A stretch of DNA of 53,199 nucleotides from contig CACNUQ010000008.1 in the NCBI GenBank assembly GCA_902623685.1, positions 1 to 53,199 on the forward strand, read 5' to 3'. Of this stretch, positions 1-53,199 are shown in pieces (within the stretch, counting starts at the first letter, position 1; every line of letters starts with the position of its first letter). This DNA is from an uncultured SAR86 cluster bacterium (GTDB lineage Bacteria > Pseudomonadota > Gammaproteobacteria > Magnimaribacterales > D2472). The notes under the pieces are model-generated. The model searched no databases, had not been told where the DNA came from, and was given only the letters and a program-made list of their open reading frames with translations. A program made the position numbers and the translations under genes.

Positions 1-21
1 TTTGTTGCTATAAAACTTCAT
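1..21 (-). CDS. exbD: ExbD/TolR-like protein, N-terminal fragment (partial)
   Basis: Only the first seven codons (MKFYSNK) lie inside the window. The ATG overlaps the exbB stop codon by 4 bases (ATGA), the usual sign of translational coupling. Identity is inferred from position: an ExbD/TolR partner normally follows ExbB directly and supplies the single-spanning component of the proton-driven motor that energises TonB. A short hydrophilic, basic start fits that family, but seven residues cannot prove it. Confidence 0.5.
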
Positions 22-620
22 TTTTTGTATAAAAAATCCAGAAAAATAGATGTATTTGATTGCAATAATGACATCAAGATCAAAGTCTTTTGATCAAAAT
101 ATTTATAAAATATTATTGCCGGAACAGCAATTATCAGACCAAAAGCAGTTGTTATTAAAGCCTCTGATATACCAACTGCAAGTAAATCCGTATTTGCAGA
201 ACCGTTTATATCAATATTACTAAATACTTTTATCATACCCACCACTGTCCCTAAAAGTCCTAACAAGGGACTTATGCTAGCAATTGTGCTTAACATTGAT
301 AAATTTCGTTCTAAAAGTATCTTAATTTCAGAAGCTTTTTCTTCTGCTTTTACTTCAACAAATTCTCTTGGATATGATTTATATTGATAACAGTGCTGAA
401 GTAAATCTCCTAAATGGGATGTAATTGAAATATCTTGTTGATTTTGCGAGTGAAAAGAGTCCTTTTTAATCAGATTTTGAATTTGTCTTAGTAATCCCTT
501 TGGTGCAACCAGCCTCCTCTGCAAAAACCATAGCCTTTCTAAGACAATGGAAATGAGCAAAATTGAACAAACTAGCAAAGGCCATATAAACCATCCGCCA
601 GATATTAATAAATTATTCAT
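18..620 (-). CDS. exbB: MotA/TolQ/ExbB proton channel family protein
   Basis: This is an inner-membrane proton channel subunit that would couple proton-motive force to TonB (or TolA). The 200-residue protein has three membrane segments near residues 8-28, 110-132 and 155-175. The family core is clear: SPLLGLLGTVVGMI (117-130) and EALITTAFGLIIAVP (153-167). The second segment lies after a charged cytoplasmic stretch, as in ExbB. It sits 1 base after lolD and overlaps the next gene by 4 bases. With two large TonB receptors in the same window, ExbB is more likely than TolQ, and no tol-pal genes are nearby. Confidence 0.9.
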   Translation of the reverse strand: MNNLLISGGWFIWPLLVCSILLISIVLERLWFLQRRLVAPKGLLRQIQNLIKKDSFHSQNQQDISITSHLGDLLQHCYQYKSYPREFVEVKAEEKASEIKILLERNLSMLSTIASISPLLGLLGTVVGMIKVFSNIDINGSANTDLLAVGISEALITTAFGLIIAVPAIIFYKYFDQKTLILMSLLQSNTSIFLDFLYKK

Positions 621-621
621 T

Positions 622-1299
622 TTATTTTTTTACCAAGCCCTCATTCTCTATGCGAAATACTTTATCCAGTTTATTAGCATAATTTAAATCATGGGTTGCC
701 ACCATAATACCTATATTATGATTTTTAGCTAATTTTATTGTTAAATCTTGAATTACATTTGCATTTTCATGATCTAGATTACCTGTTGGTTCATCCATCA
801 ATATAAACATGGGTTCATGAACAATTGCTCTCGCAATAGCAACGCGCTGCCTTTCACCCCCTGAAAGCATCGAGGGATAACTATTTTTTAAATCTTCTAT
901 GCCTAGCTCATTTAAAATTTGAAATATTTTTTTTGAGTTTTTTTCAATATTTTTATTATTTGATATTTTAAAAACAAGATTACAATTTTCAAAAACAGTT
1001 AAATCATCCAATAGATAGTGAAATTGATATGCATAACCAAACAATTTATTTCTCATTTTATTAAATTGCAGTGCGCTATTAGCTAATAAATTAATATCGT
1101 TAAAAAAAATTTCTCCACGATCAGGGAATTCTAATCCAGCAAGGATTTGAAGAAGAGTTGTTTTGCCACTTCCTGACGAACCAATTATTCCAATGGTCTC
1201 TCCTTGAACAATATCGATTGAAATATTAGATAAAACCTGAATTTGGTCTGCTCCAGTTTTATAAGCCTTAGAAATATTTGTAGCTTTTAGCTTATTCAT
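622..1299 (-). CDS. lolD: Lipoprotein-releasing ABC transporter ATPase LolD
   Basis: This is the ATPase of the Lol complex, which extracts outer-membrane lipoproteins from the inner membrane and passes them to LolA. The 225 residues are normal for LolD. Visible motifs are Walker A GSSGSGKTT (40-48), signature LSGGERQR (145-152), Walker B FILMDE (165-170) and the H-loop histidine (203). MacB ATPases share this fold, but the adjacent LolC/E-type permease, overlapping by 8 bases, and the lolA gene elsewhere in the window favour LolD. It is followed after 1 base by exbB. Confidence 0.93.
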   Translation of the reverse strand: MNKLKATNISKAYKTGADQIQVLSNISIDIVQGETIGIIGSSGSGKTTLLQILAGLEFPDRGEIFFNDINLLANSALQFNKMRNKLFGYAYQFHYLLDDLTVFENCNLVFKISNNKNIEKNSKKIFQILNELGIEDLKNSYPSMLSGGERQRVAIARAIVHEPMFILMDEPTGNLDHENANVIQDLTIKLAKNHNIGIMVATHDLNYANKLDKVFRIENEGLVKK

Positions 1300-2530
1300 G
1301 ACGAAGTATGCTAACAGGTTTTAATTTAGCTGCTCTAGCGGCCGGAAAATATGAAAAAATTAAACTCATTGCAATAACTGAGAAACATATATAAATGAGT
1401 TGATTTAATCTAAATTCATAAGGAAAGTAATTGATAAAATAACTATCCATCATGTTTCTATTGGTAAAAGCTTCAATAAAATTAATGAGCTCATCTATAT
1501 TTGGAGTAATAGCGAGACCGATTAATAAGCCAATTAGAGTACCCAAAATACCTATGATAAAACCTAGATTTATAAAAATTAAAGTTAGCTGATTTATTGA
1601 GCAGCCCATAGTCTTTAAAATTGCTATTTCTTTTTCCTTAGTTTTTACAGTCATCACAATAGTAGACAGAATATTGAATGCAGCAACTGTAATGATTAAA
1701 AATAGCATCAAGCTAATTAATCTTTTTTCTAATTTAATTGCTTGAAATAATGTTCCATGAGTCTGTTTCCATGATGTAAAGTAATAATCACTTCCATCAA
1801 AAAAAGATTGAGTTAATAAATCAAAACCAATAGAGTCTGCTGCAAACAAATTGTTTGTTTTAATTCTTATGCCTTGAGTTGCATTTGGTTGAAGATTAAG
1901 AATATTTGCTGCTAAATCATGGTGTATTAAAACAAGTGATTGATCTAATTCTGCTTTAAGCTCAAATATGCCAGAGACCTCTAATGAAATAGTTCTCGGG
2001 AAAGTTCCTAAAATAGACGAACGAAGATTAGTTGTAGTTATATTTACAACTTCACCAACACCTACGCCTAGATATCTAGATAACCAAGCACCTATAATAA
2101 CTCCATTCTTAGAGGTAAGATTTTCCATAGATCCTTCTATTAGAAACTCTGGAAGGATGGACATAGATTCTTCTAAATTTGTATCTACTCCAGTAAGAAA
2201 TACGCCTCTTGATCTATCCTTAGCACTCATTAATCCTTGTGTTTCGATATAAGGACTCGCCCCAATGATATTGTCTATATTATTTATTTTAGAGAGCAAC
2301 TGATCATAATTATCAATATTCTCATTAGAACGAATAATCAATTGAGGAACAACACCTAGTACTCTTGTTTGCAACTCTTTTTCAAAGCCGTTCATGACTG
2401 AAAGAACTATTACTAGAGCTGCTACTCCCAAAGACAACCCCGCAATTGCCATTAGCGAAGTGAATGACGCAAATGCACCTTTATTCGATCGAAAGTACTT
2501 GTAGCCCAAGTAAATAGGCAATGAGTTCAT
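1292..2530 (-). CDS. Lipoprotein-releasing system permease (LolC/LolE family)
   Basis: This is the membrane subunit of the Lol lipoprotein-release ABC transporter. The 412 residues have the LolC/E layout: an N-terminal membrane helix (about 22-47), a large periplasmic domain, then three C-terminal helices. The cytoplasmic coupling sequence KEKEIAILKTMG and the C-terminal PVSILRHE are typical. Only one permease gene is present: upstream, 5 bases away, is an aldehyde dehydrogenase, and downstream is lolD. It may therefore work as a homodimer (the LolF arrangement), unless a second permease is encoded elsewhere. I leave the symbol open because lolC, lolE and lolF cannot be separated by eye. Confidence 0.9.
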   Translation of the reverse strand: MNSLPIYLGYKYFRSNKGAFASFTSLMAIAGLSLGVAALVIVLSVMNGFEKELQTRVLGVVPQLIIRSNENIDNYDQLLSKINNIDNIIGASPYIETQGLMSAKDRSRGVFLTGVDTNLEESMSILPEFLIEGSMENLTSKNGVIIGAWLSRYLGVGVGEVVNITTTNLRSSILGTFPRTISLEVSGIFELKAELDQSLVLIHHDLAANILNLQPNATQGIRIKTNNLFAADSIGFDLLTQSFFDGSDYYFTSWKQTHGTLFQAIKLEKRLISLMLFLIITVAAFNILSTIVMTVKTKEKEIAILKTMGCSINQLTLIFINLGFIIGILGTLIGLLIGLAITPNIDELINFIEAFTNRNMMDSYFINYFPYEFRLNQLIYICFSVIAMSLIFSYFPAARAAKLKPVSILRHE

Positions 2531-2535
2531 TTTAT

Positions 2536-3957
2536 CTAGGTTATTTGCTTTAATACCTTCTCAATATCATCTTTATAAGGAGGACGAATTGCAGATAAAA
2601 GCTTATCAAATCTCGAGCCAATTTGTTTGTAAACTGCTTTAGCATTGCTGAAAGTCTTAAACCCCTCTTCACCATGATAACTTCCAATCCCTGAGGGTCC
2701 GACACCTCCAAATGGAAGATCTTCTTGCTGAATATGGCCTAGTACATCATTAATGGTTACCCCTCCTGACGAAGTTCTAGATAACACTTGTTCTTCTTCA
2801 TTTTTACTAGAACCGAAATAATACAAACCTAAAGGTTTATCATTGGAGTTGACATAAGAAATTGTCTCATCGACCTCAGAAAATTCTTTTATGGGAAGCA
2901 ATGGACCAAATATCTCTTCTTTCATAATCTCCATGTCATCCGTTGGGTTCATAACAAGAGTTGGAGGTATCTTGAATGCTTCTTGTTGAGAAAAATCTTC
3001 ATTTGCAGGATTTATCTCATCAATTTCTGCTCCTTTATCTTTTGCATCAGCTAACAGACCTTGCAAGCGATCATAATGTTTTTGATTGATAATCGATGTG
3101 TAATCATCATTATGTTTGAGATCAGGATAAAATTCAGCAACAGCCTCTTTCATACCCGATACTAGCTCGTCTTTTTTATCTGAATGCACCATAACATAGT
3201 CAGGGGCAAGACAAATCTGACCAGCATTCATTGTTTTGCCAAGCATGATTCTTTTTGCAGCTATAGCACTATCAGCAGAATTACTAACTATAACTGGCGA
3301 TTTTCCACCAAGTTCAAGGGTAACGGGAACTAGATTCTCAGACGCAGCTTTCATGATGTGTTTTGCAACTGCGCCACTTCCTGTATACAAAAGGTGATCA
3401 AATTTCTGTTGAGTAAAGGATGCGCCAACATCTGGGCCACCAAGAATTGTTGCAAATTCTTCTTCGTCAAATGCAGCATCACATAATTCTTTTAATAGTG
3501 CAGATGTTTGTTCTGTATACTCACTTGGCTTATGCATAATTTGATTTCCAGCAGCAAAAATTGATGCAGCTGGTGAAAAGGTTAAAAATACAGGGAAATT
3601 CCATGGCGAGATCATTCCTACAGTGCCAAGTGGCTCATAATCTACAGAAGCTTTAGCTCCAAGAAAACCAAGTGGAAAATTTGCTTTTCTTTTTGATCCT
3701 GCCATCCATTTTTTTAAGTTTTTCTTGGCATACTCAATGCTTGGGACGATTGTATAAACATCTGTAGCCATTGACTGATTTTTGGATCTAACACCAAAGT
3801 CTTCATTGAGGGCATCAACGATTTTATAACGATTTTCCATTATCAATGATTTCATTCGATTCAATCTATCAATCCTTAATTCATAAGATGGGGGGCCATT
3901 CTTAATAAAAAATGCTTTTTGTTTATTTAATATTTCTTTTATTTGTTGATGTTCCAT
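2536..3957 (-). CDS. Aldehyde dehydrogenase, coniferyl-aldehyde dehydrogenase type
   Basis: This is an NAD(P)-dependent oxidation of an aldehyde to its acid, in the cytoplasm. The 473-residue length and sequence match the class-3/coniferyl aldehyde dehydrogenase branch. Visible landmarks are the PWNFP cofactor loop (118-122), the catalytic glutamate in LELGGKSP (E215), the nucleophile in GQICLAPDY (C249) and EEIFGPLLP near residue 350. There is no membrane tail. True substrates of this branch range from phenylpropanoid to medium-chain aliphatic aldehydes, so coniferyl aldehyde is a family label only. It ends 5 bases before the Lol permease and starts 50 bases after an SDR gene. Confidence 0.88.
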   Translation of the reverse strand: MEHQQIKEILNKQKAFFIKNGPPSYELRIDRLNRMKSLIMENRYKIVDALNEDFGVRSKNQSMATDVYTIVPSIEYAKKNLKKWMAGSKRKANFPLGFLGAKASVDYEPLGTVGMISPWNFPVFLTFSPAASIFAAGNQIMHKPSEYTEQTSALLKELCDAAFDEEEFATILGGPDVGASFTQQKFDHLLYTGSGAVAKHIMKAASENLVPVTLELGGKSPVIVSNSADSAIAAKRIMLGKTMNAGQICLAPDYVMVHSDKKDELVSGMKEAVAEFYPDLKHNDDYTSIINQKHYDRLQGLLADAKDKGAEIDEINPANEDFSQQEAFKIPPTLVMNPTDDMEIMKEEIFGPLLPIKEFSEVDETISYVNSNDKPLGLYYFGSSKNEEEQVLSRTSSGGVTINDVLGHIQQEDLPFGGVGPSGIGSYHGEEGFKTFSNAKAVYKQIGSRFDKLLSAIRPPYKDDIEKVLKQIT

Positions 3958-4007
3958 TTTTACCTCTCTAATTTATATTTTAGCCTAACAATTTAAAATA
4001 TGATTTC

Positions 4008-4886
4008 TTATGTTGATCTTTTCGCCTTATCTGAATCGTTTGTTTTTTTAATCATACTTCTAATTTGTGACCAGTCATCCTCAGACATCTTTGAAAGTTG
4101 TGAAAAAGTTCCTCCACCTGAAAGATATTGTGCGCCATCAAGAGCAATAGTTTGTCCTGTTAAATATTCACAGCCATCTGCCATTAAGAAAGTTGCCAAA
4201 TTTTGTAGCTCACTCATTTCTCCAACTCTTCCCATTGGAATAGTACTCATTGAACTAGAATCATCTAGAGCACCATCAGGACTTAATCGTGCCCATGCTC
4301 CCTCTGTAGGGAATGGTCCGGGAGCAATAGCATTAATCCTTATTCCATGAGGACCCCACTCTACAGCAAGAGATTTTGTCATTGTATGCAATGCTGATTT
4401 AGACATCGCAGATGGGACAACAAATGGAGATCCTGTCCAGACCCAGGTTGCAAGAATAGATATGATTGAGCCTTTAATTTTATGCTCAAGCCATTTTTTT
4501 CCAACAGCATTAGTGACATAAAATGTCCCATGAAAAACAATATTTGCAATTGCATCAAAACCTCTCGCCGACAAATCTTTAGTTGGTGATATAAAGTTAC
4601 CAGCCGCATTATTAACTAAACCATCAAGTGGGCCTTCTTGGAAAATAACATCTATAAAATCTTCAACATCCTGGGGTGAGCGAATATCCAAAGGTTGAAA
4701 CCTTACAGTAGCATCATATTTATCTTTAAATTCTGCTGCAGTATCTGCAAGAACACTCTCTCGTCTCCCACAAATGACAACCTCAGCTCCATGTTGAACA
4801 TAATGTTCAGACATTTCTTTTCCTAGACCAGTTCCACCACCAGTTACTAAAATTTTTTTACCTTTTAAAACATCTTCTTTAAACAT
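4008..4886 (-). CDS. SDR oxidoreductase, 2,4-dienoyl-CoA reductase-like
   Basis: This is a 292-residue short-chain dehydrogenase that resembles eukaryotic-type 2,4-dienoyl-CoA reductases, which reduce dienoyl-CoA intermediates during oxidation of unsaturated fatty acids. The cofactor loop is TGGGTGLG (15-22), followed by NNAAGN (92-97) and the loop PGPFPTEGAWARL (189-201). The usual YxxxK is SAMSK (159-163), so the tyrosine is replaced by serine while the lysine is kept. Loss of this Tyr is normal in the DECR branch. The C-terminus is extended and rich in Lys/Ser. It is encoded 8 bases after hemH, with an AAGGAT-like ribosome site before the ATG. Confidence 0.85.
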   Translation of the reverse strand: MFKEDVLKGKKILVTGGGTGLGKEMSEHYVQHGAEVVICGRRESVLADTAAEFKDKYDATVRFQPLDIRSPQDVEDFIDVIFQEGPLDGLVNNAAGNFISPTKDLSARGFDAIANIVFHGTFYVTNAVGKKWLEHKIKGSIISILATWVWTGSPFVVPSAMSKSALHTMTKSLAVEWGPHGIRINAIAPGPFPTEGAWARLSPDGALDDSSSMSTIPMGRVGEMSELQNLATFLMADGCEYLTGQTIALDGAQYLSGGGTFSQLSKMSEDDWSQIRSMIKKTNDSDKAKRST

Positions 4887-4894
4887 AATAATCC

Positions 4895-5905
4895 TTATTT
4901 TTTATCCACAATATCTATGATAGCTTTAACCCAAGCATCTGAAAAATTTAATGAGGGTACATAATCAAGAGTTTGACCGCCTGCATCAATAAAAAGCTCT
5001 TTATATTCTGCACCAATCTCAATAACGGTTTCCAAGCAATCTGCAGTAAAGGCAGGCGAAAATACAAGAACTCTTTTTATGCCCTGCTCCGGATATCCCT
5101 TTAAAACCTCATCTGAAAATGGCTCTAGCCAATTATTAGTCAATCTAGATTGGAAAGTAACTTCATATTTATCAGAAGGAAGAGATAATTTTTCTGCAAT
5201 AAGCTTAGAAGTTTCATAAACGGCTGACTTATAGCAATAATAATTCTCTGCATTAACTTCATGCTCACAATTTTTTCCATCACATAGGTTGTCATCATAA
5301 ACTTTGTTAACTTGAGAGTTTGGAAGTCCATGATAACTAAAGATTACTTTATCGTAATTTTGATGATTGTAATTTCGAGCAGCATCAATCCATGCATTAA
5401 TAAATGATGGATGATCATAGTATTGTGATATATATCTAAAAGAAGGAATAACCCATTCTTTTGAAATCTTTTTAGTTAGATCCTCAAATACACTGCCAGA
5501 AGTGGCTGATGCATAATGAGGAAAAAGAGGAAGCACTACAAGCTCCGAAGGATTTGATTTTTTAATAATTTCTAACGCTTTTTTAATGCTTGGTTTTTGA
5601 TATCGCATAGCAAAATGAACATCATATTTATTTTGCTTAGAATTTAATTTATTAGTTAACTCTTCAGTATTTTTTAGCAAAGGTGAAACGCCGCCTGAAA
5701 GGTCCCATAATTCTTTATATATTTTACTTGATGCAAATGATCTAATTGGGCAAATAATAAGAGTAACTAGGATAAACCTAAAAAAAGAAGGTATATCAAT
5801 CACTCGCCCATCCATAAGAAATTCTCTCAAATATTTAAATACATCGAGATATGAAGGAGAGTTCGGCGTTCCTAGATTAATTAATAATAGTGCTGGTTTG
5901 TTCAT
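4895..5905 (-). CDS. hemH: Ferrochelatase
   Basis: This enzyme inserts ferrous iron into protoporphyrin IX in the last step of haem synthesis. The 336 residues start with the typical LLINLGTPNSP and contain the catalytic histidine in SYHGLP (H192), FQSRLTNNWLEP (251-262) and the acidic strand FTADCLETVIEIGAEY (286-301). Three cysteines at 208, 213 and 224 lie in the internal loop, where some bacterial ferrochelatases hold [2Fe-2S] ligands. The 5' end overlaps the MFS gene by 29 bases, and the only close neighbours are transporters and tRNA-synthetase genes, not other haem genes. Confidence 0.95.
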   Translation of the reverse strand: MNKPALLLINLGTPNSPSYLDVFKYLREFLMDGRVIDIPSFFRFILVTLIICPIRSFASSKIYKELWDLSGGVSPLLKNTEELTNKLNSKQNKYDVHFAMRYQKPSIKKALEIIKKSNPSELVVLPLFPHYASATSGSVFEDLTKKISKEWVIPSFRYISQYYDHPSFINAWIDAARNYNHQNYDKVIFSYHGLPNSQVNKVYDDNLCDGKNCEHEVNAENYYCYKSAVYETSKLIAEKLSLPSDKYEVTFQSRLTNNWLEPFSDEVLKGYPEQGIKRVLVFSPAFTADCLETVIEIGAEYKELFIDAGGQTLDYVPSLNFSDAWVKAIIDIVDKK

Positions 5906-7082
5906 GCTTTCTTAACATTGGATGCAACATTATAAATAATAAAGATACAAAACATAAGAAAGCACTAAAAAAATATAGATAATCAGGGCTAAGTTGATAA
6001 ATTGGCATTGCAATAATTGGTGTAAGCACATGTCCAATTGGCATAACAGAACCTAAATAGCCTGCAGCCTTACCCTGATTATCGGGGGTTTGAGCTAGTG
6101 ATAAAGAAGATGCATTTGCAGGTCTAAACATACCTGCTCCTAGGCCATTGATCATCATTGCTAAATAAAATAATGCTATTGAAGACGATAATGCGGCCAT
6201 TATGTAAGATATAAGTATAAGAAAAGTACCATAAATCAATAATTTATCATTAGAAATTGGTTTCATATCAGTAAATATGTATTGGCTGACAACTGTTGAT
6301 AATGAAAGTACAACAAATGTTAGGCTAATTACCAAAGGTAGATCTTTTTCGTCAGAAAAGACATCAGTAATAAAAAACCCAATTGATTGCAATAATGATG
6401 CTTGGCAAAGAGATGAAAGTGCAGCAATAAAAAGAAACGGCCATACACTTGTATCTTTAAAAGATAGCTTTGATAGAATAATATCCGCTTTTTCTTTGAG
6501 TGGAGTTATTTTTGGAAATGTAAGGAATATTCCTAGAGCAGAAATAAATCCACACATAGCAAAAAAATAAAATGGCAGAGGTTTTGAATACAAGAACAGA
6601 AAGCCACCTATCATTGGACCCATTATCGTTCCAATTAAAAAACTAGATTCAAGTCGAGCAAATTTCTTTGTTCGTTTAGTTCTGCTAGAAATGTCAGCAA
6701 TATATGCAAACGCAGCTGGTCTTGTGGCTGAGCCAATTAGTCCATTTATTAGCCTCCCTAGAATTAATAAAGGTAAAAGAAATACAAAATCTAATAAATT
6801 TCTTTCGACAAGAAAAAGTGGAGTAATTAAAGCAATTATTGAAATTGAATAGCCGATCAAACCTATGACTGCAATATTTCGTCTACCATATTTATCAGAT
6901 GCTCTACCCCACGAAGAACTAGTTATAGCCCAAGCAACTGCTGATATAGAAAAAATTATTGAAGTTTCAATAACCGATAAACCTAAATCTCTTGCTAATG
7001 GTGGAACTAAAACAAATGCAAATGACTGCCCAAGTCCTACTGAAAATAAACCAAACTTTAGCCAAGATGAAGCTTTATACAA
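5877..7082 (-). CDS. MFS transporter, multidrug-exporter (DHA) type
   Basis: This is a predicted 12-helix secondary transporter of 401 residues in the inner membrane. The loop between helices 2 and 3 carries motif A as GRASDKYGRRN, and a long central loop separates the two six-helix halves. The family includes drug and metabolite exporters; the substrate is unknown. It overlaps trpS by 8 bases at its start and hemH by 29 bases at its end, so the three genes are probably co-transcribed. Export of a porphyrin or siderophore-like compound is possible given hemH, but this is a guess from position. Confidence 0.85.
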   Translation of the reverse strand: MYKASSWLKFGLFSVGLGQSFAFVLVPPLARDLGLSVIETSIIFSISAVAWAITSSSWGRASDKYGRRNIAVIGLIGYSISIIALITPLFLVERNLLDFVFLLPLLILGRLINGLIGSATRPAAFAYIADISSRTKRTKKFARLESSFLIGTIMGPMIGGFLFLYSKPLPFYFFAMCGFISALGIFLTFPKITPLKEKADIILSKLSFKDTSVWPFLFIAALSSLCQASLLQSIGFFITDVFSDEKDLPLVISLTFVVLSLSTVVSQYIFTDMKPISNDKLLIYGTFLILISYIMAALSSSIALFYLAMMINGLGAGMFRPANASSLSLAQTPDNQGKAAGYLGSVMPIGHVLTPIIAMPIYQLSPDYLYFFSAFLCFVSLLFIMLHPMLRKHEQTSTIIN

Positions 7083-8073
7083 TTTTATTTATGCCAACAA
7101 CCTCACGCAATTTTTCAACAAGCTCTTTTGCTTGAGGACGAACTTTTTGAGCACCTTCAGAAAATAAATCATTTAATAAATTTGGCTTGTCATTTAATTC
7201 AAAATATTTTTCTCTAATTGGGGAAATTTTAGAATTAATGATTGAAAATAATTTTTTCTTAGCATCACCCCATCCAATACCATCCTTGTATGCTTGATTC
7301 ATTTCGTTTATTTCATCACTAGTGGCAAAACATGAATATAACTGAAAAAGAGTACAATCTTTAGTATCTTTTGGCTGACCTGGTTCTAAAGAATTGGTAA
7401 CAATTTTTGAAATAGATTTATCTAAATCTTTTTCAGATGATAGAAATGGGATAATGTTATTATAAGACTTACTCATCTTTTTCCCATCAATTCCAGGTAT
7501 TGATACTTCATTTTGAATTATAGCTTCTGGTAAAGTTAATAAATTAGAATACGTGTGGTTAAAAGTGCCTGCAATATCACGAGTCATCTCCATATGCTGC
7601 GCTTGATCAGGCCCAACAGGCACATGTGTTGCACCAAATATCAGAATATCTGCAGCCATTAAAACAGGATATGAAAATAAACCCATATTAATAGCTTTAT
7701 CCTCATCATTTCCAGTTTGAGTATTTTCAGCTGCCATTGATTTATATGCATGAGCCCTATTTAATAATCCTTTTGATGCGCTGCAATTTAAAATCCATGT
7801 TAGTTCATGAACCTCAGGAATATCTGACTGCCTATAAAAATTTGATTTCTCAGGATCTAAACCTGATGAAAGCCATGCAAGAGCAACATTTTTAACACTT
7901 TTCTCAATTTCATTAGGATTATTTTGTTTTATCAAAGCATGATAATCTGCAAGAAAAAAATATGAATCATTATCTGGCTCTACTAAATCAAGGGCAGGCT
8001 TAATTGCACCTAAATAATTTCCGATGTGAGGAGTACCAGTTGTCGTAATACCTGTTAAAATTCTTTTCTTCAT
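7075..8073 (-). CDS. trpS: Tryptophan--tRNA ligase
   Basis: This is a class I aminoacyl-tRNA synthetase that charges tRNA-Trp. The 332 residues match the bacterial TrpRS length. The HIGH motif reads PHIGN (15-19), the form usual for TrpRS, and the second signature is KMSKS (199-203). Other landmarks are the adenylate-binding region GPDQAQHMEMTRDIA (154-168) and the C-terminal helical segment. It starts a long minus-strand run and is divergent from the DUF349 gene with only 33 bases between them. Confidence 0.97.
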   Translation of the reverse strand: MKKRILTGITTTGTPHIGNYLGAIKPALDLVEPDNDSYFFLADYHALIKQNNPNEIEKSVKNVALAWLSSGLDPEKSNFYRQSDIPEVHELTWILNCSASKGLLNRAHAYKSMAAENTQTGNDEDKAINMGLFSYPVLMAADILIFGATHVPVGPDQAQHMEMTRDIAGTFNHTYSNLLTLPEAIIQNEVSIPGIDGKKMSKSYNNIIPFLSSEKDLDKSISKIVTNSLEPGQPKDTKDCTLFQLYSCFATSDEINEMNQAYKDGIGWGDAKKKLFSIINSKISPIREKYFELNDKPNLLNDLFSEGAQKVRPQAKELVEKLREVVGINKIV

Positions 8074-8106
8074 TAAAGATAATTATAAACATCAAAATTA
8101 AATATT

Positions 8107-9537
8107 GTGGAAACTCATAAAACTTTATTCAAATCACTAGAAAAAGCTGAAAAACACTTTGAAGCTGGTGAGATAAAATTAGCACAAAAAATTGTCAGCG
8201 AAGTTTCTAAAATAATCAAAGCTGAAGGAAAAGTTTCTAACAAGTTAAGACATAGATTTAATTTTATGTCTGCACAATCTAGATACTTCAATGAAATTTC
8301 TTCATTTGCAACAAATCCAAAAAGAAATGAAATTATGGAGGCTATTGAAAGATTAATCTCTAAACCTCTAGAAAATCCAAAGAAACAAGCTAACGAAATT
8401 CATAGTTTGCAGACTAGATGGCAGCTATTAGATCAAACCTCTAAACCAGCAAGTCGAGAACAATGGACAAGTTTTAAAGAGCTAACAGATAAAGCTTGGG
8501 AGCCATGTGCACATTATTATGAGGAGTTAAAGCTGATTAAAATTTCAAATGCTAAACAAAGAGAAAAAATAATAGAAAGTCTTAATCAATACACTAGTGA
8601 GTATTCAAGGAAATGGCCTGGATTAATTGATATGAGTAAATATCTAAATAAAACATTTCAGTCGTGGCAAAAATATGCTCCCGTACTTGATGAAGACTTC
8701 GCAAAATTAAAATCTGAATTTCAAATTGCTAGAAAACCTATAAATGATGCTATTAAAGATCAAGAAAATAAAAATTATAAAATTAAAGAATCATTAATCG
8801 AAAAAGTAAAATTAATTAATGATGTTGATAATCAAATATGCATACAAAAATATAAAAAAATTAAACGTGAGTATCAAGAAACGGGGCCATGCGGAAAAAA
8901 AAATGAACCTTTATTATGGAAAAAACTAAATGAAGCTGCAGACAAGTTTTTTGCAGAAGAAAAAACATTAGTAAAGGATGAACTTGCTCTAATTACAGAT
9001 CTATCAAATGAGCTGAAAAAAGATAACTGCATTCTTAATGAAATTAAGGATCAAATTAAAGATATAAATAAAGTAAGAAAATCTGCAGAATTTAAGAATC
9101 TCCAAAAGGAGATTAAAGCATTTGAAAAAAAACAACTATCAATGATGCTTGATAAAAAATTAGAAGCTTATCAAAATATTCTTAATAATCTTAAAAAAGA
9201 TGAAGCACAAAACGATGTTATTCATAAAGATATTTTAAAGGTATTAAAATCGCCTCTCTATAATGGTGATGAAGATGCGTTGCTTGAAAGTGTTATTAAG
9301 ATTGAATTAATTGCTCAAATAGAACCGCCTAAATCTAATCAAGCCTTAAAGCAAAAGTTAGCTTTAGAAATGTTACAAAATAAATTTTCTGGATCGATTA
9401 ACTCAAGCAATGGAATAAAAGATTTATTGATTCAGTTTATTAATAATCTTCAATCCAAAAAAACTAACGCCAATGAAAATAAACTTTGGAAAAGAGTAAA
9501 TGAAGCCTTGGTTAAAGTTGTTGATCAACTTCCTTAA
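8107..9537 (+). CDS. DUF349 domain-containing protein
   Basis: This is a cytoplasmic, highly charged, almost entirely helical protein of 476 residues with long predicted coiled coils. It holds repeats of the DUF349 pattern, for example RWQLLDQTSKPASREQW near residues 103-120, GPCGKKNEPLLWKKLNEA in the middle and LWKRVNEAL at the end. The role of this family is not firmly known. The start is GTG at 8107, with no clear Shine-Dalgarno sequence. The 3' end overlaps the convergent MATE gene by 26 bases. Confidence 0.8.
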   Translation: METHKTLFKSLEKAEKHFEAGEIKLAQKIVSEVSKIIKAEGKVSNKLRHRFNFMSAQSRYFNEISSFATNPKRNEIMEAIERLISKPLENPKKQANEIHSLQTRWQLLDQTSKPASREQWTSFKELTDKAWEPCAHYYEELKLIKISNAKQREKIIESLNQYTSEYSRKWPGLIDMSKYLNKTFQSWQKYAPVLDEDFAKLKSEFQIARKPINDAIKDQENKNYKIKESLIEKVKLINDVDNQICIQKYKKIKREYQETGPCGKKNEPLLWKKLNEAADKFFAEEKTLVKDELALITDLSNELKKDNCILNEIKDQIKDINKVRKSAEFKNLQKEIKAFEKKQLSMMLDKKLEAYQNILNNLKKDEAQNDVIHKDILKVLKSPLYNGDEDALLESVIKIELIAQIEPPKSNQALKQKLALEMLQNKFSGSINSSNGIKDLLIQFINNLQSKKTNANENKLWKRVNEALVKVVDQLP

Positions 9538-10882
9538 TTTTCAATACATTCATCCATCTACCAGATTTAAATCTGGAAACATATAAAAAGCCTTTTACGA
9601 TGTAATCTGCAAGCAATGTTGAGAAAATTATTTCAATGCTTGCATCTAGTAAGAAGAAGATCGCAGCTAGAAAAACTCTTATAAAAAGTAAACATGTTAA
9701 TGTAATAACTAATGGAGTCTTTGTGTCACCAGCACCTCTTAATGCGCCTCCAAGTGAAAATTCTATTGCCATTAATGGTTGCATTGATCCTAGTAACCAT
9801 ATAAATATTACGGTTAATCTTACAACTTCATCATTATCAATCATGAATCTTGCTAATGGCTCAGCAAAGGCAACAATAACGATCCCAAAAAATGTCATGG
9901 AGATAATAGAAAGTCTCATTGCACCCCAGCCAGCTCTTTTTGCTTGATCTTTATTTTGAGCTCCTAAATGCTGTCCAACCAATGTAGCACCAGCTATTGA
10001 AAAACCGAATCCGATTACAAATGAGAAGGATAAAATTTGTACACCTATTCCATATGCTGCATAAGCTTCAGTCCCATAATAAGCAACCAAGATAAGAAAT
10101 GCCGTAATACCAATTTGAAAAACAACTTGTTCAAGTGCTGCTGGCAACCCAACTTTAAAGATTTCTATTACACGAATAATATCTAAATCAAAGATTGAAG
10201 AATACCTAACAGCAAGTTGATTTGATAACCAGAAAACAACAAGCAAGACAGCTCCAATCACAAATGAAAGTCCGTTTCCTAAAGCAGCGCCAAGAACCCC
10301 ATACTCGGGAAAACCAAGCCATCCATTTACAAAAACCAACATAAAAAAAATAGCAAATAAATTCATAATTACGCCAATAAACAAAGGCGTTTTAACGTCT
10401 CCAACTGCTCTTAAAGCAGTAATTAAACTCATTCCACAACCAAAGGCCACATAAAAAGGCGCAATAGCTTTCAGGTAGTCTGATGAAAGAATTAAAGCTT
10501 GATTCTTTAAACCAAAAAATCTAACTAGTGGTTCAGCAAACTGCCATACTAAAAATGCAGAAATAATAGATAAAAAAATTACTAATTGGACAGTCCTAGT
10601 TAAAAATACTCCAGCCTCATCCTTATCTTCGGCTCCCCAATGTCTTGCAATTAATGCTGTAGAGCCAGCTAAAACTCCTGTTAAAACAGCTTGCAGAATA
10701 AAAGTGACTCTTTGACCCGTTACTGCAGCAGCTATAGCGTCAGGCCCAAGACCGCCAACTACTTTAATTGCAACAATTGAACTTGTGGCATAGAAAAGAT
10801 TTGTGATAATTGAGGGCCATGCAAGTTTCCATACACCCATTGAACCTCTAGGGATTTTATCTCCCCCATCTAAAACTTCCAA
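9512..10882 (-). CDS. MATE family efflux transporter
   Basis: This is a predicted inner-membrane cation/drug antiporter of 456 residues and about 12 helices in two related halves. The N-terminal WKLAWPSIITNLFY and repeated sequences such as GxALGNG and the second-half GAQNKDQAKRAGW are typical of MATE proteins of the NorM/DinF class. The substrate cannot be read from the sequence. It starts 2 bases after a small membrane protein gene and ends inside the convergent DUF349 gene. Confidence 0.92.
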   Translation of the reverse strand: MEVLDGGDKIPRGSMGVWKLAWPSIITNLFYATSSIVAIKVVGGLGPDAIAAAVTGQRVTFILQAVLTGVLAGSTALIARHWGAEDKDEAGVFLTRTVQLVIFLSIISAFLVWQFAEPLVRFFGLKNQALILSSDYLKAIAPFYVAFGCGMSLITALRAVGDVKTPLFIGVIMNLFAIFFMLVFVNGWLGFPEYGVLGAALGNGLSFVIGAVLLVVFWLSNQLAVRYSSIFDLDIIRVIEIFKVGLPAALEQVVFQIGITAFLILVAYYGTEAYAAYGIGVQILSFSFVIGFGFSIAGATLVGQHLGAQNKDQAKRAGWGAMRLSIISMTFFGIVIVAFAEPLARFMIDNDEVVRLTVIFIWLLGSMQPLMAIEFSLGGALRGAGDTKTPLVITLTCLLFIRVFLAAIFFLLDASIEIIFSTLLADYIVKGFLYVSRFKSGRWMNVLKIKEVDQQL

Positions 10883-10884
10883 AA

Positions 10885-11130
10885 TTAGGAATCTTTTATT
10901 GAGCCAAGGTATATGACTCCAAATAAAAGAGTCATAGAAAATGCGACAAATGGAGAATCTTGAGATTTTAAAATTTTATTTCTATACACAACACATTCAA
11001 TCAAGTGTGCAATAAGCAATAAATAAAATATTCCTGATGCAAAATAAAATAACCATCCATTGAATGGCTCAAAAAGATTAACTATTCCGAATGCCCAAAG
11101 AAATAAAGTAATTACATGTGCTGCTTTCAT
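10885..11130 (-). CDS. Small membrane protein, DUF1145-like
   Basis: An 81-residue protein with about three hydrophobic segments (roughly 5-18, 24-45 and 62-78). The pattern W-x-F-x-I-V-N-L-F-x-P-F resembles DUF1145 (YhhL) small membrane proteins; I rate this match as tentative. Function is unknown. It lies between a GPH symporter (18 bases upstream) and the MATE gene (2 bases downstream), so it is very likely expressed with them. Confidence 0.6.
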   Translation of the reverse strand: MKAAHVITLFLWAFGIVNLFEPFNGWLFYFASGIFYLLLIAHLIECVVYRNKILKSQDSPFVAFSMTLLFGVIYLGSIKDS

Positions 11131-11148
11131 AATACTGAATGAATAATG

Positions 11149-12552
11149 TTATTTAGGACCTAGTTTAGCAAGAATTTCTTGATGTCTATATCTATCTATC
11201 CCATATAGTGAAAATATCCCAAATGGAATGATCATTAAAACAGCTACTAATGGGCCTTGAACCATTGCAAGGTTAAATATATTTTCTGCAGTTGGTTCAA
11301 CATTTGTTCCTTGAGGAAAATTTATAAATTCTAAAGTAATACCTGCCATTAAAATTCCCAATCCTGTATTTAATTTTCCAATCAAGGAGCTTGAAGCAAA
11401 CATTAATCCTTGCTGCCCAATCCCACTATCTAACTCAACCTCATCACTAATATCTCCTAACATTGATTCTCTTATTATCGCACTTGAAGATAAGCAAGTA
11501 TTAGCGATGTATACAAATGGAACTGTTACATAAAAAAGGTTCCAAGTTCCAATATCGGGCAATAAGTCATTTATGAATAAAATTATTGGAATTGGAGGTA
11601 TTAATGCTGCAAAAGAGATTGCAATTAATAAAATAGTTCTTTTTTCAATTATTCTAACTAATCTAGGGACTATTAAAAAAGCACTAAATGTTGCTAAAAC
11701 ATATATACCTAGATATGAAGCAAGCATAATAGATTTAAATTCCCAAAAATATGTATTCATATATATTTGTAACGAGCTTCCCATGCCCCAACTGATAGCA
11801 ATAAACAAATAGCCAAAAAAGAAGATTAAAAAAGATTTATTTTTTAGAGCAATAAAAATTTGATTGAAAATTAACTTTAAATCTACAGTGGCTATATATT
11901 CATCAGATTGATTACGATACTTTAAAGTCCCAAAATATGTTAGCAAAACAGATATACACATAATACTCGCGCCAGTCATACCATAATAGATCCAAGGATC
12001 AGGATTTTTTGTACCTGGCATATAATCTGGAGTATCTTTGAAAAAGATTGTGTATGCCAAAAAGGCATTAAATAATCCCCCAAACCACCCTAGCAATTCT
12101 CTTGCTGCAAATATGGAGGTTCTCTCTGTGTATGATCTTGTCATTTCACTTCCCAATGACCTATGAGGCACTTCAAAAATTGTCATGCCTAATCTAGTCA
12201 ATAAAGTGAAAGTCAGCATCCACAAAAATAAATATTGCTGAGACAACTCCCAAGAGGTCTGAATAGAAAAAAGCATAAAGTAAGACAATGCCATTGGAAT
12301 CATGCCTAATAAAAAATATGGATGTCGTCTTCCTAATTTATGTTTAGTTCTGTCAGATACAACTCCCATCAAAGGGTCTGTAAATGCATCCACTAATAAT
12401 GCTATAAAAATAGCTAAGCTAGCTAATCCTGGAGTTAGACCTATAACGTTAGAATAAAAAAATAAAAGGAAGAATGTAAAAGCATCATTCTTAACTCCGT
12501 TCGCAATTGCTCCTGAGGCATAGAAAAATTTTTCTTTTGCTTGAATAGCCAT
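11149..12552 (-). CDS. GPH-family (MelB-like) cation symporter
   Basis: This is a 467-residue, 12-helix transporter of the glycoside-pentoside-hexuronide:cation symporter family. Evidence is the N-terminal AxGxxANGVKNDAF region, DAFTDPLMGVVSDRTKHKLGRRHPYF-like loop (the DPxxGxxxDRT...GRRRP signature, read here as DPLMGVVSDRT then LGRRHPY) and the central GWGMGSS-type helix. Family members import sugars, glucuronides or sulfated and aromatic compounds with sodium or protons. Neighbouring esterases and hydrolases suggest that it imports products released from an ester or glycoside, but this is inference. Confidence 0.85.
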   Translation of the reverse strand: MAIQAKEKFFYASGAIANGVKNDAFTFFLLFFYSNVIGLTPGLASLAIFIALLVDAFTDPLMGVVSDRTKHKLGRRHPYFLLGMIPMALSYFMLFSIQTSWELSQQYLFLWMLTFTLLTRLGMTIFEVPHRSLGSEMTRSYTERTSIFAARELLGWFGGLFNAFLAYTIFFKDTPDYMPGTKNPDPWIYYGMTGASIMCISVLLTYFGTLKYRNQSDEYIATVDLKLIFNQIFIALKNKSFLIFFFGYLFIAISWGMGSSLQIYMNTYFWEFKSIMLASYLGIYVLATFSAFLIVPRLVRIIEKRTILLIAISFAALIPPIPIILFINDLLPDIGTWNLFYVTVPFVYIANTCLSSSAIIRESMLGDISDEVELDSGIGQQGLMFASSSLIGKLNTGLGILMAGITLEFINFPQGTNVEPTAENIFNLAMVQGPLVAVLMIIPFGIFSLYGIDRYRHQEILAKLGPK

Positions 12553-12586
12553 GCGATATTGTATCGAAAAATACTAAGTTTTCTGT

Positions 12587-13537
12587 TTAATTATTTAGAA
12601 AGTTTATAAGTTGAGATTGAAATTTTTTAAAAGCTTTTTTATCTAATAAATGACCCATACCTTCAACAATTATTAGCTCGCTTGAGCTAATTAGTTTATT
12701 TGCTTGATATGCATTTTTTACTTTAATTAATGGATCAATATCTCCATGAATAATTAATGTTGGAGCCTCTATAGTTTTAATTAATTCTTTTCTATTTTTT
12801 GAACCAACAATGGCAGCCATTTGTCTAATAAAACCTCCATCATCTCCTCCCCTTTTTATGTATGAACGCATAGCATCTCTAAATTCGAGAGTATCATAAT
12901 TAGTATCAGGTGTTCCTATTAGCTCAAAAAGCTTTATTGATTGATTTATCCTGCCTTCAATATCATCTTTTGCTGCAGTTCTTTTTAATAATTGTCTTGT
13001 AACCTTAAATTCTGGACCGTTAAATGGATTAGGGGTCGATGCTGTAGATGAAATCATTGTAAATGACTTAACTCTTGAAGGATAATTAGCAACCATAACT
13101 TGAGAGATCATGCCTCCCATAGACATTCCTAAAATATGAGATTGATCAATTTTCAATTCATCTAGAACAGATATGCCATCAGATGCCATATCTTCTATTG
13201 AATATTCAGGATTAATTGGAATAAATAAAAAATATTTCAAATAATTTAGAAATTGTGAGGGTTGTGAAGAAAATCTTGTTGAGAGACCAACATCTCTATT
13301 GTCATAGACGATAGGTCTAAAATTATTTGCCTGTAATTCATCTATCAAGAAGTTAGGCCAAAGTGTTAATTGAGCGCCTAATCCAGTGACTAGCAATATT
13401 GGTGTGCCTGAGGGTGGTCCGTAGTCTCTATATGCAATCTTTGTGCTTTCATTCAAGGCATAGCCTTCATCATACGTGTATGCATCTATGCATATAATTA
13501 AGGAGAAAAAAATAATTAGTATATGTTTAAAATGCAT
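12587..13537 (-). CDS. Alpha/beta hydrolase with signal peptide
   Basis: This is a 316-residue alpha/beta-fold hydrolase. The first 20 residues form a signal peptide-like hydrophobic stretch, so it probably acts in the periplasm. The nucleophile elbow is GMSMGG (S139), the acid is in IHGDIDPLIK near residue 264, and the base is in GMGHLLD near residue 297. The oxyanion region is LVTGLGAQ (49-56), close to HG-type lipases/esterases. It overlaps the DUF3089 gene by 11 bases and is followed after 34 bases by the GPH symporter. The substrate is unknown. Confidence 0.88.
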   Translation of the reverse strand: MHFKHILIIFFSLIICIDAYTYDEGYALNESTKIAYRDYGPPSGTPILLVTGLGAQLTLWPNFLIDELQANNFRPIVYDNRDVGLSTRFSSQPSQFLNYLKYFLFIPINPEYSIEDMASDGISVLDELKIDQSHILGMSMGGMISQVMVANYPSRVKSFTMISSTASTPNPFNGPEFKVTRQLLKRTAAKDDIEGRINQSIKLFELIGTPDTNYDTLEFRDAMRSYIKRGGDDGGFIRQMAAIVGSKNRKELIKTIEAPTLIIHGDIDPLIKVKNAYQANKLISSSELIIVEGMGHLLDKKAFKKFQSQLINFLNN

Positions 13538-14609
13538 TCGCTCTTTCTTTCACATTGTTTCTTATTGCGCCCCAAAATAATGACATATCGAAGTTATGGA
13601 GATCTCCATTAGGTGCAAATGATTTAATTTTATCAATCAGCGTTCCTCTTGTTTCAATGATAAAATTTGTTGAATATCTAGCTTCAAAATTCAAATCATC
13701 AATTGATTCAATTGATATCTTAGAATGCTTATGTTTTGTAGCTGAATAATCGGTTAAAAAGGGATTATTAGATCTGAGCCGAATGACGATGTTATTTTTA
13801 TCTTGTTGCCAATCTTTGCTTGATGTCCAACACAAAGGATTTTGACAAACTATTGGTTGTTCCATGTTTTCAGTTGTCCAACCCTGAGGCAACCAAAACA
13901 TAGAATAGGCTCTACTTCTCCTAAATCCTTGCAAACCTGTGCTCCAGGAAATAATTGATTTTTGATCATCTGCAGATGTGGAAATGTAAAGATCAGGATA
14001 TAAAGTATTGAAATGTTTTATTGGTAATATATATCCAATTAAATATGCTGCAATAAATTTTTCTCTATTTGAATTCAAAGAAATATATTCATGAATTAGT
14101 CTTTGTCCGTGCAATGCTCCCTGGCTATGACCTGCTATAAAGAACGGTCTTCCAGAATTATATTTATCCATATAAACAGAAAACGCATTTGCAATATCTG
14201 AATAGGCAACATCTTGAGCTTGAATTCCATTTGACTTTGTATCATAAAATGAAAAATATGTTGCTTGTCTGTAGTAAGGGGCATATACATTACATGTCTC
14301 TGAAAATGCAGATGCTTGGGATGCGAGATGACTACCAGTTCTTTCATATGAAGCTGAGTCATCCTCAAGGGGCTCATTCCAATGTTTTAAAAAATAGCCA
14401 GTTGGATGAATATAAAAAACATCAAAATTTTTAATTTCCATTGATGGTTTTTTATCAGGTGACAAGTTATGTAAGCCATCTCTTTCAGGCAAAGCTGCCC
14501 AAAATGATTTGTCATCATAATTTGGAGCTTTTGGAATGTCATCCTCAATGAAGTCTTTTTCTGGTTTTACACTGTCCATAAAATTAAAAAACTTTTCTTT
14601 CTTATTCAT
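13527..14609 (-). CDS. DUF3089 family alpha/beta hydrolase
   Basis: A 360-residue cytoplasmic protein matching DUF3089, a lipase-like alpha/beta hydrolase group. The nucleophile is in FIAGHSQGA (S162), preceded by the FDVFYIHPTGY strand (62-72) and the region VYAPYYRQAT (108-117), both conserved in this family. A longer frame begins at 14669, but I choose the internal ATG at 14609 (MNKKEKFF): the extra 20 residues are low-complexity, and the shorter start sits 10 bases after the thioesterase stop instead of deep inside that gene. Its neighbours are a thioesterase and another hydrolase; together they suggest breakdown of an ester substrate. Confidence 0.82.
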   Translation of the reverse strand: MNKKEKFFNFMDSVKPEKDFIEDDIPKAPNYDDKSFWAALPERDGLHNLSPDKKPSMEIKNFDVFYIHPTGYFLKHWNEPLEDDSASYERTGSHLASQASAFSETCNVYAPYYRQATYFSFYDTKSNGIQAQDVAYSDIANAFSVYMDKYNSGRPFFIAGHSQGALHGQRLIHEYISLNSNREKFIAAYLIGYILPIKHFNTLYPDLYISTSADDQKSIISWSTGLQGFRRSRAYSMFWLPQGWTTENMEQPIVCQNPLCWTSSKDWQQDKNNIVIRLRSNNPFLTDYSATKHKHSKISIESIDDLNFEARYSTNFIIETRGTLIDKIKSFAPNGDLHNFDMSLFWGAIRNNVKERANAF

Positions 14610-14619
14610 TTTTATCTGA

Positions 14620-15033
14620 TTAATTAGTTTTAAATTTAATAAGTTTATTAGTTGATGTGGCAGTAGCAATCAATTTATCTTCTTGAAATAATGAACCAGA
14701 AGTAAAAACAATACTATTGCCTAATTTTTCTATCTTAGCTTTTGCAGTAAAAATACCTGGTGATCCTGATGCAACAAATGCAACGTTAATGCTTAATGTT
14801 AATGGGTTAAATTCCCCTTTTTTAACAAATATTAAAAGATGTGCCATAGTAGTATCAAGCATAGCTGTGATAAATCCACCCTGTACTATCTTTCCATCTG
14901 AGTGAGTAAGCTCATCACCTATATCAAAGGTCATAGTAATGAATTTATTACTTTCATCAAATTGAACCTCTTTAGATCCTAAAATTGATAGGAATTTTGG
15001 AGGATTATTAAGGTTTAACTTTGAGGATGCCAT
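14620..15033 (-). CDS. PaaI-type hotdog thioesterase
   Basis: A 137-residue single hotdog-fold protein. The region VQGGFITAMLDTTMAHL (50-66) matches the active-site helix of PaaI/YigI-like acyl-CoA thioesterases, with the aspartate at position 60. It would release free acids from CoA thioesters. It is the first gene of a minus-strand run leading to DUF3089 hydrolase, alpha/beta hydrolase and transporters, and is divergent from a serine hydrolase. The acyl group cannot be deduced. Confidence 0.85.
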   Translation of the reverse strand: MASSKLNLNNPPKFLSILGSKEVQFDESNKFITMTFDIGDELTHSDGKIVQGGFITAMLDTTMAHLLIFVKKGEFNPLTLSINVAFVASGSPGIFTAKAKIEKLGNSIVFTSGSLFQEDKLIATATSTNKLIKFKTN

Positions 15034-15082
15034 TAGGTCGTTAGTGTAATAGAATTGTAAGAGTAAATTATAGGTGAAATTT

Positions 15083-16405
15083 ATGAGAATCTTTATATCA
15101 TTAGTAGTATTTTTTTTAATATCGTCCCAAGTAACTGCTAACTCGTTAGACTCAGAAGATAAAATAAGAATTACAAATCATTTTAATCAATACGTTGATA
15201 ATGGAAGTCTTCCAAATATTTCAATTTTAATTAAAAAAGATAATAGAGAGATCTTTCGTCACAGTTATGGATATGCGGATATTGAAAAAGGTATAAATGT
15301 TGACAAAAAAACAGTTTATAGAATTTATTCAATGACAAAACCAGTTACTGGAGTTGCAATTATGCAGCTTATTGAAAATGGAAAATTAAGATTAAATGAT
15401 AAAGTTTCAAAATATATTCCTGCGTTTAAGGACACAAAAGTCATCAACCTTGATTATCAAGATTATGTCCTTAAACCAAAAAGAGAGATAACTATTAGAG
15501 ATCTTTTGACTCATACGAGCGGCCTAACCTACAGCTGGGCTGGAGAAGGTCCGGTTAATCAAATGTACAGAAAATATAATATTCGTCCCTATTATTTTGG
15601 CGCTTTGGATGCAGAATTAAATAAATTTCCTGGAAACACCTGTCAGTTCTCTGCTGCAGCTGCATCTGCACCCTTGCTTCATAACCCAGGGGAAAAATGG
15701 TCATATGGAATAAATATGGATATTTTAGGATGCGTAGTTGAAGTTATTTCTAAAATGACATTTGCTGAGTATCTTCAAAAAAATATTTTTGATCCACTGG
15801 GACTGAACAGTATTGGCTTTTCAGTAAATGAGAGTGACAAAGATTCTTTCACTACACTTTATACATCGGGAGCATTTTCTCGAGATGGTGAAATTGTAGC
15901 TCCCTCTGGTCTAAACCAAGCAGAACTTATGTTTTCTAAAGAACTTCGATCAATAGATGCTTTTGATAAGTCACCATATCTTACTAATTCCTCAAAACTA
16001 TATGATGGAGGTTCAGGCTTAGTTTCAAATATAGACGATTATAGTAAATTTGCTGAGATGCTTTTAAATGGTGGTATTTTAAATGGTGTTAGAATTCTCA
16101 GCGAAGCCTCCGTAAATTTAATGTCAAAAAATCATCTTTCAGATGAAATTCTGAAAGATGGATCTGCATTTGGATTGGAAGGTGTAGGCTTTGGCTTAAC
16201 TGTCGGAACAATTATGAATCCAGGTGTTGCAGGAACTTATTCTTCAGAAGGAGAATTTTTTTGGGGTGGAGCTGCAAGCACAATTTTTTGGGTAGATAGG
16301 AAGAATAATGTTACAGCGACAATGATGACACAATACATGCCATCAGATAAATATCCAATTCGAGAAGAGCTTAAAACACTGCTTTATTCTAGTTTGAGCA
16401 ACTAA
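15083..16405 (+). CDS. Secreted serine hydrolase, beta-lactamase/class C esterase fold
   Basis: This protein belongs to the penicillin-binding-protein-like (beta-lactamase class C, EstB-like) serine hydrolases. Numbered from the ATG at 15083, it has a signal peptide (1-19), the SxxK motif SMTK (83-86) and a tyrosine in WSYGIN (Y208) that would act as the general base. A HSG-type loop appears in LLTHTSGL (142-149). An in-frame GTG lies three codons upstream; I prefer the ATG because AGGTG ends 6 bases before it. At 440 residues it is usual for esterases or D-aminopeptidase-like members. Esterase activity is more likely than beta-lactam resistance, given nearby hydrolases. Confidence 0.88.
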   Translation: MRIFISLVVFFLISSQVTANSLDSEDKIRITNHFNQYVDNGSLPNISILIKKDNREIFRHSYGYADIEKGINVDKKTVYRIYSMTKPVTGVAIMQLIENGKLRLNDKVSKYIPAFKDTKVINLDYQDYVLKPKREITIRDLLTHTSGLTYSWAGEGPVNQMYRKYNIRPYYFGALDAELNKFPGNTCQFSAAAASAPLLHNPGEKWSYGINMDILGCVVEVISKMTFAEYLQKNIFDPLGLNSIGFSVNESDKDSFTTLYTSGAFSRDGEIVAPSGLNQAELMFSKELRSIDAFDKSPYLTNSSKLYDGGSGLVSNIDDYSKFAEMLLNGGILNGVRILSEASVNLMSKNHLSDEILKDGSAFGLEGVGFGLTVGTIMNPGVAGTYSSEGEFFWGGAASTIFWVDRKNNVTATMMTQYMPSDKYPIREELKTLLYSSLSN

Positions 16406-16410
16406 TAAAC

Positions 16411-16500
16411 TGGCGGAGAGACAGGGATTCGAACCCTGGAAACCCGCGAAGGTTTGCTGGTTTTCAAGACCAGTGCATTCAACCGCTCTGCCATCTCTCC
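16411..16500 (-). tRNA. tRNA-Ser (anticodon UGA)
   Basis: A 90-base class II tRNA. The acceptor arms GGAGAGA and TCTCTCC pair fully, the 3' CCA is encoded, and the T arm carries GGTTCGAATCC. The anticodon loop reads CTTGAAA, giving anticodon TGA at 16464-16466, and a long variable arm AAACC-TTCGC-GGGTT is typical of tRNA-Ser. It starts 5 bases past the end of the convergent serine hydrolase gene. Confidence 0.97.
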
Positions 16501-16582
16501 ATTCTAAACGCTTAGGCATTTTAAAGATTTTTAAAAATAAGTAAATGTAACATTTAATTCAAAATGACCTTAAACTTCGAGT

Positions 16583-16610
16583 AAAAAAAGGGAGGCAATG
16601 CCTCCCTTTT
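16583..16610 (-). terminator. Intrinsic terminator after the TonB receptor gene
   Basis: An 11-bp perfect inverted repeat (16586-16596 with 16600-16610) with a GC core GGGAGGC and a 3-base loop. On the minus strand it is followed by seven T. It begins 18 bases after the stop of the receptor gene at 16629. The T-run on the plus strand is only four bases, so it acts chiefly for the minus strand. Confidence 0.88.
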
Positions 16611-16628
16611 AAACATAAAGGTTTTTAC

Positions 16629-19600
16629 TTAAAACTGATAGGTCAGTTGAGTAGTAATTGTTCTACCAATGAATGAAAGTCTTCTTTCAGTTTGATATCT
16701 ACCTTCAGATCCGTCATGATCTAATGGATTGTTTATCCTAACTGCAAAAGTTAAATCATCGTTTGGTGTCCAAACAAATCCTATAGTATCTAACCAATAA
16801 CTATCATATTCAGTAATTGGCTGGCCATTTTTACCTAGATATCTATCAGCTCTTATGTCGGTTTGTTGTTTATTAATCCAACCCCCGTCTATAAAGTCTG
16901 CTTGATAATATGCATAATAGTCATCGTAAGACCAAGCAACAGTTAAATCCCATAACCATTCAGGATCCGACGCATAACCAGTTTTATCAATTAAGTCAGC
17001 AGGATCACCGGAATCAGCTTGATTTCGTTTATCTTGTTGATAGCCTCTCCAACGAACTGATATATCTCCCATTGAGCCTTCATCTTGCATTAAGACTGTA
17101 GCAAGATCATGAGACCAATTTGCTCTATAGATGTAAGTAGCAAAATCTATAGTACCAGCATTACCTGCACCAACTTGGAAATCAGTAACCTGACCAGTGG
17201 CATCCCTTTGGAAGTTATTACAGAAGTTATTTGGATATGATGCAGCATCATAACAAGCTTCCATAAAATCAATAAGGCTAAATGTGGTTACATAATCTGT
17301 TAATAAGATTTCTATGTAATCAGCTGAGAAAGTAAAGTCACCATATGGCTCAAGAAAATCATATGTTGGTGTAAAAATTACACCATAAGATGTTGTTTCA
17401 CCATTTTCATCAAGCAGATTTGGATTACCTCCTCTTGTACCTTGCACAGTACCACCAGCAACAAAACTTCTAAAGTTCGTTACATCAATACCGGCAGCAA
17501 TACAGTTAGCCCTTCGATTTGCAGGAAAATCACCATCATCAACATATCTTGTATCACATGGATCAAGAGCTTGTTGAAATGATGGATTCTGTGGTCCATA
17601 CAAATCACTAATATTAGGTGATTTTGTAGTAGTCTGATCTGAGAATCTTAGAGCAATATCATCATTAACTTTCCAATATAAACTCAATGCATCTACATCA
17701 TATTTATTAGTTCTTAGAGTATTAGTGTTTTCAAGCTCCCTATAGCCATAGTCAAGCCTGACATCTTCAGCAAACGGCAAGCCTGAGACAATTGGTAATG
17801 ATAACTCTATGAATTGTGAATCAATTTCAAAGAATCCATTTGTGCTTCTAGTTTGTGACCCTCTAATTGCAACTGAATATAAAGCAAATTGATCGGCATC
17901 AAATCTTGCCTTCTCTTTTCTATTGTCATATCCAACTGCAAATTGAATTGGCCCATAAGGCAATTCAACCATAGGCACATTACCTGTTAAAGACCAATAG
18001 AATGAATCTTGATTTAATTTAGCTCCCTCATTGGTATAGGAGGTAAAGTAATCTTTAGCTGCTTGGTTATCAGGATTATTAAAGCCCATTGGGTTAAATG
18101 GTGAACAGTCGCCAGGGCTACCCAATCCAACTCCTCCACCAAGTGTTGAGTAATCTGTTTCTTGAATACCTGTAAAAGCAAGCTGATAGTCATCCTCATA
18201 GTTAAATTTACAATCAACTTCACCAGTAGCTGGGTTTATTCCATAATCAAGAGAAGCAGCCCATCTTGCAGCAACCTGAAATGGAGCTGTGCTTAAAATT
18301 CTTGTTTCGCCCCAACTTGTGCCAATGTCATATTCGTATTCTTCACCGAGCAGATAAAATGCACCTTCAAATCCTAAATTATAGAATTGAGTATTATTTT
18401 CATTCTCAAAACCATCACCTCTAAGAGTTGGAGCTAGATCTGACCAAAGTCTTTGCAAAAAAAGCGTATCACCACTTCCAAATCCGTTTGCATCCAATAT
18501 GGCCTTTGAACCTGCTGTTAAAAATGGGTCATCATAAGAAATAGGTATACTTCCTGATGTGGAGTAACAAGTTCCTCCTGCATTACAATTATCACTGTCG
18601 GCATAACCAAACCAGTAATCTGAATAATGAGCTGATGAACTTGAACCATCGTCTTCAGCAAAGAATCTATTGTTATAAATATCCAAATACATTCTATTAT
18701 TCTCATCAATATCGTACTTTACGAATAAAGAGATATTCTTTCTATCAAAGCCAGCTCTTAGAATCTTGTTGTCTTGAATGTTATATATTGAAGATCCTCT
18801 TGTGTAATAGTATCTTCCATAAGGAACGCCTGGATCCATAATTGACATGTCGCCTGGACCAGAGAAAGTGTAAAAATTTCCATCAGGGAAAGCACCTCCA
18901 TAAACACCAAAATCGCCACCAACTTCGTTATAACCATATAGGGTCATTAATCCTTCAACAGGATTAGATACAAGTGTTGGACATATATTAAGACCATTAT
19001 CACCAAATGTTCTTCTGCCTTGGGCATCTGCAAGACCCTGATCAAAGCCGTTGCTTAATCCAAGATTATATAAACTGCCCTTTTGACCAAAAATATCCTG
19101 ATCAGCATCTTGAGGATTTTCATAAAAAAACCCTGCTTCACAGTCTCGAATTCTTTGATTAGCTTGATCATAAAAAACTTGGCCAACATCTTGAACCTGA
19201 GCATTTAATACAATATTTCCTCTACCATCAGCAAAATTACCTCCGATAGTTAAATTAAAAGAATTATCTGTATCCATTCCAGCATAATCATATTGACCAA
19301 CTGAAATTTGAGCTCCTTCGAAGTCCTCTTTTAAGATGTAATTAACAACACCTGCAATGGCATCAGCACCATACACAGCTGCACCACCTACAGGAACAAT
19401 TTCAACTCTTTCAATAAGAGCAGAAGGTATATTGTTGAGATCAACAGCAAGACCTGAACCTGCTCCACCAGTTGGTGATTGAGATCCAACGAACCTCCTT
19501 CCATTAACCAAAGTTACAGTTCTAGATGATCCTAAACCAAAATTTGCAGCAACTTGTTGCCCTGCTCCTAAGCCAGACTGATCTCCAGACAAAGTATTAA

Positions 19601-19868
19601 CAGCTCCAACTTCTGGTAAATCAGTTAAACCTTCAGCAGCATTTGTATATGCTCTAGCTCTGAATTCATCGCCTGAAATAATGGTAACTGGTTGAGCCAT
19701 TTCTAATGGATTTCTTTTAATTCTAGAACCAGTAGTAATGACCTCCTCAATCGTCTCTTCGACATTCTCTTCATTTTCATCAACATCTTGAGCCACTAAT
19801 GCTAAGGTGAAAGTAGAAATAAAAAGAATAGAAAAGAATTTAAATTTATTAATTAAATCAAAATTCAT
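16629..19868 (-). CDS. TonB-dependent receptor
   Basis: An outer-membrane, energised import channel of 1,079 residues. It has a signal peptide (about 1-26), an acidic linker, a TonB-box-like segment around IEEVITTGSRIKR (41-53), a plug domain containing VTLVNGRRFVG and AVYGADAIAGVVNYI, and a beta-barrel ending in aromatic QLTYQF, the usual signal for outer-membrane insertion. Paired cysteines in presumed surface loops (CDTRY...NC, CYDAA...NFC) are typical of large receptors of marine Gammaproteobacteria. GGGAG lies 8-9 bases before the ATG. It is divergent from an APC permease-amidinohydrolase-Rieske operon, which may use what it imports. The ligand is unknown. Confidence 0.95.
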   Translation of the reverse strand: MNFDLINKFKFFSILFISTFTLALVAQDVDENEENVEETIEEVITTGSRIKRNPLEMAQPVTIISGDEFRARAYTNAAEGLTDLPEVGAVNTLSGDQSGLGAGQQVAANFGLGSSRTVTLVNGRRFVGSQSPTGGAGSGLAVDLNNIPSALIERVEIVPVGGAAVYGADAIAGVVNYILKEDFEGAQISVGQYDYAGMDTDNSFNLTIGGNFADGRGNIVLNAQVQDVGQVFYDQANQRIRDCEAGFFYENPQDADQDIFGQKGSLYNLGLSNGFDQGLADAQGRRTFGDNGLNICPTLVSNPVEGLMTLYGYNEVGGDFGVYGGAFPDGNFYTFSGPGDMSIMDPGVPYGRYYYTRGSSIYNIQDNKILRAGFDRKNISLFVKYDIDENNRMYLDIYNNRFFAEDDGSSSSAHYSDYWFGYADSDNCNAGGTCYSTSGSIPISYDDPFLTAGSKAILDANGFGSGDTLFLQRLWSDLAPTLRGDGFENENNTQFYNLGFEGAFYLLGEEYEYDIGTSWGETRILSTAPFQVAARWAASLDYGINPATGEVDCKFNYEDDYQLAFTGIQETDYSTLGGGVGLGSPGDCSPFNPMGFNNPDNQAAKDYFTSYTNEGAKLNQDSFYWSLTGNVPMVELPYGPIQFAVGYDNRKEKARFDADQFALYSVAIRGSQTRSTNGFFEIDSQFIELSLPIVSGLPFAEDVRLDYGYRELENTNTLRTNKYDVDALSLYWKVNDDIALRFSDQTTTKSPNISDLYGPQNPSFQQALDPCDTRYVDDGDFPANRRANCIAAGIDVTNFRSFVAGGTVQGTRGGNPNLLDENGETTSYGVIFTPTYDFLEPYGDFTFSADYIEILLTDYVTTFSLIDFMEACYDAASYPNNFCNNFQRDATGQVTDFQVGAGNAGTIDFATYIYRANWSHDLATVLMQDEGSMGDISVRWRGYQQDKRNQADSGDPADLIDKTGYASDPEWLWDLTVAWSYDDYYAYYQADFIDGGWINKQQTDIRADRYLGKNGQPITEYDSYWLDTIGFVWTPNDDLTFAVRINNPLDHDGSEGRYQTERRLSFIGRTITTQLTYQF

Positions 19869-20141
19869 AGAAAAATCTCCCTAATTTTTAAGCTATTAGT
19901 ACATTTAACTATATCTATGAGCATTTATAAAGGATTTAGTATTTATTCTTTCAATGAATAACACTTTAAATACTTTATTGATAGGGTTTATAACTAATTA
20001 AAAAAAATTATTAATTTAATAAATATCTGAATTTTTATAAAAAGTTAACTATCTTTAATCTAATATTCTCTTACAGATCACTAAATTTAAATGGGAGAGT
20101 CTTATTTAAAAATCCTTATTTTTTAGGTGTATTATCATTTT

Positions 20142-21434
20142 ATGGATTCATATCAACATAGAGTTATTGGATTTTGGAGAGGATGGTCAATAGCAGTAGG
20201 TTGCGCTATTGGTTCAGGCATTTTTATGATGCCTACATTGTTAGCACCGTTTGGGATGCTTGGATTTTTTGGTTGGCTTATAGCTGGGCTAGGATCAATC
20301 TTGGTTGCATTAACAATGGCTCGGCTGGTAATAAGAATGCCAAAGACTGGAGGTCCTTATGTTTATGTCAATGAAGCACTGGGTAGTTTTTCTGGCTTTA
20401 TAATTGCTTGGACTTACTGGGTTGCATGTATTTCTGCAATTGCAGGAATATCAATTGCTTTTGTTGACTATTTAGGTTTTTTTATTCCAAAAATCAGTGA
20501 TTTGCCAATTTATTCTTTGATTGCCTCAATGTTGTTGGTTTGGGCTGTTATATTTCTAAATATTAAAAGCATAGAAAACAGTAGTAGATTTCAGTTAATT
20601 TCAACTCTATTAAAATTATTACCTCTCTTATTAATTATTTTTCTTGGCGCCTCAAATTTTACAGTTAGTAACTTACCGGAGTTTAATCCAACTAACCATC
20701 ACCCTATTTCATTACTTGGTACTGTCACGACCTTAGTGATGTGGTCGTTTATTGGAATTGAAACTGCAACTGTTCCAGCAGACAATGTAATTAATCCTAA
20801 AGAAACTATTCCAAAAGTTTTGATTGCATCTGTTTTAACAATTCTAACTCTTTATATCTTTGTAAGTTTTGCGATTGCAGTAATAGTTCCACCCGATGAA
20901 CTGTTAGACTCCTCTGCTCCATTTGCTTTAGCTGCAAGCAAAATTTTAGGAACTACAGGCGGCACACTAATTGCTATTGGAGCTCTTATTTCAACTTTAG
21001 GATCATTGAATGCAAATACACTTACAGCAGGTAATTTAAGTTTAGCAGCAGCTAGAGATGGTTTACTTCCAGCTAAATTTATATCGCTTACAAAATCTGG
21101 GACTCCTATATTTACATATCTGTTATCAGGCTCATTTGTAAGTGTTCTATTACTGCTGAATTATACAAAAGGTATCATAAATGCTTTTGTTTTTATGGCC
21201 ATGCTCTCAACATTATCCACTTTAATAGCTTATGCATTTTGTGCGATAGCTGAATTAAAATTTGCGCATACAAATAAAAAAACTCAGCAAAAGAAGTACG
21301 CTTTTTTGATATCATTTGGAACCTTTTTATATGCAATTTTTGCTATTTGGGGAGCAGGCATAGAGATGATTATGTATTCAATTTTTCTAATTTTAATTGG
21401 ATCACCTGTATATCTGTTTAAAACTAAAATATGA
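20142..21434 (+). CDS. APC-superfamily amino acid permease
   Basis: A 430-residue inner-membrane transporter with about 12 helices. The first helix contains AVGCAIGSGIFMMP, the glycine-rich unwound segment that binds the substrate amino or carboxyl group in amino acid-polyamine-organocation carriers; helix 6 contains MWSFIGIETATVPADN, the matching second half. It is closest to arginine/agmatine- and basic amino acid-type members. I use the ATG at 20142; an in-frame GTG at 20127 would add MYYHF but lacks a ribosome site. Its stop overlaps the next ATG by 4 bases (ATGA), which ties it to the amidinohydrolase. Confidence 0.9.
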   Translation: MDSYQHRVIGFWRGWSIAVGCAIGSGIFMMPTLLAPFGMLGFFGWLIAGLGSILVALTMARLVIRMPKTGGPYVYVNEALGSFSGFIIAWTYWVACISAIAGISIAFVDYLGFFIPKISDLPIYSLIASMLLVWAVIFLNIKSIENSSRFQLISTLLKLLPLLLIIFLGASNFTVSNLPEFNPTNHHPISLLGTVTTLVMWSFIGIETATVPADNVINPKETIPKVLIASVLTILTLYIFVSFAIAVIVPPDELLDSSAPFALAASKILGTTGGTLIAIGALISTLGSLNANTLTAGNLSLAAARDGLLPAKFISLTKSGTPIFTYLLSGSFVSVLLLLNYTKGIINAFVFMAMLSTLSTLIAYAFCAIAELKFAHTNKKTQQKKYAFLISFGTFLYAIFAIWGAGIEMIMYSIFLILIGSPVYLFKTKI

Positions 21435-22297
21435 ACCAGTTAAATGAATACTCTAAAATAAGTGAGGTTGCTATCAGGTCCCCACTTTCAAGCTTTGTCA
21501 ATGATGAAAAAATTACAAATGAATGGGCATCACTTAGATTTCATGCAAAACCGGATCTAAAAAAAGCAATTATTGAATACAATTACTTTAGGAGTTTTCT
21601 TGAAGAAGATGGTATCAAGATTATTGAGCTCCCCTCATCTGATAGGTTAACTTTAGATAGTATTTATACCAGAGATAGTATTTTGGTATGTGACTCAGGT
21701 GTAATTCTATGCAATATGGGAAGATCATCCAGAACACCTGAAGCTGAGGAGAATTTTAAAACTCTTGCAAATAAAGGTTATAAAATCGCAGGCCAAATAA
21801 AATCACCTGGGACCCTTGAAGGTGGTGATTTTATCTGGATAGATAATAAAAATGCTGCAGTTGGTTTGGGGCCAAGAACTAATTCTGAAGGAATTCGTCA
21901 ACTCAAAGAAATTTTAGGACCAGAAATTGATCTTCATATTGTAGATTTGCCTGATCCAGATCATCCAGATGATGTCTTGCATTTAATGTCCATAATTTCA
22001 CCATTAGATAAAGATCTTGCTGTTATTTATAAACCTTTTATGCCTGAATCATTTTTAAAATGGCTCACTAAATTAGGAATAGAATTTGTTGAAGTTAGTG
22101 AAGTTGAATATCCTTTAATGGGATGCAACATTTTGGCAACAGCTCCAAGATCAATTATCATGCTTGAAAATTTACCTGAAATTAAAAATAAACTTAAAAA
22201 TAATGGATGCAAAATTCGTTTATATAAAGGCGATGAAATTAGTCGAAAAGGTGAAGGTGGACCTACATGCTTAACAAGGCCGCTAATAAGATACTAA
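21431..22297 (+). CDS. Amidinotransferase-fold hydrolase, DDAH/arginine deiminase-like
   Basis: A 288-residue single-domain member of the guanidino-modifying superfamily. Such enzymes attack a guanidinium carbon with a cysteine; DDAH converts methylated arginine to citrulline plus methylamines, and arginine deiminase releases ammonia. Visible landmarks are YTRDS near residue 79, LEGGDF near 129-134, a catalytic histidine candidate in DVLHLMS and the nucleophile in GGPTCLTRPL (C280) near the C-terminus. The length fits DDAH (about 255-290) better than arginine deiminase (about 410). It is coupled to a basic-amino-acid-type permease and followed after 3 bases by a Rieske oxygenase. Confidence 0.85.
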   Translation: MNQLNEYSKISEVAIRSPLSSFVNDEKITNEWASLRFHAKPDLKKAIIEYNYFRSFLEEDGIKIIELPSSDRLTLDSIYTRDSILVCDSGVILCNMGRSSRTPEAEENFKTLANKGYKIAGQIKSPGTLEGGDFIWIDNKNAAVGLGPRTNSEGIRQLKEILGPEIDLHIVDLPDPDHPDDVLHLMSIISPLDKDLAVIYKPFMPESFLKWLTKLGIEFVEVSEVEYPLMGCNILATAPRSIIMLENLPEIKNKLKNNGCKIRLYKGDEISRKGEGGPTCLTRPLIRY

Positions 22298-22300
22298 CGT

Positions 22301-23434
22301 ATGAAAAAAGTACATAGAAGTTTGCCAGGATGGACTTATACGAGTGAGGCATTTTTTGAGCTCGAAAAAACTGAATTAATTCTTAAAAATTGGCAATTGG
22401 TTTGCCATATTTCTAACATACCTAAGGCAGGAGATTATTTTACATTTGAAATTTTTAACGAAAGAGTATTTGTTATTAGAGGTGAAGACAAAAATGTAAG
22501 AGCTTTTCATAACTTCTGTTCTCACAGAGGAACTAAGCTTATTGATGAAACATCTGGAACCTGCAATAGAAAAATAACATGTCCCTATCATGCATGGGGA
22601 TATGATTTTAATGGCAACCTCATAAAAGTACCTTACGAAGATCAATTTATAGATTTCAATAAAAATGATCACAAATTAAAAAGTGTTGAAATGGAAATTT
22701 TTCAAGGTTTTATCTTTGTAAAGTTAATTGAGTCAGACGTTCCAAGCGTTAATAGTCAATTTGCTCCATACCTTGACGAAATAGAACAATACAAACTTAA
22801 TGAAATGAAGCCGCTTGGAAGAATAACGATGAGACCAAGGAATGTTAACTGGAAGCAGATTGCTGATAACTATGTTGATGCTCTTCATATTCCTGTTGCT
22901 CATCCCGGATTATCTGGGCTAGTTGGCAAAAGCTATGGCGTAGAAGTATCCCCTAATAATGGATATATTCATAAGATGTGGGGAGATGGAAAGAATTCAC
23001 GTGAAAAAAATCTTTCAAACAAACTTTATGATAAATACTTGCCGTACATGAACCATCTTCCAAAAAACAAACAAAGGTACTGGGTTTATTATAGACTTTG
23101 GCCAAATCTTGCATTTGATATATATCCTGAGCAAATGGATTTCATGCAATTCATACCCATAGATGCAAAAACAACAATGATCAGGGAAATTGCATATGCT
23201 CTTCCTGATGATAGAAGAGAGACTAAAGCTGCTCAATATTTAAATTGGAGAATTAATAGACAAGTTAATAACGAAGATACGAAATTGATTAATCTTGTTC
23301 AAGAAGGTATGAATACAAACTACTTTAAATCAGGCCCGCTTGCATCTTCTGAAGTATGCTTAATTGATAGTGCTAATAAAATAAGAGAAGCCATTCCATT
23401 ATCTTCTAATGAGACAGAACCAAAAGAACTATAA
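22301..23434 (+). CDS. Rieske non-haem iron oxygenase, alpha subunit
   Basis: A 377-residue terminal oxygenase that uses O2 and electrons from a separate reductase, absent here, to hydroxylate or demethylate a small molecule. The Rieske [2Fe-2S] ligands are CSH (C73, H75) and CPYH (C94, H97). The mononuclear iron site is D193-A-L-H196 with H201 and probably D326. D193 matches the bridging Asp of classical ring-hydroxylating enzymes; carnitine oxygenase CntA, as I recall, has Glu there. It closes a three-gene unit with the permease and the DDAH-like gene, which suggests that it acts on a product or relative of their substrate. Confidence 0.93.
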   Translation: MKKVHRSLPGWTYTSEAFFELEKTELILKNWQLVCHISNIPKAGDYFTFEIFNERVFVIRGEDKNVRAFHNFCSHRGTKLIDETSGTCNRKITCPYHAWGYDFNGNLIKVPYEDQFIDFNKNDHKLKSVEMEIFQGFIFVKLIESDVPSVNSQFAPYLDEIEQYKLNEMKPLGRITMRPRNVNWKQIADNYVDALHIPVAHPGLSGLVGKSYGVEVSPNNGYIHKMWGDGKNSREKNLSNKLYDKYLPYMNHLPKNKQRYWVYYRLWPNLAFDIYPEQMDFMQFIPIDAKTTMIREIAYALPDDRRETKAAQYLNWRINRQVNNEDTKLINLVQEGMNTNYFKSGPLASSEVCLIDSANKIREAIPLSSNETEPKEL

Positions 23435-23470
23435 TAATATTACTAACTAAAAGGAAATTTAAATTTTAAT

Positions 23471-23476
23471 TATAAT
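23471..23476 (+). promoter_or_regulatory. Possible -10 box of cysK
   Basis: A perfect TATAAT lies 45 bases before the cysK ATG in an 86-base gap. No convincing -35 hexamer is present 17 bases upstream, and the region is extremely AT-rich, so chance is a serious alternative. Confidence 0.3.
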
Positions 23477-23520
23477 GTTTAAAAAAAAATAATTTTTAAA
23501 AATTAAGTAAGGCACTTATC

Positions 23521-24543
23521 ATGATTTATAAAGATCTATTAAGCTCAATTGGCGATACACCAATTATAAAAATTAAAAATATTGGTCCTAAAAATATAAA
23601 CCTTTTTGTTAAAGCTGAATACTTTAATCCTGGTGGCTCAGTAAAGGATAGATTGGCTTTGAATATAATTGAAAAAGCTGAAAAGGAAGGACTATTGGAG
23701 CCAAATCAAACTGTAGTTGAAGCCACAAGTGGAAATACCGGAATAGGATTGGCAATGGTATGCGCAAGCAAAGGTTATCCATGTGTAATGACAATGCCTG
23801 ATAGTACTTCAATTGAAAGAAGGAAATTGATGCGGTTTCTTGGTGCTAAAGTTCTACTAACACCAGCATCTGAGGGAACAACTGCCGCATACAATCTAGC
23901 TAAAAAATTATGTGATAAAAATAATTGGTTTTATGCCAAGCAGTTTGAAAATGATGCAAATGCAGATATTCATGAAAAAACAACTGCTATTGAAATTTTG
24001 AATGACTTTAAAGAATTAGGATTAGATTATTGGGTATCAGGTTATGGAACAGGTGGAACTTTTAGCGGTGTCTCACGTGTTTTAAAAGAACAATCCCCTA
24101 AAACAAAACTTGTTATCACTGAGCCTGATAATGCTCAATTGGTAAGTAGTTTGATAGCACAAAAAAGAAATCAAGATGGCTCGCCTGCAAGTGCACATGA
24201 TTCATGGAACCCTCATCCAATTCAAGGCTGGACACCTGACTTTATACCTTTGGTTTTACAGGAATCAATTGATAAAAAATATTTTGATCTGAATATACCT
24301 GTTTCAGGTGAAGATGGAATATATTGGTCTCATCAATTAGCTAGAAATGAAGGAATAATTACAGGTATATCTGGAGGATCAACATTTGCAGTCGCAATGA
24401 AAATCGCTGAGAAAGCTGAAGATGGAGCAAATATATTATGTATGCTAGCAGATACTGCAGAAAGATATTTAACATCCGTACTATTTGAAATGATTGATTC
24501 TGAGATGAATGATGAAGAAAATGAAATTTTAAATTCTATTTAA
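23521..24543 (+). CDS. cysK: Cysteine synthase (O-acetylserine sulfhydrylase family)
   Basis: A pyridoxal-phosphate enzyme that makes cysteine from O-acetylserine and sulfide. The PLP lysine is in GGSVKDR (K42), the substrate loop is TSGNTG (69-74) and the phosphate-binding loop is GTGGT (176-180). At 340 residues it is slightly longer than CysK and has an insert around residues 217-236 (RNQDGSPASAHDSWNPHPIQG). Sulfhydrylase versus cystathionine beta-synthase activity cannot be settled by eye, but the tail-to-tail cysE gene, overlapping by 8 bases, supports cysteine synthesis. Confidence 0.87.
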   Translation: MIYKDLLSSIGDTPIIKIKNIGPKNINLFVKAEYFNPGGSVKDRLALNIIEKAEKEGLLEPNQTVVEATSGNTGIGLAMVCASKGYPCVMTMPDSTSIERRKLMRFLGAKVLLTPASEGTTAAYNLAKKLCDKNNWFYAKQFENDANADIHEKTTAIEILNDFKELGLDYWVSGYGTGGTFSGVSRVLKEQSPKTKLVITEPDNAQLVSSLIAQKRNQDGSPASAHDSWNPHPIQGWTPDFIPLVLQESIDKKYFDLNIPVSGEDGIYWSHQLARNEGIITGISGGSTFAVAMKIAEKAEDGANILCMLADTAERYLTSVLFEMIDSEMNDEENEILNSI

Positions 24544-25261
24544 TTTTTTTTGCAGGAATTCCTGCTACTGTCGAATCATTCTCAACATCCTCAAGGACTA
24601 AACTTCCTGCAGCAACAACAGAATTTTTACCAATCGTTACATTTCCTAATATGGTGCTTGATGCAAAAATAGATACTCCCTCTTCAATTTTAGGGTGCCT
24701 ATCACCACTATTGAAACCCTTTCCGCCTAATGTAACGCCTTGAAAAATTGAAACGCCCTTATTAATTTTAGCTGTTTCACCAATTACAACGCCTGTAGCA
24801 TGGTCAATCATTACAGAGCTATCAATAAATGCAGCTGGATGAATATCAACACCAAATACTTCAGATGATCTATTTTGAATATACAAAGCCATGGTGTGAC
24901 GGTCATTATTCCATAAAATATTGCTTGATCTGTATGCAGCTAAGCCTTGAAAACCCTTATAAAAAAGAAGTGGCGTAGATAAGTATTTGCAAGCCGGATC
25001 ATTCTCACGAAAAAATAAAATATCATCTATTAGGCTGCCTTCAAGAGATTTTTTTTCATTATAAGAAGATAAAATAATGTGATACAGGTCAATTGATGAT
25101 AATGCATCATTATGAAGTTTTGATGCAAGAATTGCTGCCGTGGCTTCGATAATATTATCTTTTGATAAAATTAAGCTCTCAAGATAATCCTTTAAAGCTG
25201 GCTCAGCATCGATTCTTAATGAAACTTCTTTTTTTATATCAGTCCAAATATTATTATTCAT
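24536..25261 (-). CDS. cysE: Serine O-acetyltransferase
   Basis: Makes O-acetylserine, the substrate for the neighbouring cysteine synthase. The 241 residues hold an N-terminal helical domain (about 1-135) and a left-handed beta-helix of hexapeptide repeats (about 140-241) with IDHATGVVIGE, QGVTLGG and the final GIPAKKIK. The C-terminal Ile of classical CysE, which docks into CysK, is here followed by Lys, so the synthase complex may be weaker or absent. It lies 29 bases after the HD-domain gene on the same strand. Confidence 0.93.
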   Translation of the reverse strand: MNNNIWTDIKKEVSLRIDAEPALKDYLESLILSKDNIIEATAAILASKLHNDALSSIDLYHIILSSYNEKKSLEGSLIDDILFFRENDPACKYLSTPLLFYKGFQGLAAYRSSNILWNNDRHTMALYIQNRSSEVFGVDIHPAAFIDSSVMIDHATGVVIGETAKINKGVSIFQGVTLGGKGFNSGDRHPKIEEGVSIFASSTILGNVTIGKNSVVAAGSLVLEDVENDSTVAGIPAKKIK

Positions 25262-25290
25262 AATGAATGAGAGTTATAAATATTAATTAA

Positions 25291-25830
25291 TTAGATAGTA
25301 TGAGGAGCTGCAAAAAACTTTTTAATTAATGGCTCGAATGATTCTAATGTATCAGTTTTATAATTTGGGTCGAATGCTGCTTGATCCCATTCATCTGTGA
25401 ATTCAAGAGCTTTTTTATACCATGGCTCGTTTACATATTGTTTACGTAAATCTTGAGGTTTACCCATGTAGTGATAATAATGCTCTCCTTGAAAGTCCTG
25501 ATGAGTTCTAATTATGTGATACGCATCTTCGCTAACATAAGGTTTTATCATCTCTGCTGCGATTTGACCATGATTGGGAACGTTGATGACCTTGCCTATG
25601 TCATGAATTAAACTAATAAGTATCATTTCGTCATCCGCACCAGCCCTTCTTGCCATTGTTGCTGTTTGCAATGCATGATGTAATTGATCTGTTCCAAAGC
25701 CAAGTGTTAAATCTTTTGCTTGCTTTAGCATTGAAATAATTCTTTTTGGCATATCAAATATGTGAGGCATATGTTCCTCGCTAATATGCTGCCACTCCTC
25801 TTGAGTGCTTTGATCCATTCTTGTAAACAT
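25291..25830 (-). CDS. HD-domain protein with MIOX/PhnZ-type diiron site
   Basis: A 179-residue HD-fold protein that looks like a small oxygenase rather than a phosphohydrolase. It shows H52 (LHHALQ), H76-D77 (LIHDIGK), H87 (PNHGQ), H110 (IRTHQD) and D149 (EWDQAAF). These align with the six ligands of the mixed-valent diiron centre in inositol oxygenase and PhnZ, as I recall those families. K80 follows as HDIGK, as in MIOX (the inositol-contacting lysine), where PhnZ has His. PhnZ cleaves the C-P bond of a hydroxyphosphonate; MIOX is longer (about 280). A phosphohydrolase role remains possible. Neighbours are cysE (29 bases downstream) and a DDN-like gene. Confidence 0.75.
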   Translation of the reverse strand: MFTRMDQSTQEEWQHISEEHMPHIFDMPKRIISMLKQAKDLTLGFGTDQLHHALQTATMARRAGADDEMILISLIHDIGKVINVPNHGQIAAEMIKPYVSEDAYHIIRTHQDFQGEHYYHYMGKPQDLRKQYVNEPWYKKALEFTDEWDQAAFDPNYKTDTLESFEPLIKKFFAAPHTI

Positions 25831-25914
25831 AAATGCTTCTCAAACTTGATTAACTAGTTCATAAATTAACTTATTCAGTTTAAAAAGGCTAGATTTTTAA
25901 ATAAAGATATTTAT

Positions 25915-26352
25915 TTATCTTGTTGTAAATTTCAATACCGTATGTAATTTAGCAGCTTTTGCAAGGTCCTCTTTTAATGGAGTACCATCCTTTTGAAGTT
26001 TTACATTTGCAAAAAATGCATCAATTCTATTATTTGTAACAAGATCTCTTAAAGTCTCTTCAACTAAATTATCATCAGTAAATTCAAGGGATATATCAAC
26101 ATCTACCAGCTTACCTTTTAGCCAAATATTGCCCATAGATAAATTCTTTAAATTCTTCCACCATATATTTGATCTTAAGGTAACGCATGTATATGAAGAT
26201 GCATGCTTATGATAACTTAGCGGAACCAGGTATTTTTTTCCGCTTTTTTTACCTTGAAACTTAACAACAAGAAGTTGATGGCTAATAATAAAGTGAAATG
26301 GGGATCTAGCTATTATAGATACGAATGGATTAATTAGACGCCATAATTTCAT
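25915..26352 (-). CDS. DDN-like split beta-barrel protein (nitroreductase/deazaflavin family)
   Basis: A 145-residue protein resembling the deazaflavin-dependent nitroreductase (DDN) superfamily: a short N-terminal helix, then LLVVKFQGKKSGKKYLVPLSY, which matches the LLTTTGRKSGxxRxxPL core (about 27-46), then a strand containing WWKNL (the pawyhNL region). These proteins bind flavin or F420-type cofactors; which, if any, is used here is unknown. It starts inside the peptidase E stop (4-base overlap), so both are probably co-expressed. The 84-base gap to the HD gene could hold a separate promoter. Confidence 0.65.
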   Translation of the reverse strand: MKLWRLINPFVSIIARSPFHFIISHQLLVVKFQGKKSGKKYLVPLSYHKHASSYTCVTLRSNIWWKNLKNLSMGNIWLKGKLVDVDISLEFTDDNLVEETLRDLVTNNRIDAFFANVKLQKDGTPLKEDLAKAAKLHTVLKFTTR

Positions 26353-27044
26353 TTTGTTAACTCCATAATTTTAAACGGATTTTCATTAATTGCATTTTTA
26401 TCAAGGGTAACTTTATAAGCATTTTTATTTTTATCAAATCTAATGGTTTGTTTAGGTATTTCATTTATAAAATGAAGTGCTGCGCCACCTTCGATCCCAT
26501 ACATAAAATTGATAGCTTGGTCATTGAGTAATTTTTTGGTTGCAGGCCTCCTTTCTGGCTCCTCATCATAATGAGGAGCACAATTTCCAGGAATAAAGTT
26601 CATACACTCCATGAGTTTAAGTTCACTTTTCCATGAATCAGTTAAACCTTTTTCAAACCAACAAATTGCACCAGCGCTAACCCCACTCATTACAACTCCC
26701 CGTTGATATGCATCTTGAAGAATTAAATCTAAACCCCAGTCTCTCCATACAGCCAACATACTTTTTGTATTGCCTCCTCCAACGAATATAGCATCTTGAT
26801 CCTCAATATATTTTTTTAGATCAATAGTTCGTTTAAAAAAACTGATGTGAGAAGCACTGCATTTTAATTTAGAAAAAACTGAATAAAAATTTTTAATGTA
26901 TTCTTCTAAGTCTCCAGTAGCGGTCGGAATAAAGCATATATTCGGTTCTTCCTTACCTGTTTGATCCAAAATATATTGTTCTATCAGACTAGATTTTGTT
27001 GTTCTACCGAAACCTCCTCCACCTATAGCTATTACTTGACGCAT
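26349..27044 (-). CDS. Peptidase E-like (S51) serine peptidase
   Basis: A 231-residue member of the S51 family, which includes aspartyl dipeptidase PepE and cyanophycinase. The nucleophile elbow is GVSAGA (S123), a candidate base is H158 in CAPHYDEE, and the upstream FVGGGNTKSML (87-97) is the family's substrate-side loop. Length and the absence of a signal peptide suggest a cytoplasmic dipeptidase with preference for N-terminal Asp. It is divergent from the GMC oxidoreductase, with 26 bases between starts, and overlaps the DDN-like gene by 4 bases. Confidence 0.87.
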   Translation of the reverse strand: MRQVIAIGGGGFGRTTKSSLIEQYILDQTGKEEPNICFIPTATGDLEEYIKNFYSVFSKLKCSASHISFFKRTIDLKKYIEDQDAIFVGGGNTKSMLAVWRDWGLDLILQDAYQRGVVMSGVSAGAICWFEKGLTDSWKSELKLMECMNFIPGNCAPHYDEEPERRPATKKLLNDQAINFMYGIEGGAALHFINEIPKQTIRFDKNKNAYKVTLDKNAINENPFKIMELTK

Positions 27045-27070
27045 GTTATTACCTAAGAGATATTAGATTA

Positions 27071-28666
27071 ATGAAATTTAGTCATAAATATATCATTGTT
27101 GGTGCTGGAAGTGCAGGTTGTGTTTTGGCGAATAAACTTTCAGAAAATCCCAAAAATTCTGTTCTTTTAATTGAAGCCGGCCCAATGGATTCTTCATATT
27201 CCATCAAAATGCCCCTTGCAGCAAGTTCATTGTTTAAGAGTAAAAAATATGGGTGGGGATATGAAACTGAACCTGAAAAAAATCTAAATAATCGAACAAT
27301 TAATTGGCCTAGAGGGAAAACATTGGGGGGGAGTAGCTCAATTAACGGGATGTTATATATACGTGGTCAAGCTGATGATTATGATCATTGGGAACAATTA
27401 GGAAATTATGGTTGGGGGTATCGAGATTTATTGAAATACTTTATTGCTTTAGAGAATAATCAAAATCATGAAGATCAATTTCATGGAAACTTTGGTCCTT
27501 TATGGGTTGAAACATATCATCCAATACTAGATGCATCCAAAGAATTTTTAAAAGCATGCACAGAATTTGGTTTTAAAAATAATGATGATTTTAATGGAGC
27601 AGATCAGGAAGGATTTGGACAATATCAAGTCAATATTAAAGATGGAAAAAGATTCAGCGCCGCTGATGCATTTTTAAAACCAATATCGAATCGACCAAAT
27701 TTAGAAATCCTGACAAATACCTTAGTCGAAAAACTTATTACCTTAAACAAAAAAGTAGTTGGTGTAAAAATTTCAAATAAAAAATTTTCAGGAGTAATAG
27801 GATGCTCATCTGAAGTTATTCTTTGCGGTGGTAGCATTAACTCACCTCAAATACTAATGCTCTCGGGCATAGGCCCAAAAGATCATCTAAAAAACTATCA
27901 CATACCTCTCATTCATGACTTATCAGGAGTTGGTCAAAATTTACAAGATCATCTGACTGTAAATGTAAGTTATAAGGTCAATGTGTTAAAAACATTTAGC
28001 GAGCTAATGCAGCCATTTATGATGATTAAAAATCTCTATGAATATTTTTTAAAAGATACCGGCTTAATGACCTATCCTGCATCGGATATAGGTGTATTTT
28101 TTAAAACCAATTCAAATGAAAAAACACCAAATGCACAAATTCACTTTGCGCCTGGTGCCGGTGAATACAAAAAAAATGGTGCCATGCGGCCATCATCAGG
28201 AATAACAGCATCAATATGTAATTTAAGACCTGAAAGTAGAGGGCATGTCGAATTGCAATCCTCTGATCCTAGTGTTGCTCCAAAAATTTATGCTAATTAC
28301 CTTGATAAGGAAAAAGACATAAAACATATGATTGAAGGAGTAAATAAAATTAGAGAGGTTTTCAATACTCCAACTATGAAGTATCTCGGAGCAACTGAAA
28401 TTCAACCAGGATCAATCTATCAAACAGACAATGAAATTGATTCATTTATCAGAAATGAGTCCTTGTCTGTTTATCATCCAATCGGAACCTGCAAAATGGG
28501 AAACGGAACTGAATGTGTGGTTGATCAGAATCTCAAGGTAAAAGGCATCGAGGGTTTAAGAGTTGCAGATGCATCAATTTTTCCAAGCATAATTTCTGGA
28601 AATACAAATGCAACGTGTAATGTAGTAGGAGCTAAATGCGCTGATTTAATTTTAAACAGTAATTAA
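27071..28666 (+). CDS. GMC oxidoreductase (choline/alcohol dehydrogenase family)
   Basis: A 531-residue FAD-dependent glucose-methanol-choline oxidoreductase. The Rossmann motif is VGAGSAG (10-16), signature 1 is PRGKTLGGSSSING and signature 2 is GSINSPQILMLSGIGP. The C-terminal catalytic pair is H469 (VYHPIGTCKMG) and N513 (GNTNAT). Such enzymes oxidise choline, aliphatic or polyethylene-glycol-type alcohols to aldehydes with electrons going to the respiratory chain. No betaine aldehyde dehydrogenase is adjacent, so choline is not favoured. It converges on the amidohydrolase gene with a 2-base gap. Confidence 0.92.
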   Translation: MKFSHKYIIVGAGSAGCVLANKLSENPKNSVLLIEAGPMDSSYSIKMPLAASSLFKSKKYGWGYETEPEKNLNNRTINWPRGKTLGGSSSINGMLYIRGQADDYDHWEQLGNYGWGYRDLLKYFIALENNQNHEDQFHGNFGPLWVETYHPILDASKEFLKACTEFGFKNNDDFNGADQEGFGQYQVNIKDGKRFSAADAFLKPISNRPNLEILTNTLVEKLITLNKKVVGVKISNKKFSGVIGCSSEVILCGGSINSPQILMLSGIGPKDHLKNYHIPLIHDLSGVGQNLQDHLTVNVSYKVNVLKTFSELMQPFMMIKNLYEYFLKDTGLMTYPASDIGVFFKTNSNEKTPNAQIHFAPGAGEYKKNGAMRPSSGITASICNLRPESRGHVELQSSDPSVAPKIYANYLDKEKDIKHMIEGVNKIREVFNTPTMKYLGATEIQPGSIYQTDNEIDSFIRNESLSVYHPIGTCKMGNGTECVVDQNLKVKGIEGLRVADASIFPSIISGNTNATCNVVGAKCADLILNSN

Positions 28667-28668
28667 AC

Positions 28669-30339
28669 TCATTCCTCATAAACTACTCGACCACCAACAA
28701 TGGTATAAATATTTTTTACGCTTAATATTTCTTGCTCAGGAATAGTCATAATATCTTTATCAAAAATACTAAAGTCTGCTAATTTACCAACTTGAATTGT
28801 TCCTTTAATATCATCTTCAAAAGATGCAATAGCTGGCCATATTGTGAACATTTTTAATGCTTCAAATCTACTTAATCTTTGATTAAGATTCCATCCTTCA
28901 GCATAAAAACCATCAATATCTTTCCGAGTAATGGCTGCATAAAATTCAATTCTAGGATCACCAATTTCAACAGGTGCATCTGTGCCGCCTGCAATAATTA
29001 AACCTTGATCTATAAGATCTCTCCATGCATATGCATTGTTTATTCTTTCTAATCCCAGCCTGTCAATTGCAAAATGTAAGTCACCGATTGCATGAGAAGG
29101 CTGCATAGCGGGAATAACGTTTAATTCAACATATCGTTTTTGATCTATTGGAGTAATGTTTTGAGCATGCTCTATTCTCCATCTTGGCTCAGAAACCATT
29201 TCATTATTATTTTTTGCGTTTTCAAAGGCCTCTTCATACCAATTTAAAACAACTCTGTTCCCATTATCACCGATTGCATGGGTTGCTATTTGAATACCCT
29301 TTATCAAAGCTTTGGCTAATCTTGGTTTGGTTTCTTCTTCACGAAAAATAAAAACTCCCTTTCCGTCATAATCACTATATTTTTCAATTAATGCAGCTCC
29401 TCTCGAACCTAATGCTCCGTCTGCATACATTTTAATTGCACGAACTGTAAGTAAATTATCAGGATCGATAATAGGTCCTTTTTCAAGTAGTAAATCTGCA
29501 GGCTCTCCGTCATCAACCATAAAATAAACTCTTTGAAGAAGATTATTTTCTAATTTAATCTCATTTAAAATTGAAATATCCTCAAAGGTACCTCCAGGTA
29601 CGTGAATTTGAGTCCATCCTAGAGCTACATTTCTTTGAATTCCCTCTAGAAATGCTTTTTTATCGTCATTTCTTGTTGATTTTGGTATTAAATCTGCAAT
29701 TAAATTCATTGCCATATCAACCAATAAACCTGTCGGCTCGCCATTACTATCTTTTTCAATAAAACCACCTTGAGGATCAGGAGTGTTCGAATCTATATTT
29801 GCAAGTTTTAAAACTATACTATTGACTACAACAGCATGGCCGTCTGCTCTTTCTAAAACAACAGGATTATTAGGAGCAAAAGAGTCTATATCCCATCTTG
29901 TTGGAAATCTTTTTTCTGGCCAAGTTTTATCAATCCACCCTCTTCCTATAATCCAATCATTAGGTTTTTTTAAAGATAGATAGTTTTTAACCGCTTTTAA
30001 AGTTAAATCTAGAGAAGATATACCTTGTAAATTGAGGGTTAATTCTCTATAACCAATCCCCTTTAAATGACCGTGGCCATCAACAAATCCAGGATAAACA
30101 AATTTTTCCTTTAAATTAAGAACTCTGACATCATCGCATTTATCATATGAAGTCGTTACTCCTTTATCAACAAAGGATATTTTAGAATCTTTTATCCCAA
30201 TGCTTCCAATAAATGATTTGTCGCTAAGACCATTATAAATGGATGCATCTTCAAGTATTAAATCTGCTTGATCACATTTTGGATTTGCAATTAGTGATGC
30301 AAAATGAAGGATTAAGAAACCAAAGAATATAAATTTCAT
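28669..30339 (-). CDS. Exported amidohydrolase family protein (YtcJ-like)
   Basis: A 556-residue amidohydrolase_3-type metal-dependent hydrolase with an N-terminal signal peptide (about 1-18), so likely periplasmic. It shows the metal motif VDGHGHLKG (HxH), a glycine-rich ALGSRGAAL segment, a histidine in ATHAIGD and the late aspartate in GGTDAPVE. YtcJ-like members act on N-acyl or cyclic amide bonds, but most are not characterised. It is the last gene of a minus-strand run, 7 bases after an SDR. Confidence 0.9.
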   Translation of the reverse strand: MKFIFFGFLILHFASLIANPKCDQADLILEDASIYNGLSDKSFIGSIGIKDSKISFVDKGVTTSYDKCDDVRVLNLKEKFVYPGFVDGHGHLKGIGYRELTLNLQGISSLDLTLKAVKNYLSLKKPNDWIIGRGWIDKTWPEKRFPTRWDIDSFAPNNPVVLERADGHAVVVNSIVLKLANIDSNTPDPQGGFIEKDSNGEPTGLLVDMAMNLIADLIPKSTRNDDKKAFLEGIQRNVALGWTQIHVPGGTFEDISILNEIKLENNLLQRVYFMVDDGEPADLLLEKGPIIDPDNLLTVRAIKMYADGALGSRGAALIEKYSDYDGKGVFIFREEETKPRLAKALIKGIQIATHAIGDNGNRVVLNWYEEAFENAKNNNEMVSEPRWRIEHAQNITPIDQKRYVELNVIPAMQPSHAIGDLHFAIDRLGLERINNAYAWRDLIDQGLIIAGGTDAPVEIGDPRIEFYAAITRKDIDGFYAEGWNLNQRLSRFEALKMFTIWPAIASFEDDIKGTIQVGKLADFSIFDKDIMTIPEQEILSVKNIYTIVGGRVVYEE

Positions 30340-30346
30340 TTCAAAT

Positions 30347-31084
30347 CTATGCGTCTTGAGCAGTAGGTCTTATAACTATCTCATTGACTGAAACCCCAGG
30401 ATCTAACTGGAGAGCATAAATAATTGACTCTGCAACTCTCTCTGCAGGTTGAGCAATCTCCCCTATCCCTCTACTCATCAATGCTTCTAACATTGATTCA
30501 TCTTTTATTGAAAATGCTAGCTCTGTTTTAAATGCACCTGGATAAATACATGTTACCTGTATCTTTCCAGAAGATTCTATTCTTAAACCTTCAGATATTG
30601 CTCTGACAGCATATTTAGTACCTGAATATACCGCGCTTCCTGGCATAACTCTTTTACCGGCTACCGACGAAATATTTATGATTTGACCTGATTCTCTCTC
30701 AAGCATATGCGAATACACTGAATCAATACCATATAAAACACCTTTAATGTTTACATCGATCATTTGGTCCCATTCATCAGTTCTTCCCCTCTCAAGAAGA
30801 GATAAAGGCATAATTCCAGCATTGTTAACTAATGAATCAATTCTTCCAAAGGTCTCGATACCATAATTAGCCAATGCATGCATTTGCTCTTTAGATGTTA
30901 CGTCAATTGCTTTATATATTGCTGAATCAGATCCCAGTTCATTACATAAATCTGCAAGTTTATCTTCTCTTCGCGCACCAAGTACTACCTTAGCTCCTAG
31001 GTCAACACACATCTTAGCGGTCTCTTTGCCAAAACCTGAGCTTGCACCAGTGATCATAATAATTTTGTTTTTTAAATTACTCAT
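30347..31084 (-). CDS. SDR family oxidoreductase (YdfG-like)
   Basis: A classical 245-residue short-chain dehydrogenase. The cofactor loop is TGASSGFG (12-19), an arginine pair RRE follows strand 2 (NADP preference), NNAG is at 87-90, and the catalytic residues are S140, Y153 and K157 (YSGTK). It resembles YdfG/serine 3-dehydrogenase-type enzymes with broad substrates. It begins directly after the nuclease gene and is followed by the amidohydrolase. Confidence 0.9.
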   Translation of the reverse strand: MSNLKNKIIMITGASSGFGKETAKMCVDLGAKVVLGARREDKLADLCNELGSDSAIYKAIDVTSKEQMHALANYGIETFGRIDSLVNNAGIMPLSLLERGRTDEWDQMIDVNIKGVLYGIDSVYSHMLERESGQIINISSVAGKRVMPGSAVYSGTKYAVRAISEGLRIESSGKIQVTCIYPGAFKTELAFSIKDESMLEALMSRGIGEIAQPAERVAESIIYALQLDPGVSVNEIVIRPTAQDA

Positions 31085-31774
31085 TTATTCTCTCCCTAAA
31101 ACTTCATGGACTTTATAGTAACCTATTATTCGCTTTTTCCACTTATCAGTGTAACTATCAAATTCAGCATCACTTATAAAAAATTCTTTAAACAGTAAAT
31201 CTCTATCTACCATCAAAATAGCAATAGATTTAATTTGAGTTCCATGCATAACATTATGTGCATTTGCATAAGCTGCTCCTTGTAAAAAATAGTCTTCGAT
31301 CCAATCTTTTCGTTTGATCTTTTTTGCCGTCTTGAAATCAATAATTGTTGGCTTACCCTTAAACATTCCAATACAATCTGCAGTTCCTGCATATAATCCA
31401 TCGACAACTAAACCAGATTCTAGGCCCCAGACTTCATCAATATCATTGAGACAGTCGTCGATAAATCTTTTTGCAATTTGTTGAGACAATAAGCCTATTT
31501 TATCATCTGTAAAATGTTCCCATTCTTTACCATATAGATAGTTTTCAATTGCCAGGTGAACCGCTGTTCCGATAGTTGTTGCCTCATCCACAACAGCTTT
31601 TGCTGCTTTAGCTCCTACACGCCTTTTCCAGGCATCAATGCCACTTTTGTCACCAGTTGCAGAAAGAATAGATGTAACCGAAGGAACTAGATTTTCTTGA
31701 GAATCTCGATAATATCTAACATCATTTTTTTCTACCCTGACCAAATCAGGATAACTATATTTATTTTTAAACAT
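31085..31774 (-). CDS. PD-(D/E)XK nuclease, RecB/MGME1-like
   Basis: A 229-residue nuclease of the RecB-like PD-(D/E)XK group. The full motif set is visible: GTAVH (69-73), D133 in AGTADC, IIDFKTAK with D146 and K148, and QGAAYA (Q165, Y169). Such stand-alone proteins process DNA ends as 5'-3' or 3'-5' exonucleases; related ones occur in phages and in mitochondrial MGME1. Its place inside an operon of two SDRs and a lipase-like hydrolase is unexpected: 5 bases after one SDR and directly before the other. I see no other recombination or phage genes nearby. Confidence 0.85.
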   Translation of the reverse strand: MFKNKYSYPDLVRVEKNDVRYYRDSQENLVPSVTSILSATGDKSGIDAWKRRVGAKAAKAVVDEATTIGTAVHLAIENYLYGKEWEHFTDDKIGLLSQQIAKRFIDDCLNDIDEVWGLESGLVVDGLYAGTADCIGMFKGKPTIIDFKTAKKIKRKDWIEDYFLQGAAYANAHNVMHGTQIKSIAILMVDRDLLFKEFFISDAEFDSYTDKWKKRIIGYYKVHEVLGRE

Positions 31775-31779
31775 GCAAT

Positions 31780-32541
31780 TTAAGCAATCGAAGCGCCTCC
31801 ATCGACTGAAATAATTTGTCCAGTAATAAATGAAGATCTATCTGATAGAAGAAATGCAACCAATTCACCAACTTCCTCTGCTTCACCAATTCTTCTCAGC
31901 AAAGAGGATTTCTCAAGCATTTCTTTAGCTTTTGGTTCAGCTTTAAAATATTCTCTTACACCAGGCGTATTGATTGTGCCAGGAGATACCGCATTTACTC
32001 TTATATTATTTCTAGCAATCTCCTTTGCAACCGATTGAGTTAAGTTATTTACCGCTGCTTTACTGGCTGCATATATAGAATTAAATGCATAACCCTTAAT
32101 AGCTGAATTAGATGAAATATTTACAACTGAGGCAGAAATATCTTGCTGTTTTAAAAATTTTATTTCAGCTTGTAAACATTTCCATAGACAAGTAAAGGTT
32201 AAATCCAGTGTTGTTTGAACATCTTCGAGAGAATAGCTTTCAACTGGCCCTATGCCCTGTGAGGAAGCAGCATTATTGCAAATGCAATCAATCTTACTAA
32301 ATTTTGAGATGCCAAATTTAAGCATATCTTCAATTTCTTCTAATTTTGTAAGGTCTGCCTTAAAGCTATAAGCAGAGTTTGAGAATTTATTATTAATTTC
32401 TTTAGCAACTTTTTCTGATGAATCTTGATTTAAATCTACAAGAATAACTTTGGAGCCTTTTTCAGCTAGCGTCTTAGCTATTCCTGCACCGATACCTTGA
32501 CCCGCTCCAGTAACCAGGGATACTTTATTTTCTAAATCCAT
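31780..32541 (-). CDS. SDR family oxidoreductase
   Basis: A classical 253-residue short-chain dehydrogenase with TGAGQGIG (11-18), an Asp at the end of strand 2 (LVDLN, suggesting NAD), CNNAA (88-92), and catalytic S144, Y157 and K161 (YAASK). The C-terminal FITGQIISVDGGAS is typical of the FabG-like subgroup. The start codon shares a base with the stop of the upstream alpha/beta hydrolase. Substrate unknown. Confidence 0.9.
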   Translation of the reverse strand: MDLENKVSLVTGAGQGIGAGIAKTLAEKGSKVILVDLNQDSSEKVAKEINNKFSNSAYSFKADLTKLEEIEDMLKFGISKFSKIDCICNNAASSQGIGPVESYSLEDVQTTLDLTFTCLWKCLQAEIKFLKQQDISASVVNISSNSAIKGYAFNSIYAASKAAVNNLTQSVAKEIARNNIRVNAVSPGTINTPGVREYFKAEPKAKEMLEKSSLLRRIGEAEEVGELVAFLLSDRSSFITGQIISVDGGASIA

Positions 32542-33461
32542 TACACTCCATGAAGTTTTTTTTCTAAAAAATCTAGAATGTAATTATAAGTCGTCATCTT
32601 GTTAGTTTCATTAAGAGCTTCATGTCTGGCGCCTTCAACAAGATAAAGCTCTGATTTACATCCATGAAATTTTAAACATTCATTCAATCTAATGGCGCCT
32701 TTACCCATATTGCTAACTGGGTCATGAGTTCCTGAAAATACTAAAAATGGAATACTTTTATTCAATAATTCTAGGTTCTCTTTTTTAAATACTGATTCTA
32801 TTCCATAAATTACATCAGCCCATAATTGATTTGATACGATGAAACCGCAAAGAGGATCTTTTGTATAGTTCTCTACACTCAATTTATCCCTTGATAGCCA
32901 ATCGTTAGAAGTCATTGCATCTTTAAATCTTGAATTAAAGCCGCCAAAGATTACTTTATGTAAAAATTTACTATAACCCTCTCTTCCAAGTCTTAACATT
33001 TCAAATTTTAATAATATTTTATGTAATATTGACTCTGGTTTATTGGGATAGTTTGATCCAGAAATTAAAGCAGCATTGAACATGGTTTTTTTCTGCAGAG
33101 CTGATAATGCAATCCATGAACCCATGCTGTGACCTAATAATATTTTTGGAAGTTTTGGAAATAATCTATTTGTTTTCTTATGAACTTTAAGCAAATCCAT
33201 AACAACCAACTCCCAACCAGCAAACTTATCAAAGAATCCAATCTTATTATCAATGATTCTGTCACCATGCCCTCTATGATCATATATGGCTACATGATAT
33301 CCATGCTGGTTTAAAAAATTAATAAGACTTAAATATCTTACCTTATGCTCTGCCATACCATGAGATATTTGAATCAAGCCAATCACTTTGTCAGCACTTG
33401 AATGATAAAGATCAAACGCATGATTTAATCCAGAAATTGTATCTAATGGTATTTTCTTCAT
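32541..33461 (-). CDS. Alpha/beta hydrolase, lysophospholipase/monoacylglycerol lipase-like
   Basis: A 306-residue serine hydrolase of the Hydrolase_4 group, which includes PldB-type lysophospholipases and monoacylglycerol lipases. Features are the IQISHGMAEH loop (HG oxyanion), YDHRGHGDR, the nucleophile in LLGHSMGSW, the acid in SGTHDPVS and the base in GARHEAL. An in-frame start at 33539 would add 26 residues but would overlap the divergent KAS III gene; I therefore use the ATG at 33461 (MKKIPLD). It heads a five-gene minus-strand run. Confidence 0.87.
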   Translation of the reverse strand: MKKIPLDTISGLNHAFDLYHSSADKVIGLIQISHGMAEHKVRYLSLINFLNQHGYHVAIYDHRGHGDRIIDNKIGFFDKFAGWELVVMDLLKVHKKTNRLFPKLPKILLGHSMGSWIALSALQKKTMFNAALISGSNYPNKPESILHKILLKFEMLRLGREGYSKFLHKVIFGGFNSRFKDAMTSNDWLSRDKLSVENYTKDPLCGFIVSNQLWADVIYGIESVFKKENLELLNKSIPFLVFSGTHDPVSNMGKGAIRLNECLKFHGCKSELYLVEGARHEALNETNKMTTYNYILDFLEKKLHGV

Positions 33462-33496
33462 AAGAATATAAAATAACATGTATTCAGGGGAAACAT

Positions 33497-34609
33497 ATGG
33501 AAGATATATATATTTCGGGAACTGGAGTTTGGACTCCACCTCATAAAATATCTAATGATGAGCTTGTAGAATCGTACAATCAATATGTTGATCTGTTCAA
33601 CGCAGAAAATGCAGATCAAATAAATACTGGGGTTATTGATGCTCTAGAACATTCATCAAGTGAGTTTATAGTTAAAGCATCAGGCATCAAAAGTAGATAT
33701 GTCATAGAAAAGGATTCCTTATTAGACCCTATGCGTATGAAGCCTCTAATAAAGGCTAGAGCTGATGATGAATTATCGTTTTCTGCAGAAGTGAGTGTAA
33801 AAGCTGCTAAACAGGCTTTAGAAAACGCAGACCTAAAACCTACTGATATTGATTGTGTTATTGTTTCTGCTGCTAATCTCCAAAGAGCCTATCCTGCAAT
33901 AGCTATCGAAGTTCAAAATGAATTAGGTATCGAGGGTTATGCTTACGATATGATGGTTGGTTGCTCAGCCTCTACTTTTGGAATAAATAATGCATTCGCT
34001 GATATCAGAGCTGGAAAATCTTCAAAAATTCTAGTGATCAGTCCTGAGATCACTTCCGGACATAATAATTTCAAAAATAGAGATGGGCATTTTATATTTG
34101 GAGATGTTTGTACAGCTGTTGTAATTGAAAAAGCCTCGAAGGCTAAAAATAAATTTAAAATAATTGATACAAAACTAAAAACAACTTTCTCTAATAATAT
34201 TAGAAATAATTTTGGTTATATGAATACTATTGAAGACAAGGAGTATTCTGAATCTGAACAATTATTTGTACAAAATGGTAGACGAGTATTCAAAGAGGTA
34301 ATGCCATTTGTTTCCTCCTTAATTTTAGATCAACTTAACGAACATGATTTATCTCCGGAAGATATAGAACGCTATTGGCTTCATCAAGCAAATATAAATA
34401 TGAATGCATATGTAATAAAAAAATTATTAGGCGATGATTTCTCTTCTGATCGTGCCCCTATTGTTCTCGATGAGTATGCAAATACAAGTTCAGCAGGATC
34501 AATAATAGCATTCCATAAATACAATCAATTAGATGATGGTCAAAAAGGAATTATTTGTTCGTTTGGTGCTGGGTACTCAATTTGTTCAATATTGTTAGAA
34601 AAAGCTTGA
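33497..34609 (+). CDS. 3-oxoacyl-ACP synthase III family protein (FabH-like)
   Basis: A 370-residue thiolase-fold condensing enzyme with the KAS III triad: C156 in MMVGCSAST, H296 in WLHQANI and N329 in YANTSSAGS. It is longer than canonical FabH (about 320) because of an insertion around residues 30-90, which matches the longer FabH2-like group of Pseudomonas rather than the housekeeping enzyme. It would condense an acyl-CoA with malonyl-ACP or a related unit. AGGGGA lies 5 bases before the ATG. It is followed after 4 bases by tspO; no other fatty acid synthesis genes are here. Confidence 0.9.
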   Translation: MEDIYISGTGVWTPPHKISNDELVESYNQYVDLFNAENADQINTGVIDALEHSSSEFIVKASGIKSRYVIEKDSLLDPMRMKPLIKARADDELSFSAEVSVKAAKQALENADLKPTDIDCVIVSAANLQRAYPAIAIEVQNELGIEGYAYDMMVGCSASTFGINNAFADIRAGKSSKILVISPEITSGHNNFKNRDGHFIFGDVCTAVVIEKASKAKNKFKIIDTKLKTTFSNNIRNNFGYMNTIEDKEYSESEQLFVQNGRRVFKEVMPFVSSLILDQLNEHDLSPEDIERYWLHQANINMNAYVIKKLLGDDFSSDRAPIVLDEYANTSSAGSIIAFHKYNQLDDGQKGIICSFGAGYSICSILLEKA

Positions 34610-34613
34610 AGTA

Positions 34614-35045
34614 ATGAAATATATTTTGCCTTTACTGGTAATTTTAACTTCAATAATAGGATCTCTCGCAAATACACATATAAGTTCTGATACTTGGTAT
34701 ACGGAATTGATTAAAAGCCCGCTAAATCCTCCAAGTTTCGTATTTGGAATTGTTTGGCCAATTTTATATCTAATGATGGCCATTGTTTCTTTTAGAATCG
34801 GAGATAAATTTAGTTCAATCTTTATTTTACAGTTAGTTCTAAATGCAGCCTGGTCATGGATTTTCTTTTTTTTTCAAGCTCCTGTAATTGCATTTATTGA
34901 TATAGGAATTCTAATTTATTTAAATCAAAAAATTTTAAAAATAATACAAGTTCATTCAAGGGTGTTATTTTATTTTTATTTACCCTATCTTTTGTGGCTT
35001 ATATTTGCAGCATTTTTAAATGCGTCAATAATCTGGCTCAATTAA
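34614..35045 (+). CDS. tspO: TspO/MBR family protein
   Basis: A 143-residue, five-helix membrane protein of the tryptophan-rich sensory protein/translocator family. It has the N-terminal W-Y-x-x-L-x-K-S-P-L-N-P-P pattern (residues 28-40), FGIVWPILYLMMA (43-55) and a WSWIFFFFQAP helix. Bacterial TspO binds tetrapyrroles and cholesterol-like ligands and affects stress and pigment gene control. It follows a KAS III gene by 4 bases and overlaps the convergent nucleoside transporter gene by 4 bases. Confidence 0.92.
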   Translation: MKYILPLLVILTSIIGSLANTHISSDTWYTELIKSPLNPPSFVFGIVWPILYLMMAIVSFRIGDKFSSIFILQLVLNAAWSWIFFFFQAPVIAFIDIGILIYLNQKILKIIQVHSRVLFYFYLPYLLWLIFAAFLNASIIWLN

Positions 35046-36304
35046 AATAAACCTATGACTAAACCAGTCATACAAGAGGCTAAAGTAGCTCCAATCAGCG
35101 CTTTTATAGACACCTTTATTAAATCATTCTTTCTATCAGGTGCCATAGCACTAATTCCTGTAACAAGGATCCCGACAGAGGAAAAATTAGCAAAGCCACA
35201 TAATGCATACAAAGTAATAAGTTTTGACCTGTCAGATAAAACATCTGATTCAATATTTGCCAATGCACCATATGCTACAAACTCATTAAGAGCGGTTTTT
35301 AGTCCTAATAATTCGGCAGCAGTTAGAGCTTCTGATATGGGGACGCCCATCAACCAAACAATTGGAAAAAATATATAGCCAAGAATTAATTGTAAAGATA
35401 AATCATTAACTCCAATCCAATTTCCTGCAATACCAAGAATTGAATTAAGCAATGAAACTAGTGCTATAAAAGCAATTAATATAGCTGCAACATTTAAACA
35501 GATTTCGAGACCATCCCTAGTACCCTTTGTAATTGCATCCATAGAACTGTCATAAACCTTAGGTACAGAACTTCCATCAAAATTTGTTACCTTTGAGGAT
35601 GGGATCATGATATTGGCATACATGATTGCAGCTGGAATTGACAAAATTGAGGCTGAAACAAGATGTTGGATTAAATTAATCCCTGGAAATTGAATTGAAA
35701 GCATAGACACTAATGCAATCATTATTGATCCTGAAACCGTGGACATACCTGCAGTCATAAGAATTAATAATTCTTTTTCACTCATCTTAGATAAGTATGG
35801 TCTTACAAGAAGCGGTGCTTCTACTTGACCCATAATGATATTTGCAGTTGCTCCCAATCCAATGGGACCGCCAATATTAAACAATTTTTCAAATATTTTG
35901 GATATTGACCGAATAATCAGTGGCAAGATATTCCAAAACCAAAGCAATGCGGAAAGACTAGATATTACAATGATCAAAGGTAAAATTTGGAATGCAAATA
36001 TCATTGCATTTCCTTGTCCAGATTTTTCGAACGGAGACAATGATCCATTGCTGAGATAGCCAAATACAAATTCAGCTCCCTCCTGAGTAGCTAACTGTAA
36101 TGCAGTAACACCTTCAGAAAGATATGCAAAGATTTGAACAATGAAAGGTATCTTTAAAAGAGCAAAGGCTAGAACAATCTGAAGAAATATCGCAGCAAGA
36201 ATATGCTTATAGTTAATCGATCTTATGTTTTGCGAAAACGGAATAGCAATAAATACAAGACCTATAAAGCCAATGATAATTTGAATTATCGATATTATTG
36301 TCAT
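35042..36304 (-). CDS. NupC/CNT-family nucleoside transporter
   Basis: A 420-residue concentrative nucleoside transporter that would import nucleosides with sodium or protons. Typical motifs are GQVEAPLLVRPYL (around 155-168), AGMSTVSGSIM and the late GFANFSSVGI, all lining the binding site in CNT proteins. It begins 3 bases after the 2OG-Fe(II) oxygenase gene, so the oxygenase may act on an imported nucleoside or base. Confidence 0.94.
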   Translation of the reverse strand: MTIISIIQIIIGFIGLVFIAIPFSQNIRSINYKHILAAIFLQIVLAFALLKIPFIVQIFAYLSEGVTALQLATQEGAEFVFGYLSNGSLSPFEKSGQGNAMIFAFQILPLIIVISSLSALLWFWNILPLIIRSISKIFEKLFNIGGPIGLGATANIIMGQVEAPLLVRPYLSKMSEKELLILMTAGMSTVSGSIMIALVSMLSIQFPGINLIQHLVSASILSIPAAIMYANIMIPSSKVTNFDGSSVPKVYDSSMDAITKGTRDGLEICLNVAAILIAFIALVSLLNSILGIAGNWIGVNDLSLQLILGYIFFPIVWLMGVPISEALTAAELLGLKTALNEFVAYGALANIESDVLSDRSKLITLYALCGFANFSSVGILVTGISAMAPDRKNDLIKVSIKALIGATLASCMTGLVIGLF

Positions 36305-36307
36305 GAT

Positions 36308-37213
36308 TTAGTATAGCTTAATTGCCCTGAGTCTCTGCTCTAGGAAGTCATGGGCACTTATAGACTCGGGTGAATCATCAACGATAGAACATAGTTCTAT
36401 ATCAGGCGAAGGATGGAGAAAGAAAGGCATGCTATAACGGGGTGAAGATTTATCAATATTGTGATCAACGACACGATGACTAGTGCTTTTTAATTTAGAA
36501 CGAGTAACTAACTGCATCATATCTCCAATATTGCAAACTATTGATTTACTCTTTGCCTGAATTGGTATCCATCCACCAGAGGGATGTTGTACTTCAAGGC
36601 CTGACTCTTCAGCACCAACTAATAAAGTAATTAAATTTATGTCCGCATGAGCTCTAGCTCGCATAATGTTTGTATTATCATTAATAGGTGGATAATGAAT
36701 AAGTCTCAATATTGAGTTACCTTTTAGAGCCCAGTCATCAAAAAAATCTGGATCCTTACCTAGAATAACTGCTATAGCGCTTAAAACCTTTATTCCAAGC
36801 ATATTAAGTTGGTTGAATAGCAGATCAAATTGGCTATTAAAATGTGTAAGTTCGGAAACAAATATATTTTTGGGAACTCTATGATCAAACGATTCATCAA
36901 TCACTGGACCATGGTGCCAAAATTCTTTTAAATCAGGAGTTTTTTCACCAACAGCTGTTTCTTTTCCAAATGGCGTGTATCCCCTTGCGCCTGCTACTTC
37001 AGGGTGAGCATAGTTATTTTTTATATTTTCAGAAAGATCAAAAAATTCTTTACTTACTTTATAGCTAGTAGCTAAAACCTCATCCTTAATTCCATGATCT
37101 GTTATTGTAAAAAATCCATGAGAAGTTAGCGCTTCATAAAGACTATCAATGGTCTCTTGATTTCGATTTTCAATGTCTGGCATTGAAAAGACTGGAATTG
37201 AATTAAATGACAT
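36308..37213 (-). CDS. 2-oxoglutarate-Fe(II) oxygenase, isopenicillin N synthase-like
   Basis: A 301-residue non-haem iron oxygenase of the IPNS-like superfamily. It has the N-terminal DIOX_N segment (about 5-115, with the HGFFTITDHG strand) and the jelly-roll core with iron ligands H189, D191 (RAHADIN) and H246 (STSHRV), plus the 2OG/carboxylate-binding R259-x-S261 (RYS). Bacterial members hydroxylate diverse small molecules. Its tight pairing with a nucleoside transporter (3-base gap) recalls fungal thymine 7-hydroxylase, which has the same fold, but the substrate is not known. Confidence 0.9.
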   Translation of the reverse strand: MSFNSIPVFSMPDIENRNQETIDSLYEALTSHGFFTITDHGIKDEVLATSYKVSKEFFDLSENIKNNYAHPEVAGARGYTPFGKETAVGEKTPDLKEFWHHGPVIDESFDHRVPKNIFVSELTHFNSQFDLLFNQLNMLGIKVLSAIAVILGKDPDFFDDWALKGNSILRLIHYPPINDNTNIMRARAHADINLITLLVGAEESGLEVQHPSGGWIPIQAKSKSIVCNIGDMMQLVTRSKLKSTSHRVVDHNIDKSSPRYSMPFFLHPSPDIELCSIVDDSPESISAHDFLEQRLRAIKLY

Positions 37214-37228
37214 TAAAATTATTTTAAC

Positions 37229-37260
37229 AAAAAAAAAGGCGGTATAACCGCCCTTTTTTT
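37229..37260 (-). terminator. Intrinsic terminator after the Oar-like receptor gene
   Basis: A 6-bp stem GGCGGT/ACCGCC (38243-style numbering avoided: arms are 37238-37243 and 37247-37252) with a 3-base loop is flanked by a run of nine A on the left and seven T on the right. Read on the minus strand, it gives a GC stem followed by nine T, 16 bases after the receptor stop. The T-run on the other side would also stop plus-strand transcripts. Confidence 0.85.
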
Positions 37261-37275
37261 AATATGTAAACAAAC

Positions 37276-40200
37276 TTACAGCGAAAATCTATAAGTGAAT
37301 CCTAATTGAGCTCTCCAAATACTATTCACTGCAGATTTACTCAAATCATAAGGATCATTTGGATTATATCTAAATGCATAATCTGCTCCTCTGCTGTTTC
37401 CGAAGATGTATTTAGATAGATCTGGTGTCAGTTGAAAGTCCAAGACTGGAATTCCACCGTAGTAACTACCATAGAAAATCTCTCCTTCATTGTTATCAAT
37501 CAAATTGAGCAAGTTTTCAATACCCAATGAAATGACAAACTCATCGTCATCCCTAAATCCTGGAAGAACCTGTGTAATTTTAAGATCAAGTGTAGTTTGA
37601 TATGGGAATTCAAAAGCTCCTGGAGGAATAATTTGTCCAGCATAATTAGAAAGGCCATATGTATTGTAAAGAAGCTCTAAAATCTCACCAGCTACAGCAA
37701 GATCAGGAGATGTACATGAGACCCAACAAACAAGTGGATCATTTACACCACTGGGAATGTACATAAGCTGTGCACTGTCATCATTAGTTCTTCTCTCATG
37801 ACCAAATGCTTGAGTTTGGTATCTTCCTGGACTTGAGTAAGTATCAAAAGTTAATGTTCCAGGTAAGCCAGATTTTCTTTCAAAGAAAAGATTGAAAGTA
37901 GTTGGACTTTCAGGACCGAAAAAGTAATGCGTCGATGATAAGGTTGCGAAAAGTCTGTGCTCAGTCTCATAGATTGATCTTGCAGCAGATCTATACTGAA
38001 AATCTGATGAAGGACATTTTCCATAATTTGAATGAGAAGTAGAGGATTGCATACTGCAGATCATATCGATATTTTGATGGGTATATCCAATAGAGAATGC
38101 TCCCTCACCATCATTAAAAAATCTTGACATTTGAACTGAGAAAACTTCACGCTGAGCACCGCTATTAGTATACAAACCAAACTTTGTGGTCTTAAACTGC
38201 GACTCAGATTGACTTAGTATTGGTCTTCCATCCGGAGCGGTAAGAACTGCAGGCAAAGCCCTATCTCCTATAATGCCAGTACCAGCATCTAGAATTCTGT
38301 AATTTGCCTCATCTTGCTCAGAATTTAAGTAAGTAGATGTAAGTAGCCAGTCACCCATTTCTCTCTCATATGTTAGGTTGAATGTCTGAGTCTCAGGCCA
38401 TTCAAAACTTGGTGCGATAAAGTCAACTTTAGCTGCAAGAAGTGGAGCATTTGTAATTGCATCATTAACACAAGCAGGCATGGTTGTTGTTACGCCCACT
38501 AAAGGGTTACAGCCAGCAGCAGCATTTGCTTGATTGTATGTAGCAATTCTGACACCATCATTAGTGTAGGCATTTGATATCCAAACCGTAGGCAACTTAG
38601 AAGAAAAAGTACCAAATAAACCTTTTAATCTGCTTACCTCATTAATTTCATAATCAAAACTTAACCTATAATTAATTAGATCAGTTCCAGCGATGCCTCC
38701 ATTTGCAAATCCAAATGTATCTACAAATCCTTGGTTAAGAGCTGGTGAGTCATCTGAGTCGAATTCATCATATCGAACACCAACCAAAACATTTAGTTTT
38801 TCAGAAATATCTATTTCATCTTGTATATAAAAAGAATCTAAATAGTACTCAAACACAGCAGCGCCGCCTTGTTCAGATAGACTTCTTGAATTTGTATGTT
38901 CAAAGCTTGAGGCAATTTGCGCTTGATAATTAGCTATACCTTCAAATTCATATCCACCATCCTGTGCTTCAATGAATACATTATAAATATCCCATAATTT
39001 ATTTTCATACCCAAAAGTAAACTTATGATTACCCATATAATAAGTACCTTTAAGTTTAGTAAAAGTTGTTTCAGTAGCTAATTGATTAGCTGATCTAAAT
39101 ATATCTGGTCCTAATTCACATCTTATACCTTGTGCACCACAATCATTAATTTGAAAAAAAGGAAGCCCCTGACCTACTGGAGACATTTGCGATGTAAGTT
39201 GTTCTTTAGTCGAGTAACTGAATTCTGTGATGAAATCATCGGACCAATTTGACACCAAAAGCATGCCAGTGGTTTCAGTTACTTCACCCTTTTGATACTC
39301 TGCAGAAGAAAAAGTCATCGTGCTTGAGCTGTTATTAGCTCCATTAAGTTTGCTGCTGTCAACTTCTTTGTAGTTCACAGTCAATCTATGATCATCAGTT
39401 AAATCGTAATCTAGTCTGACTGTTGTAAATTCTTGCATAGATACATTTGAACTGGTATAGCCCAATGGATCAAAACCGTAAACATCCTTGGTAATTTGTC
39501 TAATATTAGCAACTTCGTCAGTTGTAATTCTGATGTTGTTAGGAAGACCGGAGCCTATGGGCCCGTGTGTGATTGGTTTTGAAATCTCAGCTTCTTCGTA
39601 TGTAACATAAAAGAAAGCCTTATCTTTTATAATGGGTCCGCCAAAAGCAAAACCTTCTGAAGTGTCATCTAGATCAAATGTATAGACGTCACCATTTGAT
39701 TCATCGCCCATGAATGAATCTCCTCTATCATAGCTAAATACCTCTCCAGTAAATTCATTGGTTCCTGATTTTGTAATAACTTCAATTACTCCGCCTCTAA
39801 AACCAGAATATTCAACCGATGCCGGTGCAACTTTTACTGCAAGCTGTTCAATCGCATTAAGTGAAATTGGGCTTCTTTGAGAAGGATAACCATTGTCATT
39901 CAAACCAAAATCATCGTTAAAAGATACCCCATCTACCCTTAGATCGTTTGTTCTAGGATGAGCTCCTGCTATAGAAATAGCCTCGTAATTTTCTTGGGCG
40001 TCATCCAGAGAAACTAGTGGATTTAATCTTATAAAATCTTTTAAATCTCTTTGCACTGAGGCATTTTGCTCAATATCTTCTGCAGTTAATGCTGTTCCAA
40101 AACCATAACCTGTATCAAGAGTTGTTCCAGCTGATGCAACAACTACCACCTCATCAATTGTTTCAAGAACAAAATTAATTCTTTTTGTATCTCCAACAAT

Positions 40201-40485
40201 AAGAGTAATTCCTGATGTGGTTTCAGAATTATATTGAGCTGATCTGACAGTCACTTCATATGGACCTCCAGGCTTCAAACCACCAGCATTAAACCTTCCG
40301 CTTGAACTTGTTGTTCTTGAAATGATTGAATTTGTTGGTTTGTATGTAACAGTTACATTCGCGCCACTCAATGGAGTTCCGGAGGAGTTTGTAACTACAC
40401 CTGTAATATCAGAAGTAAGTTCTTGTCCAAAGGCTGGGATTGCAACTAAAGAAGCAATCATAAAAAAGTTTCGTAATAATTTCAT
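37276..40485 (-). CDS. Oar-like TonB-dependent receptor with carboxypeptidase regulatory domain
   Basis: An outer-membrane receptor of 1,069 residues. After a signal peptide (1-20) comes a beta-sandwich CarboxypepD_reg domain (about 23-110; DITGVVTNSSGTPLSGANV), then a plug domain with LRVDGVSFNDDFG and FRGGVIEVITKSGTNEFTG, and a large barrel ending in LGFTYRFSL. This is the architecture of Oar proteins, which differ from siderophore receptors and are linked with uptake or export of large polymers or peptides. RBS AGAGGGA lies before the ATG. No SusD partner is present, which fits Oar. It lies downstream of serS and upstream of a terminator. Confidence 0.93.
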   Translation of the reverse strand: MKLLRNFFMIASLVAIPAFGQELTSDITGVVTNSSGTPLSGANVTVTYKPTNSIISRTTSSSGRFNAGGLKPGGPYEVTVRSAQYNSETTSGITLIVGDTKRINFVLETIDEVVVVASAGTTLDTGYGFGTALTAEDIEQNASVQRDLKDFIRLNPLVSLDDAQENYEAISIAGAHPRTNDLRVDGVSFNDDFGLNDNGYPSQRSPISLNAIEQLAVKVAPASVEYSGFRGGVIEVITKSGTNEFTGEVFSYDRGDSFMGDESNGDVYTFDLDDTSEGFAFGGPIIKDKAFFYVTYEEAEISKPITHGPIGSGLPNNIRITTDEVANIRQITKDVYGFDPLGYTSSNVSMQEFTTVRLDYDLTDDHRLTVNYKEVDSSKLNGANNSSSTMTFSSAEYQKGEVTETTGMLLVSNWSDDFITEFSYSTKEQLTSQMSPVGQGLPFFQINDCGAQGIRCELGPDIFRSANQLATETTFTKLKGTYYMGNHKFTFGYENKLWDIYNVFIEAQDGGYEFEGIANYQAQIASSFEHTNSRSLSEQGGAAVFEYYLDSFYIQDEIDISEKLNVLVGVRYDEFDSDDSPALNQGFVDTFGFANGGIAGTDLINYRLSFDYEINEVSRLKGLFGTFSSKLPTVWISNAYTNDGVRIATYNQANAAAGCNPLVGVTTTMPACVNDAITNAPLLAAKVDFIAPSFEWPETQTFNLTYEREMGDWLLTSTYLNSEQDEANYRILDAGTGIIGDRALPAVLTAPDGRPILSQSESQFKTTKFGLYTNSGAQREVFSVQMSRFFNDGEGAFSIGYTHQNIDMICSMQSSTSHSNYGKCPSSDFQYRSAARSIYETEHRLFATLSSTHYFFGPESPTTFNLFFERKSGLPGTLTFDTYSSPGRYQTQAFGHERRTNDDSAQLMYIPSGVNDPLVCWVSCTSPDLAVAGEILELLYNTYGLSNYAGQIIPPGAFEFPYQTTLDLKITQVLPGFRDDDEFVISLGIENLLNLIDNNEGEIFYGSYYGGIPVLDFQLTPDLSKYIFGNSRGADYAFRYNPNDPYDLSKSAVNSIWRAQLGFTYRFSL

Positions 40486-40583
40486 ATTTCCCTCTAAAAA
40501 TTAAAATAAAGACGATTAATTAATTCTATACCTGTTTAAGAATTATTAAAAGGAACAATTCTGCAACATTTTATAAATTATAA

Positions 40584-41828
40584 TCAAACTTCGATATGTG
40601 AAAACTTTGTATAATCCTGAAGAACTTCCGGAATGGTAATTTTACTTTTTTGATCAAAATTATTTTCGATAATTGCAATAAGAGCTCTTCCAGCAGCTAG
40701 AGCAGAACCATTAAGCGTATGAACAAATTTAGATACGCCATCTTCCTTGAATCGCATCTTAGCTCTTCTCGCTTGAAAATCAGTACAGTTAGAGCAAGAT
40801 GATATCTCTCTATAGGATTCTTGACTTGGAATCCAAACCTCAAGATCATAGGTTTTAGCTGCAGAAAAGCCTAAATCTCCAGAGCACAGTTCAATAACTT
40901 GATAAGGAAGATTAAGTTCAATGAGAACAGCTTCAGCATGAGAAGTAAGTTCTTCTAATGCTTTAAAAGAGTTCTCTGGGTGACAAATTTGTACCAACTC
41001 AACTTTTTCAAATTGATGTTGTCTGATTAATCCCTTGGTATCTTTTCCATAACTCCCAGCCTCGGACCTAAAACAACTTGTATGAGCAGTTAACTTTAAA
41101 GGTAATTTATCAATATCTAGAATCTGATTTCTGAATAAATTTGTTAGAGGCACTTCAGCAGTTGGTATTAAATAGTAATCGTCACTTAACTGAAATAAAT
41201 CATCAGAGAATTTTGGTAATTGACCCGTAGAAGTTAAAGATGATGTATTGGCAACCATAGGTAAATAATGTTCTGTATATCCGTACTCTGAAGCTTTATC
41301 TAACATAAAAGCTATCAATGCTCGTTGTAACTTGGCTATTTCTGCTTTAAGTACTGCAAAACGAGATCCGGCAAGTAGATTTGCTGATTCTGTATCAATC
41401 ATTGATGTTATATCTAGATGATCTTTTCCTTTTAATATGTTTGGCTCACCTTGCTCCCTGATTTTTACATTTTTCGCCTCATTTGGTCCTATAGGAACAG
41501 ATTTATCTGATAGGTTGGGTATGTCCAATAAAAATTCCTTTAAAGCTTGCTGGACTTCATTTAACTTAGTTGAAGAAATTTCTAGATCATTATTAACAGA
41601 TTCAATTTTTTTGCTAAGCTCTGGATCATCCTTACCTTCTTTTTTTAGTATCCCGAATTCCTGTGAAAGTATTTTACGCTGAGATTGTAAATCTTCAGCT
41701 TGGGTTTGATATTTTTTTCGATCAGACTCTAAACTTTCATACAATTCATAATCTAAGTCATAATTTCTAGATTTTAGATTCTCAATAACAATCTGAGAGT
41801 TGTTTTTTATTAAATTTGCATCAATCAT
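40584..41828 (-). CDS. serS: Serine--tRNA ligase
   Basis: A class II synthetase of 414 residues that charges tRNA-Ser. It has the N-terminal tRNA-binding coiled coil (about 28-100) and catalytic motif 2 (CFRSEAGSYGKDTKGLIRQHQFEKVEL, about 255-280) and motif 3 (NGSALAAGRALIAIIEN, about 375-391). It lies 4 bases after crcB. The tRNA-Ser(UGA) in this window is one of its substrates. Confidence 0.97.
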   Translation of the reverse strand: MIDANLIKNNSQIVIENLKSRNYDLDYELYESLESDRKKYQTQAEDLQSQRKILSQEFGILKKEGKDDPELSKKIESVNNDLEISSTKLNEVQQALKEFLLDIPNLSDKSVPIGPNEAKNVKIREQGEPNILKGKDHLDITSMIDTESANLLAGSRFAVLKAEIAKLQRALIAFMLDKASEYGYTEHYLPMVANTSSLTSTGQLPKFSDDLFQLSDDYYLIPTAEVPLTNLFRNQILDIDKLPLKLTAHTSCFRSEAGSYGKDTKGLIRQHQFEKVELVQICHPENSFKALEELTSHAEAVLIELNLPYQVIELCSGDLGFSAAKTYDLEVWIPSQESYREISSCSNCTDFQARRAKMRFKEDGVSKFVHTLNGSALAAGRALIAIIENNFDQKSKITIPEVLQDYTKFSHIEV

Positions 41829-41832
41829 TTTT

Positions 41833-42201
41833 TTAAGATGTCTTAAACAAAGAAAAAGCTAAAAATGTTCCTACTAAGCATGTAATTATTGAGGCAACAA
41901 CATAAATTAAAGCGTTCAATTCCTTTCCATTGTATAGCAATTCAATTGTTTGCTGTGAGAAGGCTGACATTGTTGTAAAAGACCCAAGAAATCCAACAAT
42001 TAACAAATAATATGCATTAGATTTGAAGTCAGAAATATATGCCATTGCAATACCAATAAAAAAACATCCAATAAAATTTACAAGCATTATTCCACTGGGC
42101 AGCATTAAAAAATAAAAATCTTTCATTGAATGATTAATTAAGTATCTTAATGGGGCTCCAAATGAGCCACCCAATGCTATCAAAAATAATTTTGTTATCA
42201 T
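41833..42201 (-). CDS. crcB: Fluoride channel CrcB/Fluc
   Basis: A 122-residue, four-helix protein of the Fluc family that exports fluoride as a dual-topology dimer. GGSFGAPLRYLI (10-21), NFIGCFFIGIA (42-52) and GFLGSFTTMSAFS (71-83) are family signatures. It overlaps lolA by 4 bases and precedes serS. I find no fluoride riboswitch sequence directly upstream, since the upstream region is lolA coding sequence. Confidence 0.95.
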   Translation of the reverse strand: MITKLFLIALGGSFGAPLRYLINHSMKDFYFLMLPSGIMLVNFIGCFFIGIAMAYISDFKSNAYYLLIVGFLGSFTTMSAFSQQTIELLYNGKELNALIYVVASIITCLVGTFLAFSLFKTS

Positions 42202-42710
42202 AAGGGTCTTAGTTCTATTCCATGCTCTACTCCAATGGAGTCTGTGTATCGAATTAGTTCAAGTCTATTTTTGAAGAATGAAAAGCTAACTAATGTCTTC
42301 TGATCAATAGACATAATTTCTATTATCTCATCATCTACAATATTTACTTTGTATGATGAATTATCCTCATCAATACCTTCAACTAAAATATTAAGAAAAA
42401 AATTGTTAGCTTGTTCAACATTGATGACTTGCTTTTGATCTAAAAACAAATCATGAATCTCAATCATACCGCCCTCGATTCTATAGTTTTCTTCAAATGG
42501 AGTAAGAACATTAATTGTGATTCCATTTTCATCAAAAAAAATTTTTCCTGAGGAATTGTCAATTTTCATTGCTGACTGATTTAAAGATCTTTCAAAAAAG
42601 GCATAATTTTTTTTAAGTTCAGCATTTAGTAATGATAACGAAAGTTTACCCTCATGAGCAAAAACTGGAAAATTAACAGCAAATACAATAAAAATTAAGC
42701 GAGCAATCAT
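42198..42710 (-). CDS. lolA: Outer-membrane lipoprotein carrier protein LolA (divergent)
   Basis: A 170-residue periplasmic protein with signal peptide (1-18). Sequence similarity to LolA is faint, but strand spacing, length close to the family (about 180-200) and gene order ftsK-lolA-crcB-serS support the call. LolA receives lipoproteins from the LolCDE-type complex and carries them to the outer membrane. It overlaps ftsK by 4 bases and crcB by 4 bases. Confidence 0.75.
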
Positions 42711-45007
42711 TGCTGCTTAGGAACCAAAACTTCTCGACTTCCATTACTGCTCATCTCGGATACTAATCCAGCCATTTCCATGGCTTCGATTATTCTAGCT
42801 GCACGATTATATCCAATTCTTAATTTTCGTTGGACAGCAGAGATTGATGCTCTTCTAGATTCTATTACGAAACTAACTGCTTCATCGTATAGTTCGTCAT
42901 TTTCATCAGATGAATAAGAGTTATCTGCATCAGACCAACCTGGAATAGGTCCTGTCTCTTGCATGTCAGAAGTAATCTCATCTAGATAGTTGGGCTCAGA
43001 TTTTTGTCTCCAACTATCGACAACTCTGTGAACTTCATCATCGCCAACGAATGCTCCGTGAACACGCTCTGGGACACCCTGACCTGCTGGTAAGTATAAC
43101 ATGTCGCCTGCGCCGAGAAGCTGCTCCGCCCCTCCTTGATCAAGAATAGTTCTTGAGTCAATTTTTGAGGATACCTGAAATGCAATTCTTGATGGGATAT
43201 TTGCTTTGATTAGTCCGGTAATTACATCGACGGATGGTCTTTGGGTTGCCAAAATTAAATGAATTCCAGCTGCCCTTGCCTTTTGGGCAATTCGTGCAAT
43301 GAGATGCTCAACTTTTTTACCAACTATCATAATCATGTCTGCAAACTCATCTACTACAACTACAATTGATGGTAATTCTTCAAGAGGAATCTCCTCGTCC
43401 TCCTGAAACGGATCAAAGAGTGGCTTACCTGCTGCATTAGCTTCAGCTACTTTCTGATTAAAAGCTGAAAGGCCTCTAACGCCCATTTGAGACATTAATT
43501 TATAACGCCTATCCATCTCAGCTACACACCACCTCAAACCATTCGACGCATCGTTCATATCTGTTATAACCGGTGTTAAAAGATGTGGTATGCCTTCGTA
43601 TACTGAAAGTTCAAGTATTTTGGGGTCTATCATTATTAAACGAACAGTCTCGGGATCTGATTTAAATAATAAACTTAGTAACATTGCATTTAGCCCTACA
43701 GACTTACCTGAACCAGTGGTACCAGCAACTAATAAATGTGGCATTTTTTCTAAATTAACAACTATGGGTTTTCCAGCAATGTCATGACCTAAAGCCATTG
43801 ATAGTGGTGAATGTGAATTATGAAATGTATCAGAGGAAAGTATTTCAGTTAAACGAACCATTTTTCTATTTGTGTTAGGTATTTCAATTCCCACAACTGA
43901 TTTCCCTGGTATCACTTCAACAACCCGAACACTGCTTACAGCAAGTGACCTAGCGATATCTTGAGCTATATTGGTTATTTTGCTTGCTTTCGTACCTGGA
44001 GCAGGCTGGATTTCAAATCGTGTTACTACTGGCCCTGGAATCACAGAAACAACAGATGCCTCTATTCCGAATTCTTGTAATTTAATCTCAAGCCTGTCTG
44101 CAACTTCGTCAAGTTGCTCTTTTGTAAGAGATGACCCATCATCAAGAACTCTATCAAGAAGATCAGTTGATGGCATTTCTTGATTTAAATTTTTATCTTT
44201 AGATTTAAAAACAGGTGATGAGCTAGCAGATTCACTTTTTTGCTGTTCAGATTTAATTGATGGTTTTGAAGTTTCATCAGATTTAGTATCCTCTTGAGTT
44301 GATTTGGATATCTTGGGCAAATTTAGTTCTCTGGGTTTAACCTCCTCAAGAGAGCGCTCAGGAGCGATTTTGTCTGCTGGTTTAAACTTTGATACATCAA
44401 TTAATCTTAAAAAATTAAATATAAATTTAACTAAACGAATAAATTGAGAAGTAAATTCTTGAAAAAAATATTTAGTACTTTTGCCAAGAGCATCCATAAC
44501 TGACAACCATGAAAATGAAAAAGTTAGAGATACTGAGGCAAGAAAGAAAATTACTATAAATATTAATGAACCAACAACACCAAAAATATTTGAAAGGTTT
44601 GTAAATAACAAGTTACCAACCAATCCACCAGACGACGATTGAGGAAAATAATCCCCTGAGTAATAAAACTCACATAAAGTTGAAAATGAAGAAATTAAAA
44701 AGATTGCCGAAGTAATTTGAATAGCTTTATGCAAGCTATCAGTTTGTTGATAGAAAAAAAGAGTTTTGACTGCTGCAAAAGATATGATTGTTAAAAATAA
44801 ATATGCTCCTAAACCAATAACTGAATATAGAGCATCAGAAAGATAAGCCCCAAAAGGTCCGCCAAGATTTACGATATCACCTGATAGTGAGCTTACAGAA
44901 GACAGACTTGGATCAAGAGATGAATATGAGACAAGAGATATAAAAATATATAGCACTGAGCCCAAACAAAAAAATGCGAAAACATTTTTTAAGGTTCCTA
45001 TCGGCAA
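42707..45007 (-). CDS. ftsK: DNA translocase FtsK
   Basis: A 766-residue septal DNA pump that helps segregate chromosomes and activates XerCD. The N-terminal domain has about four to five membrane helices (10-165), then a short charged linker (200-290), the motor domain with Walker [10 protein letters not shown] (429-437) and a C-terminal gamma winged helix (about 695-766), which reads KOPS sites. At 766 residues it is far shorter than the 1,329-residue E. coli protein, mainly because of the linker. It is divergent from trxB. Confidence 0.96.
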
Positions 45008-45093
45008 AGTTGATTGCTCTTGTTTTTTAGCGATGATTATCTCCTGTTTTTAATATTATATTGAGATATGACTTATTTAGTTAGAAAAGATAA

Positions 45094-46062
<969 letters not shown>

Positions 46063-46194
46063 TTACTGACCAGAAATCCAAAAAGTCATTCCTGCAACAA
46101 AAACTGCGATTAAAATTAGTGCAACCCTTGCATCTGATTTACTGTCATCATTTGCTTCTTGGGATTCAAAATATTCATCATATTTATCTACCAT
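46063..46194 (-). CDS. Small single-span membrane protein, 43 residues
   Basis: This short gene reads M-V-D-K-Y-D-E-Y-F-E at the N-terminus, then an acidic, polar stretch and a single membrane helix (about residues 24-40, ALILIAVFVAGMTFWIS). It starts 2 bases after the stop of the YhdH/AcuI-like gene and its stop adjoins the trxB stop with no gap. A polar-acidic N-terminus with a C-terminal anchor is a normal tail-anchored layout. No function is recognisable. The coding reading is open to its last codon, but conservation is untested. Confidence 0.6.
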   Translation of the reverse strand: MVDKYDEYFESQEANDDSKSDARVALILIAVFVAGMTFWISGQ

Positions 46195-46196
46195 AA

Positions 46197-47180
46197 TTAT
46201 TCTCCGTGTTCTAAGACGACCCTTCCCTGCTGTCCACCTTTTAAGATTAGATCAATTTCTTGTTGTAAATTTTCTTTCGTAACAATTTTTACCATCGATG
46301 AAAGATCTAGGCTCCATTCCCCAGCAAGCTTGTTCCAAAGACCGATTTTAAATTCCAACGATGATTCTGCTGAATCAATACCTGCAAGTGTAATGCCTCG
46401 TAAAATAAATGGGAAAACTGTTGTACTCACTTCAATACCTGCAACATTCCCACAACATGCAACCACACCATGGGGTGAAATTTGAGGAAGCATTTTACTT
46501 AATACATTACCTCCAACTGTATCAATAGCAGATGAAAATAATGGTCTTTCCATAGCTTTAGCTGGAGCCTCCAAATATTCATCGCGCATAATTATGTTAT
46601 TAGCACCAATGGATTGAAGAAAATCAACTGACGATGCTTTACCTGTTAACGCTGAAACCTCTTTACCTAATTTAGATAAAAGCATTACGCTGATAGAACC
46701 CACTCCTCCAGTAGATCCTGATACTAAAACAGGAAGCTCTGATTGATTTGAAGACTCATTAATTTTTAATACGCTAGCTGCTGCAGTTAGACCAGCGGTG
46801 CCAATAGACATAGCCTCTAAACTTGAGAGATTTGATGGCTTTTTTACAACCCAGCCAATTGGCACGTTGATAAATTCCCCAAAACCTCCTGGAGTATTCA
46901 TGCCCATATCATAACCAGTGACTATAACCTCATCTCCCTCATTAAATTGCGAGGAATTAGCGTCAGTGATAGTTCCCGCAGCATCTATACCTGGAACGAA
47001 TGGATAATTTCTTGTCACACCCTTATTTCCAGAAGCTGATAGAGCATCCTTATAATTAAGAGAAGAATGAGATACCTTTATTTGTACAAATCCGTCCTCG
47101 GGTTTTTTAAGCTCAAGTTTTGATATTGATGCAGAAAAAGCACCATCTTTCTCCTCAACGTAATATGCTGAGTATTGCAT
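46197..47180 (-). CDS. MDR-family oxidoreductase, YhdH/AcuI type
   Basis: A 327-residue zinc-free medium-chain dehydrogenase of the YhdH/YhfP/AcuI group. Evidence is the N-terminal SSLNYKDALSASG and NYPFVPGIDAAG regions, GTAGLTAAASV, the VSGSTGGVGSISV nucleotide loop and the absence of zinc-ligand cysteines. Members reduce acryloyl-CoA with NADPH. AcuI serves DMSP and propionate metabolism in marine bacteria, so this is one plausible role; it could also act on another enoyl-CoA in the neighbouring pathway. It starts with the last base of the HSD10-like gene stop. Confidence 0.85.
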   Translation of the reverse strand: MQYSAYYVEEKDGAFSASISKLELKKPEDGFVQIKVSHSSLNYKDALSASGNKGVTRNYPFVPGIDAAGTITDANSSQFNEGDEVIVTGYDMGMNTPGGFGEFINVPIGWVVKKPSNLSSLEAMSIGTAGLTAAASVLKINESSNQSELPVLVSGSTGGVGSISVMLLSKLGKEVSALTGKASSVDFLQSIGANNIIMRDEYLEAPAKAMERPLFSSAIDTVGGNVLSKMLPQISPHGVVACCGNVAGIEVSTTVFPFILRGITLAGIDSAESSLEFKIGLWNKLAGEWSLDLSSMVKIVTKENLQQEIDLILKGGQQGRVVLEHGE

Positions 47181-47950
47181 TACCTTGGTGTCATCCGCAT
47201 GGCAGAATCAAGTCTGATTGTTTCGCCATTTAAATAAGGATTTTCAACTATATGTGCTGCTAACAAACCAAATTCTGAAGGCTGACCAAATCTATGTGGA
47301 AACTGAGTTGATTCTAGCAAAGGATCTCGAACCTTATCTGGAGCTGACATCATTAGGGGAGTATCAAAAATACCTGGTGCAATTGTATTTACTCTAATTG
47401 AGTGCCTTGCAAGATCTCTTGCAGCAGTCAATGTCATCCCTATTACACCAGCTTTTGATGCAGTGTATGCAGATTGTCCAATCTGACCTTCATACCCAGC
47501 GATTGAAGCAGTATTAATAATTACACCTTTCTCACCATTCTCTTCACCCTCATTTTTGTCCATAAGTTGGGCGGCTAATCGCATGACGTTAAATGTTCCA
47601 ACTAAATTTAAATCAATAATAAATTTGAAATGATCCAGTAGATGAGGAGCTTCTTTACCAAGTATTCTTGCGCCATATCCGGTTCCAGCACAATTGATAG
47701 CAACATGTAATTTTCCAAACTCTTCTTCAATCTTTGACATAGCATCAATAACAGGCTGTTCTTCCATGATGTTTGTGTTTACATATTTCACATTTTGATC
47801 GCCCAGCTCATCACAAATAGCCTTTGCATTATCATCGTTAATATCAAGAATCATGACTTTTGAACCATTGGCAACAAAATGTCTAGTAGATGCTTCACCC
47901 AATCCTGAAGCTCCACCTGTAATTGCTACTACTTTATCTTTTAGTTCCAT
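47180..47950 (-). CDS. SDR, 3-hydroxyacyl-CoA dehydrogenase type 2 (HSD10)-like
   Basis: A 256-residue SDR close to type-2 3-hydroxyacyl-CoA dehydrogenase. It has TGGASGLG (11-18), a strand-2 Asp (LDIND, NAD), INCAG (85-89), S149, Y162 and K166, and the HSD10-like segment PGIFDTPLM...FPHRFG. Such enzymes oxidise 3-hydroxyacyl-CoA of short or branched chains, and some steroids. A strong AAGGAG ribosome site precedes it, and a perfect TATAAT lies upstream, so it may have its own promoter. Confidence 0.9.
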   Translation of the reverse strand: MELKDKVVAITGGASGLGEASTRHFVANGSKVMILDINDDNAKAICDELGDQNVKYVNTNIMEEQPVIDAMSKIEEEFGKLHVAINCAGTGYGARILGKEAPHLLDHFKFIIDLNLVGTFNVMRLAAQLMDKNEGEENGEKGVIINTASIAGYEGQIGQSAYTASKAGVIGMTLTAARDLARHSIRVNTIAPGIFDTPLMMSAPDKVRDPLLESTQFPHRFGQPSEFGLLAAHIVENPYLNGETIRLDSAMRMTPR

Positions 47951-47997
47951 TATCTTTCTCCTTTGTAAATTTATCGAGCCTATTTTTAGGATACTGA

Positions 47998-48003
47998 ATT
48001 ATA
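47998..48003 (-). promoter_or_regulatory. Possible internal -10 box before the HSD10-like gene
   Basis: A TATAAT on the minus strand lies 48 bases before the ATG at 47950, in the only sizeable gap (62 bases) of this run, and a strong ribosome site follows. No good -35 is seen, so support is limited. Confidence 0.3.
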
Positions 48004-48012
48004 CATTTTAAT

Positions 48013-49029
48013 TTATTCTGGATCAGCCAATTTCAATAATTGCTTACCACGATTTTTTCCTGAAAAAAGTCTTAACAATGTACTAGGTGCATTCTCAAGT
48101 CCCTCTACTATATCCTCTCTGTATATTAATTTTCCCTCATTTATCCAATTTTTTATTTTATCAATAGCTGGAGGAGCATCTTGTATGAAATCCATTGAAA
48201 TGAAACCTTCCATCTTCGCTCTTTTAATAACTAAAGACATATAATTGGATATGCTAATGCTAGACTGAGCCTTACCAACAGATGAGATTGCACCGCAAAG
48301 GACAATCCTTGCTTTTTCAGCAATATGAAGAAGAGATTCACTAAGAAACTCACCTCCAACATTATCGAACACAATATTTACTCCATTAGGGCAATGCTTT
48401 TTAAGAGCGGAATTTAGATCTTCAGATTTATAATCAATTGCAGCATCAAACCCAAGCTCTCTTGTTAACCACTTGCATTTTTCACTTCCACCGGCAGTTC
48501 CAATCACTCTACAACCCATAATCTTTGCAATTTGACCAACCACTGAGCCAGTTGATCCAGCAGCCCCAGAAACTAACACTACATCTCCTTGTTTGGGCTT
48601 TCCAACTTTAATCAAACCAAAGTATGCGGTTAGGCCAGTATTTCCTAGAATGCCAAGCGGTGCTGTGATGGGAACATCCCTTGGTATTCTAAACGGCCGC
48701 ATGTAACCTGACTTACCATCACTAACAGCATATTCTTGCCAACCAAAAGAACCTTGTAAAATATCTCCTTTCTTGAACTTATCATGATTAGATTCTATTA
48801 CTTGGGCCACCGAAACAGCTCGCATAACCTCTCCTATCTTGACTGGCTCAACATAACTTTCAGTTTCTTGCATCCAATCGTATTGAGCAGGATCAAAACT
48901 TAAAAACAAATTCTTAACAAGAAATTCTCCGTCCTTTATCACCTCAACTTCACTTTCAACCCAGTCAAAATTATTGCTTGATAATTTATTTACTGGTCTT
49001 TTAGATAAAATCCACTGCTTATTGTTCAT
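48013..49029 (-). CDS. MDR NADP-dependent oxidoreductase, LTB4DH/CurA-like
   Basis: A 338-residue zinc-free medium-chain reductase of the leukotriene B4 dehydrogenase/CurA group, which reduces alpha,beta-unsaturated ketones and aldehydes with NADPH. It begins with the typical KQWILSKRPVN and contains LSFDPAQYDWM, the nucleotide loop VSGAAGSTGSVVGQ, and DNVGGEFL. I use the ATG at 49029, overlapping the thioesterase stop by 11 bases; a start five codons upstream (MKKKIMNN) is possible. Confidence 0.88.
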   Translation of the reverse strand: MNNKQWILSKRPVNKLSSNNFDWVESEVEVIKDGEFLVKNLFLSFDPAQYDWMQETESYVEPVKIGEVMRAVSVAQVIESNHDKFKKGDILQGSFGWQEYAVSDGKSGYMRPFRIPRDVPITAPLGILGNTGLTAYFGLIKVGKPKQGDVVLVSGAAGSTGSVVGQIAKIMGCRVIGTAGGSEKCKWLTRELGFDAAIDYKSEDLNSALKKHCPNGVNIVFDNVGGEFLSESLLHIAEKARIVLCGAISSVGKAQSSISISNYMSLVIKRAKMEGFISMDFIQDAPPAIDKIKNWINEGKLIYREDIVEGLENAPSTLLRLFSGKNRGKQLLKLADPE

Positions 49030-49498
49030 GATCTTTTTTTTCAATGCTTAAATTTAATTTAAAATTTAAAGTATCTGACTTTTTATGCTCCTCTAACATG
49101 TTTTGCATCTTTTGCCTTAAATCATGATCCATATTTGTAGTTTTTCTTTCAGTCAAATTTACATGAGCTAAAACATATTCTGCAACAGAGCAAATCTCAT
49201 CCTTGGGTGACAGAATAGCAGCACAGTAGTGAAAGAGCTTTGGTCCACAATCAATTAACCTATAACAAGTCGAAACCTTATCGCCTGCGAAAACTTCATG
49301 GAGGTACCTAATATTCATTTCTAAAACAAAATTAGAATAGCCTTGATTAAAATATTCTGTTGTATAACCCAAGTCTTCTTGGAAACCATAACAGCCATCC
49401 TCTAGTACTTGGCAATGCTGGACCATATTCAAGTGTCCGTTTGAGTCGCACATACTATCAGTTATGAGAATCTGTGATCCTTGATATGGAAAAATCAT
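49019..49498 (-). CDS. 4HBT-type hotdog thioesterase
   Basis: A 159-residue single hotdog-domain protein of the 4-hydroxybenzoyl-CoA thioesterase type. The active-site region is CDSNGHLNMVQHC (17-29), with D18, H22 and N24 as in the D-x-N-x-H-x-N pattern of that family. It would release an acid from CoA or ACP. The gene ends inside the MDR reductase and starts 41 bases after the atypical SDR. Confidence 0.87.
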   Translation of the reverse strand: MIFPYQGSQILITDSMCDSNGHLNMVQHCQVLEDGCYGFQEDLGYTTEYFNQGYSNFVLEMNIRYLHEVFAGDKVSTCYRLIDCGPKLFHYCAAILSPKDEICSVAEYVLAHVNLTERKTTNMDHDLRQKMQNMLEEHKKSDTLNFKLNLSIEKKDHEQ

Positions 49499-49539
49499 AT
49501 TAGTAGTTTATAAATATTTTAACGAAAGAATTAAAAATT

Positions 49540-50328
49540 TTAGAACGTTGAATTAGTTACTCCACCGTCAACAATTAAACTTTGACCAGTTATATAGTTT
49601 GAAAACTCGCTGCACAGCATGGCAACAACTGAACCAACATCATCAGGATCGCCGAATCTTCCAGCAGCAATCTTGTGCTCATTACAAACATTTTTTATTT
49701 CCTCATCCATTGTTGTGCCATTTTCTTTGGCAATGTTTGTAAACATTTCAATGATTGGATCTGTAATATGCATCCCGGGAAGAATGTTATTTACGCAGAC
49801 GTTGTGTTTAGCTACCTCCTTTGAAACAGCAACAGTGTAATTGACCAATGCAGCTCTAGGTGGACCTGATAAAATTCTTGCAGCACTTGGATATTTTGCA
49901 GCTGCTGTAGCTATATTAACCACTCTTCCCCACTTTCTATCACACATTCCAGGAAGAATCTCATTCATGAACTGGACTGGACTTTGAAGAGCTATGGAGA
50001 GGGTTTCGGTCCATGCCTCCATAGAGACGGAATGAAAATCTCCTGTAAATGAAGGTGGCGCACAGGTGCCAACAAAAATATCAGGTTCAGGACACAAACT
50101 TAGAATTAATTCCCTTCCTTTATCTGTACTGTGATCAGCGACTATTGGTGTAATCAAAGCATTAGTCAATTCGGAGATTTCTTCACAGCTTCTAACCAAG
50201 CGTTCCTCTCCTCTGGCGGAAACAAAAATTTCTACTCCCTCTTTTGCGAGGGCTAAAACTGCGCCCCTGCCCATTCCAGAACTTCCCCCATTTACAATGG
50301 CTTTTTTTCCTTTTATTCCTAAATCCAT
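49540..50328 (-). CDS. Atypical SDR lacking the catalytic Tyr-Lys pair
   Basis: A 262-residue Rossmann-fold protein. The cofactor loop GGSSGMGRG (14-22) and the C-terminal ITGQSLIVDGG are intact, but the active site is not: where YxxxK is expected it reads SGPPR (S154, R158), and the NNAG strand is replaced by GTCAPP (87-92). It may be an SDR with other chemistry, or a non-catalytic CoA- or cofactor-binding partner. It lies 17 bases after the ABM-like gene in the TetR-flanked run. Confidence 0.85.
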   Translation of the reverse strand: MDLGIKGKKAIVNGGSSGMGRGAVLALAKEGVEIFVSARGEERLVRSCEEISELTNALITPIVADHSTDKGRELILSLCPEPDIFVGTCAPPSFTGDFHSVSMEAWTETLSIALQSPVQFMNEILPGMCDRKWGRVVNIATAAAKYPSAARILSGPPRAALVNYTVAVSKEVAKHNVCVNNILPGMHITDPIIEMFTNIAKENGTTMDEEIKNVCNEHKIAAGRFGDPDDVGSVVAMLCSEFSNYITGQSLIVDGGVTNSTF

Positions 50329-50345
50329 CTTAAGTATTTTCTTCG

Positions 50346-50627
50346 TTAAACTGACTCGAAAGTTTTAAAGTCAGGCTTCCCATCAAACAGAGGGCCCATA
50401 AACTCAAAAAAATCTTGTGTAGTTTCTTGCTTAAAATGTGTCTCATGAGACTTTTTGTTTTCAAAGATTTCTATCCAATGATAAGTTTTTTCTTCATCCA
50501 TAAAAAGATCATAGAACATAATTCCTTGTTCGTTTGCTTTTGCTTGATCTAAAAATATTTTTGCTTTTGATTTAAATTCGGTATCTGAATCCTCTTTAAT
50601 TTTAAATTTTATTGTAGCTCCCCACAT
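50346..50627 (-). CDS. ABM/dimeric alpha-beta barrel protein
   Basis: A 93-residue protein with the pattern of antibiotic-biosynthesis-monooxygenase-like (ABM) dimeric alpha+beta barrels: TIKFKIKED, a helix with FLDQAKANE, then MFYDLFMDEEKTYHWIEIFE and an HFKQETTQDFFE helix. Such proteins act as small oxygenases or isomerases, or as accessory proteins. I chose the ATG at 50627, preceded by GAGAGA at the right spacing; an upstream in-frame start at 50690 would overlap the SDR gene. Function is unknown. Confidence 0.72.
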   Translation of the reverse strand: MWGATIKFKIKEDSDTEFKSKAKIFLDQAKANEQGIMFYDLFMDEEKTYHWIEIFENKKSHETHFKQETTQDFFEFMGPLFDGKPDFKTFESV

Positions 50628-50664
50628 TTTATTCTCTCTCAATATTATGTTTACTCTTTGATTT

Positions 50665-51444
50665 TTATCGCGACATTTGCCCGTCATCAATCTTAATGCA
50701 AGTTCCTGTTACGCACTCAGAAGATGGAGAAAGCAAAAAAAGTAAGGTTGAGTCCATTTGCTCTGCCGTTGGAATTCTTTTTCTATTTAAAGTTGGAGTA
50801 ATATCGCCTATCCTCTCAAGCATTCCGTCTGTCATTTCAGATGAGAAAAAACCAGGAGCAATTGCGTTTACATTAATGTTACGACCAGCCCATTCAACCG
50901 CTAGTGCCTCCGTCATCCTCACAAGCGCCTTCTTGGTAATAGAATAAAGAGGAGCAGCTGATTGAGATGTAGTATTGAAGGCAGCCATTGAAGCTATGTT
51001 GACCATTCGACCTGGTAACTTTTCTTGCATTAGTTTTCTGGCAACTTCACATGACAAAATATAAGGTCCGGTTAAATTGGTACCCATCACTGTATCAATC
51101 AGCTCATCGGACTGCTTAACGGCCCATTGGGCATCAGGCATTCCTGCATTGTTTACAAGAGTTGTTATTGTGCCCAATTGCTCTTCTACTGAAACAACCG
51201 CCTCTCTTATTGAAACTCTGTCGCTCATATCTATTGGCACTACAGCACAAATACCGCCGTCAGATTCAATTTCTTTCTTGAGGGCTTCTAACTTATCTAT
51301 TCGTCTGGCTGATAGAGCTACCTTGGCGCCGCACTTAGCTAGAACTTTTGCAAAACGATAGCCCAACCCTGAAGATGCGCCTGTAACCAATGCAACTTGA
51401 TCACTTAGATCTATTGAAAAGTTTGGTGTTTCATAACTAGACAT
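50665..51444 (-). CDS. SDR family oxidoreductase
   Basis: A classical 259-residue SDR. It has TGASSGLG (21-28), ARRID after strand 2 (NADP preference), NNAG (98-101), and catalytic S152, Y167 and K171 (YSITK). Its C-terminus carries CVTGTCIKIDDGQ. An AGGAG ribosome site ends 6 bases before the ATG. It is the first gene of a long minus-strand catabolic run and is divergent from the tetR-family regulator across an intergenic palindrome. Confidence 0.9.
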   Translation of the reverse strand: MSSYETPNFSIDLSDQVALVTGASSGLGYRFAKVLAKCGAKVALSARRIDKLEALKKEIESDGGICAVVPIDMSDRVSIREAVVSVEEQLGTITTLVNNAGMPDAQWAVKQSDELIDTVMGTNLTGPYILSCEVARKLMQEKLPGRMVNIASMAAFNTTSQSAAPLYSITKKALVRMTEALAVEWAGRNINVNAIAPGFFSSEMTDGMLERIGDITPTLNRKRIPTAEQMDSTLLFLLSPSSECVTGTCIKIDDGQMSR

Positions 51445-51529
51445 AAATTTCTCCTTTTCCCATTTATAGAAATAGAATTGTTAAAATTATCACTATCCAT
51501 GTAATAATAAAAAACAACATATAAATTTC

Positions 51530-51541
51530 GTACAATTGTAC
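51530..51541. promoter_or_regulatory. Candidate TetR-family operator, 12-bp palindrome
   Basis: GTACAATTGTAC is a perfect inverted repeat in the 123-base gap between the divergent SDR and tetR-family genes. On the plus strand it is directly followed by TATAAT (51542-51547), a good -10 box for the regulator. On the minus strand its TTGTAC half could serve as a -35, with TTTATT 17 bases further on. A bound dimer would thus block both promoters. The regulator's own binding has not been shown. Confidence 0.6.
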
Positions 51542-51567
51542 TATAATCCCTTTTCTAAAAAATTGAC

Positions 51568-52149
51568 ATGAAAAAAAAGCAAAAGAAAAAAAATCTCTCA
51601 AGGGATCATATTCTGGAATCTGCTCTAAAGGTTATTGGTTTTCAAGGAATGGGAAACCTAACTCATAGAAGTGTTGCCGCAAAAGCTAATGTAGCTCATA
51701 GCACTGTTTCTTATTACTTTAGAACCATCGATGATATTGCTTCAGCTGCTTTTAAGAAAATACAAATTGAGAATCGAAATTTTATGGATGAACAGAATGC
51801 TTCTTTGGCTGATACTGGAAAAAGAAGGACTCCTAGAAAATTGATGGAATTTGCTGCAGAAATTTCAAAACAAGAGTTTGATTCAGGTTACATCCTTCAG
51901 GCTGAGCAAGAACTCCTTCTCTATTCAACCAAGAATGAACAATTAAGGGCTGAATATAGTAGTTATGTTAATAAGGGCTGTGAAGCATTTGATAATTTTT
52001 TAAGAGAATGCGGCTACAAAAATCCTAATGGACTTTTAATACATGCATTTTGGTCAGGGTATGAGAAAAGTGCCTTAGAAATGCCTGAAAGATATGACTT
52101 TTCGGATATGGCAGATCAAGCAATGCAAATTATTAAAACCTTTAAATAA
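51568..52149 (+). CDS. TetR/AcrR family transcriptional regulator
   Basis: A 193-residue regulator with a lysine-rich N-terminus and a TetR helix-turn-helix at about 31-50 (LTHRSVAAKANVAHSTVSYY, where the third helix is the STVSYYF type). The remainder is a helical ligand-binding domain. It has no clear Shine-Dalgarno sequence. It is divergent from the SDR-led operon and convergent with the acyl-CoA synthetase, so it probably senses a CoA thioester or acid of that pathway and represses the operon and itself. Confidence 0.92.
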   Translation: MKKKQKKKNLSRDHILESALKVIGFQGMGNLTHRSVAAKANVAHSTVSYYFRTIDDIASAAFKKIQIENRNFMDEQNASLADTGKRRTPRKLMEFAAEISKQEFDSGYILQAEQELLLYSTKNEQLRAEYSSYVNKGCEAFDNFLRECGYKNPNGLLIHAFWSGYEKSALEMPERYDFSDMADQAMQIIKTFK

Positions 52150-52171
52150 AAAGCTTTTATTAAATTACAGA

Positions 52172-53199
52172 TTATTTTAAGTATCTTTTAACCAGCTTAC
52201 CTGCATCAGATCTTGGAAGATCATCAACAAAGCTTATCGATTTTGGGCATTTGTAGTTAGCTAAATGTGAGCGTGTGTATTCAATGAAATATTGTTCTTG
52301 ATTAGATCTATTTTCTGCACTTTTAGATAGTTTAATAAATGCTTTAACTTGTTCTCCCATATCATCATCAGGAATACCAATCACAGCTACATCTTCTACA
52401 TCTTCATGCATAGACAATAAATTTTCTACTTCTTGAGGATAAATATTCACTCCACCAGAAATAATCATAAAGCTTTCTCTATCCGTCAAAAAAAGATAGC
52501 CCTCCTCATTTACATAACCTATGTCACCAAAAGACGACCATGATGAATGATGCGAGTGCTTAACTTTTTCTCGTTTTTTGCTGTCATTGTGATAGTTGAA
52601 GTCATGATCCGACTCAAAGTAAATTTTACCTATCTCACCTGGAGGAACTTCTTGCCCTTGATCATCACAAATATGAATAATCCCCATTAAAGGTTTTCCA
52701 ACTGTTCCTGGAAACTTTAGCCATTGGTCTGGGTCAGCATGAGTCATACCTATTCCTTCCGAGCCGGAATAATATTCATAAAATATATTGCCCCACCAAT
52801 CGATCATCTTATGTTTTAGTTCGACTGGACAAGGGGCTGCAGCATGCGTAATCACTTTTTGAGATGACACATCATACTGGGATTTAACCTCTTCAGGCAG
52901 CTTATACATTCTCATAAATTGAGTTGGTACCCATTGCCCATGAGTAATTTTGTATTTTTCAATTACCCTTAAGGCGTCTTCAGCATCAAACTTCGGCATC
53001 ATCACAATCGTTCCTCCAAAAGCATGTCCAGTTAGCGCCATATGTGCTGGTGCCGCATGATAAAGAGGACTTGATACCAAACTAATTGAGTTTTCATCAT
53101 AATCCCATAATTTTTTATGGAAAAGATAATGTGCATTATCCTCTTCGATTTGTTCTTCTAAGAGAGGCCATTTAATTCCTTTGGGCTGTCCAGTTGTTC
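52172..53199 (-). CDS. Acyl-CoA synthetase (AMP-binding family), N-terminus cut by window edge
   Basis: A partial ANL-superfamily adenylate-forming enzyme; about 341 residues are seen and the gene continues past 53199. The visible start contains the phosphate-binding motif TTGQPKG, so about the first 150 residues are missing. Other core motifs are GSEG (A5), FGDIGYVNEEGYLFLTDR (A7/A8) and the C-terminal PRSDAGKLVKRYL with the catalytic Lys. It would activate a carboxylic acid to acyl-AMP and then to acyl-CoA, most likely feeding the neighbouring SDR/thioesterase operon. The substrate is not deducible. Confidence 0.9.
   Translation of the reverse strand, partial: TTGQPKGIKWPLLEEQIEEDNAHYLFHKKLWDYDENSISLVSSPLYHAAPAHMALTGHAFGGTIVMMPKFDAEDALRVIEKYKITHGQWVPTQFMRMYKLPEEVKSQYDVSSQKVITHAAAPCPVELKHKMIDWWGNIFYEYYSGSEGIGMTHADPDQWLKFPGTVGKPLMGIIHICDDQGQEVPPGEIGKIYFESDHDFNYHNDSKKREKVKHSHHSSWSSFGDIGYVNEEGYLFLTDRESFMIISGGVNIYPQEVENLLSMHEDVEDVAVIGIPDDDMGEQVKAFIKLSKSAENRSNQEQYFIEYTRSHLANYKCPKSISFVDDLPRSDAGKLVKRYLK

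Follow-up and report, generated by a model that had tools for sequence, protein, structure and literature searches.

Saxitoxin clusters pair SxtG, an amidinotransferase of the GME fold, with the Rieske oxygenase SxtT. The operon described here shares that combination of a GME-fold enzyme and a Rieske oxygenase, though the saxitoxin clusters are biosynthetic, and SxtG and SxtT are only distant matches to our proteins (40 bits for the saxitoxin Rieske vs 135 bits for the carnitine monooxygenase CntA). In marine Synechococcus, the guanidinase cluster has a Rieske protein gene downstream (PMC10119275) and is, likewise, a marine organic-nitrogen cluster in which a guanidine hydrolase is paired with a Rieske gene; it differs in having a SpeB-type ureohydrolase that acts on free guanidine, an ABC transporter, and other genes in another order. 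For the single proteins, the known points of comparison are bacterial dimethylarginine dimethylaminohydrolase (DDAH, which hydrolyses ADMA/NMMA to citrulline; P. aeruginosa, PDB 1h70/3rhy) and arginine deiminase (ADI) for the hydrolase, the arginine/agmatine antiporter AdiC for the permease, and CntA (group V Rieske oxygenases) for the oxygenase. Neither a permease–hydrolase–Rieske trio nor a pathway of this kind is described in the literature searched. The operon is genuine and constitutes a variant, as yet undescribed, of families that are known; we infer its function, and the set looks like an undescribed way of using modified amino acids as food.

The window, i.e., the whole 53,199-nucleotide stretch analysed, is from SAR86, and the operon genes (permease–hydrolase–Rieske) occupy 3.3 kb of it, with these features:

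16629..19868, minus strand: TonB-dependent receptor (TBDR), divergent neighbour (Pfam Plug domain)
20110..20141, plus strand: stretch immediately 5' of the permease ATG, with the candidate -10 element GTGTATTATCA (alignment of SAR86 upstream regions)
20142..21434, plus strand: AdiC-like APC-family amino-acid permease/antiporter, 430 aa (Pfam AA_permease_2, 1.5e-45)
21431..22297, plus strand: DDAH/ADI-like (GME superfamily) cysteine hydrolase, 288 aa (Pfam ADI/DDAH)
22301..23434, plus strand: Rieske non-haem iron oxygenase alpha subunit, 377 aa (Pfam Rieske and Ring_hydroxyl_A)

The permease ATG at 20142 aligns in SAR86 relatives and is thus a conserved start (the reading frame could be extended to a GTG at 20127), so the divergent gap spans 19869–20141, the 273 bases given by an earlier, sequence-only reading. 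The 4-base permease/hydrolase overlap and 3-base hydrolase/Rieske gap that it reported are likewise correct, and the co-expression of the three genes that it proposed is likely. Conserved in the SAR86 alignment before the permease ATG, GTGTATTATCA may act as a -10 element, which would leave the permease with a very short leader or none; upstream of the operon, where riboswitches or other RNA control were sought, the one credible Rfam match is a tRNA. The same reading had also suggested the TBDR as a possible outer-membrane importer for the system. We rejected it as a pathway member, since this receptor was not seen at the place in any of the 15 SAR86 relatives and, in the window, adjoins tRNA-Ser within a slot of variable content. 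Because it does not recur, the "locus" of 7 kb makes better sense as an operon of 3.3 kb next to a neighbour with no relation to it. In 14 Porticoccaceae genomes, a TonB receptor of another family is encoded divergently upstream, so an outer-membrane link is possible there.

The hydrolase has the GME alpha/beta-propeller fold (model pLDDT 75; 1h70, ADI, AGAT, and NnhA all match), with P. aeruginosa DDAH as best Foldseek match (E 4.9e-15) and nearly level structure alignments to ADI (Z 24.8), NnhA (Z 24.5), and DDAH (Z 23.3), while the active-site loops of the model (80–83, 97–101, and 268–282) are of low confidence, under pLDDT 50. Beyond the fold, it shares with DDAH residues at positions of described substrate and catalytic roles (PMC11659421): DDAH D60, D66, R85, E114, R132, H162, and C249 correspond to D76, D82, R101, E130, R149, H184, and C280 in 42/42 sequences. 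These comprise the catalytic Cys-His-Glu set (C280/H184/E130, with C280, singled out earlier from the sequence, at the catalytic-Cys position), two carboxylate arginines (R101, R149), the amine Asp (D76), and the inner guanidine Asp (D82). Identity is about 23–25% to DDAH and at most about 25% to any characterised enzyme; NCBIfam dimethylargininase models score far under their cut-offs (85 vs 340 bits and 55 vs 450 bits), as do ADI models (51 vs 489 bits); and the hydrolase is shorter than ADI (288 vs about 410 aa), with which it shares fold and catalytic set. The position that holds the second guanidine-binding Asp in ADI (D280; the first, D166, is present as D82) and Lys in DDAH (K164) is Met (M186) in 44/44 sequences. 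DDAH E65 is R81, which yields an ADI-like TRD motif (R81-D82, in alignment to M. penetrans ADI), so ADI-like activity is still conceivable.

For the permease, the best solved relative is AdiC (186 bits, the next 92 bits; 30% identity over 406 aligned residues), and the backbone-binding and gate residues S26, G27, W202, I205, E208, Y93, and Y365 of AdiC are kept. However, W293, which lies under the guanidinium in AdiC, is Asn in 40/41 permeases, N101 is I/V/A/C (mostly Ile/Val), and N22 is Cys. In AdiC, W293 is needed for arginine, and non-aromatic replacement abolishes arginine transport (PMC4970712). The AdiC backbone site is thus retained in the permease, whereas its guanidinium Trp is not, and a modified amino acid of arginine type agrees with the residue patterns of hydrolase and permease alike. 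The hydrolase probably splits arginine-like compounds; retention of R101, R149, D76, and D82 together with replacement of the ADI Asp by Met would point to an arginine that carries a substituent on its end nitrogen, e.g., N-methylarginine, over plain arginine. The guanidino substrate suggested earlier thus gains support from the residue-level match and the AdiC-like partner. Plain arginine catabolism, with the hydrolase as an arginine deiminase, the permease as an arginine/ornithine- or arginine/citrulline-type exchanger, and the Rieske protein unrelated to the step, could draw on ADI structures that align as well as DDAH, on the TRD motif, on AdiC being an arginine transporter, and on ArgG-like proteins that could recycle citrulline. 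Against this stand the invariant Met at the second ADI Asp, the loss of the Trp essential for arginine transport, and the low ADI model scores, and we consider it unlikely.

The third protein is a Rieske alpha subunit, with cluster ligands C73/H75/C94/H97 (CxH/CxxH), iron ligands H196/H201/D326 (2-His-1-Asp), and bridging D193 in 24/24 sequences; its AlphaFold model has a pLDDT of 33. CntA is the nearest solved Rieske protein (135 bits) and shares the cluster and iron ligands. Y191 corresponds in 24/24 sequences to CntA Y203, the quaternary-amine Tyr (PMC7948474), and so matches the aromatic residue of clade Va (Asn in Vb) within group V. The two differ in the bridging acid (Asp vs Glu205 in CntA) and in the Cys206/Cys209 pair; such a Cys-X-X-Cys pair beside the iron occurs in some group V members (PMC10952381), and here A194 (or T) and I197 stand instead. 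Other pocket residues are changed as well, such that little of the CntA substrate pocket is kept. Every carrier genome checked except one, all of them incomplete drafts (81–93% where stated), yielded no CntB-type reductase: the window's genome shows no CntB/GbcB-type FMN/ferredoxin reductase, its sole PF00970 protein being NqrF, and 7/8 further carriers likewise have a single PF00970 match, of that length and with the profile covered in the same partial way. None of the 16 genomes that were searched in the genus has the known dimethylamine (DMA) monooxygenase family, so any dimethylamine released would have no known oxidation route. Dimethylamine itself, earlier put forward as a Rieske target, was set aside because nothing speaks for it, although absence of that family is by itself not exclusion.

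All hydrolase-bearing genomes of the window's SAR86 genus (16/16) have the three-gene set, and so do 9 Porticoccaceae/SAR92 genomes, where all 9 Rieske copies are adjacent; this recurrence takes the operon far beyond chance. Within the SAR86 genus, the Rieske gene occurs in 16/16 hydrolase-bearing vs 0/10 hydrolase-free genomes. The separation of these genes in other genomes, named beforehand as grounds for doubting the system, was seen in part: 19/28 hydrolase-bearing Porticoccaceae genomes lack the Rieske gene. Given those 19 genomes, permease–hydrolase is the core of the system. The two genes are adjacent in 43/43 genomes where both were read (plus L059), and likewise in the paralogue with 33% identity, which is accompanied by a biuret-hydrolase-like isochorismatase. 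In the permease+hydrolase tree, all placed Rieske-bearing copies fall in one clade (support 98), and the Rieske gene is probably an add-on gained a single time next to the core. The SAR86 copies are nested within those of Porticoccaceae, which suggests gene transfer.

The genes around the Rieske-less Porticoccaceae copies are either unrelated, such as thiolases and an AMP ligase, or form the conserved set c9-c8-c11, which comprises a protein lacking any Pfam match, a metallo-beta-lactamase-fold hydrolase, and a beta-lactamase-fold esterase. These neighbours point to no substrate and were rejected as substrate clues. One SAR86-family genome carries the Rieske gene without the hydrolase, beside a flavin monooxygenase.

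This distribution bears on a second alternative, in which the Rieske enzyme acts first, N-demethylating or hydroxylating a guanidino amino acid taken up in quaternary or N-methylated form (betaine-type) before the hydrolase opens the guanidine. The CntA relationship and the conserved Y191 favour such an order, as does a Rieske relative at 33% identity that adjoins an aminotransferase, TMA/histamine-dehydrogenase-like genes, an agmatinase, and a glutamine-synthetase-like gene. Yet, with 19 Porticoccaceae genomes that have permease and hydrolase but not this Rieske gene, the enzyme cannot be an obligatory first step, and the Cys pair and other CntA pocket residues are absent; we regard this order as less probable still than plain arginine. 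A third alternative assigns the hydrolase to a branch of the GME superfamily whose substrate is no amino acid, as with NnhA and 2-nitroimidazole, and has the operon degrade a ring or other nitrogen compound. It would accord with NnhA among the closest folds and the low identity to characterised enzymes, but is very improbable: both carboxylate arginines and the Asp that binds the amine have been lost from NnhA (PMC11659421), all three are invariant here, and the hydrolase is paired with a permease for amino acids in which the backbone site is retained.

We put at about even the chance that the operon imports and degrades a modified amino acid that resembles arginine. On this model, the permease would carry an amino acid with a guanidine or amidine side chain across the inner membrane, probably swapping it for the product or a related amino acid. 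C280, aided by H184 and E130, would then attack the guanidine carbon to give an amine and a ureido (citrulline-like) amino acid, as expected from the family. Import and hydrolysis would form the core. As an add-on in SAR86 and part of the Porticoccaceae, the Rieske enzyme may oxidise a further bond, most likely N-methyl or C–N to go by its nearest relatives, whether of the substrate itself, of its ureido product, or of the amine set free; this is the weakest step. Points counted against the model are the low-confidence loops, the R81 TRD motif, the missing DMA route, the scant CntA pocket, the 19/28 genomes without Rieske, and the one genome with Rieske and no hydrolase. The fuller proposal—SAR86/SAR92 catabolism of methylated or modified arginines by a new Met-bearing GME subfamily, a re-specified AdiC-like exchanger, and a Rieske enzyme that falls outside group V and has no need of a CntB-type reductase—is tentative, and we would not expect all of it to hold.

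Of the uncultured heterotrophs in the surface ocean, SAR86 bacteria rank with the most abundant, and little is known of their diet. A conserved SAR86/SAR92 operon for an unusual amino acid poses a concrete, testable substrate question, with proteins that can be assayed directly. If the proposal is true, modified arginine, e.g., from decaying protein, would return to the microbial loop, and if the substrate is methylarginine, the operon would tie the turnover of protein to the cycling of methylamine and nitrogen in the sea.

We found permease, hydrolase and Rieske genes in that order and nearly touching in every hydrolase-bearing genome of the window's genus (16/16). Hydrolase and Rieske ortholog occur in the same 16 of its 26 genomes, the other 10 having neither. 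The positions of the four genes (TonB receptor to Rieske) proposed by the sequence-only reading proved correct against gene calls in the window, which belongs to a 1.31-Mb SAR86 draft genome (82% complete); a tRNA and an HD-domain gene are listed with them:

16411-16500, minus strand, tRNA-Ser(UGA), just beyond the TonB receptor
16629-19868, minus strand, TonB receptor
20142-21434, plus strand, permease
21431-22297, plus strand, DDAH/ADI-like cysteine hydrolase (288 aa)
22301-23434, plus strand, Rieske protein
25291-25830, minus strand, HD-domain protein with weak similarity to PhnZ-type phosphonate oxygenases, retained near the operon in SAR86 relatives

The permease start was set at ATG 20142, not the longer GTG frame, because the same ATG aligned in SAR86 relatives, most of which carry GTGTATTATCA or a close variant directly 5' of it. 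The divergent gap is therefore 273 bases, as first described, and the 4-base permease/hydrolase overlap and the Rieske gene 3 bases further on were likewise confirmed.

Beyond this genus, no further hydrolases above about 30% identity were found among 369 genomes sampled across the class. In the Porticoccaceae (112 genomes; the family of SAR92 strain H921), the hydrolase occurs in 28 genomes and the Rieske in 9, always directly 3' of the hydrolase (9/9; in G446 the hydrolase frame is broken). The proposed three-gene set thus stands in all SAR86-genus carriers and these nine genomes, but not in the 19 of 28 hydrolase-bearing Porticoccaceae that lack the Rieske; the core is therefore the permease–hydrolase pair, with the Rieske as an add-on. 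Directly after the pair, 14 Rieske-less Porticoccaceae genomes (loci L154-L173) carry conserved genes for a protein without Pfam match (c9), a metallo-beta-lactamase-fold hydrolase (c8) and a beta-lactamase-fold esterase (c11), a count in which some contigs stop inside the set and c8 is missing in G454. Genome G031 lacks the hydrolase but has a Rieske ortholog (67%), with a flavin monooxygenase-like gene immediately 3' of it (L147:5512-8183); the enzyme may serve another purpose there.

The TonB receptor had been read as part of the system, which was not borne out: it was found at this place in none of 15 relatives, one contig ending too early to tell. Across relatives, the stretch equivalent to 16411-16500 through 19868 holds two small genes (in the receptor's place in 11 of 15), an integrase remnant plus uncharacterised ORFs between tRNA and permease (one tRNA-Ser-bearing relative; L054 1585-6016) or other genes, and tRNA-Ser lies at the same place in 12/13. 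The receptor therefore occupies a variable, tRNA-linked slot. As 14 Porticoccaceae genomes have a different receptor family divergent and upstream of the permease, an outer-membrane step may exist there.

Sequence searches with the hydrolase ranked DDAH first and ADI next, all far below curated cut-offs. The GME fold is seen in its predicted model (pLDDT 75), with P. aeruginosa DDAH as best Foldseek match and close to level Z-scores for ADI, DDAH and NnhA (a GME enzyme acting on 2-nitroimidazole). With P. aeruginosa DDAH mapped onto the family as reference, 42/42 sequences retain the catalytic set, both arginines for the carboxylate, the aspartate for the amine and the inner aspartate for the guanidine, and Met stands at the ADI-Asp/DDAH-Lys position in 44/44, paralogues included; in DDAH, this Lys gives room for the dimethylamino group (PMC11659421). 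The residue pattern points to a site fitting an alpha-amino acid backbone with an altered side-chain end, for which an N-substituted arginine would be the simplest reading, though not a proven one. The nearest solved relative of the permease is the arginine/agmatine antiporter AdiC (186 bits; next 92 bits), whose backbone site (S26, G27, W202, I205) and gate residues it keeps, but not W293, N101 or N22; non-aromatic W293 replacements abolish arginine transport by AdiC (PMC4970712). With the backbone site kept but W293 lost, the permease agrees with the hydrolase on a substrate that is an amino acid and probably not plain arginine.

The Rieske protein has every cluster and iron ligand, with Asp as bridging acid, and its nearest solved protein is carnitine monooxygenase (CntA). 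Like group V clade Va (quaternary amines), it keeps the marker aromatic residue, as Y191; unlike CntA, it lacks the Cys pair and does not keep the remaining CntA pocket (PMC7948474, PMC10952381). By these tests, its sequence places it as a Rieske oxygenase near, yet outside, group V. No CntB-type partner reductase was found in the window's genome, where NqrF alone represents that domain family; 7/8 further carrier genomes have a single match of the same kind. The electrons are probably supplied by a different chain. A 33%-identity Rieske relative lies in an amine-catabolism neighbourhood of genome G417, with an aminotransferase, TMA/histamine-dehydrogenase-like proteins, agmatinase and a glutamine-synthetase-like enzyme; two DDAH-family genes lie at a distance of some 8-20 kb. 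This neighbourhood favours an amine or N-methyl substrate for the Rieske. The large amine cluster of L202 and L203 (G417:C105:38000-72000) comprises two DDAH-family genes, two TMA/histamine-dehydrogenase-like genes, the distant Rieske relative, agmatinase and glutamine-synthetase-like genes.

Judging by residue patterns, the permease would import a modified arginine-like amino acid, probably by exchange, and the hydrolase would strip its end amine to leave a ureido amino acid; nearest relatives and gene order suggest that the Rieske, where present, would oxidise an N-methyl or C-N bond. Two Porticoccaceae genomes carry a paralogous permease–hydrolase pair (33% identity) in which a biuret-hydrolase-like isochorismatase replaces the Rieske (L174:6220-9100, L175). 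This fits further breakdown of the ureido product, and the set makes a second, related system whose ureido-cleaving step is likely. A guanidine-group enzyme also stands beside a Rieske protein in saxitoxin clusters. Marine Synechococcus has such a pairing in its guanidinase cluster (PMC10119275). The operon itself joins known families in a combination not met in the literature searched, largely without subscription journals, in line with the original statement that no described pathway with it was known.

When permease and hydrolase are combined in one tree, SAR86 copies branch from within Porticoccaceae; the Rieske-bearing copies, as far as they could be placed, all form one clade (support 98), with inner supports (51-58) too low to order losses. 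These placements suggest that the Rieske joined the operon once, and that SAR86 obtained the operon from Porticoccaceae.
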